Positions 1 to 64,000 of a stretch of DNA of 64,000 nt are shown piece after piece. The DNA is taken from the NCBI RefSeq assembly GCF_012985205.1, contig NZ_JABEKS010000001.1, forward strand, positions 372,001 through 436,000, read 5' to 3'. The notes beneath the pieces are model-generated. The model searched no databases. It was given only the letters and a program-made list of their open reading frames with translations, and was not told where the DNA came from. The DNA comes from Planctomonas sp. JC2975 (GTDB lineage: Bacteria; Actinomycetota; Actinomycetes; Actinomycetales; Microbacteriaceae). The position numbers and the translations under genes are program-made. Every line of letters starts with the position of its first letter. Position 1 is the stretch's first letter.

Positions 1-1977
1 CCGCTCCGGCTCGCGCATCAAGTCCTGGACGTTGTGGCAGTCGGTCTGATGAACGCTCACGCCAGACCCGCGGGTGATGAATCCGACGATCGGGTCGCCC
101 GGAACCGGCGTGCAGCATTTCGCGAGCTTGACGAGGATGTCAGGCGCCCCGCGCACGAGCACTCCGGAATCGCTGTTGCGCAGCTGGCGGCCGCGCACAC
201 GAGCCGGCGGCGGCAGCTCGGTGACGTCGCTCTCCGTCTCCGACTGCAGCGAGGCGACGACCTTCTCCAGCACCGACTGGGTGCTGATGTGCCCTTCGCC
301 GATGGCGGCGTAGAGCGCGGACACGTCGTCGTACTTCATCTGCGCCGCGACCTCGCCCAGTGAGTCCTGGGTCATCAGCCGCTGCAGCGGGAGGTTCTGC
401 TTGCGCATCGCGCGGGCGATGGCATCCTTGCCCTGCTCGATCGCCTCGTCGCGTCGTTCCTTCGTGAACCATTGGCGGATCTTGTTGCGCGCGCGGGGGC
501 TCTTCACGAAGTTGAGCCAGTCCTGGCTCGGACCGGAGTCGGGGTTCTTCGACGTGAACACCTCGACGACATCGCCCGTGGACAGCGGCGACTCCAGCGG
601 GACCAGGCGGCCGTTCACCTTGGCGCCCATCGTGCGGTGGCCCACCTCGGTGTGCACCGCGTAGGCGAAGTCGACGGGTGTCGCACCGGAGGGCAGGCCG
701 ATCACGCGGCCCTTCGGCGTGAAGACGTATACCTCTTTCGCACCGATCTCGAAGCGCAACGAGTCGAGGAACTCGCTCGGGTCCGCCGTTTCCGCCTGCC
801 AGTCCGAGATGTGGGCGAGCCACGCCATGTCGGTGTCGACCTTGCCGATATCGTCGGACTTGGATCCCGCGACGCGCTCCTTGTACTTCCAGTGCGCGGC
901 GACACCGAACTCGGCCCGCTGGTGCATCTCCTCAGTGCGGATCTGGATCTCGACAGCCCGCCCCTCCGGCCCGATCACCGTCGTGTGGAGCGACTGGTAC
1001 AGGTTGAACTTAGGGGTGGCGATGTAGTCCTTGAAGCGGCCGGGCATCGGCGTCCACCGGGCGTGGATCTGGCCGAGGACGGCGTAGCAATCCCGCACCG
1101 AGTTCACGATGACGCGGATGCCGACCAGGTCGTAGATCTCGTCGAACTCGCGTCCGCGGACCACCATCTTCTGGTAGATCGAATAGAACTGCTTCGGGCG
1201 GCCGACGACCTTGCCGCGGATCTTCGCCGACTTGAGGTCGTCGTTGATGGCATCCGTCACCTGCTGCACGACGCGTTCCCGTTCGGGCGAGCGCTGCTTC
1301 ACCAGGTTCTCGATCTCGACGTAGAGCTTCGGGTACAGCACGGCGAAAGAGAGGTCTTCCAGTTCCCACTTGATCGCCTGGATTCCGAGGCGGTGTGCAA
1401 GAGGGGCGTAGATCTCTAGCGTCTCTGTGGCCTTGCGCGTCGCGCTGGCCGCAGGCACGAACCCCCAGGTGCGCGCGTTGTGCAGCCGGTCGGCCAGCTT
1501 GATGATGAGCACCCGGATGTCTTTCGACATCGCCACGATCATCTTGCGGACCGTCTCGGCCTGGGCGCTCTCGCCGTACTTGACCTTGTCGAGCTTGGTC
1601 ACGCCGTCGACGAGCATGGCGATCTCATCGCCGAAGTCGGCGCGCAGCTCATCGAGCGAGTAGTCGGTGTCCTCGACGGTGTCGTGCAGAAGTGCGGCGG
1701 CGAGGGCCTTGGAACCGATGCCCAGGTCGGCCAGAATCTGCGCCACCGCGACGGGATGCGTGATGTACGGCTCGCCGCTGCGTCGCGTCTGACCGGAGTG
1801 CGCTCGTTCCGCGGTCGTGTATGCGCGTTCGATCAGTGCCAGATCGGCCTTGGGATGGTGCATCCGCACGGTCTTCAGCAGTGTGTCGACAGCACCGGCC
1901 GGCTGCTGGGCGCGGGAGAAGAGCCGGGGAACCAGACGGCGCAGGGAAGCGGTCTGCTGCGTTGTCGCGTCGACCAT
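1..1977 (-). CDS. relA: RelA/SpoT-family bifunctional (p)ppGpp synthetase/hydrolase, 3' end cut by window edge
   Basis: Makes and degrades the stringent-response alarmone (p)ppGpp in the cytoplasm. The open frame runs from an ATG at 1977 to the window edge without a stop, about 659 codons of an expected 740-790, so the C-terminal ACT region is missing here. Seen in order: an HD hydrolase domain (HD at residues 98-99 within AAALLHDTVEDTD), the synthetase domain with YDLVGIRVIV and FNLYQSLHTTV, a TGS domain (VYVFTPKGRVIGLPSGATP) and the start of the Cys-containing domain (LAKCCTPVPGDPIVGF). An in-frame ATG lies two codons upstream, but the GGGAGGGG Shine-Dalgarno at 1984-1991 is correctly spaced only for 1977. 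The gene is last in the conserved secDF-relA order and has its own promoter candidate. Bifunctionality is inferred from the intact HD domain. Confidence 0.97.
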   Translation of the reverse strand, partial: MVDATTQQTASLRRLVPRLFSRAQQPAGAVDTLLKTVRMHHPKADLALIERAYTTAERAHSGQTRRSGEPYITHPVAVAQILADLGIGSKALAAALLHDTVEDTDYSLDELRADFGDEIAMLVDGVTKLDKVKYGESAQAETVRKMIVAMSKDIRVLIIKLADRLHNARTWGFVPAASATRKATETLEIYAPLAHRLGIQAIKWELEDLSFAVLYPKLYVEIENLVKQRSPERERVVQQVTDAINDDLKSAKIRGKVVGRPKQFYSIYQKMVVRGREFDEIYDLVGIRVIVNSVRDCYAVLGQIHARWTPMPGRFKDYIATPKFNLYQSLHTTVIGPEGRAVEIQIRTEEMHQRAEFGVAAHWKYKERVAGSKSDDIGKVDTDMAWLAHISDWQAETADPSEFLDSLRFEIGAKEVYVFTPKGRVIGLPSGATPVDFAYAVHTEVGHRTMGAKVNGRLVPLESPLSTGDVVEVFTSKNPDSGPSQDWLNFVKSPRARNKIRQWFTKERRDEAIEQGKDAIARAMRKQNLPLQRLMTQDSLGEVAAQMKYDDVSALYAAIGEGHISTQSVLEKVVASLQSETESDVTELPPPARVRGRQLRNSDSGVLVRGAPDILVKLAKCCTPVPGDPIVGFITRGSGVSVHQTDCHNVQDLMREPER

Positions 1978-1998
1978 CAGCATCCCCTCCCGACACTC

Positions 1999-2028
1999 AT
2001 TATCGTGGGTGGGTTCGGGTCCTGTCGG
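1999..2028 (-). promoter_or_regulatory. Candidate sigma-70 promoter of relA
   Basis: On the minus strand CCGACA (2023-2028) and GATAAT (1999-2004) are separated by 18 bases, matching 4/6 and 5/6 of the primary-sigma consensus. A start near 1992 would give a short leader that begins at the Shine-Dalgarno of relA. It lies between the rhodanese stop and relA, so relA could be transcribed apart from the sec operon. Confidence 0.45.
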
Positions 2029-2053
2029 CGGGTCCGCTCACAGCGCACGTCGC

Positions 2054-2401
2054 TCAGCGGTCCGACACCGACCCGTCGTCTATCACCACGTCGCCGCCGG
2101 ATGCCTGCCACGCGACGAGTCCACCCGTGATGTCCACTGCCGGGTAGTCGGCACGCACCAGGGCGTCCGTCACCTGGCGCGAGCGATACCCAACGTGACA
2201 CATCACGGCGATCACCGTGCCGTCGTCGGGCAATTCGTCCTGCCGCAGTCCGAGTTCGCCGATCGGGATGTGGTGCGCGCCCGGCGCGTGGCCGGCGTTC
2301 CATTCGTGGTGCTCGCGGACATCGAGCAGCCAGACGCTGTCGGATTCGATCAGGGCGATGGCGTCGCCGGCCGGAATCGATACGCCTGGCTCCAGCGTCA
2401 C
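2054..2401 (-). CDS. Single-domain rhodanese-like protein
   Basis: A 115-residue rhodanese-fold protein, probably a cytoplasmic sulfurtransferase or persulfide carrier. It has the N-terminal LLDVREHHEWNAGHAPGA signature (the CH2A-type motif) and the catalytic loop MCHVGYRS, with the likely active-site cysteine at residue 68. The GTG start at 2401 overlaps the secF stop by four bases (GTGA), so it is translationally coupled to the sec genes. The reading frame is complete and of normal length for a single rhodanese domain. Its substrate cannot be told from sequence, and nothing here links it functionally to protein export other than operon position. Confidence 0.9.
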   Translation of the reverse strand: MTLEPGVSIPAGDAIALIESDSVWLLDVREHHEWNAGHAPGAHHIPIGELGLRQDELPDDGTVIAVMCHVGYRSRQVTDALVRADYPAVDITGGLVAWQASGGDVVIDDGSVSDR

Positions 2402-3420
2402 TTGGACGGCACCACTTCCGTGATCGGGGCCTTGGAGCGTGCCGCCATGACCTTGCGGTCGTGCTTCACGATCTCCTTCTCACCTCGGCGGAAGTCCGCG
2501 TAGAGCGGAGCTGCGATGAAGATCGTGGAGTACGTGCCGATCAGGATTCCGATGAACAGCGCGAGCGAGATGTCGCGCAACGTGTCGGCACCGAGCGCGA
2601 AGGCTCCGATGAAGAGGATCGCCGCGACGGGAAGGGCTGCCACGGCGGCCGTGTTGATGGATCGCACCAGGGTCTGGTTGACGGCGAGGTTCACGGACTC
2701 GGGGAACGTATGGTTCACCGCGTCCTTGTCGTGGCGTGTGTTCTCGCGGATCTTGTCGAACACGACGACCGTGTCGTAAAGCGAGTAACCGAGGATCGTG
2801 AGGAATCCGATCATCGTGGCCGGCGTGATCTCGAAGCCGACGAGGGCGTAAATGCCCGCCGTGATGATCAGGTCGTGGAACAGCGAGATGATCGCAGCGG
2901 CCGACATCTTCCACGTTCGGAAGTAGAGCGCCATGGCGATGAACGCGAGGAGGAGGAAGACCACCAGACCCTGGATGGCCTGCCGTGAGACATCCGCTCC
3001 CCAGCTGGGGCCGATGTAGGTGGAGGCGACATCGGTTTGGGGCACGCCGTAGGCGCGTCCGAGGTTCGCGGCGACAGCCTTCGTCTGATCGGTCGTCAGC
3101 TGGTCCGTCTGCACGCGGACGCCATCGCCGCCGGCGCCGTGCGTCACGCTGACCTGAACGGTGGCGTTCGGCTTCACATCGTGGACGGCCTGCTCGGCGA
3201 GCGACTGGTCGGTCGTCTTCACGTTGGAGACCGTGAACTGGGACCCTCCGCGGAAGTCGATGCCGAAGTTGAATCCGCCCTTGGCGATGGGGATGATCAC
3301 CGACACGATGATCAACACGACGGCGATCGAATACCAGATCTTGCGCTTGCCGACGAAGTCGATGGAGCGCGCGCCGGTGTAGAGGTCGTTGCCGAACTTC
3401 TGGAAACGGGTGGCAGCCAT
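2398..3420 (-). CDS. secF: Protein translocase subunit SecF
   Basis: Integral membrane partner of SecD that uses the proton-motive force to complete export of preproteins through SecYEG. The 340-residue protein has a first membrane span near residues 27-45, the extracytoplasmic entry motif FGIDFRGGSQF, and five C-terminal spans including the conserved GYSLYDTVVVFDKIREN signature. The ATG at 3420 shares one base with the secD stop (TGATG), and the stop overlaps the rhodanese start. A polar, charged tail follows the last span. Length and motifs agree with actinobacterial SecF. Confidence 0.97.
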   Translation of the reverse strand: MAATRFQKFGNDLYTGARSIDFVGKRKIWYSIAVVLIIVSVIIPIAKGGFNFGIDFRGGSQFTVSNVKTTDQSLAEQAVHDVKPNATVQVSVTHGAGGDGVRVQTDQLTTDQTKAVAANLGRAYGVPQTDVASTYIGPSWGADVSRQAIQGLVVFLLLAFIAMALYFRTWKMSAAAIISLFHDLIITAGIYALVGFEITPATMIGFLTILGYSLYDTVVVFDKIRENTRHDKDAVNHTFPESVNLAVNQTLVRSINTAAVAALPVAAILFIGAFALGADTLRDISLALFIGILIGTYSTIFIAAPLYADFRRGEKEIVKHDRKVMAARSKAPITEVVPSK

Positions 3421-5156
3421 CAGGACTCCTTCTCGTCCTTGTCGGACTTGTTGCCGGCGGCGACGAGCTCCGCCTGCTTGCGCTCGGCGATGGTCTGACG
3501 CTTGGCCGCCTCACGGCTGCTGGCTGCCCGCTTCGAGTCGCTCACGGACGCCGCGGTGCGGAACTGCGCAGCACCGCGATACACGGCGCCGAGCGCCGTC
3601 GGATCCAGGCCGGTCCACCTGTTGCCGCTGGAGAAGAACCTGGTGCGGGCGAGTAGCTGCAGTGTCGGATGCGTGAACATGATCACGATGAGCACGTCCA
3701 GCACGGTCGTCACGCCCAGCGTGAACGCGAAGCCCTGCACGTTGCCGACGGCGAGCACGTACAGCACGATCGCAGCGAGCAGGTTGGTGGACTTCGACGC
3801 GTAGATCGTGCGGCGCGCTCGCTTCCAGCCGGCCTCGACGGCGGATTCGAGACTTCGCCCGTCCCGCAACTCATCGCGTATTCGTTCGAAGTACACGATG
3901 AACGAGTCGGCGGTGAATCCGATGGCCACGATGAGTCCGGCGACACCGGCCAGCGACAGTCGGTAGTCGATGCGCCACGACAGGATCGTGATCACGAGGT
4001 AGGTGAGCAGTGCGGCCACGACCAGCGATGTGATCGTCACGAGGCCGAGCAGCCGGTACTGGAACAGCGTGTAGATGACGACCAGGAGCAGACCGATGGC
4101 GCCGGCGATGAGACCGCTGAGGAGCTGCGCCGATCCGAGGGTGGCCGAGATCGTGTCGGAGCTCTGCACCTTGAAGCTCACGGGGAGCGCACCGAACTTG
4201 AGCGAGTCGGCGAGCGACTGTGCGCTGGTCTGGTTGAAGCTTCCGCTGATCTGGGCCTCGCCGTTGGTGATCGCACCCTGCATGGCCGGTGCCTCGAGCA
4301 CCTTGCCGTCGAGCACGAACGCGAAGCGGGCGCGCGGGTCGGTCGAGTCGGCGCTGTAGTAGCCGTACAGGCGGGTGCTCACCGTGGCGAAGGCCTTGGT
4401 GCCCTTGTCATTGAACGTGAGGTTGACGACCCACTGGCCGGTGGTGTTGCCGCTGGAGTCCGTGGCGATGCCTGCTGTCGCATTGGTGATGTCGGAACCC
4501 TCGACCTCGACGGGCCCGAGCAGGTACTTCGCCGAGAGGTTGTCGTCGCAGGTGATCAGCGGCTGGTCTGCAGGTGCCACGTTCGTCGTGCTGTTCTTCA
4601 GCGATGAGCAATCGAAGGCGTCGTACTGGGCCTGCAGGGCAGGAGTCACCCATGCCGTGTCGCTTCCGTTGGTGGGCTTCGCTGTCGGCGTCGACTGCAG
4701 CGTCGGCGCCGGCGTCGGATACGGTGTGGTCTTGCCGTTCGAGCCCACGAACGTGTTCGTCGGAGATCCGGTGAGCAGCACAGGGCGCAGGTCCATCTTC
4801 GAGGAGGACTTGATGCGGTTGAGCGTCGCCTGGTCGGGTCGTCCGGGGATGGACACCACGATGTTGTCGCTGCCCTGGGTGCTCACCTGGGCCTCGGACA
4901 CACCCGAGGCGTCGACGCGCTCACGGATGATCGACACTGCCTGGTTGAGCTCGTCGCTGCTGATCGACTGCCCGTTGGCCAGCTGCGGAGTGAGGATGAT
5001 CTCCGTCCCGCCCTCGAGATCGAGGCCGAGCTTCGGCAGCCAGCTGGCGTTCGCGAAGAGCACGCCTCCGCCGAGCACGAGCACCAGGGCGACCACGATG
5101 ACGCCGAGCCAGATCAGCGATCGCGAAGCACTCTTCACGGGAGACGACTTTGCCAC
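3420..5156 (-). CDS. secD: Protein translocase subunit SecD
   Basis: Membrane component of SecDF-YajC. The 578 residues comprise a first membrane span (about 14-34), the LGLDLEGGTEI motif, a large extracytoplasmic region, and five more spans carrying GLIVAIGFTADSFIVYFERIRDELRDG-type residues in TM4 that form the proton path. The start is GTG at 5156 (GTG-GCA-AAG); no clear Shine-Dalgarno precedes it, but it lies 63 bases after the yajC stop. The extracytoplasmic part has a Pro/Thr-rich stretch (about residues 150-165) typical of actinobacterial SecD. The C-terminal tail after the last span is long and basic. Confidence 0.97.
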   Translation of the reverse strand: MAKSSPVKSASRSLIWLGVIVVALVLVLGGGVLFANASWLPKLGLDLEGGTEIILTPQLANGQSISSDELNQAVSIIRERVDASGVSEAQVSTQGSDNIVVSIPGRPDQATLNRIKSSSKMDLRPVLLTGSPTNTFVGSNGKTTPYPTPAPTLQSTPTAKPTNGSDTAWVTPALQAQYDAFDCSSLKNSTTNVAPADQPLITCDDNLSAKYLLGPVEVEGSDITNATAGIATDSSGNTTGQWVVNLTFNDKGTKAFATVSTRLYGYYSADSTDPRARFAFVLDGKVLEAPAMQGAITNGEAQISGSFNQTSAQSLADSLKFGALPVSFKVQSSDTISATLGSAQLLSGLIAGAIGLLLVVIYTLFQYRLLGLVTITSLVVAALLTYLVITILSWRIDYRLSLAGVAGLIVAIGFTADSFIVYFERIRDELRDGRSLESAVEAGWKRARRTIYASKSTNLLAAIVLYVLAVGNVQGFAFTLGVTTVLDVLIVIMFTHPTLQLLARTRFFSSGNRWTGLDPTALGAVYRGAAQFRTAASVSDSKRAASSREAAKRQTIAERKQAELVAAGNKSDKDEKES

Positions 5157-5219
5157 GGAAGAACTCAGCTTTCTGTACTCGCGCGACCGCCGTGGAAGGC
5201 GGCCGCGCGGGGGGAGGTT

Positions 5220-5675
5220 TTACTCGTCGGTCTTCTTCGGCGACGAGTCCGCGTCGTTCTCGATTCGCTCGCCGAACTGCGGCTTGTCGTCGACCGACGT
5301 CGCGTCGGCGGCGGATGTCGTGGCATCCGCGTCGGCGCTCTCCTCCACGACCTCGGGAGAGGTCTCCACACGGCTGATCGTCTGGCGGTGCACGGTGAGG
5401 ATGTGGCCGGGGCTCGTCTCGAGCTCGACCTTGTTGTTCTCCTCGTCGATCGACACGATCGTGCCGAAGACGCCGAAGTTGGTCATGACCGAAGCGCCTG
5501 GGACGACCTGCTTCTGGAGTTCCGACTGCTGCTTCTGCCGCTTACGGCTGCTGCGGAACATGAAGAAGATGAGGACCGCCAGGACGACGACCATGCCAAT
5601 GGTCAGGATGTTCTGATCCAACGTGGAGATACCTTCCGAAGATGAGGGGGGAGCATGGACAACCACCTCATACAT
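5220..5675 (-). CDS. yajC: Preprotein translocase subunit YajC
   Basis: Small bitopic membrane protein that associates with SecDF. A single membrane span (VVVLAVLIFFMFRSSRKRQKQQ) is followed by the conserved YajC core with GASVMTNFGVFGTIVSID, then an acidic Asp/Glu/Ala/Ser-rich tail typical of actinobacteria. The interval given uses the ATG at 5675 (151 residues), which has no clear Shine-Dalgarno. A TTG at 5621, preceded by GGAAGG ten bases upstream, would give 133 residues starting LDQNILTIG, closer to family length, and may be the true start. First gene of yajC-secD-secF. Confidence 0.92.
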   Translation of the reverse strand: MYEVVVHAPPSSSEGISTLDQNILTIGMVVVLAVLIFFMFRSSRKRQKQQSELQKQVVPGASVMTNFGVFGTIVSIDEENNKVELETSPGHILTVHRQTISRVETSPEVVEESADADATTSAADATSVDDKPQFGERIENDADSSPKKTDE

Positions 5676-5697
5676 GGGGGCTGCAGGCTGATAAAGA

Positions 5698-5703
5698 ATT
5701 ATA
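5698..5703 (-). promoter_or_regulatory. Perfect TATAAT at the ruvB 3' end, candidate -10 for yajC-secD-secF
   Basis: A perfect TATAAT (minus strand, 5698-5703) overlaps the last codons of ruvB, 23 bases upstream of the yajC ATG. No good -35 is present at 16-18 bases, so this is a candidate extended or activator-dependent promoter only. Such an AT-rich hexamer is rare in this sequence. Confidence 0.35.
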
Positions 5704-6733
5704 GGTCATCCGTGAAGAGCGCTTGCTGCGCGTCGGCCGGGCGCTTCCTTGGTATTCCCAAGTGATCCCAGGCCATCGGCGTCGCGACGCGACCTCGCGG
5801 AGTGCGTGAGAGCAGTCCGATCCGCACCAGGAACGGCTCGACGACCGACTCGATCGTGTCCGCCTCCTCCCCCACGGAAACCGCCAGCGTGTTGAGTCCG
5901 ACGGGACCGCCGTCGAAGCGCGTCAGGATGGCCTGCACGACGGCCCGGTCGATCCGGTCCAGTCCCAGCTCGTCGACGTCGTAGAGCTCGAGCGCGGCAC
6001 GGACGGCTCCACGATCGGCTGCTCCGCCGTGCACGAGCGCGTAGTCCCGCACACGTCGCAGCAACCTGTTGGCGATGCGCGGGGTGCCGCGGCAGCGACC
6101 GGCGATCTCCGCGATCGCCTCCTTGTCGATCTCGAAGTCGAGCATGACGGCAGCTCGAGTGAGCACCTGCTCCAGCTCGTCCTCGTCGTAGAACTCGAGG
6201 TGCGCGGTGAAGCCGAAACGGTCGCGGAGCGGGTTGGGGAGCAGTCCGGACCGGGTCGTCGCTCCGACGAGGGTGAAGGGAGCGAGATCCAGCGGGATCG
6301 ACGTGGCGCCCGCCCCCTTGCCGACCATGATGTCGATGCGGAAGTCCTCCATCGCGAGGTACAGCATCTCTTCGGCCGAGCGCGCCATCCGGTGGATCTC
6401 GTCGATGAAGAGCACCTCGCCTGGCACGAGCGACGACAGCAGCGCCGCGAGGTCGCCTGCGTGCTGGATGGCCGGTCCACTCGACATCCGCAGCGTGCGA
6501 CCGCTCTCGTGGGCCACGATCATCGCGAGAGTCGTCTTGCCGAGGCCGGGAGGGCCGGCGAGCAGGATGTGGTCGGGCGTGCGCTCCTGCATCCGTGCCG
6601 CAGTGAGCAGCAGCTGGAGCTGTCCGCGCACCTTGGACTGACCGACGAACTCGGCGAGCGACTTGGGACGCAGGGCACCCTCGAACGCGAGCTCTTCGGT
6701 CTGCGCTTCTGGCGTCGTGAGGTCTTCGCTCAT
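5699..6733 (-). CDS. ruvB: Holliday junction branch-migration ATPase RuvB
   Basis: Hexameric AAA+ motor that drives branch migration of Holliday junctions with RuvA. The 344 residues contain the Walker [12 protein letters not shown], the Walker [11 protein letters not shown], sensor-1 LVGATTRSG and the C-terminal winged helix ([15 protein letters not shown]). The ATG start overlaps the ruvA stop by four bases (ATGA), indicating coupling. Family-normal length, intact. Confidence 0.98.
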
Positions 6734-7347
6734 GCCTGCTGCCTCGCCGTCGGACCCAGGCGCGAGAGTGCAAGGCGGAGCAGGCCCTGCACGGTGTCCC
6801 GCTCGGATTCGTCGTACTCGTCGACGAGCTCCCGCACGACCTCCGTGGCGGTCTTCTCAGCCCAGCCGAGGCCAACGAGCGCGATGACGACGCTGTCCGA
6901 GACGTCGGACCGCGGGATCTGCGCGACGTTCTGCACCTGTTTGGCGGGGGCGAACAGCTTGCCGGTGAGCGAGACGACGATGAGCTTCGCCGTCTTCGGC
7001 CCGATGCCGCTCACCTTGCGGAACGCCGTGTCGTCGTCGGAGGCGACGGCAAGCGCGATCTCATCGGGAGCGAGCGCCGCGAGCACGCCGAGCGCCGATT
7101 TCGGCCCGACACCCGAGACGCCGATCAGCGCTTCGAAGACGCCGAGGTGCTCCCGAGCGGGGAATCCGAACAGGGCGATCGACTCCTGCCTAACGATCAT
7201 CGACGTGTGCACCGTGGCTTCGTCGCCGATCCGGAGCGACCGTGCGTGATCGGGCGTGACCTGAACGGCGTAGCCCACTCCCCCGACGTCGATGACAGCG
7301 ACACCGTCTGAAGCCTGCAGCACTGTTCCGCGGAGGGAGGAGATCAC
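6730..7347 (-). CDS. ruvA: Holliday junction DNA-binding protein RuvA
   Basis: Tetrameric junction-binding scaffold for RuvB and RuvC. The 205 residues have the N-terminal OB-fold ([11 protein letters not shown] start), two helix-hairpin-helix motifs ([14 protein letters not shown] and [14 protein letters not shown]) and the C-terminal RuvB-contacting domain ([18 protein letters not shown]). The start is GTG at 7347 with only a weak GGACG upstream. It follows ruvC after 48 bases that include an inverted repeat across the ruvC stop. Confidence 0.97.
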
Positions 7348-7377
7348 CGTCCAAGCCTAGGGGCGATTCAGGTGAGA

Positions 7378-7403
7378 GCCGTTGAGGGCAAGCCCTCAAC
7401 GGC
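7378..7403. repeat. 12-bp perfect inverted repeat across the ruvC stop codon
   Basis: GCCGTTGAGGGC (7378-7389) and GCCCTCAACGGC (7392-7403) are exact reverse complements separated by AA, so the transcript can fold into a strong hairpin that contains the ruvC stop codon (7396-7398). No U-run follows on the minus strand. It could attenuate or stabilise mRNA between ruvC and ruvA. Confidence 0.7.
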
Positions 7404-8007
7404 CGCGCCGATTGAGTCCTTGAGCGCCTTTGGGCGCGATAGGGGCGGCGTCCGACCTTCCCGCGGCCTTCTCGGCTGCGCGCCATGCGCGTTGGGCCGG
7501 TGTCATGGCGGACGGATTCTCTCCCGCCGTCGCGATCGGAGTGCGCCACGCGTGGCAGATCGCGATGGCCAGTGCGTCGGCGGCGTCCGCGGGCCTCGGG
7601 ATGTCCGCCAGGCCCAGCACCTTCGCGACCATGTTCTGCACCTGACGCTTGTCGGCCGTCCCGTACCCGGTGATGGCCGCCTTGACCTCGCTCGGCGTGT
7701 GCAGCGCGACGGGCAGCGCGCGCTTCGCCGCAGCGTGGAGCGCGACGCCGCTGATCTGCGCCACGCCCATCACGGTGCGCACGTTCTGCTGAGCGAAGAC
7801 CCGCTCGATCGCCACGACATCAGGACGGTGCTCGTCCATGAGCGCCTCGATGCCGTCGCCGATGGTCAGGAGACGACGTTCCAGCGCGAGATCCGGGGAG
7901 GTGCGGATCACCGTCACGGCCACGAGCGTGGCGCGCCGGTCGGCCGCGACATCCACGACGCCGACGCCGCAGCGGGTGAGGCCCGGATCGATCCCGAGAA
8001 CCCGCAC
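7396..8007 (-). CDS. ruvC: Crossover junction endonuclease RuvC
   Basis: Resolves Holliday junctions by symmetric cleavage as a dimer. The 203 residues begin [14 protein letters not shown] with the first catalytic Asp, followed by [13 protein letters not shown] (catalytic Glu), and the C-terminal acidic pair in [15 protein letters not shown]. The start is GTG at 8007, 28 bases after the yebC stop. A basic tail of about 40 residues extends beyond the catalytic core, as in other actinobacterial RuvC proteins. Confidence 0.97.
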
Positions 8008-8035
8008 GGTCCGCGACCCGCTCGTTGTCCTCGAC

Positions 8036-8794
8036 CTACTCGTCGTCCTCGAGCTCGGCCTGCACCTGAGGGGTCAGGTCGATGTTCGTGTAGACGTTCT
8101 GCACGTCATCCGAGTCCTCGAGGGCATCGATGAGCCGGAAGACCTTGCGTGCCGTCTCGGCGTCAGCCTCGACCTTGACCTGGGGCACGAACTCGACGTC
8201 GGCCGAGTCGTAGTCGATCCCGGCCTCCTGGAGCGCGCTGCGCGTCGCGACGAGGTCGGTGGCCTCGGTCAGCACCTCGAAGGAGTCGCCCTGCGGGGTG
8301 ACCTCCTCTGCACCGGCGTCGAGCACCGCGGTGAGCACGTCGTCTTCTGACGTTCCCTCGCCGGGAACCACGATGACGCCCTTGCGGTGGAAGTTGTACG
8401 AGACGGAGCCGGGATCGGCCATGGTGCCCCCGTTGCGGGTCATGGCGGTCCGAACGTCAGCAGCTGCTCGGTTCTTGTTGTCGGTCAGACACTCGATCAG
8501 GAACGCCACACCGTTGGGACCGTAGCCCTCGTACATGATCGTCGTGTAGTCGATCGACTCGCCCGTGAGACCGGCGCCGCGCTTGATGGCACGGTCGATG
8601 TTGTCATTGGGGACCGAAGTCTTCTTCGCCTTCTGCACGGCGTCGACGAGGGTCGGGTTGCCGGAGAGATCGGCACCGCCGATCTTCGCGGCCACCTCGA
8701 TGTTCTTGATCAGCTTGGCGAACGACTTGGCGCGTCGCTGGTCGATGACCGCCTTCTTGTGCTTGGTCGTCGCCCATTTGGAATGCCCGGACAT
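8036..8794 (-). CDS. YebC/PmpR-family regulatory protein (TACO1-like)
   Basis: Conserved 252-residue YebC-family protein. Members have been described as transcriptional regulators and, more recently, as translation factors that help ribosomes through proline-rich stretches. The ATG at 8794 starts the family signature [21 protein letters not shown] and has GGGAG a few bases upstream; the frame stays open 18 codons further, but that part does not resemble the family. The motif [20 protein letters not shown] is intact, and the tail is acidic. It lies directly upstream of ruvC, its usual position in actinobacteria. Confidence 0.95.
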
Positions 8795-8847
8795 AGTGCT
8801 CCCGTACGAGAAAGAAAACCTGGGTGCTCCTGCCGCACCGCCTACCA

Positions 8848-8853
8848 ATTGTA
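8848..8853 (-). promoter_or_regulatory. Candidate -10 (TACAAT) of yebC-ruvCAB
   Basis: TACAAT on the minus strand matches 5/6 of the -10 consensus and would start transcription about 47 bases before the yebC ATG. Nothing resembling TTGACA is found at 16-18 bases; the -35 position falls at the edge of the LuxR remnant. Confidence 0.4.
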
Positions 8854-8871
8854 GGGTGCGTGCGAGGATGA

Positions 8872-9024
8872 GCCCTCGGCAACGCCGAGATCGCGTCGGC
8901 CACCTACCTCAGCGAAGCGACGGTAAAGAGCCACGTCAGGTCGATCCTGCAGAAGCTGGACCTGCGCAGTCGGGTGCAGGTCGTCGTCTACGCATACGAG
9001 AATGGGCTCGTGAGGGCACGATGA
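8872..9024 (+). pseudogene. Remnant of a LuxR/NarL-type response regulator (C-terminal HTH only)
   Basis: On the plus strand 50 codons ending at the TGA 9022-9024 read as the second half of a LuxR helix-turn-helix: [19 protein letters not shown], then RSILQKLDLRSRVQVVVYAYENGL, the standard end of NarL-type regulators. An in-frame stop (8869-8871) precedes it, there is no start codon, and no receiver domain or first HTH helix exists upstream, where the sequence passes into the yebC promoter region. All neighbours are on the other strand. I read it as the 3' end of a deleted regulator gene. It is too short and startless to be a working gene. Confidence 0.8.
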
Positions 9025-9035
9025 GCGCCGGGAGC

Positions 9036-9668
9036 TCACTCTCCGGCGGTCGCCCCCACCTTCGCGAGGAAGTACTCGTGGAACCTGTGCTCGCCCGTGA
9101 TCTCGGGGTGGAAACTCGTTCCGATCAGGTTGCCCTGCTCCACGGCCACCACGCGACCGTCTGACAGCGTTGCTAGCGGCGTAGCAGCCGGGCCGACGGC
9201 GTCCACCACCGGTCCGCGGATGAACACCGCATGTACAGGCGGCTCTCCCAGAGCCGGCACCTCGAGATCGGTCTCGAACGACTGGTTCTGCGATCCGAAC
9301 GCGTTGCGCCGCACAGTGATGTCGAGTCCGCCGAGCGTCTGCTGACCCGTGATGCCGTCCTCGATGCGGTCGGCCAGCATGATGAGGCCGGCGCACGTGC
9401 CGTACACCGGCATCCCGCCGGCGATGCTCGCACGCAGCGGTTCGAAGACACCGAACGTGCGCGCGAGCTTGTCCATCACGCTGGACTCGCCGCCGGGGAT
9501 CACGAGACCCGCTACGGTGTCCAGGTCCTCCGGTCGTCGCACGAGGGACACCCGGGCACCGAGCGATGCCAGCACCCTGGCATGTTCACGGAAGTCGCCC
9601 TGAAGGGCGAGGACTCCGACCCGAGGGCCGGAGTCCGCAGAGAACTCCGATTCGTCGCGGAGTGTCAC
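9036..9668 (-). CDS. pdxT: Pyridoxal 5'-phosphate synthase glutaminase subunit PdxT
   Basis: Releases ammonia from glutamine and channels it to PdxS for de novo PLP synthesis. The 210 residues carry the oxyanion motif [12 protein letters not shown], the nucleophile elbow [10 protein letters not shown] and the His-Glu pair in [17 protein letters not shown], so all three triad residues are present. The GTG start at 9668 overlaps the pdxS stop by four bases. About 14 N-terminal residues precede the family's usual [11 protein letters not shown], so a later start cannot be excluded. Confidence 0.97.
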
Positions 9669-10564
9669 CAGCCGCGCTCGGCGAGACGGTGCGGCGCCGC
9701 GAGGTCCGCAACGTTGATGCCGACCATCGCCTCGCCGAGGCCGCGCGAGACCTCTGCGATAACGGACGGGTCGTCGTAGAACGTTGTCGCCTTCACGATC
9801 GCCGCTGCACGCTTGGCCGGGTCGCCCGACTTGAAGATTCCGGATCCGACGAAGACGCCGTCCGCGCCGAGCTGCATCATCATGGCGGCGTCGGCGGGAG
9901 TGGCCACACCGCCAGCGGTGAACAGCACGACGGGGAGCTTTCCCGTCTCGGCGATCTCAGCGACGAGCTCGTACGGTGCCTGCAGCTCCTTGGCCGCGAC
10001 GTACAACTCGTCCTTGGTCATGGACTTGAGCGCGTTGATCTCGCTCGTGATCTTGCGGATGTGCTTGGTCGCCTCCGAGACGTCGCCCGTTCCGGCTTCG
10101 CCCTTCGAGCGGATCATCGCCGCGCCCTCGTTGATGCGGCGGAGCGCCTCGCCCAGGTTGGTCGCGCCGCACACGAAGGGCGTGGTGAACTGCCACTTGT
10201 CGATGTGGTTCACATAGTCAGCGGGAGAAAGCACCTCTGACTCGTCGATGTAGTCGACGTTCAGCGCCTGGAGCACCTGCGCCTCGACGAAGTGTCCGAT
10301 GCGGGCCTTCGCCATCACGGGAATGGAGACCTCGGCGATGATCGCCTCGATGAGGTCGGGGTCGCTCATGCGGGCCACGCCGCCCTGGGCGCGGATGTCC
10401 GCAGGGACGCGCTCGAGGGCCATCACGGCGACAGCGCCGGCATCCTCGGCGATCCTCGCCTGCTCCGGGGTGACGACGTCCATGATGACGCCGCCCTTGA
10501 GCATTTCCGCCAGTCCGCGCTTGACGCGGCTCGATCCGACAAGGCCGGTGGTGTTCTCAGTCAC
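9665..10564 (-). CDS. pdxS: Pyridoxal 5'-phosphate synthase lyase subunit PdxS
   Basis: Condenses ribose 5-phosphate, glyceraldehyde 3-phosphate and PdxT-derived ammonia into PLP. The chosen GTG at 10564 gives 299 residues beginning [30 protein letters not shown], where the family homology starts; an upstream extension of 46 codons looks non-coding. Signatures include MKGGVIMDV-like residues, the active-site lysine regions [11 protein letters not shown] and [12 protein letters not shown], and [13 protein letters not shown]. No Shine-Dalgarno precedes the GTG, consistent with a leaderless transcript. Confidence 0.97.
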
Positions 10565-10571
10565 GCAAAGG

Positions 10572-10577
10572 ATCGTA
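10572..10577 (-). promoter_or_regulatory. Candidate -10 (TACGAT) for leaderless pdxS mRNA
   Basis: TACGAT on the minus strand (10572-10577) ends seven bases before the pdxS GTG, so the predicted transcription start coincides with the start codon. Together with the absence of a Shine-Dalgarno this suggests leaderless translation, which is common in actinobacteria. The -35 is weak. Confidence 0.4.
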
Positions 10578-10627
10578 CCGTCACGGCGCTGAGGAAGATC
10601 ACATCGGGCGGGATGAGGCCCGTGCGT

Positions 10628-10662
10628 CGGAGGCCACCTTGGTTGCCGAATCAAGGCCTCCG
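10628..10662. repeat. Interrupted hairpin between divergent pdxS and pdxY
   Basis: CGGAGGC and GCCTCCG form outer arms (7 bp) and CTTGGTT/AATCAAG an inner 7-bp arm with one G-T pair, around a GCCG loop and a CAC bulge. It is the only strong dyad in the 121-base region between the pdxS and pdxY starts and could be an operator or an mRNA structure. Confidence 0.5.
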
Positions 10663-10685
10663 GCCGTCCGTGACATGATCGATCG

Positions 10686-11537
10686 GTGAAGATCCTGTCC
10701 ATCCAATCGGCTGTCGCATTCGGTCATGTCGGCAATTCTGCGGCCGTCTTCCCGCTGCAGCGCATCGGCGTCGAGGTGCTGCCGGTCTACACGGTGAACT
10801 TCTCGAATCACACCGGATACGGCGCCTGGCGAGGGCCGCTGATCGCCCCGTCGGACGTCGCCGAGGTGATCAAGGGCATCGAGGAGCGCGGGGTGTTCGG
10901 CGAGATCGACGCGGTGCTGTCCGGCTACCAGGGAAGCGACGGCATCGGAGACGTGATCCTGGACGCCGTCGCTCGCGTCAAGGCGGCCAACCCGGCGGCC
11001 GTGTACGCGTGCGATCCGGTGATGGGCAACGCGAAGTCCGGATGCTTCGTCGCCCCCGAGATCCCCATCCTGCTGCGCGACCGCGTGGTGCCGGCCGCGG
11101 ACATCGTCACGCCCAACCAGTTCGAGCTGGGCTATCTCACCGACACCGAGCCGGACACGCTCGAGAAGACGCTCGCATCCGCCGACCAGCTACGCGCAAC
11201 AGGACCCGACACCGTGCTCGTCACGAGCGTTGAGCGACCGGATTCTCCGGCGGACACGATCGAGATGCTCGCCGTGGATCGTGCGGGAGCGTGGATCGTG
11301 CGGACACCGCTCATCCCGATGAAGGCCAACGGATCGGGCGACGTCACGGCCGCACTGTTCACGGCCCACTACCGTTCGACGGGGGATGCAGCCGACGCGC
11401 TCGCGCGCACCGCCTCGAGCGTCTTCGACCTGCTGACGAACACCTACGAGAACGGATCGCGCGAACTGCTGCTCGTGGAATCGCAGGAGTCCTACGCTCA
11501 CCCGCGCATGCAGTTCACCGTCGAGCAGGTGCGCTGA
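10686..11537 (+). CDS. pdxY: Pyridoxal/pyridoxine kinase PdxY
   Basis: Ribokinase-fold kinase that phosphorylates pyridoxal for vitamin B6 salvage. The 283 residues begin [25 protein letters not shown], the standard N-terminus of this family, with [15 protein letters not shown] substrate-site residues, [13 protein letters not shown], and the C-terminal ATP/anion-hole region [14 protein letters not shown] that provides the catalytic Asp. The start is GTG at 10686. It faces pdxST divergently, so de novo and salvage PLP routes share one intergenic region. Confidence 0.96.
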
Positions 11538-11567
11538 ACCAGGCGCGCTGCGCCGCGACTCGCCCGT

Positions 11568-12158
11568 TCAGCGCGGCCAGGCGTCGGCGATCGCCGTTCG
11601 GACTTCGCCGAGGAGCTGAGGCAGCGCCTTCGTCTTCGCGATGATCGGCAGGAAGTTGGCGTCGGCACGCCACCGCGGCACGAGGTGCTGATGCAGGTGA
11701 GACGCGATGCCGGCTCCGGCGATCTCGCCCTGGTTCATGCCGATGTTGAAGCCGTCGTTGCGCGACACCGAGCGGATGACACGCATCGCCGTCTGCGTGA
11801 TCGTCGCGATCTCGTCGGTCTCCTCCGGCGTCGCGTCGTCGTAGAGGGACACGTGTCGGTACGGGCACACGAGCACGTGACCGCTGTTGTAAGGGAACAG
11901 GTTCAGCAGGGCATATGCGTGCTTTCCCCGGTGGACGATCAGCGCTTCCTCGTCTGACAGCGACGGTGCGACGCAGAACGGGCACTCGTCGCCGTGCGGC
12001 GACTGCTGTCCTTGCTGGATGTATACCATGCGGTGCGGCGTCCAGAGTCGCTGGAACTCGTCCGGAACTCCGGTGAGATGCGACGGGTCGTCGATCTGCA
12101 CGGAGTCCCGGTTCTCGCCCTCCCCCGGCTCGTAGGAGTCGAGCGTCAGGCGGGCCAT
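11568..12158 (-). CDS. HIT-family hydrolase/phosphorylase (AP4A-phosphorylase-like)
   Basis: Histidine-triad nucleotide-binding protein of 196 residues. The triad is seen as [12 protein letters not shown] (H-x-H-x-H-x-x), and a CPFC pair near residue 60 suggests a structural zinc site. Members act on dinucleoside polyphosphates or AMP conjugates; the exact substrate is unknown. The ATG at 12158 lies inside the end of thrS (13-base overlap), the conserved thrS-HIT arrangement of actinobacteria. It converges on pdxY with 30 bases between, without an obvious terminator. Confidence 0.94.
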
Positions 12159-14140
12159 GCCGTGACGACCTGCTCGTGCTCGCGAATGGACCGCACGATG
12201 CGTTCGACCGCGTCGTCGACGGGCACGCCGTTCAGCTGGGACCCGTCCCGGAAACGGAAGCTGACGGTGCCGCCTGCGCGGTCCTGCTCCCCCACGATCA
12301 GCTGGAACGGGATCTTCTGCGTGGTCGCGTTGCGGATCTTCTTCTGCATGCGGTCGTCGGAGCGATCGACCTCGATGCGCACGTCGTGCTCGCGCAGACG
12401 ACGTGCGACCTCTTCCAGGTACGGCGCGTACTCGTCGGCCACCGGGATCCCGATCGCCTGAACGGGCGCGAGCCACACCGGGAACGCGCCCGCGTAGTGC
12501 TCGAGCAGGATCGCGAAGAACCGTTCGATGGACCCGAGCAGCGCGCGGTGGATCATGACAGGACGCTTGCGGCTGCCGTCGGCGGCCGTGTACTCGAGCT
12601 CGAACAGCTCGGGCTCGAAGAAGTCCAGCTGCACGGTCGACAACTGCCAGGTGCGGCCGATCGCGTCGCGCGCCTGCACGGAGATCTTGGGCCCGTAGAA
12701 CGCGGCTCCGCCCGGGTCGTCGACGAGCTCCAGCCCGGATTCGAGGGCGACCTGGCGCAACGTCTCGGTCGCGTCCTCCCAGACGGCGTCGTCGCCGACG
12801 TACTTGTCAGGGTCCTTCGTGGACAGCTCGAGGTAGAAGTCGCTGAGGCCGTACCCGCGCAAGGTCTCCAGCACGAGCTCGAGCTGAGTCGCGATCTCGC
12901 CCTTGACCTGCTCGGGCGCGACGTAGGCGTGCGCGTCGTCCTGGGTCAGCCCGCGAACGCGGGTGAGGCCGGAGAGCGTTCCGCTCTTCTCGTACCGATA
13001 CACGGTGCCGAACTCCGCCAGGCGCAGGGGCAGCTCACGGTAGCTGCGTCCGCGCGCGCGGAAGATCAGGTTGTGCATCGGGCAGTTCATCGGCTTCAGG
13101 TAGTAGTCCTGGCCGGGCTTGACGACGTTGCCGTCGGCATCCGTCTCCTCGTCCACGTGCATGGGCGGGAACATGCCGTCGGCGTACCACTCGAGGTGCT
13201 TGCTGATCTCGTAGAGGTGCGCCTTGGTGATGTGCGGAGTGTTGACCAGCTCGTAGCCGTTCCGCAGCAGCTGGGAGCGCAGGTAGTTCTCGATCTCGTA
13301 CCGGATGATCCCGCCCTTGGGGTGGAACACCGAGAGGCCGGAGCCGATCTCGTCGGGGAAGGAGAAGAGGTCGAGTTCTGCACCGAGCTTGCGGTGGTCG
13401 CGGCGTGCGGCCTCCGCCATCCGCTCCTGGTACGCGCGCAACTCGTCCTTCGACGGCCACGCCGTGCCGTAGATGCGCTGCAGCTGCGGGTTCTTCTCGC
13501 TGCCGCGCCAATAGGCGGCGGCGACTCGGGTGAGGGCGAAGCCGTTGCCGATGAGCCGGGTGTTCGGCAGATGCGGACCGCGGCAGAGGTCCTTCCAGAG
13601 CACCTCGCCGGTCTTCGGGTTCACGTTGTCGTAGATCGTCAGCTCTCCGCCACCGACCTCGACGTTCTCGTTGTCGGTGCCGAGCACGTGCTCGCCGTCA
13701 TTCGCCGACGACGCCGAGCCGCCCTTGAGCCCGATGAGCTCGAGCTTGTACGGCTCATTCGCGAGTTCTGCCCGCGCTTCGTCGTCGGTGACGACTCGGC
13801 GCACGAAACGCTGACCCTGGCGGACGATGCGATCCATCGCCTTCTCGAGCGCCTTCAGGTCTTCCGGAGTGAACGAGCCGTCGACGTCGAAGTCGTAGTA
13901 GAAGCCGTCGGTCACCGGCGGGCCGATGCCGAGCTTCGCCTCGGGGTTGATCGACTGCACGGCCTGCGCGAGAACATGTGCTGCCGAGTGCCTCAAGATG
14001 TTGAGTCCGTCGGCGGAATCGATGGTCACCGGGATCACGTCATCCGTCGTCGTGACGGTCGTCGCCAGATCCTTCAACTCGCCGTTGACGCGCATGGCGA
14101 CAACGGAACGGTCGGGAAAAAGCTCGAAACCGTCCGGCAC
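12146..14140 (-). CDS. thrS: Threonine-tRNA ligase
   Basis: Class II aminoacyl-tRNA synthetase that charges tRNA-Thr. The 664 residues contain an N-terminal TGS-like domain, the editing-domain motif [12 protein letters not shown] (His pair), the zinc-binding catalytic core with [10 protein letters not shown], motif 2 around [24 protein letters not shown], motif 3 ([14 protein letters not shown]) and the anticodon-binding domain with [17 protein letters not shown]. The GTG start at 14140 has AGGAG eight bases upstream. Full length; no leader T-box was seen in the 98 bases upstream. Confidence 0.98.
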
Positions 14141-14238
14141 TTGTCCACTCCTGGATCGATGAAGGAAAAGGGATGTCGTCCCACTTTATCCGCCGGAACG
14201 ACCGCCCGCCGACGGCCTCGGTCCAGTCGAGCGCCGGG

Positions 14239-15558
14239 TCAGCGAGACGCTGTCGAACAGCGAGCGCAGGCGCTCGTCAGGCCGAGCTCCGGCGCGAGTT
14301 TCGCGAAGCCGGCTGTGAGTCCGGCCGTCAGGTTCTTGCCGACGTGGGCGACCCCAGGAAGGGTGAGCAGGGTCACGTGCATGCCGGCCGACTGCGCCGC
14401 TGCGGCGAGTGATCGCGTCGCGGGCCCGAAGGCCGTGTCCAGGGCGCCGGTCGTGAAAACGGCGTCGACACCGCCGTACGTACCGGCGTGCGCCGCGAGG
14501 ATCGTCTCCGGCTTGTCCGCCGACCACGCAGAGGTACTGCCGTCGTAGACCGAGTCGATGACGGTCTGGGTGTAGTGCATCCCGGGGTACGCCTCGGGAG
14601 AGATCGAGAGCACGTTGCGGAACACGTTCGGCTTCTCGGCCGCGAACTTCACCGCGCACGTCGCTCCGTTCGAGTAGCCGGCCAGCGTCCAGTAACGCGG
14701 GTCCTCGATGACCCGCAGGTGCTTGGTGGCCCAGTTCACGACGTCCGACTCGATGTAGGTGGCCGCGTTGCCCCTCGCCACCGAGTCGGCGCACGCCGGA
14801 TCGCCGTTGGAGCCCACCTGGTCGGCGACGATCACGATCGGCGCGAGACCGTCGTGACGGCTCGCGAATGCATTCATCACCGTCGAAACGGGTTCAGGGT
14901 TGGGAGTGCCCGGATAGCCCATCATCATGATGACCAAGGGCAGCGCGGGCGCGTTCTTCACGAGCGCCGCCGGCGGCAGGTAGAGCCCAGCCGGTCGGGC
15001 GTGGAAGCCGGACACCGTCGCGGGTATGACGACCGTGCCGGTCTTCCCGATAGCCGGCATGCCATGCGGTGCCACCCAGCCGGCCGTGAGTGCGGGTCCA
15101 TCGGTAGAGGCAGGTGTCCCATGATTCTTCGGCAGCGCGATCGGATGTCGCACCACAACGCCCAGCAAGTCGCCGACCGTCGGGTTGAGGCCGAACGCCG
15201 CGTTCACCTGGACCACACCGGTCACGGCGAACACGCCGATCCCCACGATTGCGAGCGAGCGGCGCCACCACGTCGTCTTCCACAGACTGACCGCGCCGAG
15301 GCCGACGGCGGCGAAGGTCGCGATCGACCAGGCGGCAACGTCGATCGGCAGGGGGATCTCGAACATTGCGGTGACATCCGCGACGATGACGAGCCCCAGG
15401 GCGATGACCGCCCCGGCGAGAATCCCGGCGCCGGCGAGGATCATCCACCGAGCATGGGGTCGCCGCAGCACGAGTGCGAACACGAGGGAGGCGGACAGCA
15501 CGCAGAGCACCCAGGGAACCGGCCCGCCGATGATCTGCGTTGTGAGCAGTGCGTCCAT
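14239..15558 (-). CDS. Membrane-anchored alpha/beta-hydrolase, esterase-D-like
   Basis: A 439-residue protein with four predicted membrane spans in residues 8-130, then an extracytoplasmic esterase domain resembling PF00756 (antigen-85/esterase D). The nucleophile elbow is GYSNG (residues ~290-294, WTLAGYSNGATCAVKF); an Asp in TTGALDTAFG and the His in GVAHVGKN fit the remaining triad. ATG at 15558 is preceded by GAGGAGG at good spacing. Similar proteins occur in Corynebacteriales and Microbacteriaceae; substrate unknown. It lies alone between thrS and the tRNA cluster. Confidence 0.85.
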   Translation of the reverse strand: MDALLTTQIIGGPVPWVLCVLSASLVFALVLRRPHARWMILAGAGILAGAVIALGLVIVADVTAMFEIPLPIDVAAWSIATFAAVGLGAVSLWKTTWWRRSLAIVGIGVFAVTGVVQVNAAFGLNPTVGDLLGVVVRHPIALPKNHGTPASTDGPALTAGWVAPHGMPAIGKTGTVVIPATVSGFHARPAGLYLPPAALVKNAPALPLVIMMMGYPGTPNPEPVSTVMNAFASRHDGLAPIVIVADQVGSNGDPACADSVARGNAATYIESDVVNWATKHLRVIEDPRYWTLAGYSNGATCAVKFAAEKPNVFRNVLSISPEAYPGMHYTQTVIDSVYDGSTSAWSADKPETILAAHAGTYGGVDAVFTTGALDTAFGPATRSLAAAAQSAGMHVTLLTLPGVAHVGKNLTAGLTAGFAKLAPELGLTSACARCSTASR

Positions 15559-15770
15559 ACCTTGCCTCCTCTCGAATCGGTTGTCACGCTACGTTGCGAC
15601 CGTCGTGCACCGCTGTGGACGGAGAGGTCCGACGCTGAGAGTTCGATCACCACGGGATATCCGGAATCCAGCTGAACGCCAAGCCTCCGTCATGAACGCG
15701 ACGCGATCCGAGTCATGGGCGACGTCGGTCGGAGGCGACACGTCTCGACGCTCAGCCGCCAGAAATGCAG

Positions 15771-15795
15771 AAAACCCCCGGATCACCGGGGGTTT
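15771..15795 (-). terminator. Rho-independent terminator of the Gly-Cys-Val tRNA operon
   Basis: AAACCCCCGG and CCGGGGGTTT form a 10-bp stem with a 4-base loop, followed on the minus strand by a further T and a T-containing tail. It starts 8 bases after the end of tRNA-Val(GAC). Confidence 0.85.
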
Positions 15796-15802
15796 CTCTC
15801 TG

Positions 15803-15874
15803 TGCGCGATACTGGGATCGAACCAGTGACCTCTTCCGTGTCAGGGAAGCGCGCTACCGCTGCGCCAATCGCGC
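15803..15874 (-). tRNA. tRNA-Val (anticodon GAC)
   Basis: Folds into a complete cloverleaf on the minus strand: acceptor GCGCGAT/ATCGCGC, D arm GCGC/GCGC, anticodon arm CTTCC-CTGACAC-GGAAG, T arm ACTGG-TTCGATC-CCAGT, discriminator A. CCA is not encoded. Last of a three-tRNA operon. Confidence 0.95.
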
Positions 15875-15905
15875 CTGTGAAGGCTCTTGTCTTATCGATC
15901 GAGAG

Positions 15906-15979
15906 TGGAGGTGGCGACGGGATTCGAACCCGTGTATACGGCTTTGCAGGCCGCTGCCTCGCCTCTCGGCCACGCCACC
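15906..15979 (-). tRNA. tRNA-Cys (anticodon GCA)
   Basis: Minus-strand cloverleaf with acceptor GGTGGCG/CGCCACC, anticodon loop CTGCAAA, T loop TTCGAAT and discriminator U73, as expected for tRNA-Cys; CCA is encoded (complement of 15906-15908). It lies between tRNA-Gly and tRNA-Val. Confidence 0.95.
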
Positions 15980-16041
15980 GTGTGTGGGTTCGTGTGCGGT
16001 TTCCCACATCCTTGCATCGGCCGGCGGCCGACTCACACTCG

Positions 16042-16114
16042 AGCGGATGACGAGACTCGAACTCGCGACCCTCACCTTGGCAAGGTGATGCGCTACCAAC
16101 TGCGCCACATCCGC
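16042..16114 (-). tRNA. tRNA-Gly (anticodon GCC)
   Basis: Minus-strand cloverleaf with acceptor GCGGATG/CATCCGC, anticodon loop TTGCCAA, T arm CGAG-TTCGAGT-CTCG and discriminator U. CCA is not encoded. First gene of the Gly-Cys-Val operon, 24 bases downstream of the predicted transcription start. Confidence 0.95.
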
Positions 16115-16144
16115 ATTTTGCTTCGCATTTCTGCGTGCTTTGAA

Positions 16145-16174
16145 ACTGTAGCCGATGATCCTGCGGATATTCAA
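16145..16174 (-). promoter_or_regulatory. Promoter of the Gly-Cys-Val tRNA operon
   Basis: TTGAAT (16169-16174) and TACAGT (16145-16150) on the minus strand are separated by 18 bases, each matching the primary-sigma consensus at 4 of 6 positions. The start would be near 16138, upstream of tRNA-Gly. Confidence 0.65.
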
Positions 16175-16197
16175 ACCGAGCGCCAGTGGGTCGTATC

Positions 16198-16229
16198 CCG
16201 GGCGCGTCGAACGACTTCGACGCGCCCGG
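16198..16229. repeat. 14-bp perfect hairpin in the divergent tRNA promoter region
   Basis: CCGGGCGCGTCGAA (16198-16211) and TTCGACGCGCCCGG (16216-16229) are exact reverse complements around a CGAC loop. It lies between the tRNA-Gly promoter and tRNA-Val(CAC) and has no U-run on either strand. Confidence 0.75.
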
Positions 16230-16267
16230 ACGTCTCCGTAGATGTGCGGCCGGCCCCGAACGTCCGC

Positions 16268-16273
16268 TAGTAT
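16268..16273 (+). promoter_or_regulatory. Candidate -10 (TAGTAT) of tRNA-Val(CAC)
   Basis: TAGTAT lies 36 bases upstream of the mature 5' end of tRNA-Val. The -35 region (TGCGGC at 17 bases) is poor, so the call rests on the -10 and position. Confidence 0.4.
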
Positions 16274-16308
16274 CGGTAGCCGCGGCGGTCGAGAGATCGA
16301 GTGCCCGC

Positions 16309-16384
16309 GGGCGATTGGCGCAGTTGGTAGCGCGCTTCCTTCACACGGAAGAGGTCATCAGTTCGAGTCTGGTATCGCCCACCA
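16309..16384 (+). tRNA. tRNA-Val (anticodon CAC)
   Basis: Plus-strand cloverleaf with acceptor GGGCGAT/ATCGCCC, D arm GCGC/GCGC, anticodon arm CTTCC-TTCACAC-GGAAG and T loop TTCGAGT. The discriminator A and CCA are encoded (16381-16384). Divergent from the other three tRNAs. Confidence 0.96.
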
Positions 16385-16388
16385 GCGA

Positions 16389-16412
16389 AGCCCCGGAGAA
16401 CCGGGGCTTTCG
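16389..16412 (+). terminator. Terminator of tRNA-Val(CAC)
   Basis: AGCCCCGG/CCGGGGCT with an AGAA loop, followed by TTCGT, four bases after the encoded CCA. Short U-run but strong GC stem. Confidence 0.85.
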
Positions 16413-16489
16413 TGCATTTAGGTGGCAGCGCGGCAGTCATGGCGACCAGCACTGTGCCGGAGCACTGCACAAACGCACACGCGGGTGGC

Positions 16490-17122
16490 TCATCCCAGAA
16501 GCCCGCGCCGATAGCCCTGCGATACGGCTGCCGCCCGATCCGTGACCTCGAGCTTGGCGTAGATGTTCAGCAGGTGGCTCTTCACCGTTGCCTCGCTCAC
16601 GAACAGCGTGTCGGCGATCGCCCGGTTCGTGCGGCCGTCGGCGACGAGCCTGAGCACCTCCAGTTCCCGCTCGCTGAGCGACCCGTTGGCCGGTCCGCGG
16701 AGACGGCCCACCAGCTTGGAGGTCACAGACGGGGCCAGCGTCGTCTCGCCCCGTGCCGTCGCGCGGATGCCCGCCAGCAGCTCACCGCGCGTCGCATCCT
16801 TCAGCAGGTAGCCGGTCGCGCCCGATTCCAGCGCTTGCGAGACATCGCGGTCCCCGTCGTAGGTGGTGAGCACCAGAATGCGGGTGTCGTCGCCGCGCCC
16901 GCGGAGGGTCCGGATGGCGTCCACTCCCCCGCTTCCCGGCATCCGCAGGTCGAGAAGGACGACGTCGGGCCGAAGGGTCTCGCACGCCGTGACGGCCTCG
17001 TCGCCGTTGCCGGCCTCCCCGACGACGACGAGACCCGGATCGGAGCTGATCATCCCGATCAGGCCGTCCCGCACGACGGGGTGATCGTCCACCACCAGCA
17101 CGGAGATGGTCTCGTCAGACAT
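16490..17122 (-). CDS. NarL/FixJ-family response regulator
   Basis: DNA-binding output protein of a two-component system, 210 residues. The receiver domain shows the acidic pocket VVDDHPVVRDG, the phosphoacceptor in DVVLLDLRMPG, and KDAT near the end; the C-terminal LuxR HTH reads LSERELEVLRLVADGRTNRAIADTLFVSEATVKSHL. The ATG at 17122 is favoured over an upstream GTG (17131) because GGGGAG lies nine bases before it. It overlaps the end of the histidine kinase gene by eight bases, so the two are coupled. Target genes are unknown. Confidence 0.93.
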   Translation of the reverse strand: MSDETISVLVVDDHPVVRDGLIGMISSDPGLVVVGEAGNGDEAVTACETLRPDVVLLDLRMPGSGGVDAIRTLRGRGDDTRILVLTTYDGDRDVSQALESGATGYLLKDATRGELLAGIRATARGETTLAPSVTSKLVGRLRGPANGSLSERELEVLRLVADGRTNRAIADTLFVSEATVKSHLLNIYAKLEVTDRAAAVSQGYRRGLLG

Positions 17123-18374
17123 CGTGAGCACTCCCCTCGCCCGCCTGATGCGGCACCTCGGTCAGCGTTTGGTCGGTCGGATCGACGGGCAGCGCAACGG
17201 ACAGCGCCGTGCCGCGGCCGGGCTCCGACTCGATCTCGACGAGCCCTCCGAGCTGCCTGATGCGGTTCCGCATCGCCGACAGGCCGTATCCGCCTTCGAG
17301 CGGGTCGCGCTCGATACCCGAGCCTGGGTCGAATCCGATCCCGTCGTCGCGCACGTCAACCAGGACCCGGTCATCGAGATAGGTCAGGGTCACTCCGACA
17401 CGACTCGCGCCCGCGTGCTTCGCCACGTTCGACAGCGATTCCTGCACGACGCGCAACAGCGCGTGCTCCGCGTCGTCGCTCAACGCACGCTCCGACCCCG
17501 TCGCCGTGTAGTCGGCACGCACGGAGTGCATCCCCGCCCACTCGTCCACAGCGGACTCCAAGGCCTTGGCGAGGCTCACCCTCGAGCTGGCGTCGGGGTC
17601 GAGTGCGAGCATGGTCCTACGCGCCTCGACGAGGCTCGAGCGTGCGAGCCGGGTCGCGGCATCCAGATGGCGAGCGTGATCACTGCTGTCCGGGGGCACC
17701 TGCGCCGCTGCCTCCAGCTGCGTGACGATACCGACCAGTCCCTGGGCCACGGTGTCGTGCAGCTCCCCTGCCATGCGCTGCCGCTCGGCCTGGATGCCCG
17801 CCTCGCGTGCCTGGCTCACCACCTGTTCGCGGAGCCGTTCGTTCTCCTCGAGGGCGACACGTCGCTGCTCGCTCTGCACACCGGCCCTCCAATAGATCCA
17901 GGCGAACAGACACAGGGCGACCACGTTGAGCGCGACCACTGCGGCATAGACCAGAAGCCCTGCGACCGTGTTCTTCGGCACGGCGGATGCCTGTGCCGTT
18001 CCGGCCAGCACCGCGCAGACCGACACCGACAGGAGGCGCCAGGGCCACGGGACGACGGCGAACGAGTAGATGTAGCCGGCAACGGCGAGCACGCCGTACC
18101 AAGGGGCGAAGAAGACGAGCGACGTGAAGATGGCGAGCAGGACCGTCACGAAGACGGCCATCGCCCGGACGCTCCTGCGTCCGGCGGGGCGAAGGGTGTA
18201 CGCGAGGAGCATCCAGGCGATGGCAGCCCCGAGCAGGACCAGCTGAGCGGTCTTGGCCGGCGTCGGCGCCACGGTCATGATCGTGAAGATCGAGGCGAGG
18301 ACGAGCACCACGTACGGTCCATACGCGACCACTCCTGGTCCGAGGCGCGAGGTGCTCGCCGATGCGGCGCTCAT
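17115..18374 (-). CDS. Membrane sensor histidine kinase, NarL-partner (HisKA_3) type
   Basis: Sensor kinase of 419 residues with five to six membrane spans in the first ~170, a short coiled coil (EENERLREQVVSQAREAG), the H box ERQRMAGELHDTVAQGL of the HisKA_3 family, and the ATPase domain with VVQESLSNVAKHAGA (N box) and VRDDGIGFDPG (G1), GGYGLSAMRNR (G2). No extracytoplasmic domain of size is present, so it probably senses a membrane or small-molecule signal. The ATG at 18374 overlaps the preceding stop by four bases (ATGA). Confidence 0.92.
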   Translation of the reverse strand: MSAASASTSRLGPGVVAYGPYVVLVLASIFTIMTVAPTPAKTAQLVLLGAAIAWMLLAYTLRPAGRRSVRAMAVFVTVLLAIFTSLVFFAPWYGVLAVAGYIYSFAVVPWPWRLLSVSVCAVLAGTAQASAVPKNTVAGLLVYAAVVALNVVALCLFAWIYWRAGVQSEQRRVALEENERLREQVVSQAREAGIQAERQRMAGELHDTVAQGLVGIVTQLEAAAQVPPDSSDHARHLDAATRLARSSLVEARRTMLALDPDASSRVSLAKALESAVDEWAGMHSVRADYTATGSERALSDDAEHALLRVVQESLSNVAKHAGASRVGVTLTYLDDRVLVDVRDDGIGFDPGSGIERDPLEGGYGLSAMRNRIRQLGGLVEIESEPGRGTALSVALPVDPTDQTLTEVPHQAGEGSAHDV

Positions 18375-18742
18375 GCTGTCGTCTGCCTCCTGAAGATGAG
18401 CACGGCAACGGCGATGAGGAGGAGTCCGCACACGATCTGTTCCAGCTGCAACCAGAGTGGGAACAGCCCGGGTATCGAGACGACTACGGCGATCGCCACA
18501 ATCATGATGGCGACGACGATACGCCAGCGCAGTAGCGCACGGCTTGAGCCGCGCACCGCACCCCGTGCGAAGGCGAGCATCAGGAGTGAGGTCGCGAAGA
18601 CGATGCAGAGCCGGATCCAGGCGGCGGTGGTCGCGACCGGCGAGTCCGCCAGGGTGAGGGCGACGAGGACGACGAGCGAGCAGGCGCTCAGGCCCGCGTA
18701 GCAGGCGACCAGGAGACGGGCTGTTTTCAGTGGAGTGTTCAT
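18371..18742 (-). CDS. Small four-span membrane protein, function unknown
   Basis: A 123-residue protein with four predicted membrane helices (about 9-32, 39-58, 73-93, 97-117) and no recognised domain. It starts at ATG 18742 and overlaps the kinase start by four bases, so it forms a three-gene operon with the two-component pair. Its position suggests an accessory to the sensor (ligand binding or signal input), but that is inference from context only. Confidence 0.75.
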   Translation of the reverse strand: MNTPLKTARLLVACYAGLSACSLVVLVALTLADSPVATTAAWIRLCIVFATSLLMLAFARGAVRGSSRALLRWRIVVAIMIVAIAVVVSIPGLFPLWLQLEQIVCGLLLIAVAVLIFRRQTTA

Positions 18743-18865
18743 ACCTCTACGGTCCCGTGACGCTGAGGCGGCGGCATCCGTAGTCCGGTCGGATCCGGAT
18801 CAACCGATCGGCTGGTGGACAGGTCGTGGTCTCTCCTGGTTCCTGCGGTCGTCGCGAAGCGCAGC

Positions 18866-18921
18866 ATCACGACAGAAACGTGGGACGCCGCGCGCGCGAC
18901 GTCCCACGTTTCTGTCGTGAT
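18866..18921. repeat. 22-bp perfect inverted repeat downstream of amt
   Basis: The arms 18866-18887 and 18900-18921 are exact reverse complements over 22 bases (core ACGACAGAAACGTGGGACG), separated by 12 GC-rich bases. It begins seven bases after the amt stop. No U-run follows on the minus strand, so it is either an unusual terminator/mRNA-end stabiliser or a dispersed palindromic (REP- or MITE-like) element. Confidence 0.85.
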
Positions 18922-18927
18922 CGAGGA

Positions 18928-20202
18928 TCAGGCGTTCTCGAGTGCGTAGCCCTCCTCGCCGTGCACGAAGGTGTCGACGCCGGCGATCTCGTCCTCGGTC
19001 TTGATGCGGAATCCCATCGTCTTCTGGATGACCCAGCCGATCGCGAAGGCCAGCACGAAGGAGTAGATCATCACGCTGAAGGCGCCGATCGCCTGCGCAC
19101 CGAGCTGCTGGAAGCTGCCGCCGTAGAGCAGGCTCGAGTACGGCTTGGTCGGGTCGCCGTCCACGTGGGTGAGGCCGAAGAAGCCGATGTACAGCGTTCC
19201 GATCAGACCACCGATGAGGTGGATGCCGACCACGTCGAGCGAGTCGTCGAATCCGAGCTTGAACTTCAGGTCGATCGAGAATGCGCACACCGCACCGACG
19301 AGCAGACCGAGAACGATGGCCCAGAACGGCGTCAGGATGTTGCACGCAGGGGTGATGGCGACCAGGCCGGCCACCGCACCGGATGCTGCTCCGATCGATG
19401 TTGGCTTGCCGTCCTTGATCCGTTCCACGATCAGCCAGCCGATCGTGGCCGCCGCCGGTGCGGCGAGGGTGTTGATCCAGGCGATGGCCGCGACGCCGTC
19501 GACAGCCGCCTCGGATCCGGCATTGAAGCCGAACCAACCGAACCACAGCAGCGCAGCACCGAGCAGTGTGAGCGGGACGTTATGCGGCTTCGTCATGCCC
19601 TTCTGGAATCCGACGCGCTTTCCGAGCACCAGGGCGAGTGCGAGTCCCGCCGCTCCGGCGTTGATGTGCACTGCCGTTCCGCCTGCGAAGTCGTTGACGT
19701 GCAGCACTGATGCGATCCAGCCGTCCTGCAGGTTGAACACCCAGTACGCGACGGGGAAGTAGACGACGGTCACCCAGATGCCTGCGAACACCATCCATGC
19801 GCCGAAGCGGGCGCGGTCAGCGATCGCGCCGGAGATCAAGGCGACGGTGATGATCGCGAACGTCGCCTGGAAGCCGGCGAACGCGAGAGAGTTCAGGTCG
19901 GGGGTCGCGCCGTCCTTGCCGAGCAGACCCGAGAGGCCCCAGTCAGGTGTGCCGAGCACGTGCGGGATCAGGGGTTTGCCGAAGGACAGCCCGTAGCCGT
20001 ACAGCACCCACAGCACGGCGACGATCGCGATGGCGCCGAAGCTCATCATCATCATGCTGATGACGCTCTTCGCCTTGACCATGCCGCCGTAGAAGAACGC
20101 CACTCCAGGCGTCATGAGCAGAACGAGTGCCGCTGCGACGAGCAGCCACAGCGAGTTCACGCTCGTCTGCGCGTCGTACGCGGCCGCTGCGTGGAACAAC
20201 AT
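18928..20202 (-). CDS. amt: Ammonium transporter Amt
   Basis: Trimeric ammonium channel, 424 residues with eleven predicted membrane spans. The ATG at 20202 (MLFHAAAAYDAQTSVN) has AGGGAG seven bases upstream; an upstream in-frame extension of 14 codons is not supported. Family signatures: the WLLVAAALVLLMTPGVAFFYGGM first helix pair, the ammonium-site FAGFQATFAIITVALISGA, and the twin pore histidines in AVHINAGAAG and VVGIHLIGG. A typical amt-glnK-glnD arrangement is absent; the gene stands alone. A candidate GlnR operator lies about 120 bases upstream. Confidence 0.97.
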   Translation of the reverse strand: MLFHAAAAYDAQTSVNSLWLLVAAALVLLMTPGVAFFYGGMVKAKSVISMMMMSFGAIAIVAVLWVLYGYGLSFGKPLIPHVLGTPDWGLSGLLGKDGATPDLNSLAFAGFQATFAIITVALISGAIADRARFGAWMVFAGIWVTVVYFPVAYWVFNLQDGWIASVLHVNDFAGGTAVHINAGAAGLALALVLGKRVGFQKGMTKPHNVPLTLLGAALLWFGWFGFNAGSEAAVDGVAAIAWINTLAAPAAATIGWLIVERIKDGKPTSIGAASGAVAGLVAITPACNILTPFWAIVLGLLVGAVCAFSIDLKFKLGFDDSLDVVGIHLIGGLIGTLYIGFFGLTHVDGDPTKPYSSLLYGGSFQQLGAQAIGAFSVMIYSFVLAFAIGWVIQKTMGFRIKTEDEIAGVDTFVHGEEGYALENA

Positions 20203-20517
20203 AGGGGTCTCCCTCTCGAAGAAAGCCGGTGTCGCCGTCACCATCCGGCTCGGGTGCCGATGTTCCTGGTGAGGTGTCGTCAGTCTCCTGCCGCCAGATT
20301 TCGCGTGAGAGGTTCGGTTGTTTCGCGGCCGTTACGGCCGAGTCCCCGATGTAAACATCGTGTTTCGGGAGGCGGGGAGGTCGCTGCCATTACGGGGTCT
20401 TCTGACGTGCCGTCAGGTGCTCTGGGCGACCGTGCTGGGCGGATCCGCGCTACGCGTCTCCAGTCACGGGTTCGCCGGGAAGGGCCGGAGCCGGGTTGCA
20501 GGCGCCCGCGAGGGCCC
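20203..20517. other. 315-base amt upstream region
   Basis: No gene is seen between the end of the glycosidase gene and amt. It holds the candidate GlnR sites (20320-20335 and a weaker one at 20351-20366), and no clear -10/-35 pair for amt. There is no hairpin with a U-run after the glycosidase stop. Confidence 0.6.
20320..20335 (-). promoter_or_regulatory. Candidate GlnR operator upstream of amt
   Basis: Read toward amt, the sequence is GTAAC-N6-GAAAC, an exact match to the gTnAC-N6-GaAAC half-site pair described for actinobacterial GlnR. A second, imperfect set (GAAAC-N6-TTTAC-N6-GACTC) lies 16-47 bases further upstream. The distance of ~120 bases to the start codon is typical of GlnR-activated amt genes. 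GlnR itself is not in the window. Confidence 0.6.
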
Positions 20518-22866
20518 TCAGGATGACACGCGCGCAGCGGCAGTCAGGCTGTAGCTGCCGTCCGCGCATCCGGTGACGGTCCAGCCGCCGGAATCGGGGG
20601 TCGTCTTCACGTTCGCCAGACCCGTCGAATGGATGATCGGCCTTTTTGCGCCCGGCACCCACACGTCCAGTCCGCACGACCGGTGCCGCGTCGCTCCGGC
20701 AAGTTGCACGTTCGCACCGCTCGAGGTGAGGCTCGAGATCGTTCCGGGTGCGGACCGCGGGTAGGCGCGCCCGAGGATGGTGAGCAGGTCGTCGCGGGGA
20801 GCGGCGTCCTGACCGGTCGCGCAGTCTTCGGGGATGAGTCCGTCACCGGTCGGACCGATGCCGTTCTGCGGGTCGCCGCAGGCCTGCTTCCACACCCAGT
20901 ACGCGCTACCCAGGCGGTTCGCATCCTCCGCCTTCGCGTAGCGGGTCAGCCGGGCGTCGACATCGGAGGTCGAGCCCCAGTAGCCGAATTCGCCCGACCA
21001 GACGGGGGCGTTGTACTCGTCGGCGACGCGCTGCGCGAGCGTGAACTGCCGGTCGATGCCGACGATCGGCGGGAGGCCGAGCGAGCGGTCCATCGTGATG
21101 GACTCGGCGTACAGGTGCGGCGAGAAGACGATGTCGTGGTCGGAGGTGAACGCGGGCGCGGGGCCGCTGTCGAAGCCGAGGCCCGACCACAGGATGCTCG
21201 GCTCGACGAACACCATCTGCCGTGAGCCCGCCGCGCGGATCGCCGCGATCGCCCTGTCGTAGTAGCGGCCGAGGAGATAGGACGTCGTCACCGGCGCGGT
21301 CTCGCCGAACCCGGGTTCGTTGAGGAGGTCGTACCCAGCCACCGTGGGGTCGTCGCCGAATGTCGCAGCGAGCCGACCCCACGTCCGAACCAGGGCCGAT
21401 TGCACGCCGTCGGTGTCGAAGTAGAAGTTCTGGAAGGCGCGGTCGCCCGCGGGCGAGATGTCGCGTCCGGTGAACTCGCAGCGAGCTGCGCCGTCGGAGA
21501 TCGTGGCCCATGCGGGAGCGCCGTCGTATCCCCACATCGGGTCGGTGCCCGGCCGGCAGGTCGTGCCCGCCGTCGTCGCACCCTTCCACCACCCGTCCTG
21601 GTGCATGTCGAGCACGATGTACACGCCGTGACGGTGCGCCCAGTCGACCGCGGAGGTGATCCGGGCGAGGTACTTCTGGTCGAAGACGCCCCGCTGCGGC
21701 TCCAGGGCCGACCAGGAGAGATTCAGTCGTACGACGTCGAATCCTTCCGCGGCGATCTGCGCGAAGTCCTCCTCGGTGAGCGGACGGGTGGCGGGCACGT
21801 CGGGCCGCGGCTGATAGAAGTCGACCAACTGGTTGACGTTGACGCCGCGCAGCAGCACCTGGTTGCCGCGGCCATCCGTGATCACGCGTCCCGATGCGCG
21901 GAGGAATCCGGCCGGCGCGGAATCCGCCTCTGATGCGCTGGCCGCTGTCTCCGGGAGTGCGACAGGCACGACGAGCGCGACTACGAGGGACGCGACGACG
22001 ATCGCCGCGGAGGTCACCAGTGGAAGGCGTGCGCGTCGCGCTGCTGGAACCCGCTCGACGACCAGGGCCGCGACGCCGGCGACCCACCCCAGGCACGCGC
22101 CGAACGAGAGACCGTCGGCGATGGCGACGTAGGCGGCCATCGCCGGCCAGAGATCGCCGCTCAGGCCTCCGTCCACGAGGAAGGCGATGAGCGCCTGAAC
22201 GAGACCAACGATCCCTCCGGCGACGAGAGCTGCCAGCCATCCGCCGAGGATGCCCGGGACGCGGGCGCGCATCCAGCGCAGGCAGAGCGCGGTGACCAGT
22301 GCGAGAAGGAGCATCGCGACGATGAGGGACAGAGGGCCGCGATCTGCTCGGGCAACGGGGACTCCGGGGGCATACGCCGCACTTGTCCACCAGAGTCCGG
22401 CGACGAACGGCGCGATGGCGGCGAAGAGCGCCGCCGGGATCAACGGCGATCCCGACGGGAATCGTTGCCGCGTGGTCCGTCCTCCGAACCACCGTGCGAA
22501 TGCCGCCACGATGAGTCCGGTCGGCACGGCTTTGGCCGTCACATAGCCTGCTGCCCAGGTGCTCGCCGCGAGGTTCCCGGTCATCACCAGACACGCCGTG
22601 GCCTGCGCCAGGAGCACCGCGAGGACGACCCCTGCCGCCAGCGTCCAGTACCGCTCGCCCGCGCGCACAGCCGCCCACCACACCACGGCGAGGAGCACTG
22701 GGACGAACACGAGGGACGCCGCAAACGGCCAGATGCCGGAGGCGAGGACGGGCGCCGCGCCCGACCATCCCGCGAGCGCGAGTAGTCCGGTGGGATCTGC
22801 CACCGCCTCGACGACGACCAGGCCGAGCGCGGCGGACACCGCGACGAGGGGACGGCGAACCGACAT
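20518..22866 (-). CDS. Membrane-anchored GH5-type glycoside hydrolase (endoglycosylceramidase-like)
   Basis: A 782-residue fusion: about nine membrane spans in residues 1-300, then an extracytoplasmic TIM-barrel glycosidase from about residue 325 and a C-terminal beta-sandwich-like tail. The barrel begins VITDGRGNQVLLRGVNVNQLV, has YIVLDMHQDGWW, the acid/base Glu in AGYDLLNEPGFG and the nucleophile Glu in VWSGEFGYWGS, the pattern of GH5 glycosylceramidase-like enzymes. ATG 22866 with GGAG eight bases upstream is preferred over a TTG at 22890. Substrate unknown; glycolipid or beta-glucan are both possible. Confidence 0.82.
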   Translation of the reverse strand: MSVRRPLVAVSAALGLVVVEAVADPTGLLALAGWSGAAPVLASGIWPFAASLVFVPVLLAVVWWAAVRAGERYWTLAAGVVLAVLLAQATACLVMTGNLAASTWAAGYVTAKAVPTGLIVAAFARWFGGRTTRQRFPSGSPLIPAALFAAIAPFVAGLWWTSAAYAPGVPVARADRGPLSLIVAMLLLALVTALCLRWMRARVPGILGGWLAALVAGGIVGLVQALIAFLVDGGLSGDLWPAMAAYVAIADGLSFGACLGWVAGVAALVVERVPAARRARLPLVTSAAIVVASLVVALVVPVALPETAASASEADSAPAGFLRASGRVITDGRGNQVLLRGVNVNQLVDFYQPRPDVPATRPLTEEDFAQIAAEGFDVVRLNLSWSALEPQRGVFDQKYLARITSAVDWAHRHGVYIVLDMHQDGWWKGATTAGTTCRPGTDPMWGYDGAPAWATISDGAARCEFTGRDISPAGDRAFQNFYFDTDGVQSALVRTWGRLAATFGDDPTVAGYDLLNEPGFGETAPVTTSYLLGRYYDRAIAAIRAAGSRQMVFVEPSILWSGLGFDSGPAPAFTSDHDIVFSPHLYAESITMDRSLGLPPIVGIDRQFTLAQRVADEYNAPVWSGEFGYWGSTSDVDARLTRYAKAEDANRLGSAYWVWKQACGDPQNGIGPTGDGLIPEDCATGQDAAPRDDLLTILGRAYPRSAPGTISSLTSSGANVQLAGATRHRSCGLDVWVPGAKRPIIHSTGLANVKTTPDSGGWTVTGCADGSYSLTAAARVSS

Positions 22867-23168
22867 CGTGACACTCCATCGTGACGACAAGCAGGGGCGC
22901 GGCCGGCGAGGGCAGCCAGCACAGAATGAACGATCGATCCCGCAGAATCAAATCCGCCGTCGCTGCTGAGACGACACCGCGGGCGTTCCCATGAGGATGT
23001 CTCTGGTTTTGCGGCACGGTTCCACGTACTGTGCGATCTAGCGGACACACCAGGACCGGGGGCCAGTCCGCAGACGCCGGCGTGTCAGCGAGGTGCTTCG
23101 CACGACGACGGCCGCTTCCCGGGTCGACGCGGCCCTGACGCCGTTGCGCTGGAGCTTGGGGGTTCGAG
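22867..23168. other. 302-base divergent region between glycosidase and MFS genes
   Basis: No gene is seen. On the minus strand TTGATT (22946-22951) and CATTCT (22923-22928) at 17-base spacing form a weak promoter candidate for the glycosidase gene. On the plus strand nothing better than scattered partial -35 matches was found. No clear operator palindrome. Confidence 0.5.
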
Positions 23169-24773
23169 ATGGCGGAACGATGGGGAGCGGTGACGGTCCT
23201 GGGTGCGGCCCAGTTCGTCATGGTGCTGGACAGCACGGTGATGAACGTGTCGATCTCGACCGTCGTCAAGGATCTGCACACGACGATCACGGCGATGCAG
23301 ACGACGATCACCTTCTACACGCTCACGATGGCGGCGTTCATGCTGCTGGGAGCCAAGCTGGGCGACATCTGGGGTCGCAGACGCGCGCTCGTCATCGGGT
23401 CGATCGTCTACGCCATCGGATCGGGAACCACGGCGCTCAGCCCGAACATCGGGGTGCTGTTCGTCGGCTGGTCCGTGGTGGAGGGTCTCGGGGCCGTTCT
23501 GGTGATCCCTGCCATCGCCGCACTCATCGCCGACAACTACTCGGGTCACGCCAGGGTGACGGCGTTCGCTGTCATCGGCGCGTCATCGGGCGTGGCAGTC
23601 GCCGCCGGACCTCTCATCGGCGGATTCCTCACCACCTACGCGAGCTGGCGTTACGTGTTCGCGGGCGAGGTCGTCATCATGGCGGTCGTCCTGCTCTTCA
23701 GCCGCGTGGTGCACGACAGCGGCGCGCGGGAACGTGTGCCGATCGACCTCCTGTCCGTCGTGCTCTCTGCATTGGGCCTCGTGCTCGTCGTCTGGGGTCT
23801 CCTGCAGACGAAGACGTGGGGCTGGATCCTGCCCACCCAGGACGCCTCCCTGCTCGGGCTCTCCCCCGTTCCATTCATCGTCGCCGCCGGCGCAGTGGCG
23901 CTCTGGCTGTTCTTCGTCCGGCAGCGCCGCTTGATCGCAAAGGGTCGGACGCCGCTGCTCGACCCGTCGATCCTGCAGCTCCGTCAGCTCCGCGCCGGGA
24001 TCGGAAGCCTCGGACTCCAGTACACGGTGACGGCGGGACTGTTCTTCATCGTGCCGATCTACCTGCAGCTCACGCTGGGGCTGAACGCCTTGACCACCGG
24101 CCTTCGGATCTTCCCGTTGTCCGTGTCGCTGGTGCTGTTCTCGATCGTCGGCACCGTGCTGGCCCGGCGGGTCTCGCCGAAGCGCATCTCACGGATCGGC
24201 CAGCTCGCGCTTGTCGTGGCGAGTCTCATCCTTCTCGGCTCGGTCGATCCCGAGCTCGACACGTTCGTCTTCGGCCTCGGCATGTTCATCGCAGGCGCGG
24301 CGCTCGGCCTGCTCGCGTCCCAGCTCGGAAACGTGACGATGTCGGCGGTCGGACCGGATCAGCTCAGCGAGGCCGGCGGCGTGCAGGGCGTCTTCCAGAA
24401 CCTCGGATCGTCACTCGGCACAGCACTGATCGGTTCCGTGATGATCGCCGCGTTGTCCACAGCGTTCGCCGGAAACGTCGCCGCGAGCAGCCTGCCGCAG
24501 AGCTTGCAGAGCCAGGTGCAGGAGCAGACGCAGCACGGCGTCGGCGTCATCCCGGTATCCGGTGTCTCGCAGATCGCGCAGGATCAGGGACTCTCCTCGT
24601 CCGACAGCGAGAAGCTGGCGTCCCTCTACAGCTCGTCGCAACTCGAAGCGCTCCGGCTGTCGTTCGCCGCACTCTCGCTCATCTCGTGCGCCGCCCTGTT
24701 CTTCTCCCGGAACCTGCCGAGCGAGGTCCCTGGAAAGGACGCGCGCACGAAGGCGAAGGGGGTACCCGCTTGA
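23169..24773 (+). CDS. DHA2-family MFS multidrug efflux transporter (14 spans)
   Basis: Proton-coupled drug exporter of 534 residues with about 14 membrane spans, as in the DHA2/EmrB-QacA group. Seen: the motif D1-like LDSTVMNVSISTVVKDL in span 1, motif A LGAKLGDIWGRRRAL, and motif C IGASSGVAVAAGPLIGGFL in span 5. A long loop of about 90 residues before the last span is rich in Ser and Gln. The ATG at 23169 follows GGGGG; no regulator gene of the usual TetR type is adjacent. Substrate cannot be told. Confidence 0.92.
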   Translation: MAERWGAVTVLGAAQFVMVLDSTVMNVSISTVVKDLHTTITAMQTTITFYTLTMAAFMLLGAKLGDIWGRRRALVIGSIVYAIGSGTTALSPNIGVLFVGWSVVEGLGAVLVIPAIAALIADNYSGHARVTAFAVIGASSGVAVAAGPLIGGFLTTYASWRYVFAGEVVIMAVVLLFSRVVHDSGARERVPIDLLSVVLSALGLVLVVWGLLQTKTWGWILPTQDASLLGLSPVPFIVAAGAVALWLFFVRQRRLIAKGRTPLLDPSILQLRQLRAGIGSLGLQYTVTAGLFFIVPIYLQLTLGLNALTTGLRIFPLSVSLVLFSIVGTVLARRVSPKRISRIGQLALVVASLILLGSVDPELDTFVFGLGMFIAGAALGLLASQLGNVTMSAVGPDQLSEAGGVQGVFQNLGSSLGTALIGSVMIAALSTAFAGNVAASSLPQSLQSQVQEQTQHGVGVIPVSGVSQIAQDQGLSSSDSEKLASLYSSSQLEALRLSFAALSLISCAALFFSRNLPSEVPGKDARTKAKGVPA

Positions 24774-24836
24774 CGCATGTCTCTTGCCAGGCGATCGGCA
24801 TGCGCCGGCCACGGGCCGAGTCGAGGTGCGGCCCAC

Positions 24837-25889
24837 TCAGTCGTGCGGCGGGAGTTCGCCGGAGGTGAGCGCGATCAGCCGGGACGTCGCGCGCAGGTAC
24901 TTCTTGCGGTATCCGCCCTGGAGCATCTCGGCATCGAACACATCGCTGAGTGGCACGCCGCTTGCGACGATGGGGATCTCGGCATCGTAGACGCGGTCGA
25001 TGAATGCGACGAAGCGCAGCGCCTCCATCTGGTCGTGGAGCTGCTCGACGTCGGCGAGCGCGATCACGTCGACTCCGGCGACCAGCTTGATGTACTTGGA
25101 GGGATGCACCGTGGCCAGATGGTCGACGACCTCGCGGAAGCGGTCGGCGGTCACGTGCTCGCCGCGACTGCGGATCGCGCCGACAACACGCGCGAGCGTG
25201 CCGTCGTCCACGGACGCCGCCTCACCCGAGACATCGCGGCGGCGGTAGTCCAGCCCGTCGATCCGGATCGTCTCGAAGTGCGAGGAGAGCGACTGGATCT
25301 CGCGCAGGAAGTCCGATGCGGCGAAGCGTCCCTCACCGAGTGCCTGAGGCGGTGTGTTCGACGTTGCCGCGATGCGGGTGCCGCTGGCGACCAGCGCACC
25401 AAGCAGCCGCGTCATCATCATGGTGTCACCGGGATCGTCGAGCTCGAACTCGTCGATGCAGATCAAGCGGGACCCGCGGAGCAGGTCGATCGTCGGCTGG
25501 AAGCCGAGCGCTCCCACCAGCGCGGTGTACTCGATGAAGGTTCCGAAGTACTTGGGGGCGGGTGCCGCGTGCCACAACGCCGCGAGCAGATGCGTCTTGC
25601 CGACGCCGAAACCGCCGTCGAGGTAGACGCCCGGCTTGTGCTCGACGACCTTCTTGCGACCCCACCCGAAGAATCCGCTCGGCTGCTGGGGCGCCCACGT
25701 GCGGACCAGCGACTGCAGGGTGCTCACGGCTGCGGCCTGCGAGGGGAATTCCCGATCGGGCCGATACGAGTCGAACGTGGCAGTGTGGAACTGAGGCGGC
25801 GGAACCAACTCGGCCGCGATCTCGCGACCCGTGATCGACGGCGTCACTGCGGTGAGACGATCGGCTTCCGGAAGCGAGTTCGCGGACAT
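24837..25889 (-). CDS. zapE: ZapE/AFG1-like cell-division ATPase
   Basis: AFG1-type P-loop ATPase of 350 residues. Walker A is YLDGGFGVGKTHLLAA, Walker B is LICIDEFELDDPGD, and the later signatures AATSNTPPQALGEGRF and FIDRVYD are family-typical. In Proteobacteria ZapE acts at the division septum; mitochondrial AFG1 handles membrane proteins. The function in actinobacteria is not settled, so the symbol marks homology. ATG 25889 has AAAGGA just upstream. It is divergent from the sulfurtransferase gene across 146 bases. Confidence 0.92.
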   Translation of the reverse strand: MSANSLPEADRLTAVTPSITGREIAAELVPPPQFHTATFDSYRPDREFPSQAAAVSTLQSLVRTWAPQQPSGFFGWGRKKVVEHKPGVYLDGGFGVGKTHLLAALWHAAPAPKYFGTFIEYTALVGALGFQPTIDLLRGSRLICIDEFELDDPGDTMMMTRLLGALVASGTRIAATSNTPPQALGEGRFAASDFLREIQSLSSHFETIRIDGLDYRRRDVSGEAASVDDGTLARVVGAIRSRGEHVTADRFREVVDHLATVHPSKYIKLVAGVDVIALADVEQLHDQMEALRFVAFIDRVYDAEIPIVASGVPLSDVFDAEMLQGGYRKKYLRATSRLIALTSGELPPHD

Positions 25890-26035
25890 CTGTTCCTTTG
25901 TGTGTCGAAGTCTTACTCTTGCCCCTGCGCAGCCGACGGGCCGTGCGTAAGTTCGCGTGAGGGACAGGCGTCAAGCTTAACCGGCAGGATCCGGCCCCTT
26001 CGCCCCCGCAGTACGCGCCCAACAAGGAGGAAACC

Positions 26036-26938
26036 ATGAGCGTGGGATTCGACGATTCCGCGAAGTTCGCCGAGTACGCACATCCGGAGAGGCTGGTGAG
26101 CACCGAATGGCTCGCCGCACACCTCGGCGACGAAGGTCTCGTGGTGGTGGAATCCGACGAAGACGTTCTCCTCTACGAGACGGGCCACATCCCGACGGCC
26201 GTCAAGATCGACTGGCACACCGACCTCAACGATCCCGTCCTCCGCGACTTCGTCTCGGCGGAGCGCTTCGCCCAGCTGCTGGGCGAGAAGGGCATCTCCC
26301 GCGACACCACCGTCGTCATCTACGGCGACAAGAACAACTGGTGGGCCGCGTATGCCCTGTGGATCTTCACGCTGTTCGGGCACGAGGACGTTCGCCTCCT
26401 CGACGGCGGCCGCGACAAGTGGATCGCCGAAGGGCGCGAGATCACGACGGAGCAGACTCAGGTGACGCCCGCCTCCTATCCGGTGGTGCAGCGCGACGAC
26501 ACTGTCATCCGTGCGTTCAAGGACGACGTGCTGGCCCATCTCGGACACGGACCCCTCATCGACGTCCGTTCGCCGGAGGAGTACAGCGGCGAGCGCACCG
26601 AGATCCCCGGCTACCCGACGGAGAGCGCTCTGCGTCCCGGTCACATCCCCTCCGCGGCATCCGTGCCGTGGGCGCGCGCAGCGGCGCCGGATGCGACCTT
26701 CAAGACCCGCGCCGAGCTCGAGGCCATCTACAAGGGCGAAGCGGGCCTCCAGGACGGTGACGACGTGATCGCCTACTGCCGCATCGGCGAGCGTTCCAGC
26801 CACACGTGGTTCGTGCTCAGCCACCTGCTGGGCTTCTCGAACGTCCGCAACTACGACGGCTCGTGGACCGAGTGGGGCAGCGCAGTGCGCGTTCCGATCA
26901 TCAAGGGGACCGAGCGGGGCGAGGTGCCTGCGGTCTGA
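26036..26938 (+). CDS. sseA: Two-domain sulfurtransferase (thiosulfate/3-mercaptopyruvate type)
   Basis: Cytoplasmic tandem rhodanese of 300 residues. The inactive first domain ([18 protein letters not shown]) is followed by the catalytic domain with the loop [13 protein letters not shown]; the loop sequence CRIGERS resembles thiosulfate sulfurtransferases (CysA type) more than mercaptopyruvate enzymes. ATG 26036 has AAGGAGG at ideal spacing, suggesting strong translation. It is followed by a terminator and then by sufE on the same strand, so the pair probably cooperates in sulfur transfer. Confidence 0.93.
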
Positions 26939-26947
26939 CCGCGACGG

Positions 26948-26983
26948 AAGGGGCGGCGGGGCACGTCTCCGCCGCCCCTTTTC
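26948..26983 (+). terminator. Rho-independent terminator after sulfurtransferase gene
   Basis: AAGGGGCGGCGG and CCGCCGCCCCTT form a 12-bp stem with a 9-base loop, followed by TTTTC, starting nine bases after the stop. Read-through into sufE remains possible. Confidence 0.85.
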
Positions 26984-27026
26984 GGTTCCAGAACTCTCCA
27001 GTCCGCCGTGCGAAAATGGATGCCTC

Positions 27027-27464
27027 ATGACCACCGACACACTCCCCGCCACTCTTCAGGAGATCAAGGAGGAGTTCCTCGCGCTCGAACTGCGCGAACG
27101 ACTCCAGCTCCTCCTCGAGTTCTCCAACGAGCTCCCGGAGCTTCCTGAGCGGTATCGGGATCATCCCGACTTGTTCGAGCGGGTCGTCGAGTGTCAGTCC
27201 CCCGTGTTCATCTTCGTCGAGGTGGATGACGACGACATCGTTCACCTCTACGCCACGGCCCCGCGCGAATCCCCGACGACCAGGGGCTTCGCGTCGATCC
27301 TGGCGCAGGGTCTCGCCGGCCTCACCGCGGACGAGGTGCTCGCCGTCCCCGACGACTACCCGCAAGAACTCGGCCTCAACGAGGCGGTGTCACCGCTGCG
27401 CGTCCGCGGGATGACGGCGCTCCTCGGTCGCACGAAGCACCAGGTCCGACTGAAGCGCCACTGA
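27027..27464 (+). CDS. sufE: SufE-family cysteine-desulfurase activator
   Basis: Accepts sulfur from a SufS-type cysteine desulfurase for Fe-S cluster assembly. The 145 residues have the acceptor cysteine in RVVECQSPVFIFVEVD and the conserved C-terminal PLRVRGMTALLGRTKHQV. ATG at 27027. Normal length. It sits downstream of the sulfurtransferase, an actinobacterial pairing, while suf operon genes are elsewhere. Convergent with the next gene with 30 bases between. Confidence 0.95.
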   Translation: MTTDTLPATLQEIKEEFLALELRERLQLLLEFSNELPELPERYRDHPDLFERVVECQSPVFIFVEVDDDDIVHLYATAPRESPTTRGFASILAQGLAGLTADEVLAVPDDYPQELGLNEAVSPLRVRGMTALLGRTKHQVRLKRH

Positions 27465-27494
27465 GCCCACTGGTGAACTCGTTGCGCGCGAGCG

Positions 27495-28721
27495 TCAACG
27501 GTCCTCACCACGTGCCGAGTACGACGTGTCCTCGTCGTTCACCGCGCCGAGGTCGGCCGAGAGCTCGTCGAGCCAGTCGGCGATCGCATTCGTCCACCGC
27601 ACCGGATCGTAGTTCCAGAGCTTGGTGTGCTTCGCCTGCGCGAAGGGCACGAACGTGACGATGTCCGGACGCAGGTGCGCGAGTCGATGGGATCCGCCGG
27701 CCGGCACATAACCGTCGTCGTCACTGTGCATCAGCAGGACGGGCACCGAGAGCTCGTGGGCGCGCAGGGTGAAGTCCAGGCCTGCGAGGCCGATCGGCGC
27801 ATCCTGCCCAACCAGGCTCGTCGCCCACGCCGAGTCCAGCAGGAGGAGCGCACCCTCGGTCACCGGCCGCGGCAGTCGCATCTCGTCGGCCTGGAAGTCC
27901 AGCGTCTCGACCCAGTCGATGACCGGCGAGTCGAGCACGAGCCCGCGGATGCTGTCCGCGCGCGGCGATCGCACTGCCGTCTGCAGCGCGATAGCTCCGC
28001 CCATGGACCATCCGACGAGAAGGATGTCCTTGGCACCGCTGGCCAGCGCGTAGGCGATGGCCGCATCCACATCGTGCCATTCCGTCGCGCCCAGACCGTA
28101 GCGATGGTCGGCGCTGTCAGGGGCGTCCCCGTCGTTGCGGTAGCTGATGGCAAGACTCGTGTAGCCCTTCTCGTGGAAGAGCGGGATGGCCCGCAGCGTC
28201 TCCTGCCGCCGTGCGCCGCGTCCGTGCACGTGGATGGCCCATCGGTCGGATGTCTCGGCTGCGGGGAAGAGCCACGCGGGCGCCGTGCCGTCGTCGACGA
28301 CGATGTCGACGCTCTCAACGGGAAGCCCGAGCTCTGCCGGGGACGTGAAGAACCATCCGCCCAGCCGTCCGCGCCTTGCTTCGTCCAGCGCGCCCCAGCG
28401 CACGCTCTCGACAGCGCGCGTGACGGTTCCGTCCTCGGCCTCCGCGATGACGTCGCCGAGCAGCGCGTATCCGCGGTCGTCCGAGAACCACAGGCCGTAA
28501 CGACCGGGCACGGCAAGGGCATCGGCCGTGCCGGAGACTGTGACGGCCGACAGGTCGGGCGCGACGGACAGGATGTCGACATCCTGCTTTCTGCGCCGGG
28601 CGGGCGTCACCACTGTGCGTGCCACCATCGTCGCCGCCGCGACGTACGCGGTGACCGCGACTGCCCCCACCGCCGCCAGGATGGCGAACGGAACCAGGAT
28701 CCGCCCCACTCGGTTGCCCAC
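27495..28721 (-). CDS. Membrane-anchored alpha/beta-hydrolase (YqkD-like)
   Basis: A 408-residue protein with one N-terminal membrane anchor (ILVPFAILAAVGAVAVTAYVAAATMV) and an extracytoplasmic hydrolase domain with the nucleophile elbow LLVGWSMGGAIALQ, an acid in LLMHSDDDGYVP and the His in FAQAKHTKLWN. I prefer the GTG at 28721 (AGGGGA seven bases upstream) to one at 28739. The domain order resembles B. subtilis YqkD/YtmA-type hydrolases. Substrate unknown. It is divergent from DUF3000. Confidence 0.86.
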   Translation of the reverse strand: MGNRVGRILVPFAILAAVGAVAVTAYVAAATMVARTVVTPARRRKQDVDILSVAPDLSAVTVSGTADALAVPGRYGLWFSDDRGYALLGDVIAEAEDGTVTRAVESVRWGALDEARRGRLGGWFFTSPAELGLPVESVDIVVDDGTAPAWLFPAAETSDRWAIHVHGRGARRQETLRAIPLFHEKGYTSLAISYRNDGDAPDSADHRYGLGATEWHDVDAAIAYALASGAKDILLVGWSMGGAIALQTAVRSPRADSIRGLVLDSPVIDWVETLDFQADEMRLPRPVTEGALLLLDSAWATSLVGQDAPIGLAGLDFTLRAHELSVPVLLMHSDDDGYVPAGGSHRLAHLRPDIVTFVPFAQAKHTKLWNYDPVRWTNAIADWLDELSADLGAVNDEDTSYSARGEDR

Positions 28722-28792
28722 GTCGACTCCCCTCAGCACGAAGGCACGCGGACGATGCGGCGTGCCTTCCTCGAACTCCCGAGGCGAAACTC

Positions 28793-28798
28793 TAGTCT
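28793..28798 (+). promoter_or_regulatory. Candidate -10 (TAGTCT) for leaderless DUF3000 mRNA
   Basis: TAGTCT ends six bases before the GTG start of the DUF3000 gene, and no Shine-Dalgarno is present between them, which suggests a leaderless transcript. -35 not recognised. Confidence 0.3.
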
Positions 28799-28804
28799 GC
28801 CAAC

Positions 28805-29401
28805 GTGTCCCCTACTCCCGCTGCTCCCGGCATTCCCGCGGAGTTCAGCGTGGCCGCGGATTCGGTAAGACGGATCGACGTGCGGCAGGAGCTGACCGTC
28901 GACGAGATCCCTGCGCCGACGGGCCTCGCGCCGTATGCGGTTGCCCTTGCGGCGGATGTCGCACCCGTCAGGCACGGCCGTGACTCGGACCTCGGGACCG
29001 GTCGCTTCGTGCTGCTCTACGACCCGGCCGGATCGGATGAATGGGGCGGCCGCTTCCGCGTCGTGTGCTTCGCCCAGGCTCCCCTCGAGACGGACATCGG
29101 CCTCGATCCGTTCCTGGCCGACGTGACCTGGTCGTGGCTCATCGACGCGCTCGACGAGCGCGGCGCAGACTATGTTGCGGCGTCCGGCACCGCCACGAAG
29201 GTGATCTCCACGGGATTCGGCGAACTCGCCCGGCAGGGCGATGGCGCCCAGATCGAGTTGCGCGCATCCTGGACGCCGACCGGCTTCGATATGAAGGCCC
29301 ACGTGAGCGCGTGGGGTGATCTTCTGTGTATGCTCGCGGGCATTCCACCGCTCCCCGACGGGGTGCGGCTCCTGACCCAGCGAAGAGCACCGCGTGACTG
29401 A
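28805..29401 (+). CDS. DUF3000 family protein
   Basis: Actinobacteria-specific protein of 198 residues and unknown function. Recognised by GRFVLLYDPAGSDEWGGRFRVVCF, DVTWSWLIDALDERGADYV and the C-terminal HVSAWGDLLCMLAGIPPLPDG. No membrane span or signal peptide. The GTG start at 28805 has no Shine-Dalgarno. Its stop overlaps the rnd start by eight bases, the conserved DUF3000-rnd order of actinobacteria, so a role connected with RNA metabolism is possible but unproven. Confidence 0.9.
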   Translation: MSPTPAAPGIPAEFSVAADSVRRIDVRQELTVDEIPAPTGLAPYAVALAADVAPVRHGRDSDLGTGRFVLLYDPAGSDEWGGRFRVVCFAQAPLETDIGLDPFLADVTWSWLIDALDERGADYVAASGTATKVISTGFGELARQGDGAQIELRASWTPTGFDMKAHVSAWGDLLCMLAGIPPLPDGVRLLTQRRAPRD

Positions 29402-30590
29402 ATACGAAGTCGTCGACACCCCCGAGAAGTACCACCAGGCCGTCGACGCGTTGAGCTCCGGCACGGGACCGGTGGCCGTCGACGCGGAGCGCGCGTCTGG
29501 ATTCCGCTACTCGCAACGCGCCTACCTGATCCAGATGTTCCGTCGCGACTCCGGCGTTTTCCTGTTCGATCCGCCGGCGATCGGCGATTTCACCGAGCTC
29601 CAGGATGCCGTGGGCGGCGTCCCCTGGATCCTCCACGCGGCCAGTCAGGACCTGGCGTGCTTGCGCGAAGTGGGCCTCGACCCCGTGACGATCTTCGACA
29701 CGGAACTCGGTGCCAGGCTCCTCGGCTTTCCTCGCGTCGGACTCGCGACCATCGTCGAGGAGCTGCTCGGCATCCATCTCGCCAAGGAGCACTCAGCTGC
29801 CGATTGGTCCACGAGGCCGCTCCCCCAGCCGTGGCTCACGTACGCCGCGCTCGACGTTGAGCTCCTCGTCGACCTGATGGAGGAAGAGGAGAAACTGCTG
29901 GCCGATGCCAGCAAAGGAACCATCGCAGAGCAGGAGTTCTCATTCGAGCTCGCTCGGGCGCCGAAGGCGGCGCGAACCGAGCCGTGGCGGCGCCTCTCGG
30001 GCGTGCACTCCATCCGCGGTCTGCGCAACCTCGCCGTCGCCCGCGAGTTGTGGAACGCGCGCGATGATCTCGCCCGTACGAAGGACGTCGCACCGGGACG
30101 ACTCCTCCCCGACGCGTCGATCACTGCGGCGGCCCGCGCGATGCCCGCCAGCAAGCGGGACCTGTCCGCGATGAAGGACTTCACGGGGCGCGCCAGCCGC
30201 ACCGAGATCGACCGGTGGTGGGATGCCATTTCCCTTGGCCGCACCACCGACGATCTCCCGGTGCTCCGTTCGACCGGGGAGAGCATCCCGCCGCCGCGCG
30301 CGTGGGCGGATCGCAACCCGGAAGCGAATCAGCGACTGCGGATCTCGCGCGCAGCGCTCACCGAACTGGCCGGATCGTTGCACCTGCCTGTGGAGAATCT
30401 GCTCGCCCCCGACACGCTTCGACGTCTCGCCTGGGCGCCGCCGGAGCAGCACGACGCTGCCGGCATAGCCGCGGCGATGCAGGCGGCGGAGGCTCGTCCG
30501 TGGCAAATCGCCGCAACCGCTGAGACGGTGGCGGATTCCTTTGTCGAAGCGGACCAATCGCCCGTCTCACCGTCTGATCCCGCTTCGTAG
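29394..30590 (+). CDS. rnd: Ribonuclease D-like 3'-5' exonuclease with HRDC domain
   Basis: DEDDy-family RNA exonuclease of 398 residues. The nuclease domain has the first acidic pair in PVAVDAERASG, the second motif ILHAASQDLACL and the third LTYAALDVELLVDLM (Tyr and Asp). An HRDC domain follows (RGLRNLAVARELWNARDDLAR, about residues 205-285). GTG start at 29394 overlaps DUF3000 by eight bases. The C-terminal ~100 residues resemble the winged extension found in actinobacterial enzymes. Likely tRNA or stable-RNA 3' processing. Confidence 0.94.
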   Translation: MTEYEVVDTPEKYHQAVDALSSGTGPVAVDAERASGFRYSQRAYLIQMFRRDSGVFLFDPPAIGDFTELQDAVGGVPWILHAASQDLACLREVGLDPVTIFDTELGARLLGFPRVGLATIVEELLGIHLAKEHSAADWSTRPLPQPWLTYAALDVELLVDLMEEEEKLLADASKGTIAEQEFSFELARAPKAARTEPWRRLSGVHSIRGLRNLAVARELWNARDDLARTKDVAPGRLLPDASITAAARAMPASKRDLSAMKDFTGRASRTEIDRWWDAISLGRTTDDLPVLRSTGESIPPPRAWADRNPEANQRLRISRAALTELAGSLHLPVENLLAPDTLRRLAWAPPEQHDAAGIAAAMQAAEARPWQIAATAETVADSFVEADQSPVSPSDPAS

Positions 30591-30663
30591 GGTTGCTCAA
30601 TCGATTCCTCGCGCTCAGGTCACGTTTCTAGGATCGTGAAGAGACCTGACCATGGGAGGCAAA

Positions 30664-31863
30664 GTGGCCGAAAGAGCTGACGTTCTGTTCGTCGACGGGG
30701 TTCGTACCCCGTTCGGGCGTGCGGGCGAAAAGGGCATGTACTGGAACACGCGGGCGGACGATCTCGCGGTGAAGACGATCGTCGGACTCCTCGAGCGCAA
30801 TCCCGGTCTGCCGAAGGATCGCGTCGACGACGTCGCGATCGCTGCGACGACGCAGCAGGGCGACCAGGGACTGACTCTCGGCCGATCATCGGCGATCCTC
30901 GCCGGCCTTCCGTCGACGGTTCCCGGATTCGCGATCGACCGCATGTGCGCCGGAGCGATGACGGCCGTGACGACCACGGGATCGGGCATCGCGTTCGGAC
31001 AGTACGAGGTGGTCATCGCCGGTGGCGTCGAGCACATGGGCCACCACCCGATGGGACAGGGCGTCGACCCCAACCCGCGGTTCGTGTCCGAGAAGCTCGT
31101 CGATCCCGCTGCCCTCAACATGGGCAACACGGCTGAGCGCCTGCACGACCGCTTCCCCGCGCTGACCAAGGAGCGCGCCGACAGGTTCGGCATGCGCAGC
31201 CAGCAGAAGGTCGCGGCGGCGTACGCGGCGGGCAACATCCAGCGCGACCTGGTGCCGGTGTCCTTCCGCACGGAAGAGGGCTGGGGCCTCGCCACCGAGG
31301 ACCAGGGCATGCGTCCGGAGACGACGATGGAAGGCCTGGCCACGCTGAAGACGCCGTTCCGTCCGCACGGTCGCGTCACGGCAGGCAACGCTTCGCCTCT
31401 GACGGATGGCGCGACGGCCGCGCTCCTGACCTCCTCGCGCGCCGCCAAGGAGTTCGGCCTCGCACCGAAGATGCGGATGGTCTCGTTCGGATTCGCAGGC
31501 GTGGAGCCGGAGGTCATGGGCCTCGGCCCGATCCCGTCGACCGAGCGGGCGCTGAAGAACGCCGGACTGTCGATCGACGACATCGGCCTCTTCGAGCTGA
31601 ACGAGGCGTTCTCCGTTCAGGTGCTGAGCCTGCTCGACCACTTCGGCATCGACGACGACGACCCCCGCGTCAACCCGTGGGGTGGTGCCATCGCGATCGG
31701 ACATCCGCTCGCCGCCAGCGGCGTTCGGCTGATGATCCAGCTCGCGCGCCAGTTCGAGCAGCATCCTGAGGTCCGCTACGGCCTCACGGCGATGTGCGTA
31801 GGACTCGGCCAGGGCGGTTCCGTCATCTGGGAGAACCCGCACCACGCGAAGTACGGAAAGTGA
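30664..31863 (+). CDS. fadA: Thiolase, acetyl-CoA C-acyltransferase (beta-oxidation beta subunit)
   Basis: Cleaves 3-ketoacyl-CoA to acetyl-CoA in fatty-acid degradation. The 399 residues contain the nucleophile in IDRMCAGAMTAV, GGVEHMGHHPMG, and the catalytic pair GGAIAIGHPLAASG and TAMCVGLGQGG. The GTG at 30664 is chosen because GGGAGG lies five bases upstream; an ATG at 30652 is inside that Shine-Dalgarno region. The stop overlaps the fadB start (GTGA). A TAGGAT at 30629-30634 is a possible -10. Confidence 0.96.
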   Translation: MAERADVLFVDGVRTPFGRAGEKGMYWNTRADDLAVKTIVGLLERNPGLPKDRVDDVAIAATTQQGDQGLTLGRSSAILAGLPSTVPGFAIDRMCAGAMTAVTTTGSGIAFGQYEVVIAGGVEHMGHHPMGQGVDPNPRFVSEKLVDPAALNMGNTAERLHDRFPALTKERADRFGMRSQQKVAAAYAAGNIQRDLVPVSFRTEEGWGLATEDQGMRPETTMEGLATLKTPFRPHGRVTAGNASPLTDGATAALLTSSRAAKEFGLAPKMRMVSFGFAGVEPEVMGLGPIPSTERALKNAGLSIDDIGLFELNEAFSVQVLSLLDHFGIDDDDPRVNPWGGAIAIGHPLAASGVRLMIQLARQFEQHPEVRYGLTAMCVGLGQGGSVIWENPHHAKYGK

Positions 31864-34013
31864 GCATCGGCGTGACCGACTATTCCTCCATCGATTTCAC
31901 CGATCTGCTGGCCTTCGCCGACGACGAGGTCGTGACGCACAGCTTCGTACGCGACGTGAAGCTCGCATCGGGCAAGGTGCTCGCGCTCGTCACACTCGAC
32001 AACGGTCGCGACCACACTCGTCCGAACACGTTCGGGCCGGTCGGCCTGCTCGAGCTGGCGAAGGCCTACGACGAGTTGTCGGCGCGCGCCGCACAGGGTG
32101 AGATCCACGCCGTGGCCACCACGGGCAAGCCGTTCATCCTGGCCGCCGGTGCCGACCTCTCCAAGGTGGCACAGGTGCCGAGCCGTGAGATCGCCAAGAA
32201 GCTGGCGCAGCTCGGGCACTTCGTGCTCAGCAAGCAAGCGAAGTTCGGCGTTCCCAGCTTCGTGTTCATCAACGGTCTCGCACTCGGCGGCGGCCTCGAG
32301 CTCCCGCTGAACGCCGACTACCGAACGGTCGACTCCTCGGCGGCCGCGATCGGCCTCCCCGAGGTGTTCCTCGGACTGATTCCGGGCTGGGGCGGCACGT
32401 TCCTTCTGCCCAATCTGATCGGCATCGAGAACGCGCTCAAGGTCGTCATCGAGAACCCCCTCAAACAGAACCGGACGCTGAGGGCGCAGGACGCCTTCGA
32501 CCTCGGAATTGCCGACCGCATCTTCTCGCCGGTCAACTTCCTCGAGGACTCGATCCGCTTCGCCGACGGCGTTCTGAACGGCACCGAGAAGGTGGATCGG
32601 AAGAACACGCCGGGCAAGATCGAGCGGATGGCGAAGTGGGACATCGCCATCAAGATCGCGCGCGACACCGTCTCTTCGCGCCTGGGCACCGTTCCGAAGT
32701 CGCCGTTCAAGGCGCTGGAACTCCTGAAGGCTGCCAAGAGCGGCGACAAGGAGGCGTGCTTCGCGCTCGAGGACGACGCCTTGGCCGACCTGATCGCAGG
32801 CGACCAGCTGCAGGCGTCCATCTACGCGTTCAACCTGTCGCAGAAGCGTGCGAAGCGGCCGGCGGGAGCCCCCGACAAGGCTCTCGCGAAGAAGGTGACC
32901 AAGGTCGGCGTGCTCGGCGCCGGCTACATGGCATCCCAGTTCGCACTCCTGTTCCTGCGCCGCCTCGAGGTACCGGTCGTGATCACCGACATCGACCAGG
33001 AGCGGGTCGACAAGGGCGTCGCGTACATCACCGATGAGATCGCCAAGCTGTTCGACAAGGGCCGCATCTCGGGCGACGACGCCAACCGGCTCCGCGCTCT
33101 GATCCACGGAACCACCGACAAGACCGAGTTCGCGGACTGCGACTGGGTCATCGAGGCGGTCTTCGAGGAACTCGGCGTGAAGCAGGACGTCTTCGCGGAG
33201 ATCGAGAAGATCGTCTCGCCGGAGGCTGTGCTGGCCACCAACACGTCGAGTCTTTCGGTGGAGAAGATCGGCGCCAAGCTGGAGCATCCGGAGCGTCTCG
33301 TCGGCTTCCACTTCTTCACTCCGGTCGCTGTGATGCCGCTGATCGAGGTCGTGAAGGCTCCCGCCACGGATGATGCGACGCTGTCGACCGCGATGGTCAC
33401 CGCGGCGAAGCTGCATAAGAACGCCGTGATCACGGCGGACACGCCTGGATTCGTCGTCAACCGGGTGCTCGCCAAGCTGCTGGGCGAAGCGATGTACGCG
33501 GTCGACAACGGAACGCCATTCGAGGTGGTCGACAAGGCGATCGCGCCGCTCGGCCTGCCGATGGCGCCGTCCGTGCTGCTCGACCTCGTCGGTCTCAAGG
33601 TGGGCGCGCACGTGCTGGACACGCATCACGCCGCGTTCCCGGACCGGTTCTACCGGAGCGAGAACCTGCACAAGCTGGCCGACTACGGAAAGCTGCTCGA
33701 GAAGGACTCGAAGGGAAACGTCAAGGGCTTCGACAAGGGTGCACTGAAGGTCATCTCGACCGGAAAGAACCCCCAGTCCGAGCAGGAGATCCTCACCCGC
33801 CTGCAGGATGGCCTGGCGGACGAGATCCATCGCATGCTTGCAGACGATCAGGTGGTCGCGGCACCAGAGGACATCGACCTGTGCATGATCCTCGGCGCGG
33901 GCTTCCCGTTCCAGATGGGCGGCATCACGCCGTATCTCGACCGTGTCGGAGCGAGCGGACGTGTCTTCGGCGACACGTTCCACCATCCCGTGATCAAGGG
34001 CGTCGGCGCGTAA
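31860..34013 (+). CDS. fadB: Fatty-acid oxidation complex alpha subunit (enoyl-CoA hydratase/3-hydroxyacyl-CoA dehydrogenase)
   Basis: Bifunctional partner of the thiolase, 717 residues. The N-terminal crotonase domain (to about residue 300) has FILAAGADLSKVAQ and INGLALGGGLELPLNADYR for the oxyanion hole; the dehydrogenase starts at KVGVLGAGYMASQFA (NAD-binding Rossmann motif) with VGFHFFTPVAVMPLIEVV and a second C-terminal HAD domain. GTG 31860 overlaps the fadA stop by four bases; a second GTG at 31872 is also possible. Together with fadA it forms a complete trifunctional complex. Confidence 0.95.
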   Translation: MSIGVTDYSSIDFTDLLAFADDEVVTHSFVRDVKLASGKVLALVTLDNGRDHTRPNTFGPVGLLELAKAYDELSARAAQGEIHAVATTGKPFILAAGADLSKVAQVPSREIAKKLAQLGHFVLSKQAKFGVPSFVFINGLALGGGLELPLNADYRTVDSSAAAIGLPEVFLGLIPGWGGTFLLPNLIGIENALKVVIENPLKQNRTLRAQDAFDLGIADRIFSPVNFLEDSIRFADGVLNGTEKVDRKNTPGKIERMAKWDIAIKIARDTVSSRLGTVPKSPFKALELLKAAKSGDKEACFALEDDALADLIAGDQLQASIYAFNLSQKRAKRPAGAPDKALAKKVTKVGVLGAGYMASQFALLFLRRLEVPVVITDIDQERVDKGVAYITDEIAKLFDKGRISGDDANRLRALIHGTTDKTEFADCDWVIEAVFEELGVKQDVFAEIEKIVSPEAVLATNTSSLSVEKIGAKLEHPERLVGFHFFTPVAVMPLIEVVKAPATDDATLSTAMVTAAKLHKNAVITADTPGFVVNRVLAKLLGEAMYAVDNGTPFEVVDKAIAPLGLPMAPSVLLDLVGLKVGAHVLDTHHAAFPDRFYRSENLHKLADYGKLLEKDSKGNVKGFDKGALKVISTGKNPQSEQEILTRLQDGLADEIHRMLADDQVVAAPEDIDLCMILGAGFPFQMGGITPYLDRVGASGRVFGDTFHHPVIKGVGA

Positions 34014-34025
34014 CGATCAGGCTCA

Positions 34026-34060
34026 GGAGAACCCCCGGCACACTCTGTCGGGGGTTCTCC
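34026..34060 (+). terminator. Terminator of the fadA-fadB operon
   Basis: GGAGAACCCCCG and CGGGGGTTCTCC form a 12-bp stem with an 11-base loop, beginning 12 bases after the fadB stop. The U-run is weak. Confidence 0.75.
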
Positions 34061-34073
34061 CTATGGTGGCCGG

Positions 34074-34631
34074 ATGACGCGATTCAGATACTACGTGGCA
34101 TCCAGTCTCGACGGGTTCATCGCCGACCGGGACAATCGCATCGATTGGCTGACCTCCCGCGAGACGGGCGTCGAACCCGATGACACCGCGGAGGCGGGGA
34201 TCCCGGCTTTCATCGCCGGAATCGGCGCCGTGGTGATGGGGGCGTCGACGTACGAGTTCCTGCTCGGACTCGATCCCGACGCGGACTGGGGCTACACCGT
34301 GCCCGCCTGGGTGCTCACCCATCGGGATCTCCCGATCGTCGCTGGCCACGACGTGCGGTTCCACAGCGGCGACGTCGCAGCCATCGTCGACGATCTGGTC
34401 GCGACCGCCGGCGACCTGGACGTCTGGCTGGTGGGCGGTGGCGACCTGGTCGCGCAGTTCGCCGCGATCGGTCGACTCGACGAGATCGAGGTGACGATCA
34501 TCCCGATCGTGCTGGGGGCGGGTGCACCGCTCCTCGCCGCACGCGAGCACCTCGACCTGCGTCTCGCAGACAGTGCGGCGCACGGAGACGGAACCGTCTC
34601 CCTCCGCTACGAAGTGCCCGTCCGCTCGTGA
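34074..34631 (+). CDS. Dihydrofolate-reductase-fold protein (RibD C-terminal-like, YyaP type)
   Basis: A 185-residue protein of the RibD_C/dihydrofolate-reductase-like superfamily, seen from RYYVASSLDGFIADRDNRIDWL at the N-terminus, GAVVMGASTYEF, and the NADPH-loop-like DVWLVGGGDLVAQF. Such single-domain proteins are common in actinobacteria and mostly uncharacterised; neither folate nor riboflavin synthesis should be assumed. It lies 60 bases after fadB beyond a terminator and converges on dxs with 28 bases between. Confidence 0.9.
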   Translation: MTRFRYYVASSLDGFIADRDNRIDWLTSRETGVEPDDTAEAGIPAFIAGIGAVVMGASTYEFLLGLDPDADWGYTVPAWVLTHRDLPIVAGHDVRFHSGDVAAIVDDLVATAGDLDVWLVGGGDLVAQFAAIGRLDEIEVTIIPIVLGAGAPLLAAREHLDLRLADSAAHGDGTVSLRYEVPVRS

Positions 34632-34659
34632 CGATCCACGTCAGGGCGGAGAGGCGCGC

Positions 34660-36603
34660 TCAGTCCCGTGACGCGATGATCTGCTGACTGCCCGTGTCGC
34701 TGGACACGCCACGCGCGTACGGCAGCTTCGAGCCCAGCACCATGCCCATGACGTCGTGCGCGATGTGCTGCGGCGTCATCCGCGTCGCCTCCATGATGTC
34801 GGCACGAGCACCGTGTTCCAGGAACTCGTCGGGAAGCCCGATCTCGGTGACGGCGGTGTCGACGCCCGCTTCGCGCAGATCCTGCCGGATGCGCGTGCCT
34901 ATGCCGCCGACGCGGATGCCGTCCTCGATGCACACCACGAGCCGATGCTCGGCGGACATGGTGACCACGGATCCGGGGACAGGCACCACCCAACGCGGAT
35001 CGATGACCGTGCATCCGATCCCCTGCGCTTCGAGACGCCGCGCGACGTCTAGCGCGGTCGACGCCATGGCACCGACGGCGACGATCAACACGTCGTGCGC
35101 TGGATCCTCGCTGAGCACGTCCACGCCGTCATCGGTGCGGCGCAGCGCCACGATGGGCGCCGGCACGACGCCCTTCGGATACCGCACCACCGTCGGGGCA
35201 TCCGTCACGGCGACCGCTTCGCCGAGCTCCTCGCGGAGACGGTCGCCATCTCGAGGAGCCGCGATCCGGATGCCCGGCACCACCTGAAGCGTCGCAAGAT
35301 CCCAGATGCCGTGATGGCTAGGGCCATCGGGACCGGTCACACCGGCGCTCGCGAGCACGAAGGTCACGCCGGCCTTGTGCAGGCCGACGTCCATCAGCAC
35401 CTGATCGAAGGCGCGGTTCATGAACGTGGCGTAGAGCGCCACGACGGGATGCAGGCCGCCGAACGCCATGCCTGCGGCGCTGGTGGCCGCGTGCTGCTCG
35501 GCGATGCCGACGTCGATCACCCGTCCGGGGAAGCGTTCGGCGAACCGGTGCAGCCCGACGGGCCGCAACATGGCCGCGGTGATGCCGACGAGCGTGTCAT
35601 CCTTCTCTGCGAGGCGCACGATCTCGTCGGCGAAGACCGACGGCCACATGATTCCCGCCGCTTGAGCGATCGGCTCTCCCGTCTCGGGATCGATCGGGTT
35701 CACGCTGTGGAACTGGTCGGCGACGTCGCGCAAAGCAGGCTCGTATCCGCGGCCCTTCTCGGTGATCGCGTGCACGATGACCGGGGCGTTGTACTCCTTG
35801 GCCTGCTCGAGGGCTTCGGTGAGCGCCGTGATGTCGTGACCGTGGACGGGGCCGATGTATTTGATGTCCAGGTTGGAGTACAGCGCCTCGTTGTTCGAGA
35901 AGCGCGAGAGGAAGCCGTGCACTCCCCCGCGTATGCCGCGGTAGACAGCGCGTCCAGGCGATCCGAGCTTGTCGAACGCCGCCCGAGACGTGAGGTAAAG
36001 GCTCTTGTAGCCGCGGCGCGTGCGTACAGTGTTCAGGAATCGCGCCATTCCACCGATGGTCGGCGCATAGGACCGACCGTTGTCGTTCACGACGATGATG
36101 AGGCGACGGTCGTTGTCGTCGCTGATGTTGTTCAGCGCCTCCCACGTCATGCCCCCGGTGAGGGCACCGTCGCCGACGACCGCGATCACATAACGATCGC
36201 GTTGCCCGGTCATCGTGAAGGCGCGGGAGATGCCGTCCGCCCACGACAGGGAACTGGACGCATGCGACGACTCGACGATGTCGTGTTCGGACTCCGTGCG
36301 CTGCGGGTATCCCGCGAGACCACCCGTCTGACGCAGCGTCGAGAAGTCCTGGCGCCCCGTCAACAGCTTGTGCACGTACGCCTGGTGCCCTGTGTCGAAG
36401 ACGATGGCGTCGTGCGGTGAGTCGAAGACACGGTGCATCGCGATCGTGAGCTCCACGACACCGAGATTGGGACCGAGGTGGCCACCCGTCTTCGCCACGT
36501 TGGCCACGAGGAACTCCCGCACCTCCGAAGCCAGTTGCTCGAGTTGCTCCTTCGAGAGAGCGTCGAGGTCGCGAGGACCTCGGATCGTCTCGAGAAGGGT
36601 CAT
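34660..36603 (-). CDS. dxs: 1-deoxy-D-xylulose-5-phosphate synthase
   Basis: First enzyme of the MEP isoprenoid pathway, TPP-dependent, 647 residues. The ATG at 36603 starts MTLLETIRGPRDLDAL; a longer frame with 29 extra codons has no homology. The TPP motif is VVGDGALTGGMTWEALNN with AYAPTIGGMARFL after it; the transketolase middle domain has GIAEQHAATSAAGMAFGG and TFMNRAFDQVLMDV, and GPDGPSHHGIWDL is diagnostic for DXS. Complete. Same strand as acnA upstream but separated by a hairpin. Confidence 0.97.
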   Translation of the reverse strand: MTLLETIRGPRDLDALSKEQLEQLASEVREFLVANVAKTGGHLGPNLGVVELTIAMHRVFDSPHDAIVFDTGHQAYVHKLLTGRQDFSTLRQTGGLAGYPQRTESEHDIVESSHASSSLSWADGISRAFTMTGQRDRYVIAVVGDGALTGGMTWEALNNISDDNDRRLIIVVNDNGRSYAPTIGGMARFLNTVRTRRGYKSLYLTSRAAFDKLGSPGRAVYRGIRGGVHGFLSRFSNNEALYSNLDIKYIGPVHGHDITALTEALEQAKEYNAPVIVHAITEKGRGYEPALRDVADQFHSVNPIDPETGEPIAQAAGIMWPSVFADEIVRLAEKDDTLVGITAAMLRPVGLHRFAERFPGRVIDVGIAEQHAATSAAGMAFGGLHPVVALYATFMNRAFDQVLMDVGLHKAGVTFVLASAGVTGPDGPSHHGIWDLATLQVVPGIRIAAPRDGDRLREELGEAVAVTDAPTVVRYPKGVVPAPIVALRRTDDGVDVLSEDPAHDVLIVAVGAMASTALDVARRLEAQGIGCTVIDPRWVVPVPGSVVTMSAEHRLVVCIEDGIRVGGIGTRIRQDLREAGVDTAVTEIGLPDEFLEHGARADIMEATRMTPQHIAHDVMGMVLGSKLPYARGVSSDTGSQQIIASRD

Positions 36604-36701
36604 TGCGGCCGCCTTTCGCTCCTGCCCCACGAGTCTACGCATGGCACCCTGCCGAACACCCGGACCTCCCCGAGCGTCCGGCACGTTCATCTCTTATGAA
36701 G

Positions 36702-36733
36702 GACGGGGCCGGAGGTTCCCCTCCGGCCCCGTC
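36702..36733 (-). terminator. Terminator of acnA
   Basis: GACGGGGCCGGAGG and CCTCCGGCCCCGTC form a 14-bp stem with a TTCC loop, 18 bases after the acnA stop. The tail on the minus strand (CTTCATAAG) is only weakly U-rich. Confidence 0.75.
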
Positions 36734-36751
36734 ATCCGTGTGCCCTCTCGG

Positions 36752-39577
36752 CTACGCCACCAAGCTGCGCAGCACGTACTGCAGAATGCCGCCGTTGCGG
36801 TAATAGTCGGCTTCACCGGGCGTGTCGATGCGCACGACGGCGTCGAACTCGACGGGCGACTTGCCAGCCGCGGAGTGCGCGGTCGGCGTCGCGACGACGT
36901 GAACCGTCTTCGGCGTGCTGCCCTCGTTCAACTGCGTGAGACCGGTGATCGCGAACTCCTCGGTCCCGTCCAGGCCGAGGCTGTCGGCGGACTCGCCTGC
37001 TGGGAACTGCAGCGGAACAACGCCCATGCCGATCAGGTTCGAACGGTGGATGCGCTCGAAGCTCTCCGCGATAACGGCGCGCACGCCGAGGAGCGACGTG
37101 CCCTTGGCTGCCCAGTCGCGCGACGATCCGGATCCGTACTCTTTGCCTGCCAGGATGACAAGCGGGATGCCTGCGTCCTGGTAGTTGACCGATGCGTCGT
37201 AGATGAACGACTGCGGTGCGTCGTCCTTCGTGAAGTCGCGGGTGAATCCACCCTCGACACCATCGAGGAGCTGGTTCTTCAGGCGGATGTTCGCGAACGT
37301 TCCGCGGATCATGACCTCGTGGTTGCCGCGACGCGAGCCGTAGGAGTTGAAGTCCTTGCGCTCGACGCCGTGCTCGGTGAGGTAGCTGCCGGCCGGGCTG
37401 TCCGCCTTGATGGATCCGGCGGGGCTGATGTGGTCGGTCGTCACCGAGTCGCCGAGCTTGGCGAGTGCGCGCGCGCCGGCGATGTCGGCGACCGGCGTCG
37501 TGTCCAACGTCATGCCCTCGAAGTACGGGGGCTTGCGCACGTAGGTGGAGACGGCATCCCACTCGAACGTCGAACCGGTCGGCGTCGGCAGCGAACGCCA
37601 CCGCTCGTCGCCGTCGAAGACGCTCGCATACTCCTTGGTGAACATCTCCTGGTTGATCGACGAGTCGATCGTGGACTGCACCTCTGCTGCGTCCGGCCAG
37701 ATGTCGGCGAGGAAGACGTCCTTGCCGTCCTGGTCGGTGCCGAGGGCATCAGCTTCGAAGTCGAAGTTCATCGACCCTGCGAGAGCGTAGGCGATGACCA
37801 GCGGCGGGCTGGCCAGGTAGTTCATCTTCACGTCGGGGTTGATGCGACCCTCGAAGTTGCGGTTTCCGGACAGCACCGCTGTGACCGCGAGGTCGCTGCC
37901 GTTGACCGCGGCGGAGATCTCCTCGGGGAGCGGTCCGGAGTTGCCGATGCACGTGGTGCAGCCATAGCCGACCAGGTAGAAGCCGAGGTCTTCGAGGTAG
38001 CCGGTGAGGCCGGCCTTCTCGTAATACTCGGTGACGACCTTGGACCCGGGCGCCAGCGTGGTCTTGACCCACGGCTTGGCCTTCAGACCCTTTCGCGACG
38101 CGTTGCGTGCGAGCAGGCCGGCGGCCAGCATGACCTCGGGGTTCGAGGTGTTGGTGCACGAGGTGATGGCCGCGATGGCGACAGCACCGTGGTCGATCGT
38201 GAACTTGTCGCCGTTGTACTGCACCGGCGTCGGGTGGGATGCCGTGTGCGGTGCGTGGCTCTGGTGATGGTGCTGGTGCGCGCTGTGAGCGTCCGCCGGC
38301 TGGAGCTCACCAGGGTCGGACGCGGGGAACGACTCCGAGATCGTCAGGTCGACGATGTCGTGGTCGATCCGCGCGTAGTCGTGCAGATCGGTGTTGAACT
38401 GATCCTTGGCGTGGCTGAGCTCGATGCGGTCCTGCGGGCGACGGGGGCCGGCGATCGACGGCACGACCGTTCCGAGATCGAGTTCGAGGTACTCGCTGAA
38501 GACCGGCTCGGTCTCCGGGTCGTGCCACAGGTGCTGCGCCTTCGAGTACGCCTCGACCAGGCTGACCTGCTCCTCGGAGCGGCCGGTGAGACGCAGGTAG
38601 TCGAGCGTGACGTCGTCGATCGGGAAGATCGCGGCCGTCGAGCCGAACTCCGGGCTCATGTTTCCGATGGTGGCGCGGTTGGCGAGCGGAACCTGGGCGA
38701 CACCTGCGCCGTAGAACTCGACGAACTTGCCGACGACGCCCTGCTTGCGCAGCATCTGGGTGATGGTGAGCACGACATCCGTCGCGGTGACGCCCGCCGG
38801 AATGGTGCCGGTGAGCTTGAACCCGACCACCTTGGGGATGAGCATGGAAACCGGCTGGCCGAGCATGGCAGCCTCCGCCTCGATGCCGCCGACGCCCCAG
38901 CCCAGCACGCCGAGCCCGTTGACCATGGTCGTGTGCGAGTCGGTGCCGACGAGCGTGTCGGGGTACGCCTGAAGGGCGCCGTCCACCTCGCGCGTGAAGG
39001 TGACGCGCGCAAGGTGTTCGATGTTGACCTGGTGCACGATGCCGGTTCCCGGCGGGACGACCTTGAAGTCGTCGAACGCGGTCTGGCCCCAGCGCAGGAA
39101 TTGGTACCGCTCGCCGTTGCGCTCGTACTCGAGCTCGACGTTGCGCTCGAACGAGTCGAGCGTGCCGAAGACATCCGCGATCACGGAGTGGTCGATGACC
39201 AGCTCGGCCGGCGCCAGCGGATTGATCTTCTTCGGGTCGCCGCCGAGTGCGCTCACCGCTTCGCGCATGGTGGCGAGGTCCACGATGCACGGCACGCCGG
39301 TGAAGTCCTGCATGACGACGCGAGCAGGCGAGAACTGGATCTCGGTGTTCGGCTCGGCGGTCGGCTCCCAGTTGCCGAGCGCGGAGATCTGCTCCCTGGT
39401 CACGTTGGCGCCGTCCTCGGTGCGCAGGAGGTTCTCCAGCAGCACCTTCAGGCTGAACGGAAGCTTGTCGTAGCCGGGTACCGCGTCGATACGGAAGATC
39501 TGGTAGTCGGTCGAGCCCACCGTGATGGTGTCTCGGGCTCCGAAGCTGTTCACTGTAGAAACGCTGTCCGCAGACAC
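36752..39577 (-). CDS. acnA: Aconitate hydratase
   Basis: TCA-cycle [4Fe-4S] enzyme converting citrate to isocitrate, 941 residues. Chosen start GTG 39577 has AAGGAG eight bases upstream; a longer ATG at 39631 is less supported. Cluster ligands are seen in [14 protein letters not shown] and [13 protein letters not shown]; other signatures are [22 protein letters not shown] and the swivel-domain [15 protein letters not shown] with [16 protein letters not shown] His-rich insertion (eight His in residues 429-449) lies just before the second cluster domain. Regulated perhaps through the palindrome at 39710-39729. Confidence 0.97.
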
Positions 39578-39709
39578 GCTGCCCTCTCCTTCGTCGGCAC
39601 GGGGAAACGAGAACTCCCGCCCCTTGAACATTCTGGTGATCGGCTCGGCGGGGTCTCTAGCAAGGCCGCCCTTACCCGCGACGTGCGCGAGGCATCCCGA
39701 ATGCCGAAT

Positions 39710-39729
39710 TTATCTTGATGTCGAGATAA
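39710..39729. promoter_or_regulatory. Operator-like palindrome upstream of acnA
   Basis: TTATCTTGATGTCGAGATAA is an imperfect 20-base palindrome (16 of 20 positions symmetric) in the 249-base region between the P-type ATPase stop and acnA, about 135 bases before the start codon. The shape fits a MarR-family site; in Streptomyces the MarR protein TamR controls aconitase. No regulator gene is nearby. Confidence 0.55.
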
Positions 39730-39826
39730 CTGTAGCACCATGCCGAAGTCCGGAATCGGCGTCGAACTCGGCGGAACGTCCCCTTCGTCGTGGGTGCGAA
39801 GTACCGCGGCCCCGCCTCCCGCACGG

Positions 39827-42187
39827 TCAGACGCGGTCGAAGATGAAGCCCCTGCGCTTCGCGAACCGGGCGAACAGCTCGATGACCGCCGCGCCGACGG
39901 CGCCGACGACGAGCCCGTATGCGAGCGCCGCATCCGCGTGCACCTGCAGCATGAAGAACGATCTGGTGAACGGCACGATGCAGACGAGAGCACCTGCAAT
40001 GCTCACGGAGGCGACCAGGATGACGCGCGGAACGCTGAACGGCCGGGCGAGCACCACGACGATCCAGAGCGACACGGTGAAGAGCGTGATCGTCGCCACA
40101 CTGCGCGCCTCGTCGAGGCCGACGGCATGCCGCAACGGGAGGAAGGCGAGGATGCACGCGGCGGCTGCGATGACACCCGCCGGAATCGAGAACTTCAGGA
40201 TTCGCGGCAACACCCCCGGCGTGTAGATGCGGCGATTCGACGCGAGCGCGAGGAAGAACGACGGGATGCCGATCGCGAGGGTGGACACCAGCGTCAGCTG
40301 CCGAGGCAGGAAAGGGAACGGTAGCGCTGCGAACGCGGTCACGAGTGCCAGCACGATTCCGTAGGTGGTCTTGGCGAGGAAGAGGTTCGCCACCCGTTCC
40401 ACGTTGGCGATCACCCTTCGACCCAGCGCCAGCACGTCCGGCAGCCCGCCGAATCGGTTGTCGAGAAGCACGATGCGCGAGACGGCCTTCGTCGCGGCCG
40501 TCGCCCCTCCCATCGCGATGCCGAGGTCGGCGTCCTTGATGGCCATCGCATCGTTCACGCCGTCACCGGTCATCGCCACCGTGTGGCCGAGCTCGCGGAG
40601 TATGCCGATCGCCTCTCGTTTCTGATCCGGCGTGACCCGGCCGAAAACGGAGTGCTGCGCGAGCGCTTCCCGCCAGGCGTCGGCGTCCGTGAGGCTCGCA
40701 GCGTCGATCGCATGCGAGTCGATTCCCAATGTGCGTGCCAGGGCCGCGACCGTCACCGGGTTGTCTCCCGACATCACCACGACGCGAACCGCCTGGCCTG
40801 CGAAGTAGTCCAACGTCCGGGCAGCGTCGGATCGAAGCGTCTCGCGAAAGGTGAGCAGTGCGGCGGGCACGACGTCGACGTCCAAGGACGGACCGGTCGC
40901 AGCATCCGGGAACCCGGTGGCGGAACGCACGAGAGCGAGCACACGAAGGCCGGATGCCGCTTGCGACTGGGCGAGCGCGAGGTCGGCCGGATGCTCGGCA
41001 AGGAGTCGTTCGGGCGCACCGAGCAGCCAAGTGGTCTCACTGCCGTCGAGCACGAAGCGCACACCGCTGTACTTCGTCGTCGAGTCGAAGGGCAGCCGAG
41101 ACGTGGGATCCGCAACGGATGCCGTGAAGTGCCGGGCGAGCACACCGATCGTGGAATTGCCCGCTGCATCCGATGCGAAGGCCGCGACCGCCGCCGAGGA
41201 GTCGCGTTCGGACACCCGGTCGAGCGCGATGAGGCGGTCGAACGCCACCTCTCCCGTGGTGAGAGTGCCGGTCTTGTCCAGGCACAGTACGTCAACGCGG
41301 GCGAGCACCTCGACGGCCGCCAGCTCCTGCACCAGGACCTTCTTCGTCGCCAATTGGATGGCGGCGACTCCGAACGCCAGGCTGATGAGCAGCACGAGGC
41401 CCTCCGGGATCATCCCGACGACACTGGCGACGGCGTCGCGCACGGCGAACTCCCAGAAGTGCTGGCCGGTCATCGCCCGGAATCCGCCGTATGCGACGAT
41501 CCGTCCGGCCAGCGTGATGACGATCAGCGGGCCGAGGATCCAGGAGATGTAGACGAGGATGCGGTTCGTGGCGTTGCGCAGCTCGGACGACACGAGCGAA
41601 TGGCGCCGGATCTCGCTCGTCAGTCGGCCGGAGTAGGACTTCTCGCCGACGGCTGTCACTGCGGCGGTGCCGGTTCCCGCGATGACGTGGGATCCGGAGA
41701 GGAGGTCGTCTCCGGCACCCTTCAGCACGGGCTCCGATTCGCCGGTGAGGAGGGACTCGTCCAAGGCGAGGCCGTTCGAGTCGGTGAGCCGCGCATCCGC
41801 CGGCAACTGATCCCCCGGTCGCAGCACCAGCACGTCGTCTTCGACGACCTCCTCGATGCGCACCGTTCGCGGCTCGCCGTCACGGATGACGAGACTCTCC
41901 GATGCCGCGAGAAGCGCCAGCCGGTCGAGCACGCGTTTGGCTCGCAGCTCCTGCACGATGCCGATCAGGGCGTTCACGACGACGACCCCGAAGAAGAATC
42001 CGTCTCGCAGGTCGCCGATCAGCACGATCGCGATGAAGCACGCGGTCAGGATGCCGTTGAACAGCGTGAAGACGTTCTCCCGCAGGATGCCCGCGACGGA
42101 TCGCGACGTGCGCTGCCTGGCGACGTTGGCCCGTCCGCTTGCGTGACGTTCGGCGACCTGCGCCGACGTCAGCCCCTGTGGCTGCAT
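39827..42187 (-). CDS. P-type cation ATPase, CtpE-like
   Basis: Membrane cation pump of 786 residues. Seen in order: two N-terminal spans, actuator motif LDESLLTGESEP, the span-4 motif SVVGMIPEGLVLLISLAFG, the phosphorylation site DVLCLDKTGTLTTGEV, hinge MTGDGVNDAMAIKDADLG, and six C-terminal spans. The MIPEGL span without a CPC motif argues against heavy-metal type P1B and resembles mycobacterial CtpE (calcium). It lacks an N-terminal metal-binding domain. It lies 19 bases after DUF3159 as the last gene of a four-gene run. Confidence 0.92.
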   Translation of the reverse strand: MQPQGLTSAQVAERHASGRANVARQRTSRSVAGILRENVFTLFNGILTACFIAIVLIGDLRDGFFFGVVVVNALIGIVQELRAKRVLDRLALLAASESLVIRDGEPRTVRIEEVVEDDVLVLRPGDQLPADARLTDSNGLALDESLLTGESEPVLKGAGDDLLSGSHVIAGTGTAAVTAVGEKSYSGRLTSEIRRHSLVSSELRNATNRILVYISWILGPLIVITLAGRIVAYGGFRAMTGQHFWEFAVRDAVASVVGMIPEGLVLLISLAFGVAAIQLATKKVLVQELAAVEVLARVDVLCLDKTGTLTTGEVAFDRLIALDRVSERDSSAAVAAFASDAAGNSTIGVLARHFTASVADPTSRLPFDSTTKYSGVRFVLDGSETTWLLGAPERLLAEHPADLALAQSQAASGLRVLALVRSATGFPDAATGPSLDVDVVPAALLTFRETLRSDAARTLDYFAGQAVRVVVMSGDNPVTVAALARTLGIDSHAIDAASLTDADAWREALAQHSVFGRVTPDQKREAIGILRELGHTVAMTGDGVNDAMAIKDADLGIAMGGATAATKAVSRIVLLDNRFGGLPDVLALGRRVIANVERVANLFLAKTTYGIVLALVTAFAALPFPFLPRQLTLVSTLAIGIPSFFLALASNRRIYTPGVLPRILKFSIPAGVIAAAACILAFLPLRHAVGLDEARSVATITLFTVSLWIVVVLARPFSVPRVILVASVSIAGALVCIVPFTRSFFMLQVHADAALAYGLVVGAVGAAVIELFARFAKRRGFIFDRV

Positions 42188-42206
42188 GGCTCCCGCGTCG
42201 CTCGGT

Positions 42207-43001
42207 TCAGTCCGCTGACGCCTGCTCGGGCTTCTTCGGCGGGTAGATCGCCCGCGCGACGAGCCACGACACCAGCACCAGCGAAGCGTAGAGCGGAAGG
42301 CCCATCAGCAGCTTCGTGAAGCCGAGCGCAACGGTGAGTCCCGCGAAGTAGAGCGGCAGCTGGACCGCGAGCCGGCCGACGAAGAGCCCGAGCCAGCACG
42401 CGGTGAGGACCTGCATGGCGCGCAGCTTGCGTCGATCCTGCCGCCACGCGATCCCATCGCCCATCAGGTAGCCGATGACGAGGCCCAGGAGCGGCCACCT
42501 CACGAGCATCGAGATGAGCACGGCCAGCGCGTAGCCGGCGTCGATGAAGAATCCGAGGAGGAAGTTGTTGGCGGCGTTGCCCGTGAGCAGAGCGAGGATC
42601 GCCGACGCGGCGACACCGATCAGGCCCGCGACGGCCTGGGTGACCTGGCTCTTGCCGATGATGCGCACGAGCGTGAAGACGAGCGCGACGAGAACCGAGG
42701 CGCCAAGCGAAACGGGCATCGCCCACTGCTGCGCCCACGGCTGTTGGATGCTCGTGAGCACCGTGAACGGAATCAGGAAGACAAGACCGGGAAGGATGGT
42801 CTCGCACAGGCCCCGCACGCCGCCCATCGCCGCGAAGAGCGCTTTGCCCGTCGGCGTCTCCTCGTCTGCGAGGGCGCCGAGCCCCGACTGGCCGGCGGCC
42901 TGTGCGATCGCCTGCTCCCACCCGGGTGCGCGCTGGTCGGTGCCGGACTCCTTCGAGTCGGATGCCGCGCGCTGCGGCACGGGTCGCTCGTCGTTGCTCA
43001 C
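42207..43001 (-). CDS. DUF3159 family membrane protein
   Basis: A 264-residue membrane protein with a soluble, polar N-terminal 60 residues and six predicted spans. The family signature is seen around GGVRGLCETILPGLVFLIPF and the central DAGYALAVLISMLVRWPLLGLVIGYLMGDG. Actinobacteria-specific; role unknown. Its GTG start overlaps the DUF3710 stop by four bases (GTGA), so dut, DUF3710 and DUF3159 form one translationally linked set, conserved in the phylum. Confidence 0.92.
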   Translation of the reverse strand: MSNDERPVPQRAASDSKESGTDQRAPGWEQAIAQAAGQSGLGALADEETPTGKALFAAMGGVRGLCETILPGLVFLIPFTVLTSIQQPWAQQWAMPVSLGASVLVALVFTLVRIIGKSQVTQAVAGLIGVAASAILALLTGNAANNFLLGFFIDAGYALAVLISMLVRWPLLGLVIGYLMGDGIAWRQDRRKLRAMQVLTACWLGLFVGRLAVQLPLYFAGLTVALGFTKLLMGLPLYASLVLVSWLVARAIYPPKKPEQASAD

Positions 43002-43600
43002 GTGTCGCTCGGTGTGGCCGGCATCCGCAGCGGGATGAGGTCACGCGGCGGCATCGGCTGACCGCCGCGCACGACGACGACGCTGCGGAAGAGGTCTTCG
43101 ACCTCGACAGCGGCCTTCGCGTCGATGGCTCCGTCACCGGCGATGACGCCGCGCAGGAACCAGCGCGGCCCGTCAACGCCGATGAAGCGCGCGATCCGGG
43201 TCTCACCAGGAACGCCAGGCTGGGCGACAGGGATCTCCGCGACGAGCTCCGGCCCGAACGGACCCTGGCGTTCACTCGTGCGTCCACCCTGTCGCTGGAT
43301 CTGATCGGCGATCTGGGCGCGGATCTCGTGCCAGAGTCCCGTCGAGCGCGGAGCGGCGAACGGCTGGACCTGCAGCGTGGAGCCTGCGTAGTCGAGTCCG
43401 ACGGCGACGACTCGGCCGGTCTCCTCCTCCACTTCCAGGCGGAGCTGGAGGCCGTCGCGCGGCAGCACCTTGACGCCGCCGAGGTCGATGTACGGGCGAA
43501 CCGGGTTGGCTTCGCTGTCGTCGAAGGGGCCTTCGGTCTCCCGGTCCTCGGGTGCCGACTTCTCCCATTCGTCGGGGGCGATGTCGCCTGTGTCGCTCAC
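42998..43600 (-). CDS. DUF3710 family protein
   Basis: A 200-residue soluble protein of unknown function restricted to actinobacteria. It has an acidic N-terminus, then VRPYIDLGGVKVLPRDGLQLRLEVEE and GPRWFLRGVIAGDGA, the family core. GTG start overlapping the dut stop by four bases, stop overlapping DUF3159. Its constant company with dut and DUF3159 suggests a shared process, perhaps envelope-related given DUF3159, but there is no direct evidence. Confidence 0.92.
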   Translation of the reverse strand: MSDTGDIAPDEWEKSAPEDRETEGPFDDSEANPVRPYIDLGGVKVLPRDGLQLRLEVEEETGRVVAVGLDYAGSTLQVQPFAAPRSTGLWHEIRAQIADQIQRQGGRTSERQGPFGPELVAEIPVAQPGVPGETRIARFIGVDGPRWFLRGVIAGDGAIDAKAAVEVEDLFRSVVVVRGGQPMPPRDLIPLRMPATPSDT

Positions 43601-44055
43601 GGGTTGTCTCCTGACTGAAGTGCTGTGTATCCGGTGGAGCCGAATCCGCCCTCGCCGCGAACGCTCTCCGGAAGCGTTGCCACCGGCACGAATGCGGCCC
43701 TGGTCACCGGCATGACGACCAGCTGGGCGATGCGGTCGCCGGCCGCGATCGTGTACGGCTCAGCGGCATCCGTGTTGAGCAGCGTCACGCGGATCTCGCC
43801 CCGGTATCCGGCATCGACGGTGCCGGGCGCGTTGACGATCGTGATGCCGTGACGTGCGGCCAGGCCACTGCGCGGGACCACGAATGCGGCATACCCCTCT
43901 GGAAGGGCGATCGCCACGCCGGTGCCCACCGTCGCGCGCTCGCCGGGGGCCAGCGTGATGGCATCCCGCGAGCACAGGTCGGCGCCCGCGTCGTCGTGAT
44001 GGGCGTACCGAGGGGGCTCGGCCGCCGTGGTCAGCACGTCGACGGATTCGGTCAC
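43597..44055 (-). CDS. dut: dUTP diphosphatase
   Basis: Trimeric enzyme that hydrolyses dUTP to dUMP, keeping uracil out of DNA. The GTG at 44055 gives 152 residues; a longer frame lacks homology. All five dUTPase motifs are seen: HHDDAGADLCS, VPRSGLAARHGI, GTVDAGYRGEIRV, GDRIAQLVV and the C-terminal lid RGEGGFGSTG. Normal length. Divergent from the DUF3093 gene with 38 bases between. Confidence 0.97.
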   Translation of the reverse strand: MTESVDVLTTAAEPPRYAHHDDAGADLCSRDAITLAPGERATVGTGVAIALPEGYAAFVVPRSGLAARHGITIVNAPGTVDAGYRGEIRVTLLNTDAAEPYTIAAGDRIAQLVVMPVTRAAFVPVATLPESVRGEGGFGSTGYTALQSGDNP

Positions 44056-44093
44056 GTGTCGAGGGTAGTGCAGAACTCTGGTCGAATAGACCC

Positions 44094-44552
44094 ATGACCG
44101 TGTACCGAGAGCGGCTGTGGGCCGCCCCCTGGCTTTTCGTCGCGACAGCACTCGTGATCCCCGCCAGCATCATCGTGTTCGCGCCGATCAACATGACCGC
44201 CGGCATCATCGTGGCCATCGTGCTCTACGCGGCATGCGTGGTCAGCCTGATCCTCGGATCGCCGACGATCGAGCTCACCTCCGACGAGTTGCACGCCGGC
44301 CGGGCGCACATCGAGCGGAGCTATCTCGGCATGGCGGAGGCCTTCGACGGATCCGAGGCGAGTCTGCAGCGGGGACGGCTGCTGGACGCCCGTGCATGGC
44401 TCCTCATCCGCGGCTGGGCCAGCGGAGTCGTTCGCGTTGCGATCCTCGATCAGGACGACCCGACGCCGTACTGGCTGCTCTCGAGCAGGCATCCCACCGA
44501 GCTCGCCCGCGCACTCAACGACAGGGCGGGCGGTGATCTGCCTTCGGCATGA
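44094..44552 (+). CDS. DUF3093 family membrane protein
   Basis: A 152-residue actinobacterial protein with two N-terminal membrane spans (about 11-29 and 33-55) and a cytoplasmic domain containing GSPTIELTSDELHAGRAHIERSYLG and RVAILDQDDPTPYWLLSSRHP, the DUF3093 core. Function unknown. Starts with ATG 44094, ends 38 bases before a strong terminator. It faces dut divergently, a conserved arrangement. Confidence 0.92.
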   Translation: MTVYRERLWAAPWLFVATALVIPASIIVFAPINMTAGIIVAIVLYAACVVSLILGSPTIELTSDELHAGRAHIERSYLGMAEAFDGSEASLQRGRLLDARAWLLIRGWASGVVRVAILDQDDPTPYWLLSSRHPTELARALNDRAGGDLPSA

Positions 44553-44590
44553 CGACAATGCCGGCGGCGTTCCGCTGCCGGCTTAACGAC

Positions 44591-44630
44591 AGAGCCGGCG
44601 ACAATCCGTCGCCGGCTCTTTCTTACTTTG
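44591..44630 (+). terminator. Terminator between convergent DUF3093 and DUF4193 genes
   Basis: AGAGCCGGCGAC and GTCGCCGGCTCT form a 12-bp stem with a 5-base loop, followed on the plus strand by TTTCTTACTTT. The minus-strand side is A-rich before the stem, so it may work in both directions, less well on minus. Confidence 0.9.
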
Positions 44631-44644
44631 TGATCCTGATGACG

Positions 44645-44938
44645 TCAGGCCGCGCACTCCACACAGATCGGTCCCAGCTTCGTCTCGTGGTCGATCTGCG
44701 AGCGATGCTTCACGAGGAAGCAGCTCACACACGTGAACTCGTCGGCTTGCGGGGGAAGCACGACGACGTCGAGATCGAGGTCGGAGAGGTCGGCGCCGGG
44801 CAGCTCGAATCCACCGGGATTGTCGGCATCGTCGACGTCGACCACCCCGGACATCTTGTCCGGGACTCGCTCCTTCAGAGCCTCGATCGACTCGGAGTCG
44901 TCGTCGGTCTTCCGCGGCGCGTCGTAATCGGTTGCCAT
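44645..44938 (-). CDS. DUF4193 family small zinc-ribbon-like protein
   Basis: A 97-residue actinobacterial protein starting MATDYDAPRKTDDDSES, acidic in the middle, with two Cys pairs at the C-terminus (FTCVSCFLVKHRSQI and GPICVECAA) that probably bind zinc. The ATG at 44938 follows the family N-terminus; another ATG lies two codons upstream. Function unknown; usually next to sepH, as here, and divergent from it across 213 bases. Confidence 0.92.
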   Translation of the reverse strand: MATDYDAPRKTDDDSESIEALKERVPDKMSGVVDVDDADNPGGFELPGADLSDLDLDVVVLPPQADEFTCVSCFLVKHRSQIDHETKLGPICVECAA

Positions 44939-45151
44939 GCCCATCCACTTCTTGATTGACTGCGTACCGAAGAAATCGGCGGGCATAGTTTGCACCAGGC
45001 GCCCTGGAATAGCAAACAAGCCCTCAGGTTCTTCGGATCTTGCGACTGCCCACCCATCAACTCGCGGCGCGCCCCGGTTATTCCCGGGGAATCCCGTTCG
45101 CGCATGGCAAGGTGGGGGACGAACGCAACCAGGTCGAAAGAGGCGTTTCGC

Positions 45152-46204
45152 ATGCAGGATTTGAAGGTCATCGGCGTCGAGAACGGCGCACTGCTCGCCG
45201 CGAACGACAGTGGTGAACGATTCCGCATCGCCATCGACGAGATGTTGCAGTCCAGGCTCCGTCAGCTCAAGCCGGAGCCCGTCAACGGGCCGAAGGTGTC
45301 GCCGCGCGAGATTCAGGCGCACATCCGCTCCGGCATGTCCGCGGACGAGGTCGCTGCGCTCACCGGCGCGGCGATCGGCTATGTGGAGCGCTTCGAGGGC
45401 CCCATCATCGCCGAGCGGGAGCACATCGTGTCGTCGGCACTCTCGGTTCCCGTGCGTACAGGCGCCGACATCGACCCGCTCAGCGAGGGATCGACGTTCG
45501 GCTCGGTGATCCGCGACCGGCTGGCATCCATCGGTGCTTCCGGCGAGCGGTGGACGAGCTGGAAGGAACCGGAGTCGGGCTGGCTCGTGAAGCTGACGTT
45601 CACCGCCGACGACGTCGACCACGATGCACGCTGGAGCTTCGAACCGCGGAAGCTCGCGCTCGCACCGACCAACACCGATGCGCACACCCTCTCTCAGCAG
45701 GGCGAGCTTCAGACCGGTCTAATCCCCCGGTTGCGTGCCGTGACGCCGATGGTGCCCGTTCCAGAGGAATCGAAGTTCGACAGCGGGGCTTTCGCATTCG
45801 ACGATGCGCCGCAGGCCGCCGTCCGCTCCGAGCCTCCCTTCGGACGAACGCCCCAGAACATCAACAACGGCATCACCATCCAGGCCATCAAGCGTGCCGA
45901 CGACGACGAGCCGCGCGACGTGCACCAGACGGCGGATCTGCTGGAAGCGCTGCGGAAGCGCCGTGGGGAGCGCGAGGCCGCCGGCCTGCGGGACTCGCAG
46001 CCTCAGGCGGTCGACATCCCACTGGATGCCTTCGAGGCGCCCGAGCCGGCCGCACCGGTGCTCCCCCAGGCTCCTGCACCCTCAGCCGCCAACGAACGGC
46101 AGACGCAGACAGGTCCCGTTCGAGGCTCGAAGCGCGGACGCAAGTCGATGCCGAGCTGGGACGAGATCGTGTTCGGTGCGCGCACCGACGACGACCTCGC
46201 CTGA
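45152..46204 (+). CDS. sepH: Septation protein SepH (DUF3071)
   Basis: Actinobacterial division protein that promotes FtsZ assembly. The 350 residues start MQDLKVIGVENGALLAANDSGERFRIAID, then the HTH-like DUF3071 core (VSPREIQAHIRSGMSADEVAALTGAAIGYVERFEGP), a flexible Pro/Ala-rich region and a conserved C-terminal end with GRKSMPSWDEIVFG. ATG 45152 is preceded by GAAAGAGG at eight bases. A much longer open frame starting at 44990 covers non-coding sequence. Convergent with the phosphodiesterase gene. Confidence 0.95.
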   Translation: MQDLKVIGVENGALLAANDSGERFRIAIDEMLQSRLRQLKPEPVNGPKVSPREIQAHIRSGMSADEVAALTGAAIGYVERFEGPIIAEREHIVSSALSVPVRTGADIDPLSEGSTFGSVIRDRLASIGASGERWTSWKEPESGWLVKLTFTADDVDHDARWSFEPRKLALAPTNTDAHTLSQQGELQTGLIPRLRAVTPMVPVPEESKFDSGAFAFDDAPQAAVRSEPPFGRTPQNINNGITIQAIKRADDDEPRDVHQTADLLEALRKRRGEREAAGLRDSQPQAVDIPLDAFEAPEPAAPVLPQAPAPSAANERQTQTGPVRGSKRGRKSMPSWDEIVFGARTDDDLA

Positions 46205-46268
46205 GAGTTCCGGCAGAGACGTCTCTTTCCATGGGCGCCCTGCAGAGGCGCTGTCAAAGGGGCCAGGA

Positions 46269-47405
46269 CTATTCGAATGCGCCCAGACGGACGAGCGGCA
46301 CCTTCTGCTCCTCGGGCGTGAGCGACCCGTGCTGTCCGACCATGCGTCGCGACTTGGCGTTCTCCGGTTTCGAGTCGTAGTACGCGATCCGCGCCCGTGC
46401 GGCGACCAGTACGTTGCCGATGCGCGGCGCCACGGCGGCGTCGACCTCGGGTCCGAACCAGCCGGCCTCGATGGCCTCCGCCCTGGAGGCCACCCACGAG
46501 CGATGTCCCTCCGCGTCGCGCCACGCAGCGGCGAGGGCGGCTTCGTCGTCGTTCGTCGAGCCGGCCGGCAGGTAGAGCTGGAGCATCCGCGGGTCTCCCC
46601 CTACGTGCGCCACTCCGTCCGTCAGTTCGGGCACGCTGTCGTACAGCACATGCGACGACGACGGCACGTCGAGGATGCCGTGGTCGGCCGTGACGAATGC
46701 TCCTTCGCCCGAGCGAAGTGTGCGGGCGAGCATCGACATCACCGAATCGAGCTCTTCGAGGGCTATCAGCCACGACGTGGACTCGGATCCCTCGGCGTGC
46801 GCCGCGACGTCCAGTTCGGGCACGTACAGGTAGACGAGCCGCTTGCCGCCGCGATCGAACAGCTCTCGTACGAGCTCCACCCGACGCTCCATGCTGCTCG
46901 CGCCGATGTACTCCGCACCGCGCAGCACTGCTGCCGTGTACGACGACGACCGATATCGTTCAGGACCGACGGCGTAGGCCGACACCCCGAGGGGCGCAGC
47001 CTGCTCGAAGACCGTCTCGCAAAGCTGCCAGGTCGCAGGTGGCGGCGATCCGGTCCATCCGCTCAGGTGGTTGAAGACGCGGTCCGTATCCGGGTCGAAT
47101 CCGCGGTAGCCGACGATTCCGTGCTCGCCTGGCATCCGTCCCGTGCAGAGAGTGGCGATGGCGGATGCCGTGGTGGTCGGCGATCCGCTGTCGATCGTGG
47201 ACGACTTCGTGAGACGCAGACCGAGGAAGCGCGCGTGTCCGGATCGTGCGCGAAGGGCTTGCGCCCCCAGGCCGTCCACGAGCACAACGACGGCCCTCTG
47301 GACCTCCGGGATCGGGATGGTCGGACGCGTGCCCGTCATTGCGGCAAGACAACTGCTCAGAACGTCGGCCAGGCTCGTCTTCGACGGGAATCCGGCCGGT
47401 AGCAT
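46269..47405 (-). CDS. Alkaline-phosphatase-superfamily phosphodiesterase/nucleotide pyrophosphatase
   Basis: A 378-residue enzyme of the type I phosphodiesterase family (PF01663). Metal ligands and nucleophile are seen in [39 protein letters not shown] (nucleophilic Thr), [14 protein letters not shown] and [11 protein letters not shown]. No signal peptide is evident, so it is probably cytoplasmic. ATG 47405 is chosen over a longer frame of 45 codons without homology. Neighbour of sepH and parC in most actinobacteria; substrate unknown. Confidence 0.92.
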
Positions 47406-47503
47406 TGTCCCCACTTGGCCAGTCTGACACACCCGAGTCGACTGGGATCCGTCGTCGGGTCGGCGTGGGACAACCCGTCGCGGACCCCCGTGAGATTGCA
47501 CGA

Positions 47504-49999
<2,496 letters not shown>

Positions 50000-50002
50000 C
50001 AA

Positions 50003-50036
50003 GGACTGTGCCCGGACCTAGGTCCGGGCACAGTCC
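50003..50036. terminator. 34-base perfect palindrome, bidirectional terminator between parC and parE
   Basis: GGACTGTGCCCGGACC and GGTCCGGGCACAGTCC around TA form a perfect 34-base palindrome, starting three bases after the parC stop. No U-run on either side; the symmetry means both convergent transcripts carry the same hairpin. Confidence 0.8.
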
Positions 50037-50091
50037 GATCTCTCTGAAACGGCCGCGTACTCCGGCCGAGGGTGGCGTGGCCGCACCAGGA

Positions 50092-52176
50092 TCAGGCGTC
50101 GATGCGCTCGCGGCTCAGCTGGTCGCTTCCCGAGATGATGAATTCCTTGCGCGGCGCCACGTCGTTGCCCATCAGCATCTCGAACACCTCCGCCGCGCGC
50201 TCCGCGTCGTCGAGGCGTACTCGGCGCAGCAGTCGGTGCGTGCGGTCCATGGTCGTGGTGGCCAGCTGGTCGGCGTCCATCTCGCCAAGGCCCTTGTACC
50301 GCTGCGGCGGCTCCTGCCAGCGGCGTCCGGCCTTCTTGAGGTTGCCGAGCACGGCGTGCAGTTCCTTGTCCGAGTACGTGTAGATCGTCTCGTTCGGCTT
50401 CGATCCCGGATTGATCGCGATCACGCGGTGCAGCGGCGGCACAGCCGCGAACACGCGGCCCGCCTCGATCATCGGCCGCATGTAGCGGAAGAACAGGGTC
50501 AGAAGCAGCGTGCGGATGTGCGCGCCGTCGACATCCGCATCGCTCATGATGATGACCTTGCCGTAGCGGGCGGCGTCGATGTCGAAGCTGCGCCCGGAAC
50601 CGGCACCGATGACCTGGATGATGGACGCGCACTCGGTGTTCGACAGCATGTCGGAGACCGACGCCTTCTGCACGTTGAGGATCTTGCCTCGGATCGGCAG
50701 CAGTGCCTGGTGCTCGCTGTCCCGCGCCCGTCGCGCGGTCCCGAGTGCGGAGTCGCCCTCCACGATGAACAGCTCGCTATTGGCCACGTCGGTGGACCGG
50801 CAGTCGACCAGCTTCGCGGGCAGCGACGACGTCTCGAGCGCGTTCTTGCGCCGCTGGGTCTCTTTGTGCGCCCGCGCCGAGATGCGGGACTTCATCTCGG
50901 AGACCACTTTGTCGAGCAGCAGAGCCGACTGGGCCTTGTCGTCGCGCTTGGGCGACGAGAAGCGCGACGCGAGCCCGTCCGCCACGACCTTCGCGACGAT
51001 CGCCCGCACGGCAGGAGTGCCGAGGACTTCCTTCGTCTGTCCCTCGAACTGCGGCTCGGGAAGGCGAACGGTCAGCACGCCGGTGAGCCCTGCGAGTATG
51101 TCGTCCTTCTCCAGCTTCTCGCTCGCGGTCACCTTGAGTCGACGGGCGTTCTGCTCAACCTGCTGGCGGAAGAACTTCATCAGGCCCTGGTCGAAGCCGG
51201 TCTGGTGGCTTCCACCCTTCGGCGTGGCGATGATGTTGACGAACGTGCGGAAGACGGTGTCGTACCCGGTGCCCCAGCGCAGCGCGACGTCCACCTCGCA
51301 TTCGCGCTGCACCTCGGTGGGCAGCATGGCGCCGTGCTCGTTGAGCACGGGAACGGTCTCGACGAAGGATCCGGATCCGGTGAGCCGCCACGTCTCCGTG
51401 ATGGCCGTGTCGGGCGCGAGGTAGTCCGCGAACTCGCTGATGCCTCCCTCGTAGAGGAAGTCGGTGCGCTCGGGGACGTCCAGGCGGGCATCCGTGAGCC
51501 CGATCGTCAGACCCGGAACGAGGAACGCGGTCTGGCGGGCGCGCCCGATGAGGTCGTCGGCGCTGAACTCCACGTTCTTGCCGAAGATCTGACGGTCGGC
51601 CCAGTAGCGGATGCGCGTGCCCGTCACGCCCTTGGCCACCTTGCCGACGACGCGCAGCTCGCTGCCCGACTCGAACGGAGAGAAGGCGGAATTCGGGCTG
51701 GGCTCGCCCTTGTCGGCGAACACGCCCGGCTCGCCGCGATGGAACGACATCGCCCAGGTCTTGCCGTCGCGATCCACCTCGACGTCCAGGCGCTCGGACA
51801 ACGCGTTGACAACCGAGGCGCCCACACCGTGAAGGCCGCCGGACGACGAGTACGACCCGGATCCGAATTTGCCGCCTGCGTGCAGCTTGGTGAAGACCAC
51901 CTCGACGCCGGAGAGCCCTGTCTTGGGCTCGATGTCGACGGGAATGCCGCGCGCCGTGTCGCGCACCTCGATGCTCTCGTCCGGGTGGAGCAGAACCTCG
52001 ATGTCGGTCCCGAACCCGGCCAGCGCCTCATCGACGGAGTTGTCGATGATCTCCCAGAGGCAGTGCATGAGGCCGCGCGCGTCCGTTGATCCGATGTACA
52101 TGCCGGGACGCTTGCGCACGGCCTCCAGTCCCTCGAGGACCGAAAGGTGTCTGGCGGAGTAGTCGTTCGTCGCCAC
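50092..52176 (-). CDS. parE: Type IIA DNA topoisomerase subunit B (ParE)
   Basis: ATPase subunit of topoisomerase IV, 694 residues. The GHKL ATPase domain shows EIIDNSVDEALAGFG, VEVRDTARGIPVD-type residues and GGLHGVGASVVNALS; the TOPRIM domain has LFIVEGDSALGTARRARD and IIMSDADVDGAHIRTLLLTLFFR, and the C-terminus has RYKGLGEMDADQL. The GTG start at 52176 has AGGAG six bases upstream; the frame extends 72 codons further without homology. Convergent with parC. Confidence 0.95.
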   Translation of the reverse strand: MATNDYSARHLSVLEGLEAVRKRPGMYIGSTDARGLMHCLWEIIDNSVDEALAGFGTDIEVLLHPDESIEVRDTARGIPVDIEPKTGLSGVEVVFTKLHAGGKFGSGSYSSSGGLHGVGASVVNALSERLDVEVDRDGKTWAMSFHRGEPGVFADKGEPSPNSAFSPFESGSELRVVGKVAKGVTGTRIRYWADRQIFGKNVEFSADDLIGRARQTAFLVPGLTIGLTDARLDVPERTDFLYEGGISEFADYLAPDTAITETWRLTGSGSFVETVPVLNEHGAMLPTEVQRECEVDVALRWGTGYDTVFRTFVNIIATPKGGSHQTGFDQGLMKFFRQQVEQNARRLKVTASEKLEKDDILAGLTGVLTVRLPEPQFEGQTKEVLGTPAVRAIVAKVVADGLASRFSSPKRDDKAQSALLLDKVVSEMKSRISARAHKETQRRKNALETSSLPAKLVDCRSTDVANSELFIVEGDSALGTARRARDSEHQALLPIRGKILNVQKASVSDMLSNTECASIIQVIGAGSGRSFDIDAARYGKVIIMSDADVDGAHIRTLLLTLFFRYMRPMIEAGRVFAAVPPLHRVIAINPGSKPNETIYTYSDKELHAVLGNLKKAGRRWQEPPQRYKGLGEMDADQLATTTMDRTHRLLRRVRLDDAERAAEVFEMLMGNDVAPRKEFIISGSDQLSRERIDA

Positions 52177-52433
52177 GGAATCTCCTGTCGTGCAATCGGT
52201 GCGCTTCGGGTGCGTCCACGTGTCTGGAGGGCGTGTGTCATCCGGACCGTCTTTCAGACTATCGAGGTGACATGGTCGCGCCGGCCACCGACACCCTCCG
52301 CTGGGAGACACCTGGCCTTTCGCATACGCGCACAGCGAAATGCGGTGCATTCGGGCATACCTGCAATGCCGACGTGCTTGTATGGAATGCAAGTACTCGT
52401 AAAGGGTTCGGGTTTTCCAGAAAGGAGCTCAGC

Positions 52434-52676
52434 ATGTCGAACTACGCAGGCCATGTCGCCACCCCCGGTGCCGACGAGCTCCCCTCGGGCCCCGCGCTCA
52501 CGGCGGCTGACCGCTGTGACGCGTGCGGCGCTCAGGCTTACGTGCGGGTGACCGTGAACGGCAGCGAGTTGCTGTTCTGCGCCCACCACGCCAAGAAGCA
52601 TCACGAGAAGCTCTCGAGCATCGCCACCAACTGGCATGACGAGACGGACCGCCTGTTCGAGGATCAGCGCGCCTGA
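52434..52676 (+). CDS. DUF7455-type small zinc-finger protein
   Basis: An 80-residue protein starting MSNYAGHVATPGADELPS with a likely zinc site formed by DRCDACGAQAYV and LLFCAHHAKKHHEKL. ATG 52434 follows AAAGGAG. It is found next to sigA/parE in actinobacteria; function unknown. Upstream the 257-base region divergent from parE includes TTGTAT (52378-52383) as a possible -35, with no clear -10. Confidence 0.9.
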   Translation: MSNYAGHVATPGADELPSGPALTAADRCDACGAQAYVRVTVNGSELLFCAHHAKKHHEKLSSIATNWHDETDRLFEDQRA

Positions 52677-52698
52677 CCCTCTCTCGCAACCAATCGTC

Positions 52699-52730
52699 CG
52701 AAGCCCCATCGCGTCAGCGGTGGGGCTTCG
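52699..52730. terminator. Bidirectional terminator between DUF7455 and alrA
   Basis: CGAAGCCCCA and TGGGGCTTCG form a 10-bp stem with a 12-base loop between the two convergent genes, nine bases past the alrA stop on the minus side. U-runs are weak on both strands. Confidence 0.75.
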
Positions 52731-52739
52731 TCGTGGTGG

Positions 52740-53792
52740 TCAGCGATAGATGCGCGGGATCCGCCTGTCCACCTTCAGCACGACCTCCTCGCCGATGGTG
52801 TCGATGAGCTCCGCCCACTCGGTGGCCGTCGGTTCGCCGACATCCCCTGGCCCGAAGACCGCGACGTCGTCACCCACGAGCACGTCTTCGTCGGCGGCGA
52901 TCGTCATCCAGTCGGTGCCGATCTGTTGAACCAGACGGCCGCGACCTTTCACGCCGACCCGCCCACGACCGGCCGCGATGCTGGGCACGCCATGCCATGC
53001 GCCGAGCGGCAGCACGGCGCAGTCGCCGCGTCGCTCGACCACATGAGTGCGCAGCGACATGACGGGGCTGATTCCGAGCTCCTCCTCGTGCGGTCCTCCG
53101 GCCGGCGAGATGCCGTAGACGAACGCGCCGACCCTGACCATGTCGTAGCGGAACTCCGCGCGAAGGAAGGACGCAGCACTGGCTGCGAGGTGGCGATATT
53201 CCGGGGCGAGCCCCGCTGCCTCGGCGCCGGCGAGGGCGAGGTCGAAGCGGCGTCGTGCTTCGTCGTCGTCATCGTCTGAGGCCTCCGAGATGTGGCTCCA
53301 CACGCCGTCGACGAGGATGCGGCCCTCATCCTGGAGCTCGGCGGCACGGGCCACGAATGCGCCCCAGTCCTCACCCCTGACGCCGTTGCGGTTGAGCCCG
53401 GTGTCGATCTTGAGGTGCACGCGGACCGGCTGCGCCGTCGCGGCCGACGCCGCAGCCTCCAGCACGGATCTGTCGCCGATCCCGAGGTCGACGCCGGCAT
53501 CCGCCGCCGCGGCGAGGTCGTCGCGGGCGCTCAGCAGCCAGGCGAAGGTGCGCACGCCGGGATCCACGATTCCGCGGATGTGCAGCGCCGTCTCGACGTC
53601 GAGCGCCCCGATCCAGCGCACGCCTTGCGCGACCGCCCGAGGGACGAGTACATCGGATCCGTGTCCGTACGCGTCGTTCTTGACGACGAACATGGTCTCC
53701 GCCGGTGCGACGCGCGAGCGGACCGCCGTGAGATTGGCATCGAACCGCGCAAGGTCGACGACGGCATACGTCTGCGGGAGGGGTTCGCTCAT
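52740..53792 (-). CDS. Alanine-racemase-like protein A: PLP barrel intact, catalytic Tyr missing
   Basis: Fold-type III PLP enzyme of 350 residues (called AlrA here). The barrel keeps the PLP lysine K38 in FVVKNDAYGHG, the carbamylatable K128 and R135 in HLKIDTGLNRNGV, S205 in AASAASF and R220 in DMVRVG. In the C-terminal domain the canonical PIGYADG, which supplies the catalytic Tyr265, reads PLGAWHG (residues 262-268), the preceding VSYG segment is deleted, and GRxCMD reads QQIGTD. It therefore cannot form a normal homodimeric active site. ATG overlaps the alrB stop (ATGA). Ends RIPRIYR, a complete C-terminus. Confidence 0.9.
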   Translation of the reverse strand: MSEPLPQTYAVVDLARFDANLTAVRSRVAPAETMFVVKNDAYGHGSDVLVPRAVAQGVRWIGALDVETALHIRGIVDPGVRTFAWLLSARDDLAAAADAGVDLGIGDRSVLEAAASAATAQPVRVHLKIDTGLNRNGVRGEDWGAFVARAAELQDEGRILVDGVWSHISEASDDDDDEARRRFDLALAGAEAAGLAPEYRHLAASAASFLRAEFRYDMVRVGAFVYGISPAGGPHEEELGISPVMSLRTHVVERRGDCAVLPLGAWHGVPSIAAGRGRVGVKGRGRLVQQIGTDWMTIAADEDVLVGDDVAVFGPGDVGEPTATEWAELIDTIGEEVVLKVDRRIPRIYR

Positions 53793-54823
53793 CGGGTGTA
53801 GCTCCGTGCCACTCGAGGGCCGATGCCGGCAGCCAACTCGACGGGGTCGAGCCCCGTGATGGCGGACCAGTCGGCGACCACTGGTTCATCCGCTCCCTGG
53901 TCGCCGAGGAATACCGCCTCGTCCCCTGCCTTCGCCGGCAGGTCCCCCAGGTCGATCACGACCACGTCCATGGCGACTCGGCCGATGACGCGTGCGCGCC
54001 CGCCGTTCAGCGCCACGGTCGCGTGATTGCCGATGCTGCGCGGAATCCCGTCGGCGTATCCGCACGTGACGAGCGCGATCGTGCCGTCCGACGGCGCGCG
54101 GTAGATGTATCCGTACGACACGCCCTCCCCTTCGGCGATGCGCTTCACCGTGACGACCTGTCCGGACAAGCGCGCGACGGAGGCACCGGTCGGCGTTCCG
54201 TCGCGCAGCGGGATGCCGTACAGTCCTCGCCCAACGCGCACGTAGTCGTCATCGGCGCCGTACCCGTCGAGGACCCCGCGTGTGCCGTGCACATGGCGTG
54301 GCACTCCGGGGACCAGTTCGGCCGCAGTCTCGAGAGCGGCGGAAGCGGCGGACGGGGATGTCGCGCCATCCGTCACACCCATCACGGCGTCCACTCGTGG
54401 TGCGACGTCCGCTATCGCCTCGAACGCGTCGCGGTCGTGCGGTGAGATCCCCCTGCTGACGTCACCGCACGCGACGACGACATGGATGCCGTCCGCTCCC
54501 CTGGCGGCCGCGGCCTCGGCTTCGGCAACCGTGCCGGCCGCGACGGAGACCCCGAGAGCATCGACGTGTCCACCGGTCGGGCGCAGCGCGAGCGTCGGCG
54601 TGTCGATCCCGGCGGCGCGGAGTCGCAACGCCTCATCGAAGTCGGCGACGGCGAGCATCGCGGCTCCTGCTGCAGCGCACTCGCGTGCAACGGGAACGAG
54701 CCCGAGACCATAGCCGTCGTGATCGATCCGCGCGATGAGCGCGCGAGAGGACGACCGGTAGCGACGCACGTTCTGCGCGAGTCTGTCGAGCCGGACAGCG
54801 AGTCGGCGGGAGTCTTCGGTCAC
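53789..54823 (-). CDS. Alanine-racemase-like protein B: catalytic Tyr intact, PLP lysine missing
   Basis: A 344-residue Alr paralogue (called AlrB here). The C-terminal domain is canonical: VKRIAEGEGVSYGYIY, CGYADG with Y256 as the catalytic tyrosine, and GRVAMD with M285/D286. The barrel has decayed as a PLP site: the K-x-N-x-YGHG motif reads DHDGYGLG (residues 34-41, Asp for Lys), HLKxDTG reads HVVVACG (114-120), and the Ser of the phosphate site is lost. R196 in YVRVG remains. GTG 54823 has AGGAG nine bases upstream. Alone it should be inactive; it probably pairs with AlrA. Confidence 0.9.
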   Translation of the reverse strand: MTEDSRRLAVRLDRLAQNVRRYRSSSRALIARIDHDGYGLGLVPVARECAAAGAAMLAVADFDEALRLRAAGIDTPTLALRPTGGHVDALGVSVAAGTVAEAEAAAARGADGIHVVVACGDVSRGISPHDRDAFEAIADVAPRVDAVMGVTDGATSPSAASAALETAAELVPGVPRHVHGTRGVLDGYGADDDYVRVGRGLYGIPLRDGTPTGASVARLSGQVVTVKRIAEGEGVSYGYIYRAPSDGTIALVTCGYADGIPRSIGNHATVALNGGRARVIGRVAMDVVVIDLGDLPAKAGDEAVFLGDQGADEPVVADWSAITGLDPVELAAGIGPRVARSYTR

Positions 54824-54912
54824 GGCATCGTGCTCCTAGGGTGTGTCCGGCAATACGGGGGTGCCGCTGTGCGCTCGGCACACCCCAGTCGCTGCAGAAC
54901 GGATCGCTCCGC

Positions 54913-55653
54913 TCACTGGATGGTCGTGAACACCGACGATACGTGCGTGCGCATGCGTTCCGTGGAGCGCGCGGCGAATCGGTCGAACTCCGCGAGAGAG
55001 GAGTCCGGCGTGTACTCCAGCCCGGCGTGCGCGGCGGCAGCCGCGGCGAGCCGATCTGCGAGGCCGGGATTCAGCGGCAGCAACGGCCCCTGCAGAAGGG
55101 TGCCCGTAAGCGTCTCAGTGCGGATGCCGTCGGGCCGGGTCACCGAGCCCGTCACATCGCGGACGATGGTCGCGAACGGGGTCTCCACCCCAGACAACTC
55201 CGTCGCCTGGTCCTCGAATCCGATGACCTGACCGTGCACGGTGTCCGCGATCGCGTATCCGACGCGGCGCTTGCGGCCGCGGTGCGCCGTCGCCGACACG
55301 ATCCCGAGGCCGTCGAGAGTGCCGGTCGGATCTTCGATCCGTGCGCAGAGCAGTTCCAGGCCGGCGCCGACGGCGAAGAATGGCACGCGCCCAGCCCAGT
55401 CCGCGAACGTCGAGCGGTGGATCACGGCATCGGGAAGCACGCGGCGCAGAGCGGACAGCGGGCCGTTGCCGATCACGACGAGATCGGGTTCGGGTCTGAG
55501 CTGGCCACCAGGACGGTAATGGTCGATGGTGACGGGAATGCCCGAGCGGGTCAGTCGCGTGCGCAGCACGTCGACGTTTCCCGCGTCACCGGTGACGCCG
55601 AGCTCGTCGGGGTACAGCTGAAGGATCCGCACTCCGGCGGTGGCGTCCGTCAC
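54913..55653 (-). CDS. GatD-like glutamine-amidotransferase homologue lacking the catalytic Cys and His
   Basis: A 246-residue member of the GatD/CobQ-like class I amidotransferases, partner of MurT in D-Glu amidation in other Gram-positives. The scaffold is clear (YPDELGVTGDAGNVDVLRTRL, DGLGIV, GQVIGFED, GPLLPLNP), but the nucleophile elbow ICGGYQ of GatD reads VGAGLE (Gly at residue 96 for Cys), the catalytic His of YLHGP is Gln188 in LLQGP, and the GGGxDREQ region reads GNGPLSAL. The glutaminase is therefore predicted inactive. The GTG start at 55653 overlaps the murT stop by four bases. I leave the symbol blank because the activity is not expected. Confidence 0.88.
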   Translation of the reverse strand: MTDATAGVRILQLYPDELGVTGDAGNVDVLRTRLTRSGIPVTIDHYRPGGQLRPEPDLVVIGNGPLSALRRVLPDAVIHRSTFADWAGRVPFFAVGAGLELLCARIEDPTGTLDGLGIVSATAHRGRKRRVGYAIADTVHGQVIGFEDQATELSGVETPFATIVRDVTGSVTRPDGIRTETLTGTLLQGPLLPLNPGLADRLAAAAAAHAGLEYTPDSSLAEFDRFAARSTERMRTHVSSVFTTIQ

Positions 55654-56939
55654 AGGCGGGTCTCCAGGTCGGGGAATCCGAGGTGCTTGCGGGCGAGCAT
55701 CATCTGCTCGTAGTTCACGAACCACAGCTTGCGGTCGTCGCGCGGGGCGGGGAGGCGACGCATGATCTCGATCGCCTTCTCCAGATCAGGCTCGACGGCG
55801 GTGATCGGCACGCCGGCGTAGACGAGTCGCAGCGCGACCTGCCAGGCCTTCTCACCCGTGACGACGTCGACGTGGTCGAGCGAGTCGAAGTTCACGTCGT
55901 AGATCCACGAGATGTCCGGAGTTCCCTCGTCGAGGGCGAACATCACCTGCTCGGGCGGCGTGGTCAGCGAGTCGAGGTTCAGCTGGAGGCTGGGGCCGTT
56001 CTTGAACATGATGAACTCGACCGACTCGTCGCCGAACGGGATCACCTCGCCGCGACCGTAAGCCGGCCGCATGTTCGAGAACGCGTCGACCACCTTCGAC
56101 GGGTCGAAGTCGGCAGCCATCACCAGCTTCGCGGTGGCGGATGCCGCTGCGGCATCGATCGCATAGTGCAGTCCGCGCGCGGGCAGCTCGACGCTCAGTA
56201 CCTCGCCTGCCGAGCCGGATCCGCTCACGGCGATGGTCGCCTCACGCCCCGCGAACGAACGCACCTCTGACAGCGCGGACGGACGGGATGCGTTCTCTCC
56301 GTCGCGGAAGTCGGGCGCGTTCAACAGGCCGTGCTTGCTCGCGGCGAGCACCGCATCCGACACTCCGAAGTACGAGACGGCCGGCACGGATCTCGATCCG
56401 AGGCGCTCCTTCACACGGCTGAGCAGCGGGTCCTCGCGGTTCGTCACGATGTGCGCCGTAGCCAGGACGGAGGCATCCAGCATCATGTCGGCCACGCGCT
56501 CGGTCTCATAGAACCGGTAGAGCTGGTCGACCTGGCAGTTCAGCATCAGCACGGTGCGCGGGCTGAGCAGCTTCGCCAGGTCGACGGCGAAGGCCTCGTC
56601 GACCTCCAGCACTGCGACGTCGGCGGGCAGTTTGCCGGACAGCGTCACCTCCGAGAGCATCGCCGAGGCGATGCCCTGCGGGAGGTTGGCGCCACTCGGA
56701 TTCGTGAACACACGCAGGCCGTGTGCGCGCAGCAGCTCCGACACCATGTGCGTCGTGGTCGACTTGCCGTTCGAGCCGAGAACGAACACGACTCCGTGGC
56801 TCCACTGCGCTGAGACGTCCTCGATGAACCGAGGCCAGACCTTGCGCACGAGATAGCCGGGGAAGGCCGACCCTCCCCCTCTGAGCCGTGTGGCGAACCG
56901 CGCGAGGCGGCCGAGCAGGATCGCGAAGAAACGCCGCAC
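55650..56939 (-). CDS. MurT-like Mur ligase without zinc ribbon
   Basis: ATP-dependent Mur-ligase-family protein of 429 residues with the MurT C-terminal domain (DUF1727). P-loop LGSNGKSTTTHMV with Lys59, LEVDEAFAVDL, and the C-terminal TPDISWIYDVNFDSL correspond to MurT. The four-Cys zinc ribbon that canonical MurT has between the central strands is absent (no Cys in about residues 185-225), FRDQLDRYGE reads QVDQLYRFYE, and KNPAG reads KNGPS. It keeps the ATP site, so it may still ligate, possibly another substrate. GTG 56939 lies eight bases after the sigA stop. Confidence 0.88.
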   Translation of the reverse strand: MRRFFAILLGRLARFATRLRGGGSAFPGYLVRKVWPRFIEDVSAQWSHGVVFVLGSNGKSTTTHMVSELLRAHGLRVFTNPSGANLPQGIASAMLSEVTLSGKLPADVAVLEVDEAFAVDLAKLLSPRTVLMLNCQVDQLYRFYETERVADMMLDASVLATAHIVTNREDPLLSRVKERLGSRSVPAVSYFGVSDAVLAASKHGLLNAPDFRDGENASRPSALSEVRSFAGREATIAVSGSGSAGEVLSVELPARGLHYAIDAAAASATAKLVMAADFDPSKVVDAFSNMRPAYGRGEVIPFGDESVEFIMFKNGPSLQLNLDSLTTPPEQVMFALDEGTPDISWIYDVNFDSLDHVDVVTGEKAWQVALRLVYAGVPITAVEPDLEKAIEIMRRLPAPRDDRKLWFVNYEQMMLARKHLGFPDLETRL

Positions 56940-56947
56940 GCGCCGGC

Positions 56948-58321
56948 CTACTCGAGGTAGTCGCGGAGCGACTGCGAGCGGGACGGATGACGCAGCTTGG
57001 CCATCGTCTTGGACTCGATCTGGCGGATGCGCTCCCGGGTGACCCCGAACGTGTCGCCGATCTGGTCGAGCGTCTTGGGCATGCCGTCACCGAGCCCGAA
57101 GCGCATGCGGATCACACCAGCCTCGCGCTCGGACAGGGAGTCGAGCAGGCTCTCCAGCTGCTTCTGCAGCATCGTGAAGCCCACCGCGTCGGCCGGAACG
57201 ACCGCCTCGGTGTCCTCGATCAGGTCGCCGAATTCGCTGTCGCCGTCCTCGCCGAGAGGCGTGTGCAGCGAGATCGGCTCGCGGCCGTACTTCTGCACCT
57301 CGATGACCTTCTCAGGGGTCATGTCGAGCTCCTTGGAGAGCTCCTCAGGCGTGGGTTCGCGACCCAGATCCTGCAGCATCTGCCGCTGCACGCGGGCCAG
57401 CTTGTTGATGACCTCGACCATGTGCACCGGGATGCGGATGGTGCGCGCCTGGTCGGCCATCGCACGTGTGATGGCCTGGCGGATCCACCACGTGGCGTAG
57501 GTGGAGAACTTGAAGCCCTTCGTGTAGTCGAACTTCTCGACGGCACGGATCAGGCCCAGGTTGCCTTCCTGGATGAGATCGAGGAACTGCATGCCGCGAC
57601 CGGTGTACCGCTTGGCGAGGGAGACAACGAGGCGCAGGTTGGCGCCGAGGAGGTGGCTCTTCGCGCGCTGGCCGTCGCGGGCGACCCAGCCGAGGTCGCG
57701 TCCCAACTGGGACCGCTTCTCCTGGTCGGTCATGGCGCCGAGCTTCTCCTCGGCGAACAGTCCGGCCTCGATGCGCATAGCGAGCTCGACCTCTTCAGCC
57801 GCGTTCAGCAGCGGGACCTTTCCGATCTGCTTCAGGTAGTCCTTGACCGGATCCGCCGTCGCGCCCGTGATCTGCGTCGAGTAGACGGGGACGTCGTCCT
57901 CTTCGTCGACTGCACGGAGAACGATGGCGCCGGTGGGCAGCGGTTCGCTGGGCTGCGCCGCGTCGCTGTCGGAGTCGTCAGTCGACTTCGTGGTGGTCGT
58001 GTCGCCTGCGTCGGACGAATCGTCACCGGACTCGGTGTCCTCTGACGCGTCGACAGCCTCGAGGTCGCCCGATTCGGCGTCCTCGAGCTCTTCCTCGTCG
58101 AGCTCTTCCTCGTCGTCCGACTTCGTCGGAGATGCCTTGCGGGATGCCTTGGCCGGCGAAGCCTTCGAGCTCGCCTTCGCCTTGCTCGCAGCCGGCTTGG
58201 CGGCCGTCTTCGCGGTCGACTTCGCTGCTGTCGTCTTCGACGCGGCGCGTGCCGGCGCCTTCTTCGCGGCAGCGGTCGTGGGCTCCTCTACGGTGGGGGC
58301 GTCAGCCGTTTTGGTTGCCAT
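56948..58321 (-). CDS. sigA: Primary RNA polymerase sigma factor (SigA/HrdB)
   Basis: Housekeeping sigma-70, 457 residues. An Ala/Lys-rich and then acidic N-terminal region (to about residue 140) is followed by region 1.2 ([29 protein letters not shown]), region 2 ([43 protein letters not shown]) and region 4 ([41 protein letters not shown]). ATG 58321 is preceded by GGAAGG. It is followed directly by the murT-like gene, so vegetative transcription could feed the wall cluster. Confidence 0.97.
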
Positions 58322-58540
58322 GGAGTTCACCTTCCAGCCTCCCGATTCACACGCGCAGCGGTGAGGATCGCGGGGGTTCGGGTCGCTTGCGGACACTATG
58401 AGGACCCATGTCAAGTCCGGAAGCTGGTAGCGCGGCCCGGGATGGCCACTGGCCGATCCGCGAACGCCGTACTGTTCCGAAGGTGAACGGGTCCAATCAT
58501 CGATTATTGCACGGTTCGGACGCCGGCCACGCAGTGCCGC

Positions 58541-59854
58541 TCAATGGCGGCTCCGGTTCCACCGTGCAACTACTGCAACCCAGAGCGGACCCACTTCTAT
58601 TCCCTCGTCGTCGAGAAGGCGCTTGCGGGTCCGCTTGCGTGCGCCGACGAGGAAGATCACTCCGACACCAACGACCAGGTATTGCACGGTGAACGCGATC
58701 TTGAACCCGTCGACCGTGTAGAGGCCGGTGGATGCCAGATGGCTGTGCCAGTCGAGCAGAACGCCCATCAGGTAGATCATCAGGAAGCTCGCAGCGAATC
58801 CTCCGACATTGACGAAACCGTTCGCGGATCCGAGCGCGTGCATCGGGTTCGATGTGCGCGCGAAGTCGAATCCGATCAACGAGCCGGGACCTCCCGCTCC
58901 GATCACCACGAGCAGGAGCACGACGAGCCACACCGGCGGCGATCCCGGCCAGAGGAGCATCAACGTCCAGACGACGGCCATCGCGATCACGATCGTGAGC
59001 ACGATGTTGCTCCTGCGCAGGGGGAACCGTGCCGTGAGGATGCCGAGCAGGGGCCCGACCACCAGCGCGGCGCCGACGATGATCGTCAGCATCCAGGACG
59101 CCTCAGTCGGGCTGTAGCCCAGCGCGAACACCATGAACGGGAATCCCCACATCAAGGCGAACATGGTGCCGGAGGACTGCGTGACGAAGTGGGACCAGAA
59201 CCCCAGCTGGGTGCCGGGGCGCACGATTGCGATGCCGAGCTGACGGAACGACTGACGCCAGGTCGCGGGCCGCTCCCCCTCGTCCGAGCCTTCTGGACCG
59301 TTGCGCACCGCCACCAGGATCGCGACGAAGGCGACGATGGCGACGCCGGCCGCCGAGAGGAACGCCACGGTCCATCCCGACTGGTGCAGCAGAAGCGCGA
59401 ACGGCACGGCCGAGAGCACCTGGCCGAGCTGGCCGATGTTGCCAACCCACTGCGACAGCTGAGGCACTTGGCGCCCGGAGAACCACGAGTTCACCAAGCG
59501 GATGAGCGAGGTGAAGATCATCGCGTCGCCTGCGCCCACCAGGATGCGGCCGAGCACGGCGATGCCGATGACGCTCGAGAACGCGACGGTCGTCTGTCCG
59601 ACGGCCATCAGCGCCGTGCCGGTCAGCATGAGGGCGCGTGGTCCGACGCGGTCGATGAGCACCCCGACCGGGATCTGCATGCCGGCGTAGACGACAAGCT
59701 GGAGCACCGCGAGGGTGGACAGCAGCGAGGCCGTCGAGTGGAAGCGTTCGGTTGCGGACACGCCGGCGACGCCGATGGTCGATCGCTCCATCACGGCGAC
59801 GAGGTATCCGAACACGCCCGCGGTGAAGATCAGCCACGAACGTACGGAATTCAC
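58541..59854 (-). CDS. MFS transporter
   Basis: A 437-residue 12-span major-facilitator protein starting MNSVRSWLIFTAGVFGYLVAVMERSTIGVAGV. Motif A is seen as GVLIDRVGPRALMLTG; the central loop (EGSDEGERPATWRQS) is short. It resembles nitrate/nitrite-type or Rv-type anion carriers only weakly, so the substrate is open. ATG 59854. A 219-base region separates it from sigA downstream. Confidence 0.9.
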   Translation of the reverse strand: MNSVRSWLIFTAGVFGYLVAVMERSTIGVAGVSATERFHSTASLLSTLAVLQLVVYAGMQIPVGVLIDRVGPRALMLTGTALMAVGQTTVAFSSVIGIAVLGRILVGAGDAMIFTSLIRLVNSWFSGRQVPQLSQWVGNIGQLGQVLSAVPFALLLHQSGWTVAFLSAAGVAIVAFVAILVAVRNGPEGSDEGERPATWRQSFRQLGIAIVRPGTQLGFWSHFVTQSSGTMFALMWGFPFMVFALGYSPTEASWMLTIIVGAALVVGPLLGILTARFPLRRSNIVLTIVIAMAVVWTLMLLWPGSPPVWLVVLLLVVIGAGGPGSLIGFDFARTSNPMHALGSANGFVNVGGFAASFLMIYLMGVLLDWHSHLASTGLYTVDGFKIAFTVQYLVVGVGVIFLVGARKRTRKRLLDDEGIEVGPLWVAVVARWNRSRH

Positions 59855-59961
59855 TCCTCTACGTTACGTGCGGATTCCAGGGGTCCCCGACGCCTCGTCC
59901 CCACAGCTTTCGGCGTGCACTCGCCGTCGCGGCACAGAGCCGCCGCCGGATGCGCCTGTGC

Positions 59962-60897
59962 CTATCGGCCGGACGCGTCCTCGTCGCCCTTGCGGCGATA
60001 GGCCAGGAAGTTCTCGAGCTCCGCTGCGATCTCGTCGGCCGACGGCAACGCCCCATCGAGGTGGGTCAGCGGCGACTTCACGGGGCTGTCCTGCATGTAT
60101 GCATCGTGACGCTGTTCGAGTGCGCCAACGAGGCGTTCGAGCTCCGGATTGCCCGCGACCTGCTCGTCGATGTTCGCGATGAACTCGCGGTCCTCTTCGC
60201 GCAGCTTGTCCGTCGGGAAGATCAGACCCGTCACCGTGCTGATGCTCTCGATCGCGGTCACCGCCGCAGCCGGGTACTCGGTGTCTCCCAGGTAATGGGG
60301 AACGAGCAGCACGAATCCGATGGTGGAGGCGCCGACCTCCTGCAGGCGGTACTCCACGAGATGCATCGCCGTCGCGGGCGCCTGAGTGGTGGGACGCCAC
60401 ACCGACATCGAGTCGGCGAGGCCGTCGCGGTTGCCGCTCACGGTGACGCCGATCGGCCGTGTGTGCGGCACGGGCATCGGGATGCTGTGCACCCAGATCG
60501 TGGACCGCACCTTGAGCAGGGACACCAGGTCGAGAACAGCGGTCGAGAACCGCTCCCACTGGAAGTCGGGCTCGTATCCGGTGAGCAGGAGGAACTGCTG
60601 CCCGAGCTCGTCGCGCATCAGATAGAGGCTCAGCTGGGCGGGACGGTAGTCGGTGAGGTGGTCCTGATCGAACGTGATGATCGGACGCCGCGCGCGGTAG
60701 TCGAGCAGCGCATCCGAGTCGAACCGAACGATCTCCTCGTTGTCCATCGTCTCCAGCAGATACGTGCTCAACTGCGAGACGGCTGCGCCTGCGTCGGCGA
60801 ATCCGGTCAGACCAGCGACGAGGTACAGGCCGGTCGGCACACCGTCCAGTGCCGACCGAACGTCGTAGAGCTCGCGAGGATCCTGCATGAAAACCAT
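59962..60897 (-). CDS. PAC2 family (proteasome assembly chaperone-like) protein
   Basis: A 311-residue cytoplasmic protein of the PAC2 family (PF09754), recognised from LYLVAGLTGFADAGAAVSQLSTYLLE, ITFDQDHLTDYRPAQLSLYLMRDELGQQFLLLTGYEPDFQWERF, and the VPHYLGDTEYPAA region. In actinobacteria these proteins are of unknown function; a link to proteasome assembly is only by fold. ATG 60897 or 60888 are both possible; neither has a good Shine-Dalgarno. It is divergent from pepA across 79 bases. Confidence 0.9.
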   Translation of the reverse strand: MVFMQDPRELYDVRSALDGVPTGLYLVAGLTGFADAGAAVSQLSTYLLETMDNEEIVRFDSDALLDYRARRPIITFDQDHLTDYRPAQLSLYLMRDELGQQFLLLTGYEPDFQWERFSTAVLDLVSLLKVRSTIWVHSIPMPVPHTRPIGVTVSGNRDGLADSMSVWRPTTQAPATAMHLVEYRLQEVGASTIGFVLLVPHYLGDTEYPAAAVTAIESISTVTGLIFPTDKLREEDREFIANIDEQVAGNPELERLVGALEQRHDAYMQDSPVKSPLTHLDGALPSADEIAAELENFLAYRRKGDEDASGR

Positions 60898-60976
60898 GCT
60901 AGCCAGCGGTCCCCGGCGCTCTGGGAGGCTGGAGCAAGCCCTCAGCGAACAGCCCGTGCGCCGTAGCATCCTCGAT

Positions 60977-62452
60977 ATGGCTTCTCCCTCTCTTGCCCTC
61001 GCCTCCACTCGTCCCGACCCGGCGTCTGGCGACGTCCTCGTTCTCTTCGTGCGCTCAGGAAGCGATGCGCCGACCGTGCTCGGCCGTGATGTCGCGACTG
61101 ATCTGCTCGCGCAGGTGAAGTCGACGGGAGCTGCTGACCAGGTGATCCGGATGCCCGCCGGCGTCGTCGACGACCTGCCCGTCGTGCTCGCCGGCGTCGG
61201 ACCGGCCGCCACCACCGCGGCGCTCCGAGCGGCGGCGGGTGCCGCGGCACGCTCGGCAGCAGGAGACGGACGCCTCATCCTCGATCCCAGTGCGGAGACG
61301 GATGCGCAGCTCACGGCGGTTCTGGAAGGCGCCGCCATCGGTGCATACGCCTTTCACGGTCGTTCGAAGCGCGGTGGCGATCGAGCCCCTGTCGCCGAAA
61401 TCGTCGTTATCGGTTCGTCGGACGCCGCCGTGCAACTCGTCGACCGCGCACGAGTGCTTGCGGACGCCGTCTTCCTCACGCGCGATCTCGCGAACACCCC
61501 GCCGTCGGAGCAGGGACCGCAGGACCTCGCGGAAGCGGCCGTCGCCGCGGCCGCCGACCTCCCCATTGCGGTGACGGTCTGGGACGAAGAGGCGCTGGCG
61601 GCCGATGGATTCGGCGGAATACTGGGCGTCGGCAGCGGATCCGCTCGCCCGCCGAGGCTGGTCCGCCTGGACTACGCGCCTGCCGAAGCCGGTGCTCATG
61701 TCGCGCTCGTCGGCAAGGGCATCACGTTCGACTCCGGCGGCCTCTCGCTCAAGCCGCCGGTGTCGATGGTCGGCATGAAATACGACATGGTGGGTGCGGC
61801 ATCCGTTCTCGCGGCCGTCGTGGCCATCGCCCGTCTGGGCCTTCCCGTGCACGTCACCGGATGGATGTGCATCGCCGAGAACCTGCCCTCCGGTTCCGCC
61901 ATCCGTCCGAACGACGTGCTCACGATCAAGGGCGGCACACGCGTCGAGGTCCTGAACACCGACGCGGAGGGACGGCTCGTGCTGGCTGACGGGCTGCAGG
62001 CGGCGTCGGACGAGCATCCGGACGTCGTGATCGACATCGCGACGCTCACCGGAGCCCAGATCGTCGCACTGGGCACGAGGTATTCAGCCGTCATGGGCGA
62101 CGACGAGGTGGTGACCCGCATCAGGGACGCCGCCGCACGCGCCGACGAGCTCGTCTGGCCGATGCCGCTGCCTGCGGAGCTGCGCGCCACACTGGCATCC
62201 GAGGTCGCCGACCTCACGAACGCCACGCCGGGCAACACGGCGGGAGGGATGCTTTTGGCCGGCGTCTTTCTGCGCGAGTTCGTGGGCAAGGCATCCGACG
62301 ACGCTGGCGCAGGAACCGTGCCGTGGGCGCACTTGGACATCGCCGGATCCGCACAGAACTTCGGATCACCGCACGGCTACACGCCGAAGGGGGCGACCGG
62401 AGTTCTGGTGCGAACGCTGGTCGCCGTGGCCGAGGACTTCATAGCCCAGTAG
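60977..62452 (+). CDS. pepA: Leucyl aminopeptidase (M17)
   Basis: Hexameric, two-metal cytosolic exopeptidase, 491 residues. The M17 active site is seen in VGKGITFDSGGLSLKP, MKYDMVGAASVL, and the signature NTDAEGRLVLADGL, with the final GMLLAGVFLREFV and WAHLDIAGSA. ATG 60977 starts MASPSLALASTRPDPA; the open frame runs 30 codons further upstream without homology. Followed by lpdA on the same strand after 107 bases. Confidence 0.96.
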   Translation: MASPSLALASTRPDPASGDVLVLFVRSGSDAPTVLGRDVATDLLAQVKSTGAADQVIRMPAGVVDDLPVVLAGVGPAATTAALRAAAGAAARSAAGDGRLILDPSAETDAQLTAVLEGAAIGAYAFHGRSKRGGDRAPVAEIVVIGSSDAAVQLVDRARVLADAVFLTRDLANTPPSEQGPQDLAEAAVAAAADLPIAVTVWDEEALAADGFGGILGVGSGSARPPRLVRLDYAPAEAGAHVALVGKGITFDSGGLSLKPPVSMVGMKYDMVGAASVLAAVVAIARLGLPVHVTGWMCIAENLPSGSAIRPNDVLTIKGGTRVEVLNTDAEGRLVLADGLQAASDEHPDVVIDIATLTGAQIVALGTRYSAVMGDDEVVTRIRDAAARADELVWPMPLPAELRATLASEVADLTNATPGNTAGGMLLAGVFLREFVGKASDDAGAGTVPWAHLDIAGSAQNFGSPHGYTPKGATGVLVRTLVAVAEDFIAQ

Positions 62453-62559
62453 TAGGGTCGTATGGGCAGGAATCGCCTGCCGACTGACGGCCGCCTGCAG
62501 CCGAAGACCGATCGCTCGCAGACGGTGACGTCCACCATCCCGACCCGAGGAGTGAATGG

Positions 62560-63933
62560 GTGTCTGAGCAGAACTTCGACATCGTGGTTCTGGGCGGCGG
62601 GAGCGGAGGCTACGCAGCGGCATTGCGCGCAAGCGAGCTCGGCTTCTCTGTTGCCCTTATCGAGAAGGACAAGGTCGGAGGGACCTGCCTGCATCGCGGA
62701 TGCATCCCGACGAAGGCGCTCCTGCATGCAGCCGAAGTCGCCGACTACTCGCGCGAATCGTCGAAGTTCGGCGTGACCACCTCGTTCGAGGGCATCGACA
62801 TCGCCGGAGTCACCACGTATCGCGAAGGCATCGTCGCGAAGAAGTACAAGGGCCTTCAGGGCCTGGTCAAGGCACGCGGCATCACAACCGTCGAGGGCGA
62901 GGGCCGTCTCGTCGCGCCGAAGACCGTGCGGGTGGGCGACGTCGACTACGTCGGCAAGAACATCGTGCTCGCGACCGGCTCGTACTCGCGTTCGCTGCCA
63001 GGGCTGGAGATCGGCGGCCGCGTCATAACCAGCGAGCAGGCTCTCGAGCTCGATTTCGTTCCGAAGAAGGTCGCCGTCCTCGGCGGCGGTGTCATCGGCG
63101 TCGAGTTCGCCAGTGTGTGGAAGTCGTTCGGCGCCGAGGTCACCATCATCGAGGCGCTCCCCCATCTCGTTCCCAACGAGGACGAGTCGATCAGCAAGTC
63201 CCTCGAGCGCGCTTTCCGTCGCCGCGGGATCGACTTCCGCCTCGGCATCCGCTTCCAGGGCGTGACGCAGAACGACGACGGCGTCGTTGTGACGCTGGAG
63301 AACGGTGACACCGTCGACGCCGAGCTGCTGCTCGTCGCGGTCGGCCGCGGACCCGTCACGGCCGGGCTCGGATACGAGGAAGCCGGCGTCACCGTCGACC
63401 GCGGATTCGTGATCACCGATGAGCGCCTCCACACCAGCGTGGAGGGCGTCTACGCCGTCGGCGACATCGTGCCCGGACTGCAGCTCGCGCACCGCGGATT
63501 CCAGCAGGGCATCTTCGTCGCGGAGGAGATCGCCGGCCTGTCGCCAATCGTCGTGTCGGATGTGAACATCCCCAAGGTCACGTACTGCGACCCGGAGGTC
63601 GCGTCGATCGGACTGAGCCAGGCGAAGGCCGAGGCGGAATACGGCGCAGAGAACGTGACGTCGTACGACTACAGCCTCGCAGGCAACGGCAAGAGCGAGA
63701 TCATCGGCACCACGGGTTCGATCAAGGTCGTGCGCGTCAACGACGGACCGGTCGTCGGCATCCACATGATCGGTGCACGTGTCGGAGAGCTCATCGGAGA
63801 GGCGCAGCTCGCCGTGAACTGGGAGGCGTACCCCGAGGACATCGCGCCGTTCATCCACGCGCACCCCACCCAGAACGAGGCTCTCGGCGAGGCGTTCCTC
63901 TACCTCGCAGGCAAGCCGCTGCATGCGCTGTGA
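62560..63933 (+). CDS. lpdA: Dihydrolipoyl dehydrogenase
   Basis: FAD enzyme E3 of the 2-oxo-acid dehydrogenase complexes, 457 residues. The FAD motif is IVVLGGGSGGYAAALRA, the redox disulfide GGTCLHRGCIPTKALL (Cys42 and Cys47 region), the NAD motif VAVLGGGVIGVEFAS, GVYAVGDI, and the His-Glu pair in FIHAHPTQNEALGEAF. GTG at 62560 has GGAG eight bases upstream. A ribosome-binding site for the next gene, probably the E2 subunit, follows 54 bases after the stop. Confidence 0.97.
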   Translation: MSEQNFDIVVLGGGSGGYAAALRASELGFSVALIEKDKVGGTCLHRGCIPTKALLHAAEVADYSRESSKFGVTTSFEGIDIAGVTTYREGIVAKKYKGLQGLVKARGITTVEGEGRLVAPKTVRVGDVDYVGKNIVLATGSYSRSLPGLEIGGRVITSEQALELDFVPKKVAVLGGGVIGVEFASVWKSFGAEVTIIEALPHLVPNEDESISKSLERAFRRRGIDFRLGIRFQGVTQNDDGVVVTLENGDTVDAELLLVAVGRGPVTAGLGYEEAGVTVDRGFVITDERLHTSVEGVYAVGDIVPGLQLAHRGFQQGIFVAEEIAGLSPIVVSDVNIPKVTYCDPEVASIGLSQAKAEAEYGAENVTSYDYSLAGNGKSEIIGTTGSIKVVRVNDGPVVGIHMIGARVGELIGEAQLAVNWEAYPEDIAPFIHAHPTQNEALGEAFLYLAGKPLHAL

Positions 63934-63986
63934 CCACGGCGCCGGGCCGGGCACTGCAATAAGCTTTCGTATCGAATCGCATTCTT

Positions 63987-63993
63987 AAAGGAG
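63987..63993 (+). promoter_or_regulatory. Ribosome-binding site of the next gene (start beyond the window)
   Basis: AAAGGAG lies seven bases before the window edge with no start codon yet. In actinobacteria lpdA is followed by the dihydrolipoamide acyltransferase gene (sucB), which this site probably serves; that gene is not visible. Confidence 0.7.
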
Positions 63994-64000
63994 ACATAGT

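Follow-up and report, generated by a model that had tools for sequence, protein, structure and literature searches.

The window (the whole stretch of 64,000 nucleotides from Planctomonas sp. JC2975 analysed here) contains two adjacent genes of the alanine racemase (Alr) family, alrB and alrA, and each product appears to have retained a different half of the active site. Do these genes encode one enzyme whose site is split between two chains, two proteins with separate roles, or the remains of a duplication? In Alr, the active site lies between the subunits, with Lys39 provided by one and Tyr265 by the other, and Tyr354 adjoins PLP and sets the specificity for alanine (PMC3485190, PMC4517790).

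An overlapping pair of Alr-family genes

An earlier note on this DNA had described two Alr-family genes joined by an ATGA overlap, and we recovered both reading frames and their domains (table 1). The Pfam domains of the Alr barrel and of the C-terminal domain score above the cut-off in both proteins, with 155.8 bits for Ala_racemase_N in AlrA, and 69.8 bits for Ala_racemase_N and 115.8 bits for Ala_racemase_C in AlrB. Both miss the cut-off of the NCBIfam alr equivalog (168 bits), since AlrA scores 142.1 bits and AlrB 147.5 bits. Downstream of alrA there are two genes for type II topoisomerase subunits, a gyrB-like gene followed by a gyrA-like one, and upstream of alrB there are gatD-like and murT-like genes. 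A consensus scan for promoters and terminators gave nothing above shuffled sequences.

Table 1. Position of the genes and of the main residues of the pair and its neighbours in the window. A and B stand for the homologues of AlrA and AlrB, and residue equivalents follow Geobacillus Alr.
Feature	Position	Strand	Remarks
alrB	53789..54823	minus	344 aa; proposed donor subunit, Alr C-domain intact, barrel degenerate
alrA	52740..53792	minus	350 aa; predicted to bind PLP; complete barrel, no Tyr265 hairpin, Glu at 354
ATGA overlap, alrB stop / alrA start	53789..53792	minus	read in the sequence
AlrA Lys38, PLP lysine (Lys39 equivalent)	53679..53681	minus	40/40 in A
AlrA residues 252-257, where the Tyr265 hairpin is missing	53022..53039	minus	hairpin deleted in 39/40 A; the remaining A has no Tyr there
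AlrA Glu335, specificity position (Tyr354 equivalent)	52788..52790	minus	A: Asp 22, Glu 18 (n = 40); control Alr: Tyr 47/52
AlrB Tyr237, predicted catalytic tyrosine (Tyr265 equivalent)	54113..54115	minus	40/40 in B
AlrB Met285 (Met312 equivalent)	53969..53971	minus	40/40 in B
AlrB Asp34, replacing the PLP lysine	54722..54724	minus	Lys absent in 40/40 B
gatD-like gene lacking both catalytic residues	54913..55725	minus	Gly120 (55366-55368) replaces catalytic Cys94, and Gln212 replaces catalytic His189
murT-like Mur ligase gene	55650..56939	minus	matches solved MurT structures; P-loop GSNGKSTTT kept

Each protein retains one half of the active site

We aligned both proteins to Geobacillus Alr, using a sequence identical to PDB 1l6f at 388/388 positions as the reference for the numbering. 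In AlrA, residues K38, Y42, K128, R135, H167, S205 and R220 correspond to Lys39, Tyr43, Lys129, Arg136, His166, Ser204 and Arg219, which confirms the PLP-site residues listed previously (K38, K128, R135, the phosphate-site serine and R220). The replacement of the PLP lysine by Asp34 in AlrB and the loss of its HLKxDTG motif were also as described. The tyrosine had to be reassigned. The catalytic Tyr265 sits in a V-SYG hairpin and its equivalent in AlrB is Y237 (SYG). The note had chosen Y256 (CGYADG), which aligns with Tyr284 and is thus ruled out as the catalytic base of AlrB. It had also read the PLGAWHG of AlrA as a change of the catalytic tyrosine to alanine; this change is at the Tyr284 position, and the Tyr265 hairpin itself is entirely missing, around residues 252-257. 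The proposal that the two proteins form a heterodimer survives this correction, with Y237 as the right residue. AlrB further retains M285 and R262, the equivalents of Met312 and Arg290.

These alignments suggest how a shared site could be built. AlrA would bind PLP via K38 and account for all of the barrel side of the site. The C-terminal domain of AlrB would contribute Y237 as the second catalytic base, with M285 and R262 as entry residues, thus playing the part of the opposite subunit in a normal Alr homodimer. The reciprocal site, made of the AlrB barrel and the AlrA C-domain, would be dead, and each protein alone should therefore be inactive. The predicted structure of AlrA is a plain Alr fold (pLDDT 94, pTM 0.90) and matches Alr 5fag with a Z of 43.7.

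Complementary losses are conserved across the family

We sampled 300 Microbacteriaceae genomes, Rhodoluna lacicola, Clavibacter nebraskensis and Pontimonas salivibrio (PMC6106888) included, and fetched 60 regions. This revealed the B-A pair in 29 genera. The main comparison covers 40 A and 40 B from these genera, and 52 control Alr that are mostly canonical with Tyr354, with a few carrying Asp or Glu. The residues equivalent to K39, Y43, K129, D131, G133, R136, H166, S204, R219 and G221 are each present in 40/40 A, while S264, Y265, G266, R290 and M312 are each present in 40/40 B, and R309 in 39/40. The losses mirror this pattern. Tyr265 is found in 0/40 A (39 deletions and one different loop), Met312 and Arg290 are mostly gone, and the C-domain of A has no conserved tyrosine at all. 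The PLP lysine is found in 0/40 B, most of which have wholly lost the stretch from K129 to S204. Hence, the PLP lysine and the catalytic tyrosine never occur in one chain of the pair, whereas control Alr have K39 in 51/52 and Y265 in 51/52. Eight further A/B sets, fetched later, present the same pattern (8/8). The complementary losses are more than chance, since they recur in 40/40 and 8/8 gene sets. Both genes are under purifying selection: A has a pN/pS of 0.28-0.34 and B one of 0.34-0.42.

A different explanation of these data is that AlrA alone carries out another PLP reaction for which the lysine is enough, for instance a decarboxylation or one-sided deprotonation, and that AlrB is structural or regulatory and keeps its tyrosine for folding. 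Fold-type III enzymes include decarboxylases, and AlrA has a full PLP site together with an altered substrate position 354. However, B has lost its own PLP site and has kept, in 39-40/40 cases, the residues that reach into the site of the partner (Tyr265, Met312, Arg290, Arg309 and the 311/313 loop). Furthermore, the nearest relatives of A, one-chain proteins with Asp or Glu at 354, retain Tyr265. We regard this explanation as improbable.

Gene order, co-occurrence and fusions

The earlier note had predicted strict co-occurrence in related genomes with the same losses, and this is what we observed: every A found has B beside it. The note had named as a refutation the occurrence, at this locus in close relatives, of homologues with all residues in one chain, and none was found there. 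Across the 29 genera, the pair adjoins gyrB in nearly all cases, always in the order B then A, and murT-gatD is also present at 25 of these loci. The overlap is exactly 4 nt in 25/36 other loci, with start codons picked by rule. All five genomes examined in the genus of the window encode the pair. The A of the window is 71-77% identical to those of the other three close genomes, and the fifth genome (G004) has a divergent Asp354 version (L076). This latter genome also encodes an extra Alr-like protein with Ser for the PLP lysine and no matched C-domain (L016 1501-2223 being its locus and position).

When 396 genomes from 20 families of the order were searched with a B profile, short B-type frames with a full-length match turned up in Microbacteriaceae only. 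The relatives of AlrA in plasmid records are all of the canonical type and less than 35% identical. One genome, G227, has two B-A pairs of different subtypes near gyrB (L107 6178-8552 and 11265-14032).

In two genomes of one genus, B and A are encoded by a single open reading frame, of 766 and 729 aa. A sequencing error is an unlikely cause, since there are two such fused frames and they are 53% identical to each other. We modelled the fusion with an alignment made of B rows and the one other fusion only, because mixed alignments placed B rows on the A half. Each match of this model to Alr covers just one of its halves, and its pTM of 0.54 does not settle how the halves pack.

These patterns bear on two other explanations. 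AlrA could borrow the tyrosine from the canonical Alr of the cell, forming hybrid dimers, with AlrB as a decaying copy; the genome does encode a canonical Alr with an intact C-domain. Yet B is found beside every A, its donor residues are invariant, it is under purifying selection, and it is fused to A in one genus, all of which makes such borrowing very improbable. That the whole pair is a decaying duplicate devoid of function, as could be supposed from the lack in each protein of residues that a homodimer needs and from the shortening of B in most genera, is barely credible: the frames are open in 29 genera, the two proteins have complementary sets of residues that never vary, and pN/pS is well below 1.

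We therefore favour the reading in which an obligate heterodimer of AlrA and AlrB acts as a PLP racemase with the Alr fold, with a probability of about 0.87 that stems from the comparative evidence; both dimerization and activity are inferred from it. The heterodimer with one composite site put forward in the earlier note is strongly supported by some 18 positions that are complementary across 29 genera, by the strict adjacency of the genes and by the two fusions.

Origin of the pair

The genome of the window encodes elsewhere a complete canonical Alr, with Tyr354 and an intact C-domain. Eight genera lacking the pair, Clavibacter among them, have instead two genes in tandem, first a canonical Alr, with Tyr or in some cases Trp at 354, and then a full-length paralogue with Asp or Glu at 354, which carries Lys39 and Tyr265 in one chain (loci L167-L176 and L180-L183, and also L068, L069 and L072). 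In the full-length trees, A groups with these one-chain Asp/Glu354 proteins, apart from canonical Alr. A single origin of all A is not established, and is not rejected either (p-AU 0.23). In the tree of the C-domain, A forms one clade (99) and B lies on the side of canonical Alr, in a single, weakly supported branch (31). The one-chain Asp/Glu354 relatives, found at another locus in other genera, look like the ancestral state. The simplest reading is that two copies, one specialized with Asp/Glu354 and one canonical, came to depend on each other, each dropping the half provided by the other.

Substrate and cell wall

What would such an enzyme racemize? Charged residues at position 354 are reported to lower the activity on alanine, and lysine, broad-specificity and serine racemases are also altered at this position (PMC3485190, PMC4517790). 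A carboxylate at 354, as in all A of the main set (table 1), would fit a basic side chain and not alanine. Since a separate canonical Alr is also present, a basic amino acid is the most likely substrate (D-ornithine, D-2,4-diaminobutyrate or D-lysine, destined for the group B wall), with chances that we place slightly above even. The known walls of the family are varied. Microbacterium species have D-Orn, L-Lys or Dab, mixed even inside one cluster (PMC10757982). The wall of Clavibacter contains Dab (PMC5358740), and this genus carries the one-chain gene with Asp354. The wall of Rhodoluna lacicola contains D-Dab (PMC4156110), and we found neither the pair nor an Asp/Glu354 gene in its genome, which rules out that the pair is required for every wall with a D-diamino acid. 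Position 354 varies within one large genus: in g85 (L212-L221) most pairs have Glu, and G556 has Asp and an inverted gene order. The choice between Asp and Glu in this genus might track the diamino acid of the wall.

The genes upstream of the pair are also unusual. The catalytic Cys of GatD is absent in 47/47 Microbacteriaceae members examined, whether the pair is present or not (loci L077-L135 and L222-L251), and kept in 27/27 members of nine other families of the order. A loss tied specifically to the pair is thus ruled out. Because no GatD examined in Microbacteriaceae has this residue, the transfer of ammonia from glutamine by these proteins seems unlikely. The MurT of the window, the sole one found in the genome, has a single cysteine in addition to its intact P-loop. 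On the plasmid NZ_CP043642.1 of Leifsonia shinshuensis there is a second MurT gene (33% identical) with a glutamine amidotransferase gene, adjoining a gene for an M15 peptidase (VanY-like; L136 6001-8950).

In group B peptidoglycan, the alpha-carboxyl of D-Glu is the bridge position. A MurT partnered by a GatD lacking this Cys is consistent with an enzyme that has ceased to supply this carboxyl with ammonia from glutamine, and makes MurT-GatD a candidate for re-purposing in group B walls, where we propose that MurT attaches the bridge amino acid. The four genes murT-gatD-alrB-alrA could then constitute a dedicated bridge pathway: AlrAB would make the D-diamino acid, selected by the Asp or Glu at 354, and MurT with the Cys-less GatD would ligate it, in place of ammonia, to the alpha-carboxyl of D-Glu. 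This scheme is tentative, and we judge it somewhat less probable than its negation.

Comparison with known systems

We found no paper on a heterodimeric racemase in the open-licence literature, which is weak evidence of novelty, and the literature searched gave no description of biosynthetic enzymes for the D-diamino acids of group B or for the ligation of the bridge. As far as these searches reach, a racemase with a single active site split over two degenerate paralogues is undescribed. The genes studied here are candidates for both of these wall functions. Moreover, one family presents side by side the plausible stages of the process (a tandem of canonical and specialized one-chain genes, the split pair with its mutual losses, the progressive truncation of the donor and re-fusion), so that the way in which an obligate heteromer evolves can be put to a direct test.

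The closest known system is Alr itself, a homodimer (Geobacillus 1l6f/1bd0; Streptomyces 1vfh, 5fac), with which AlrA and AlrB share the fold, the domains and, residue for residue, the two-base Lys39/Tyr265' site at the interface. They differ in that the site is split over two non-identical and mutually degenerate chains: A lacks the tyrosine hairpin and has Asp or Glu for Tyr354, and B has no PLP lysine and in many cases has also lost much of its barrel. Bar, Lyr and the VanT serine racemase are also of the Alr fold, with an altered 354 tied to their substrate range, but each of them is encoded by one gene, has both bases in every chain and carries Thr, Ala or Asn where AlrA has an acidic residue. 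The neighbours of the pair are relatives of the MurT/GatD lipid II amidotransferase and have kept the MurT P-loop, whereas this enzyme has the Cys94 and His189 that the GatD of the window lacks. Finally, trypanosome prozymes, like some other inactive paralogues, complete an enzyme or activate it. As proposed for AlrB, they are degenerate copies needed by a catalytic partner; prozymes act mainly by allostery, whereas AlrB is proposed to give a catalytic base to a shared site.
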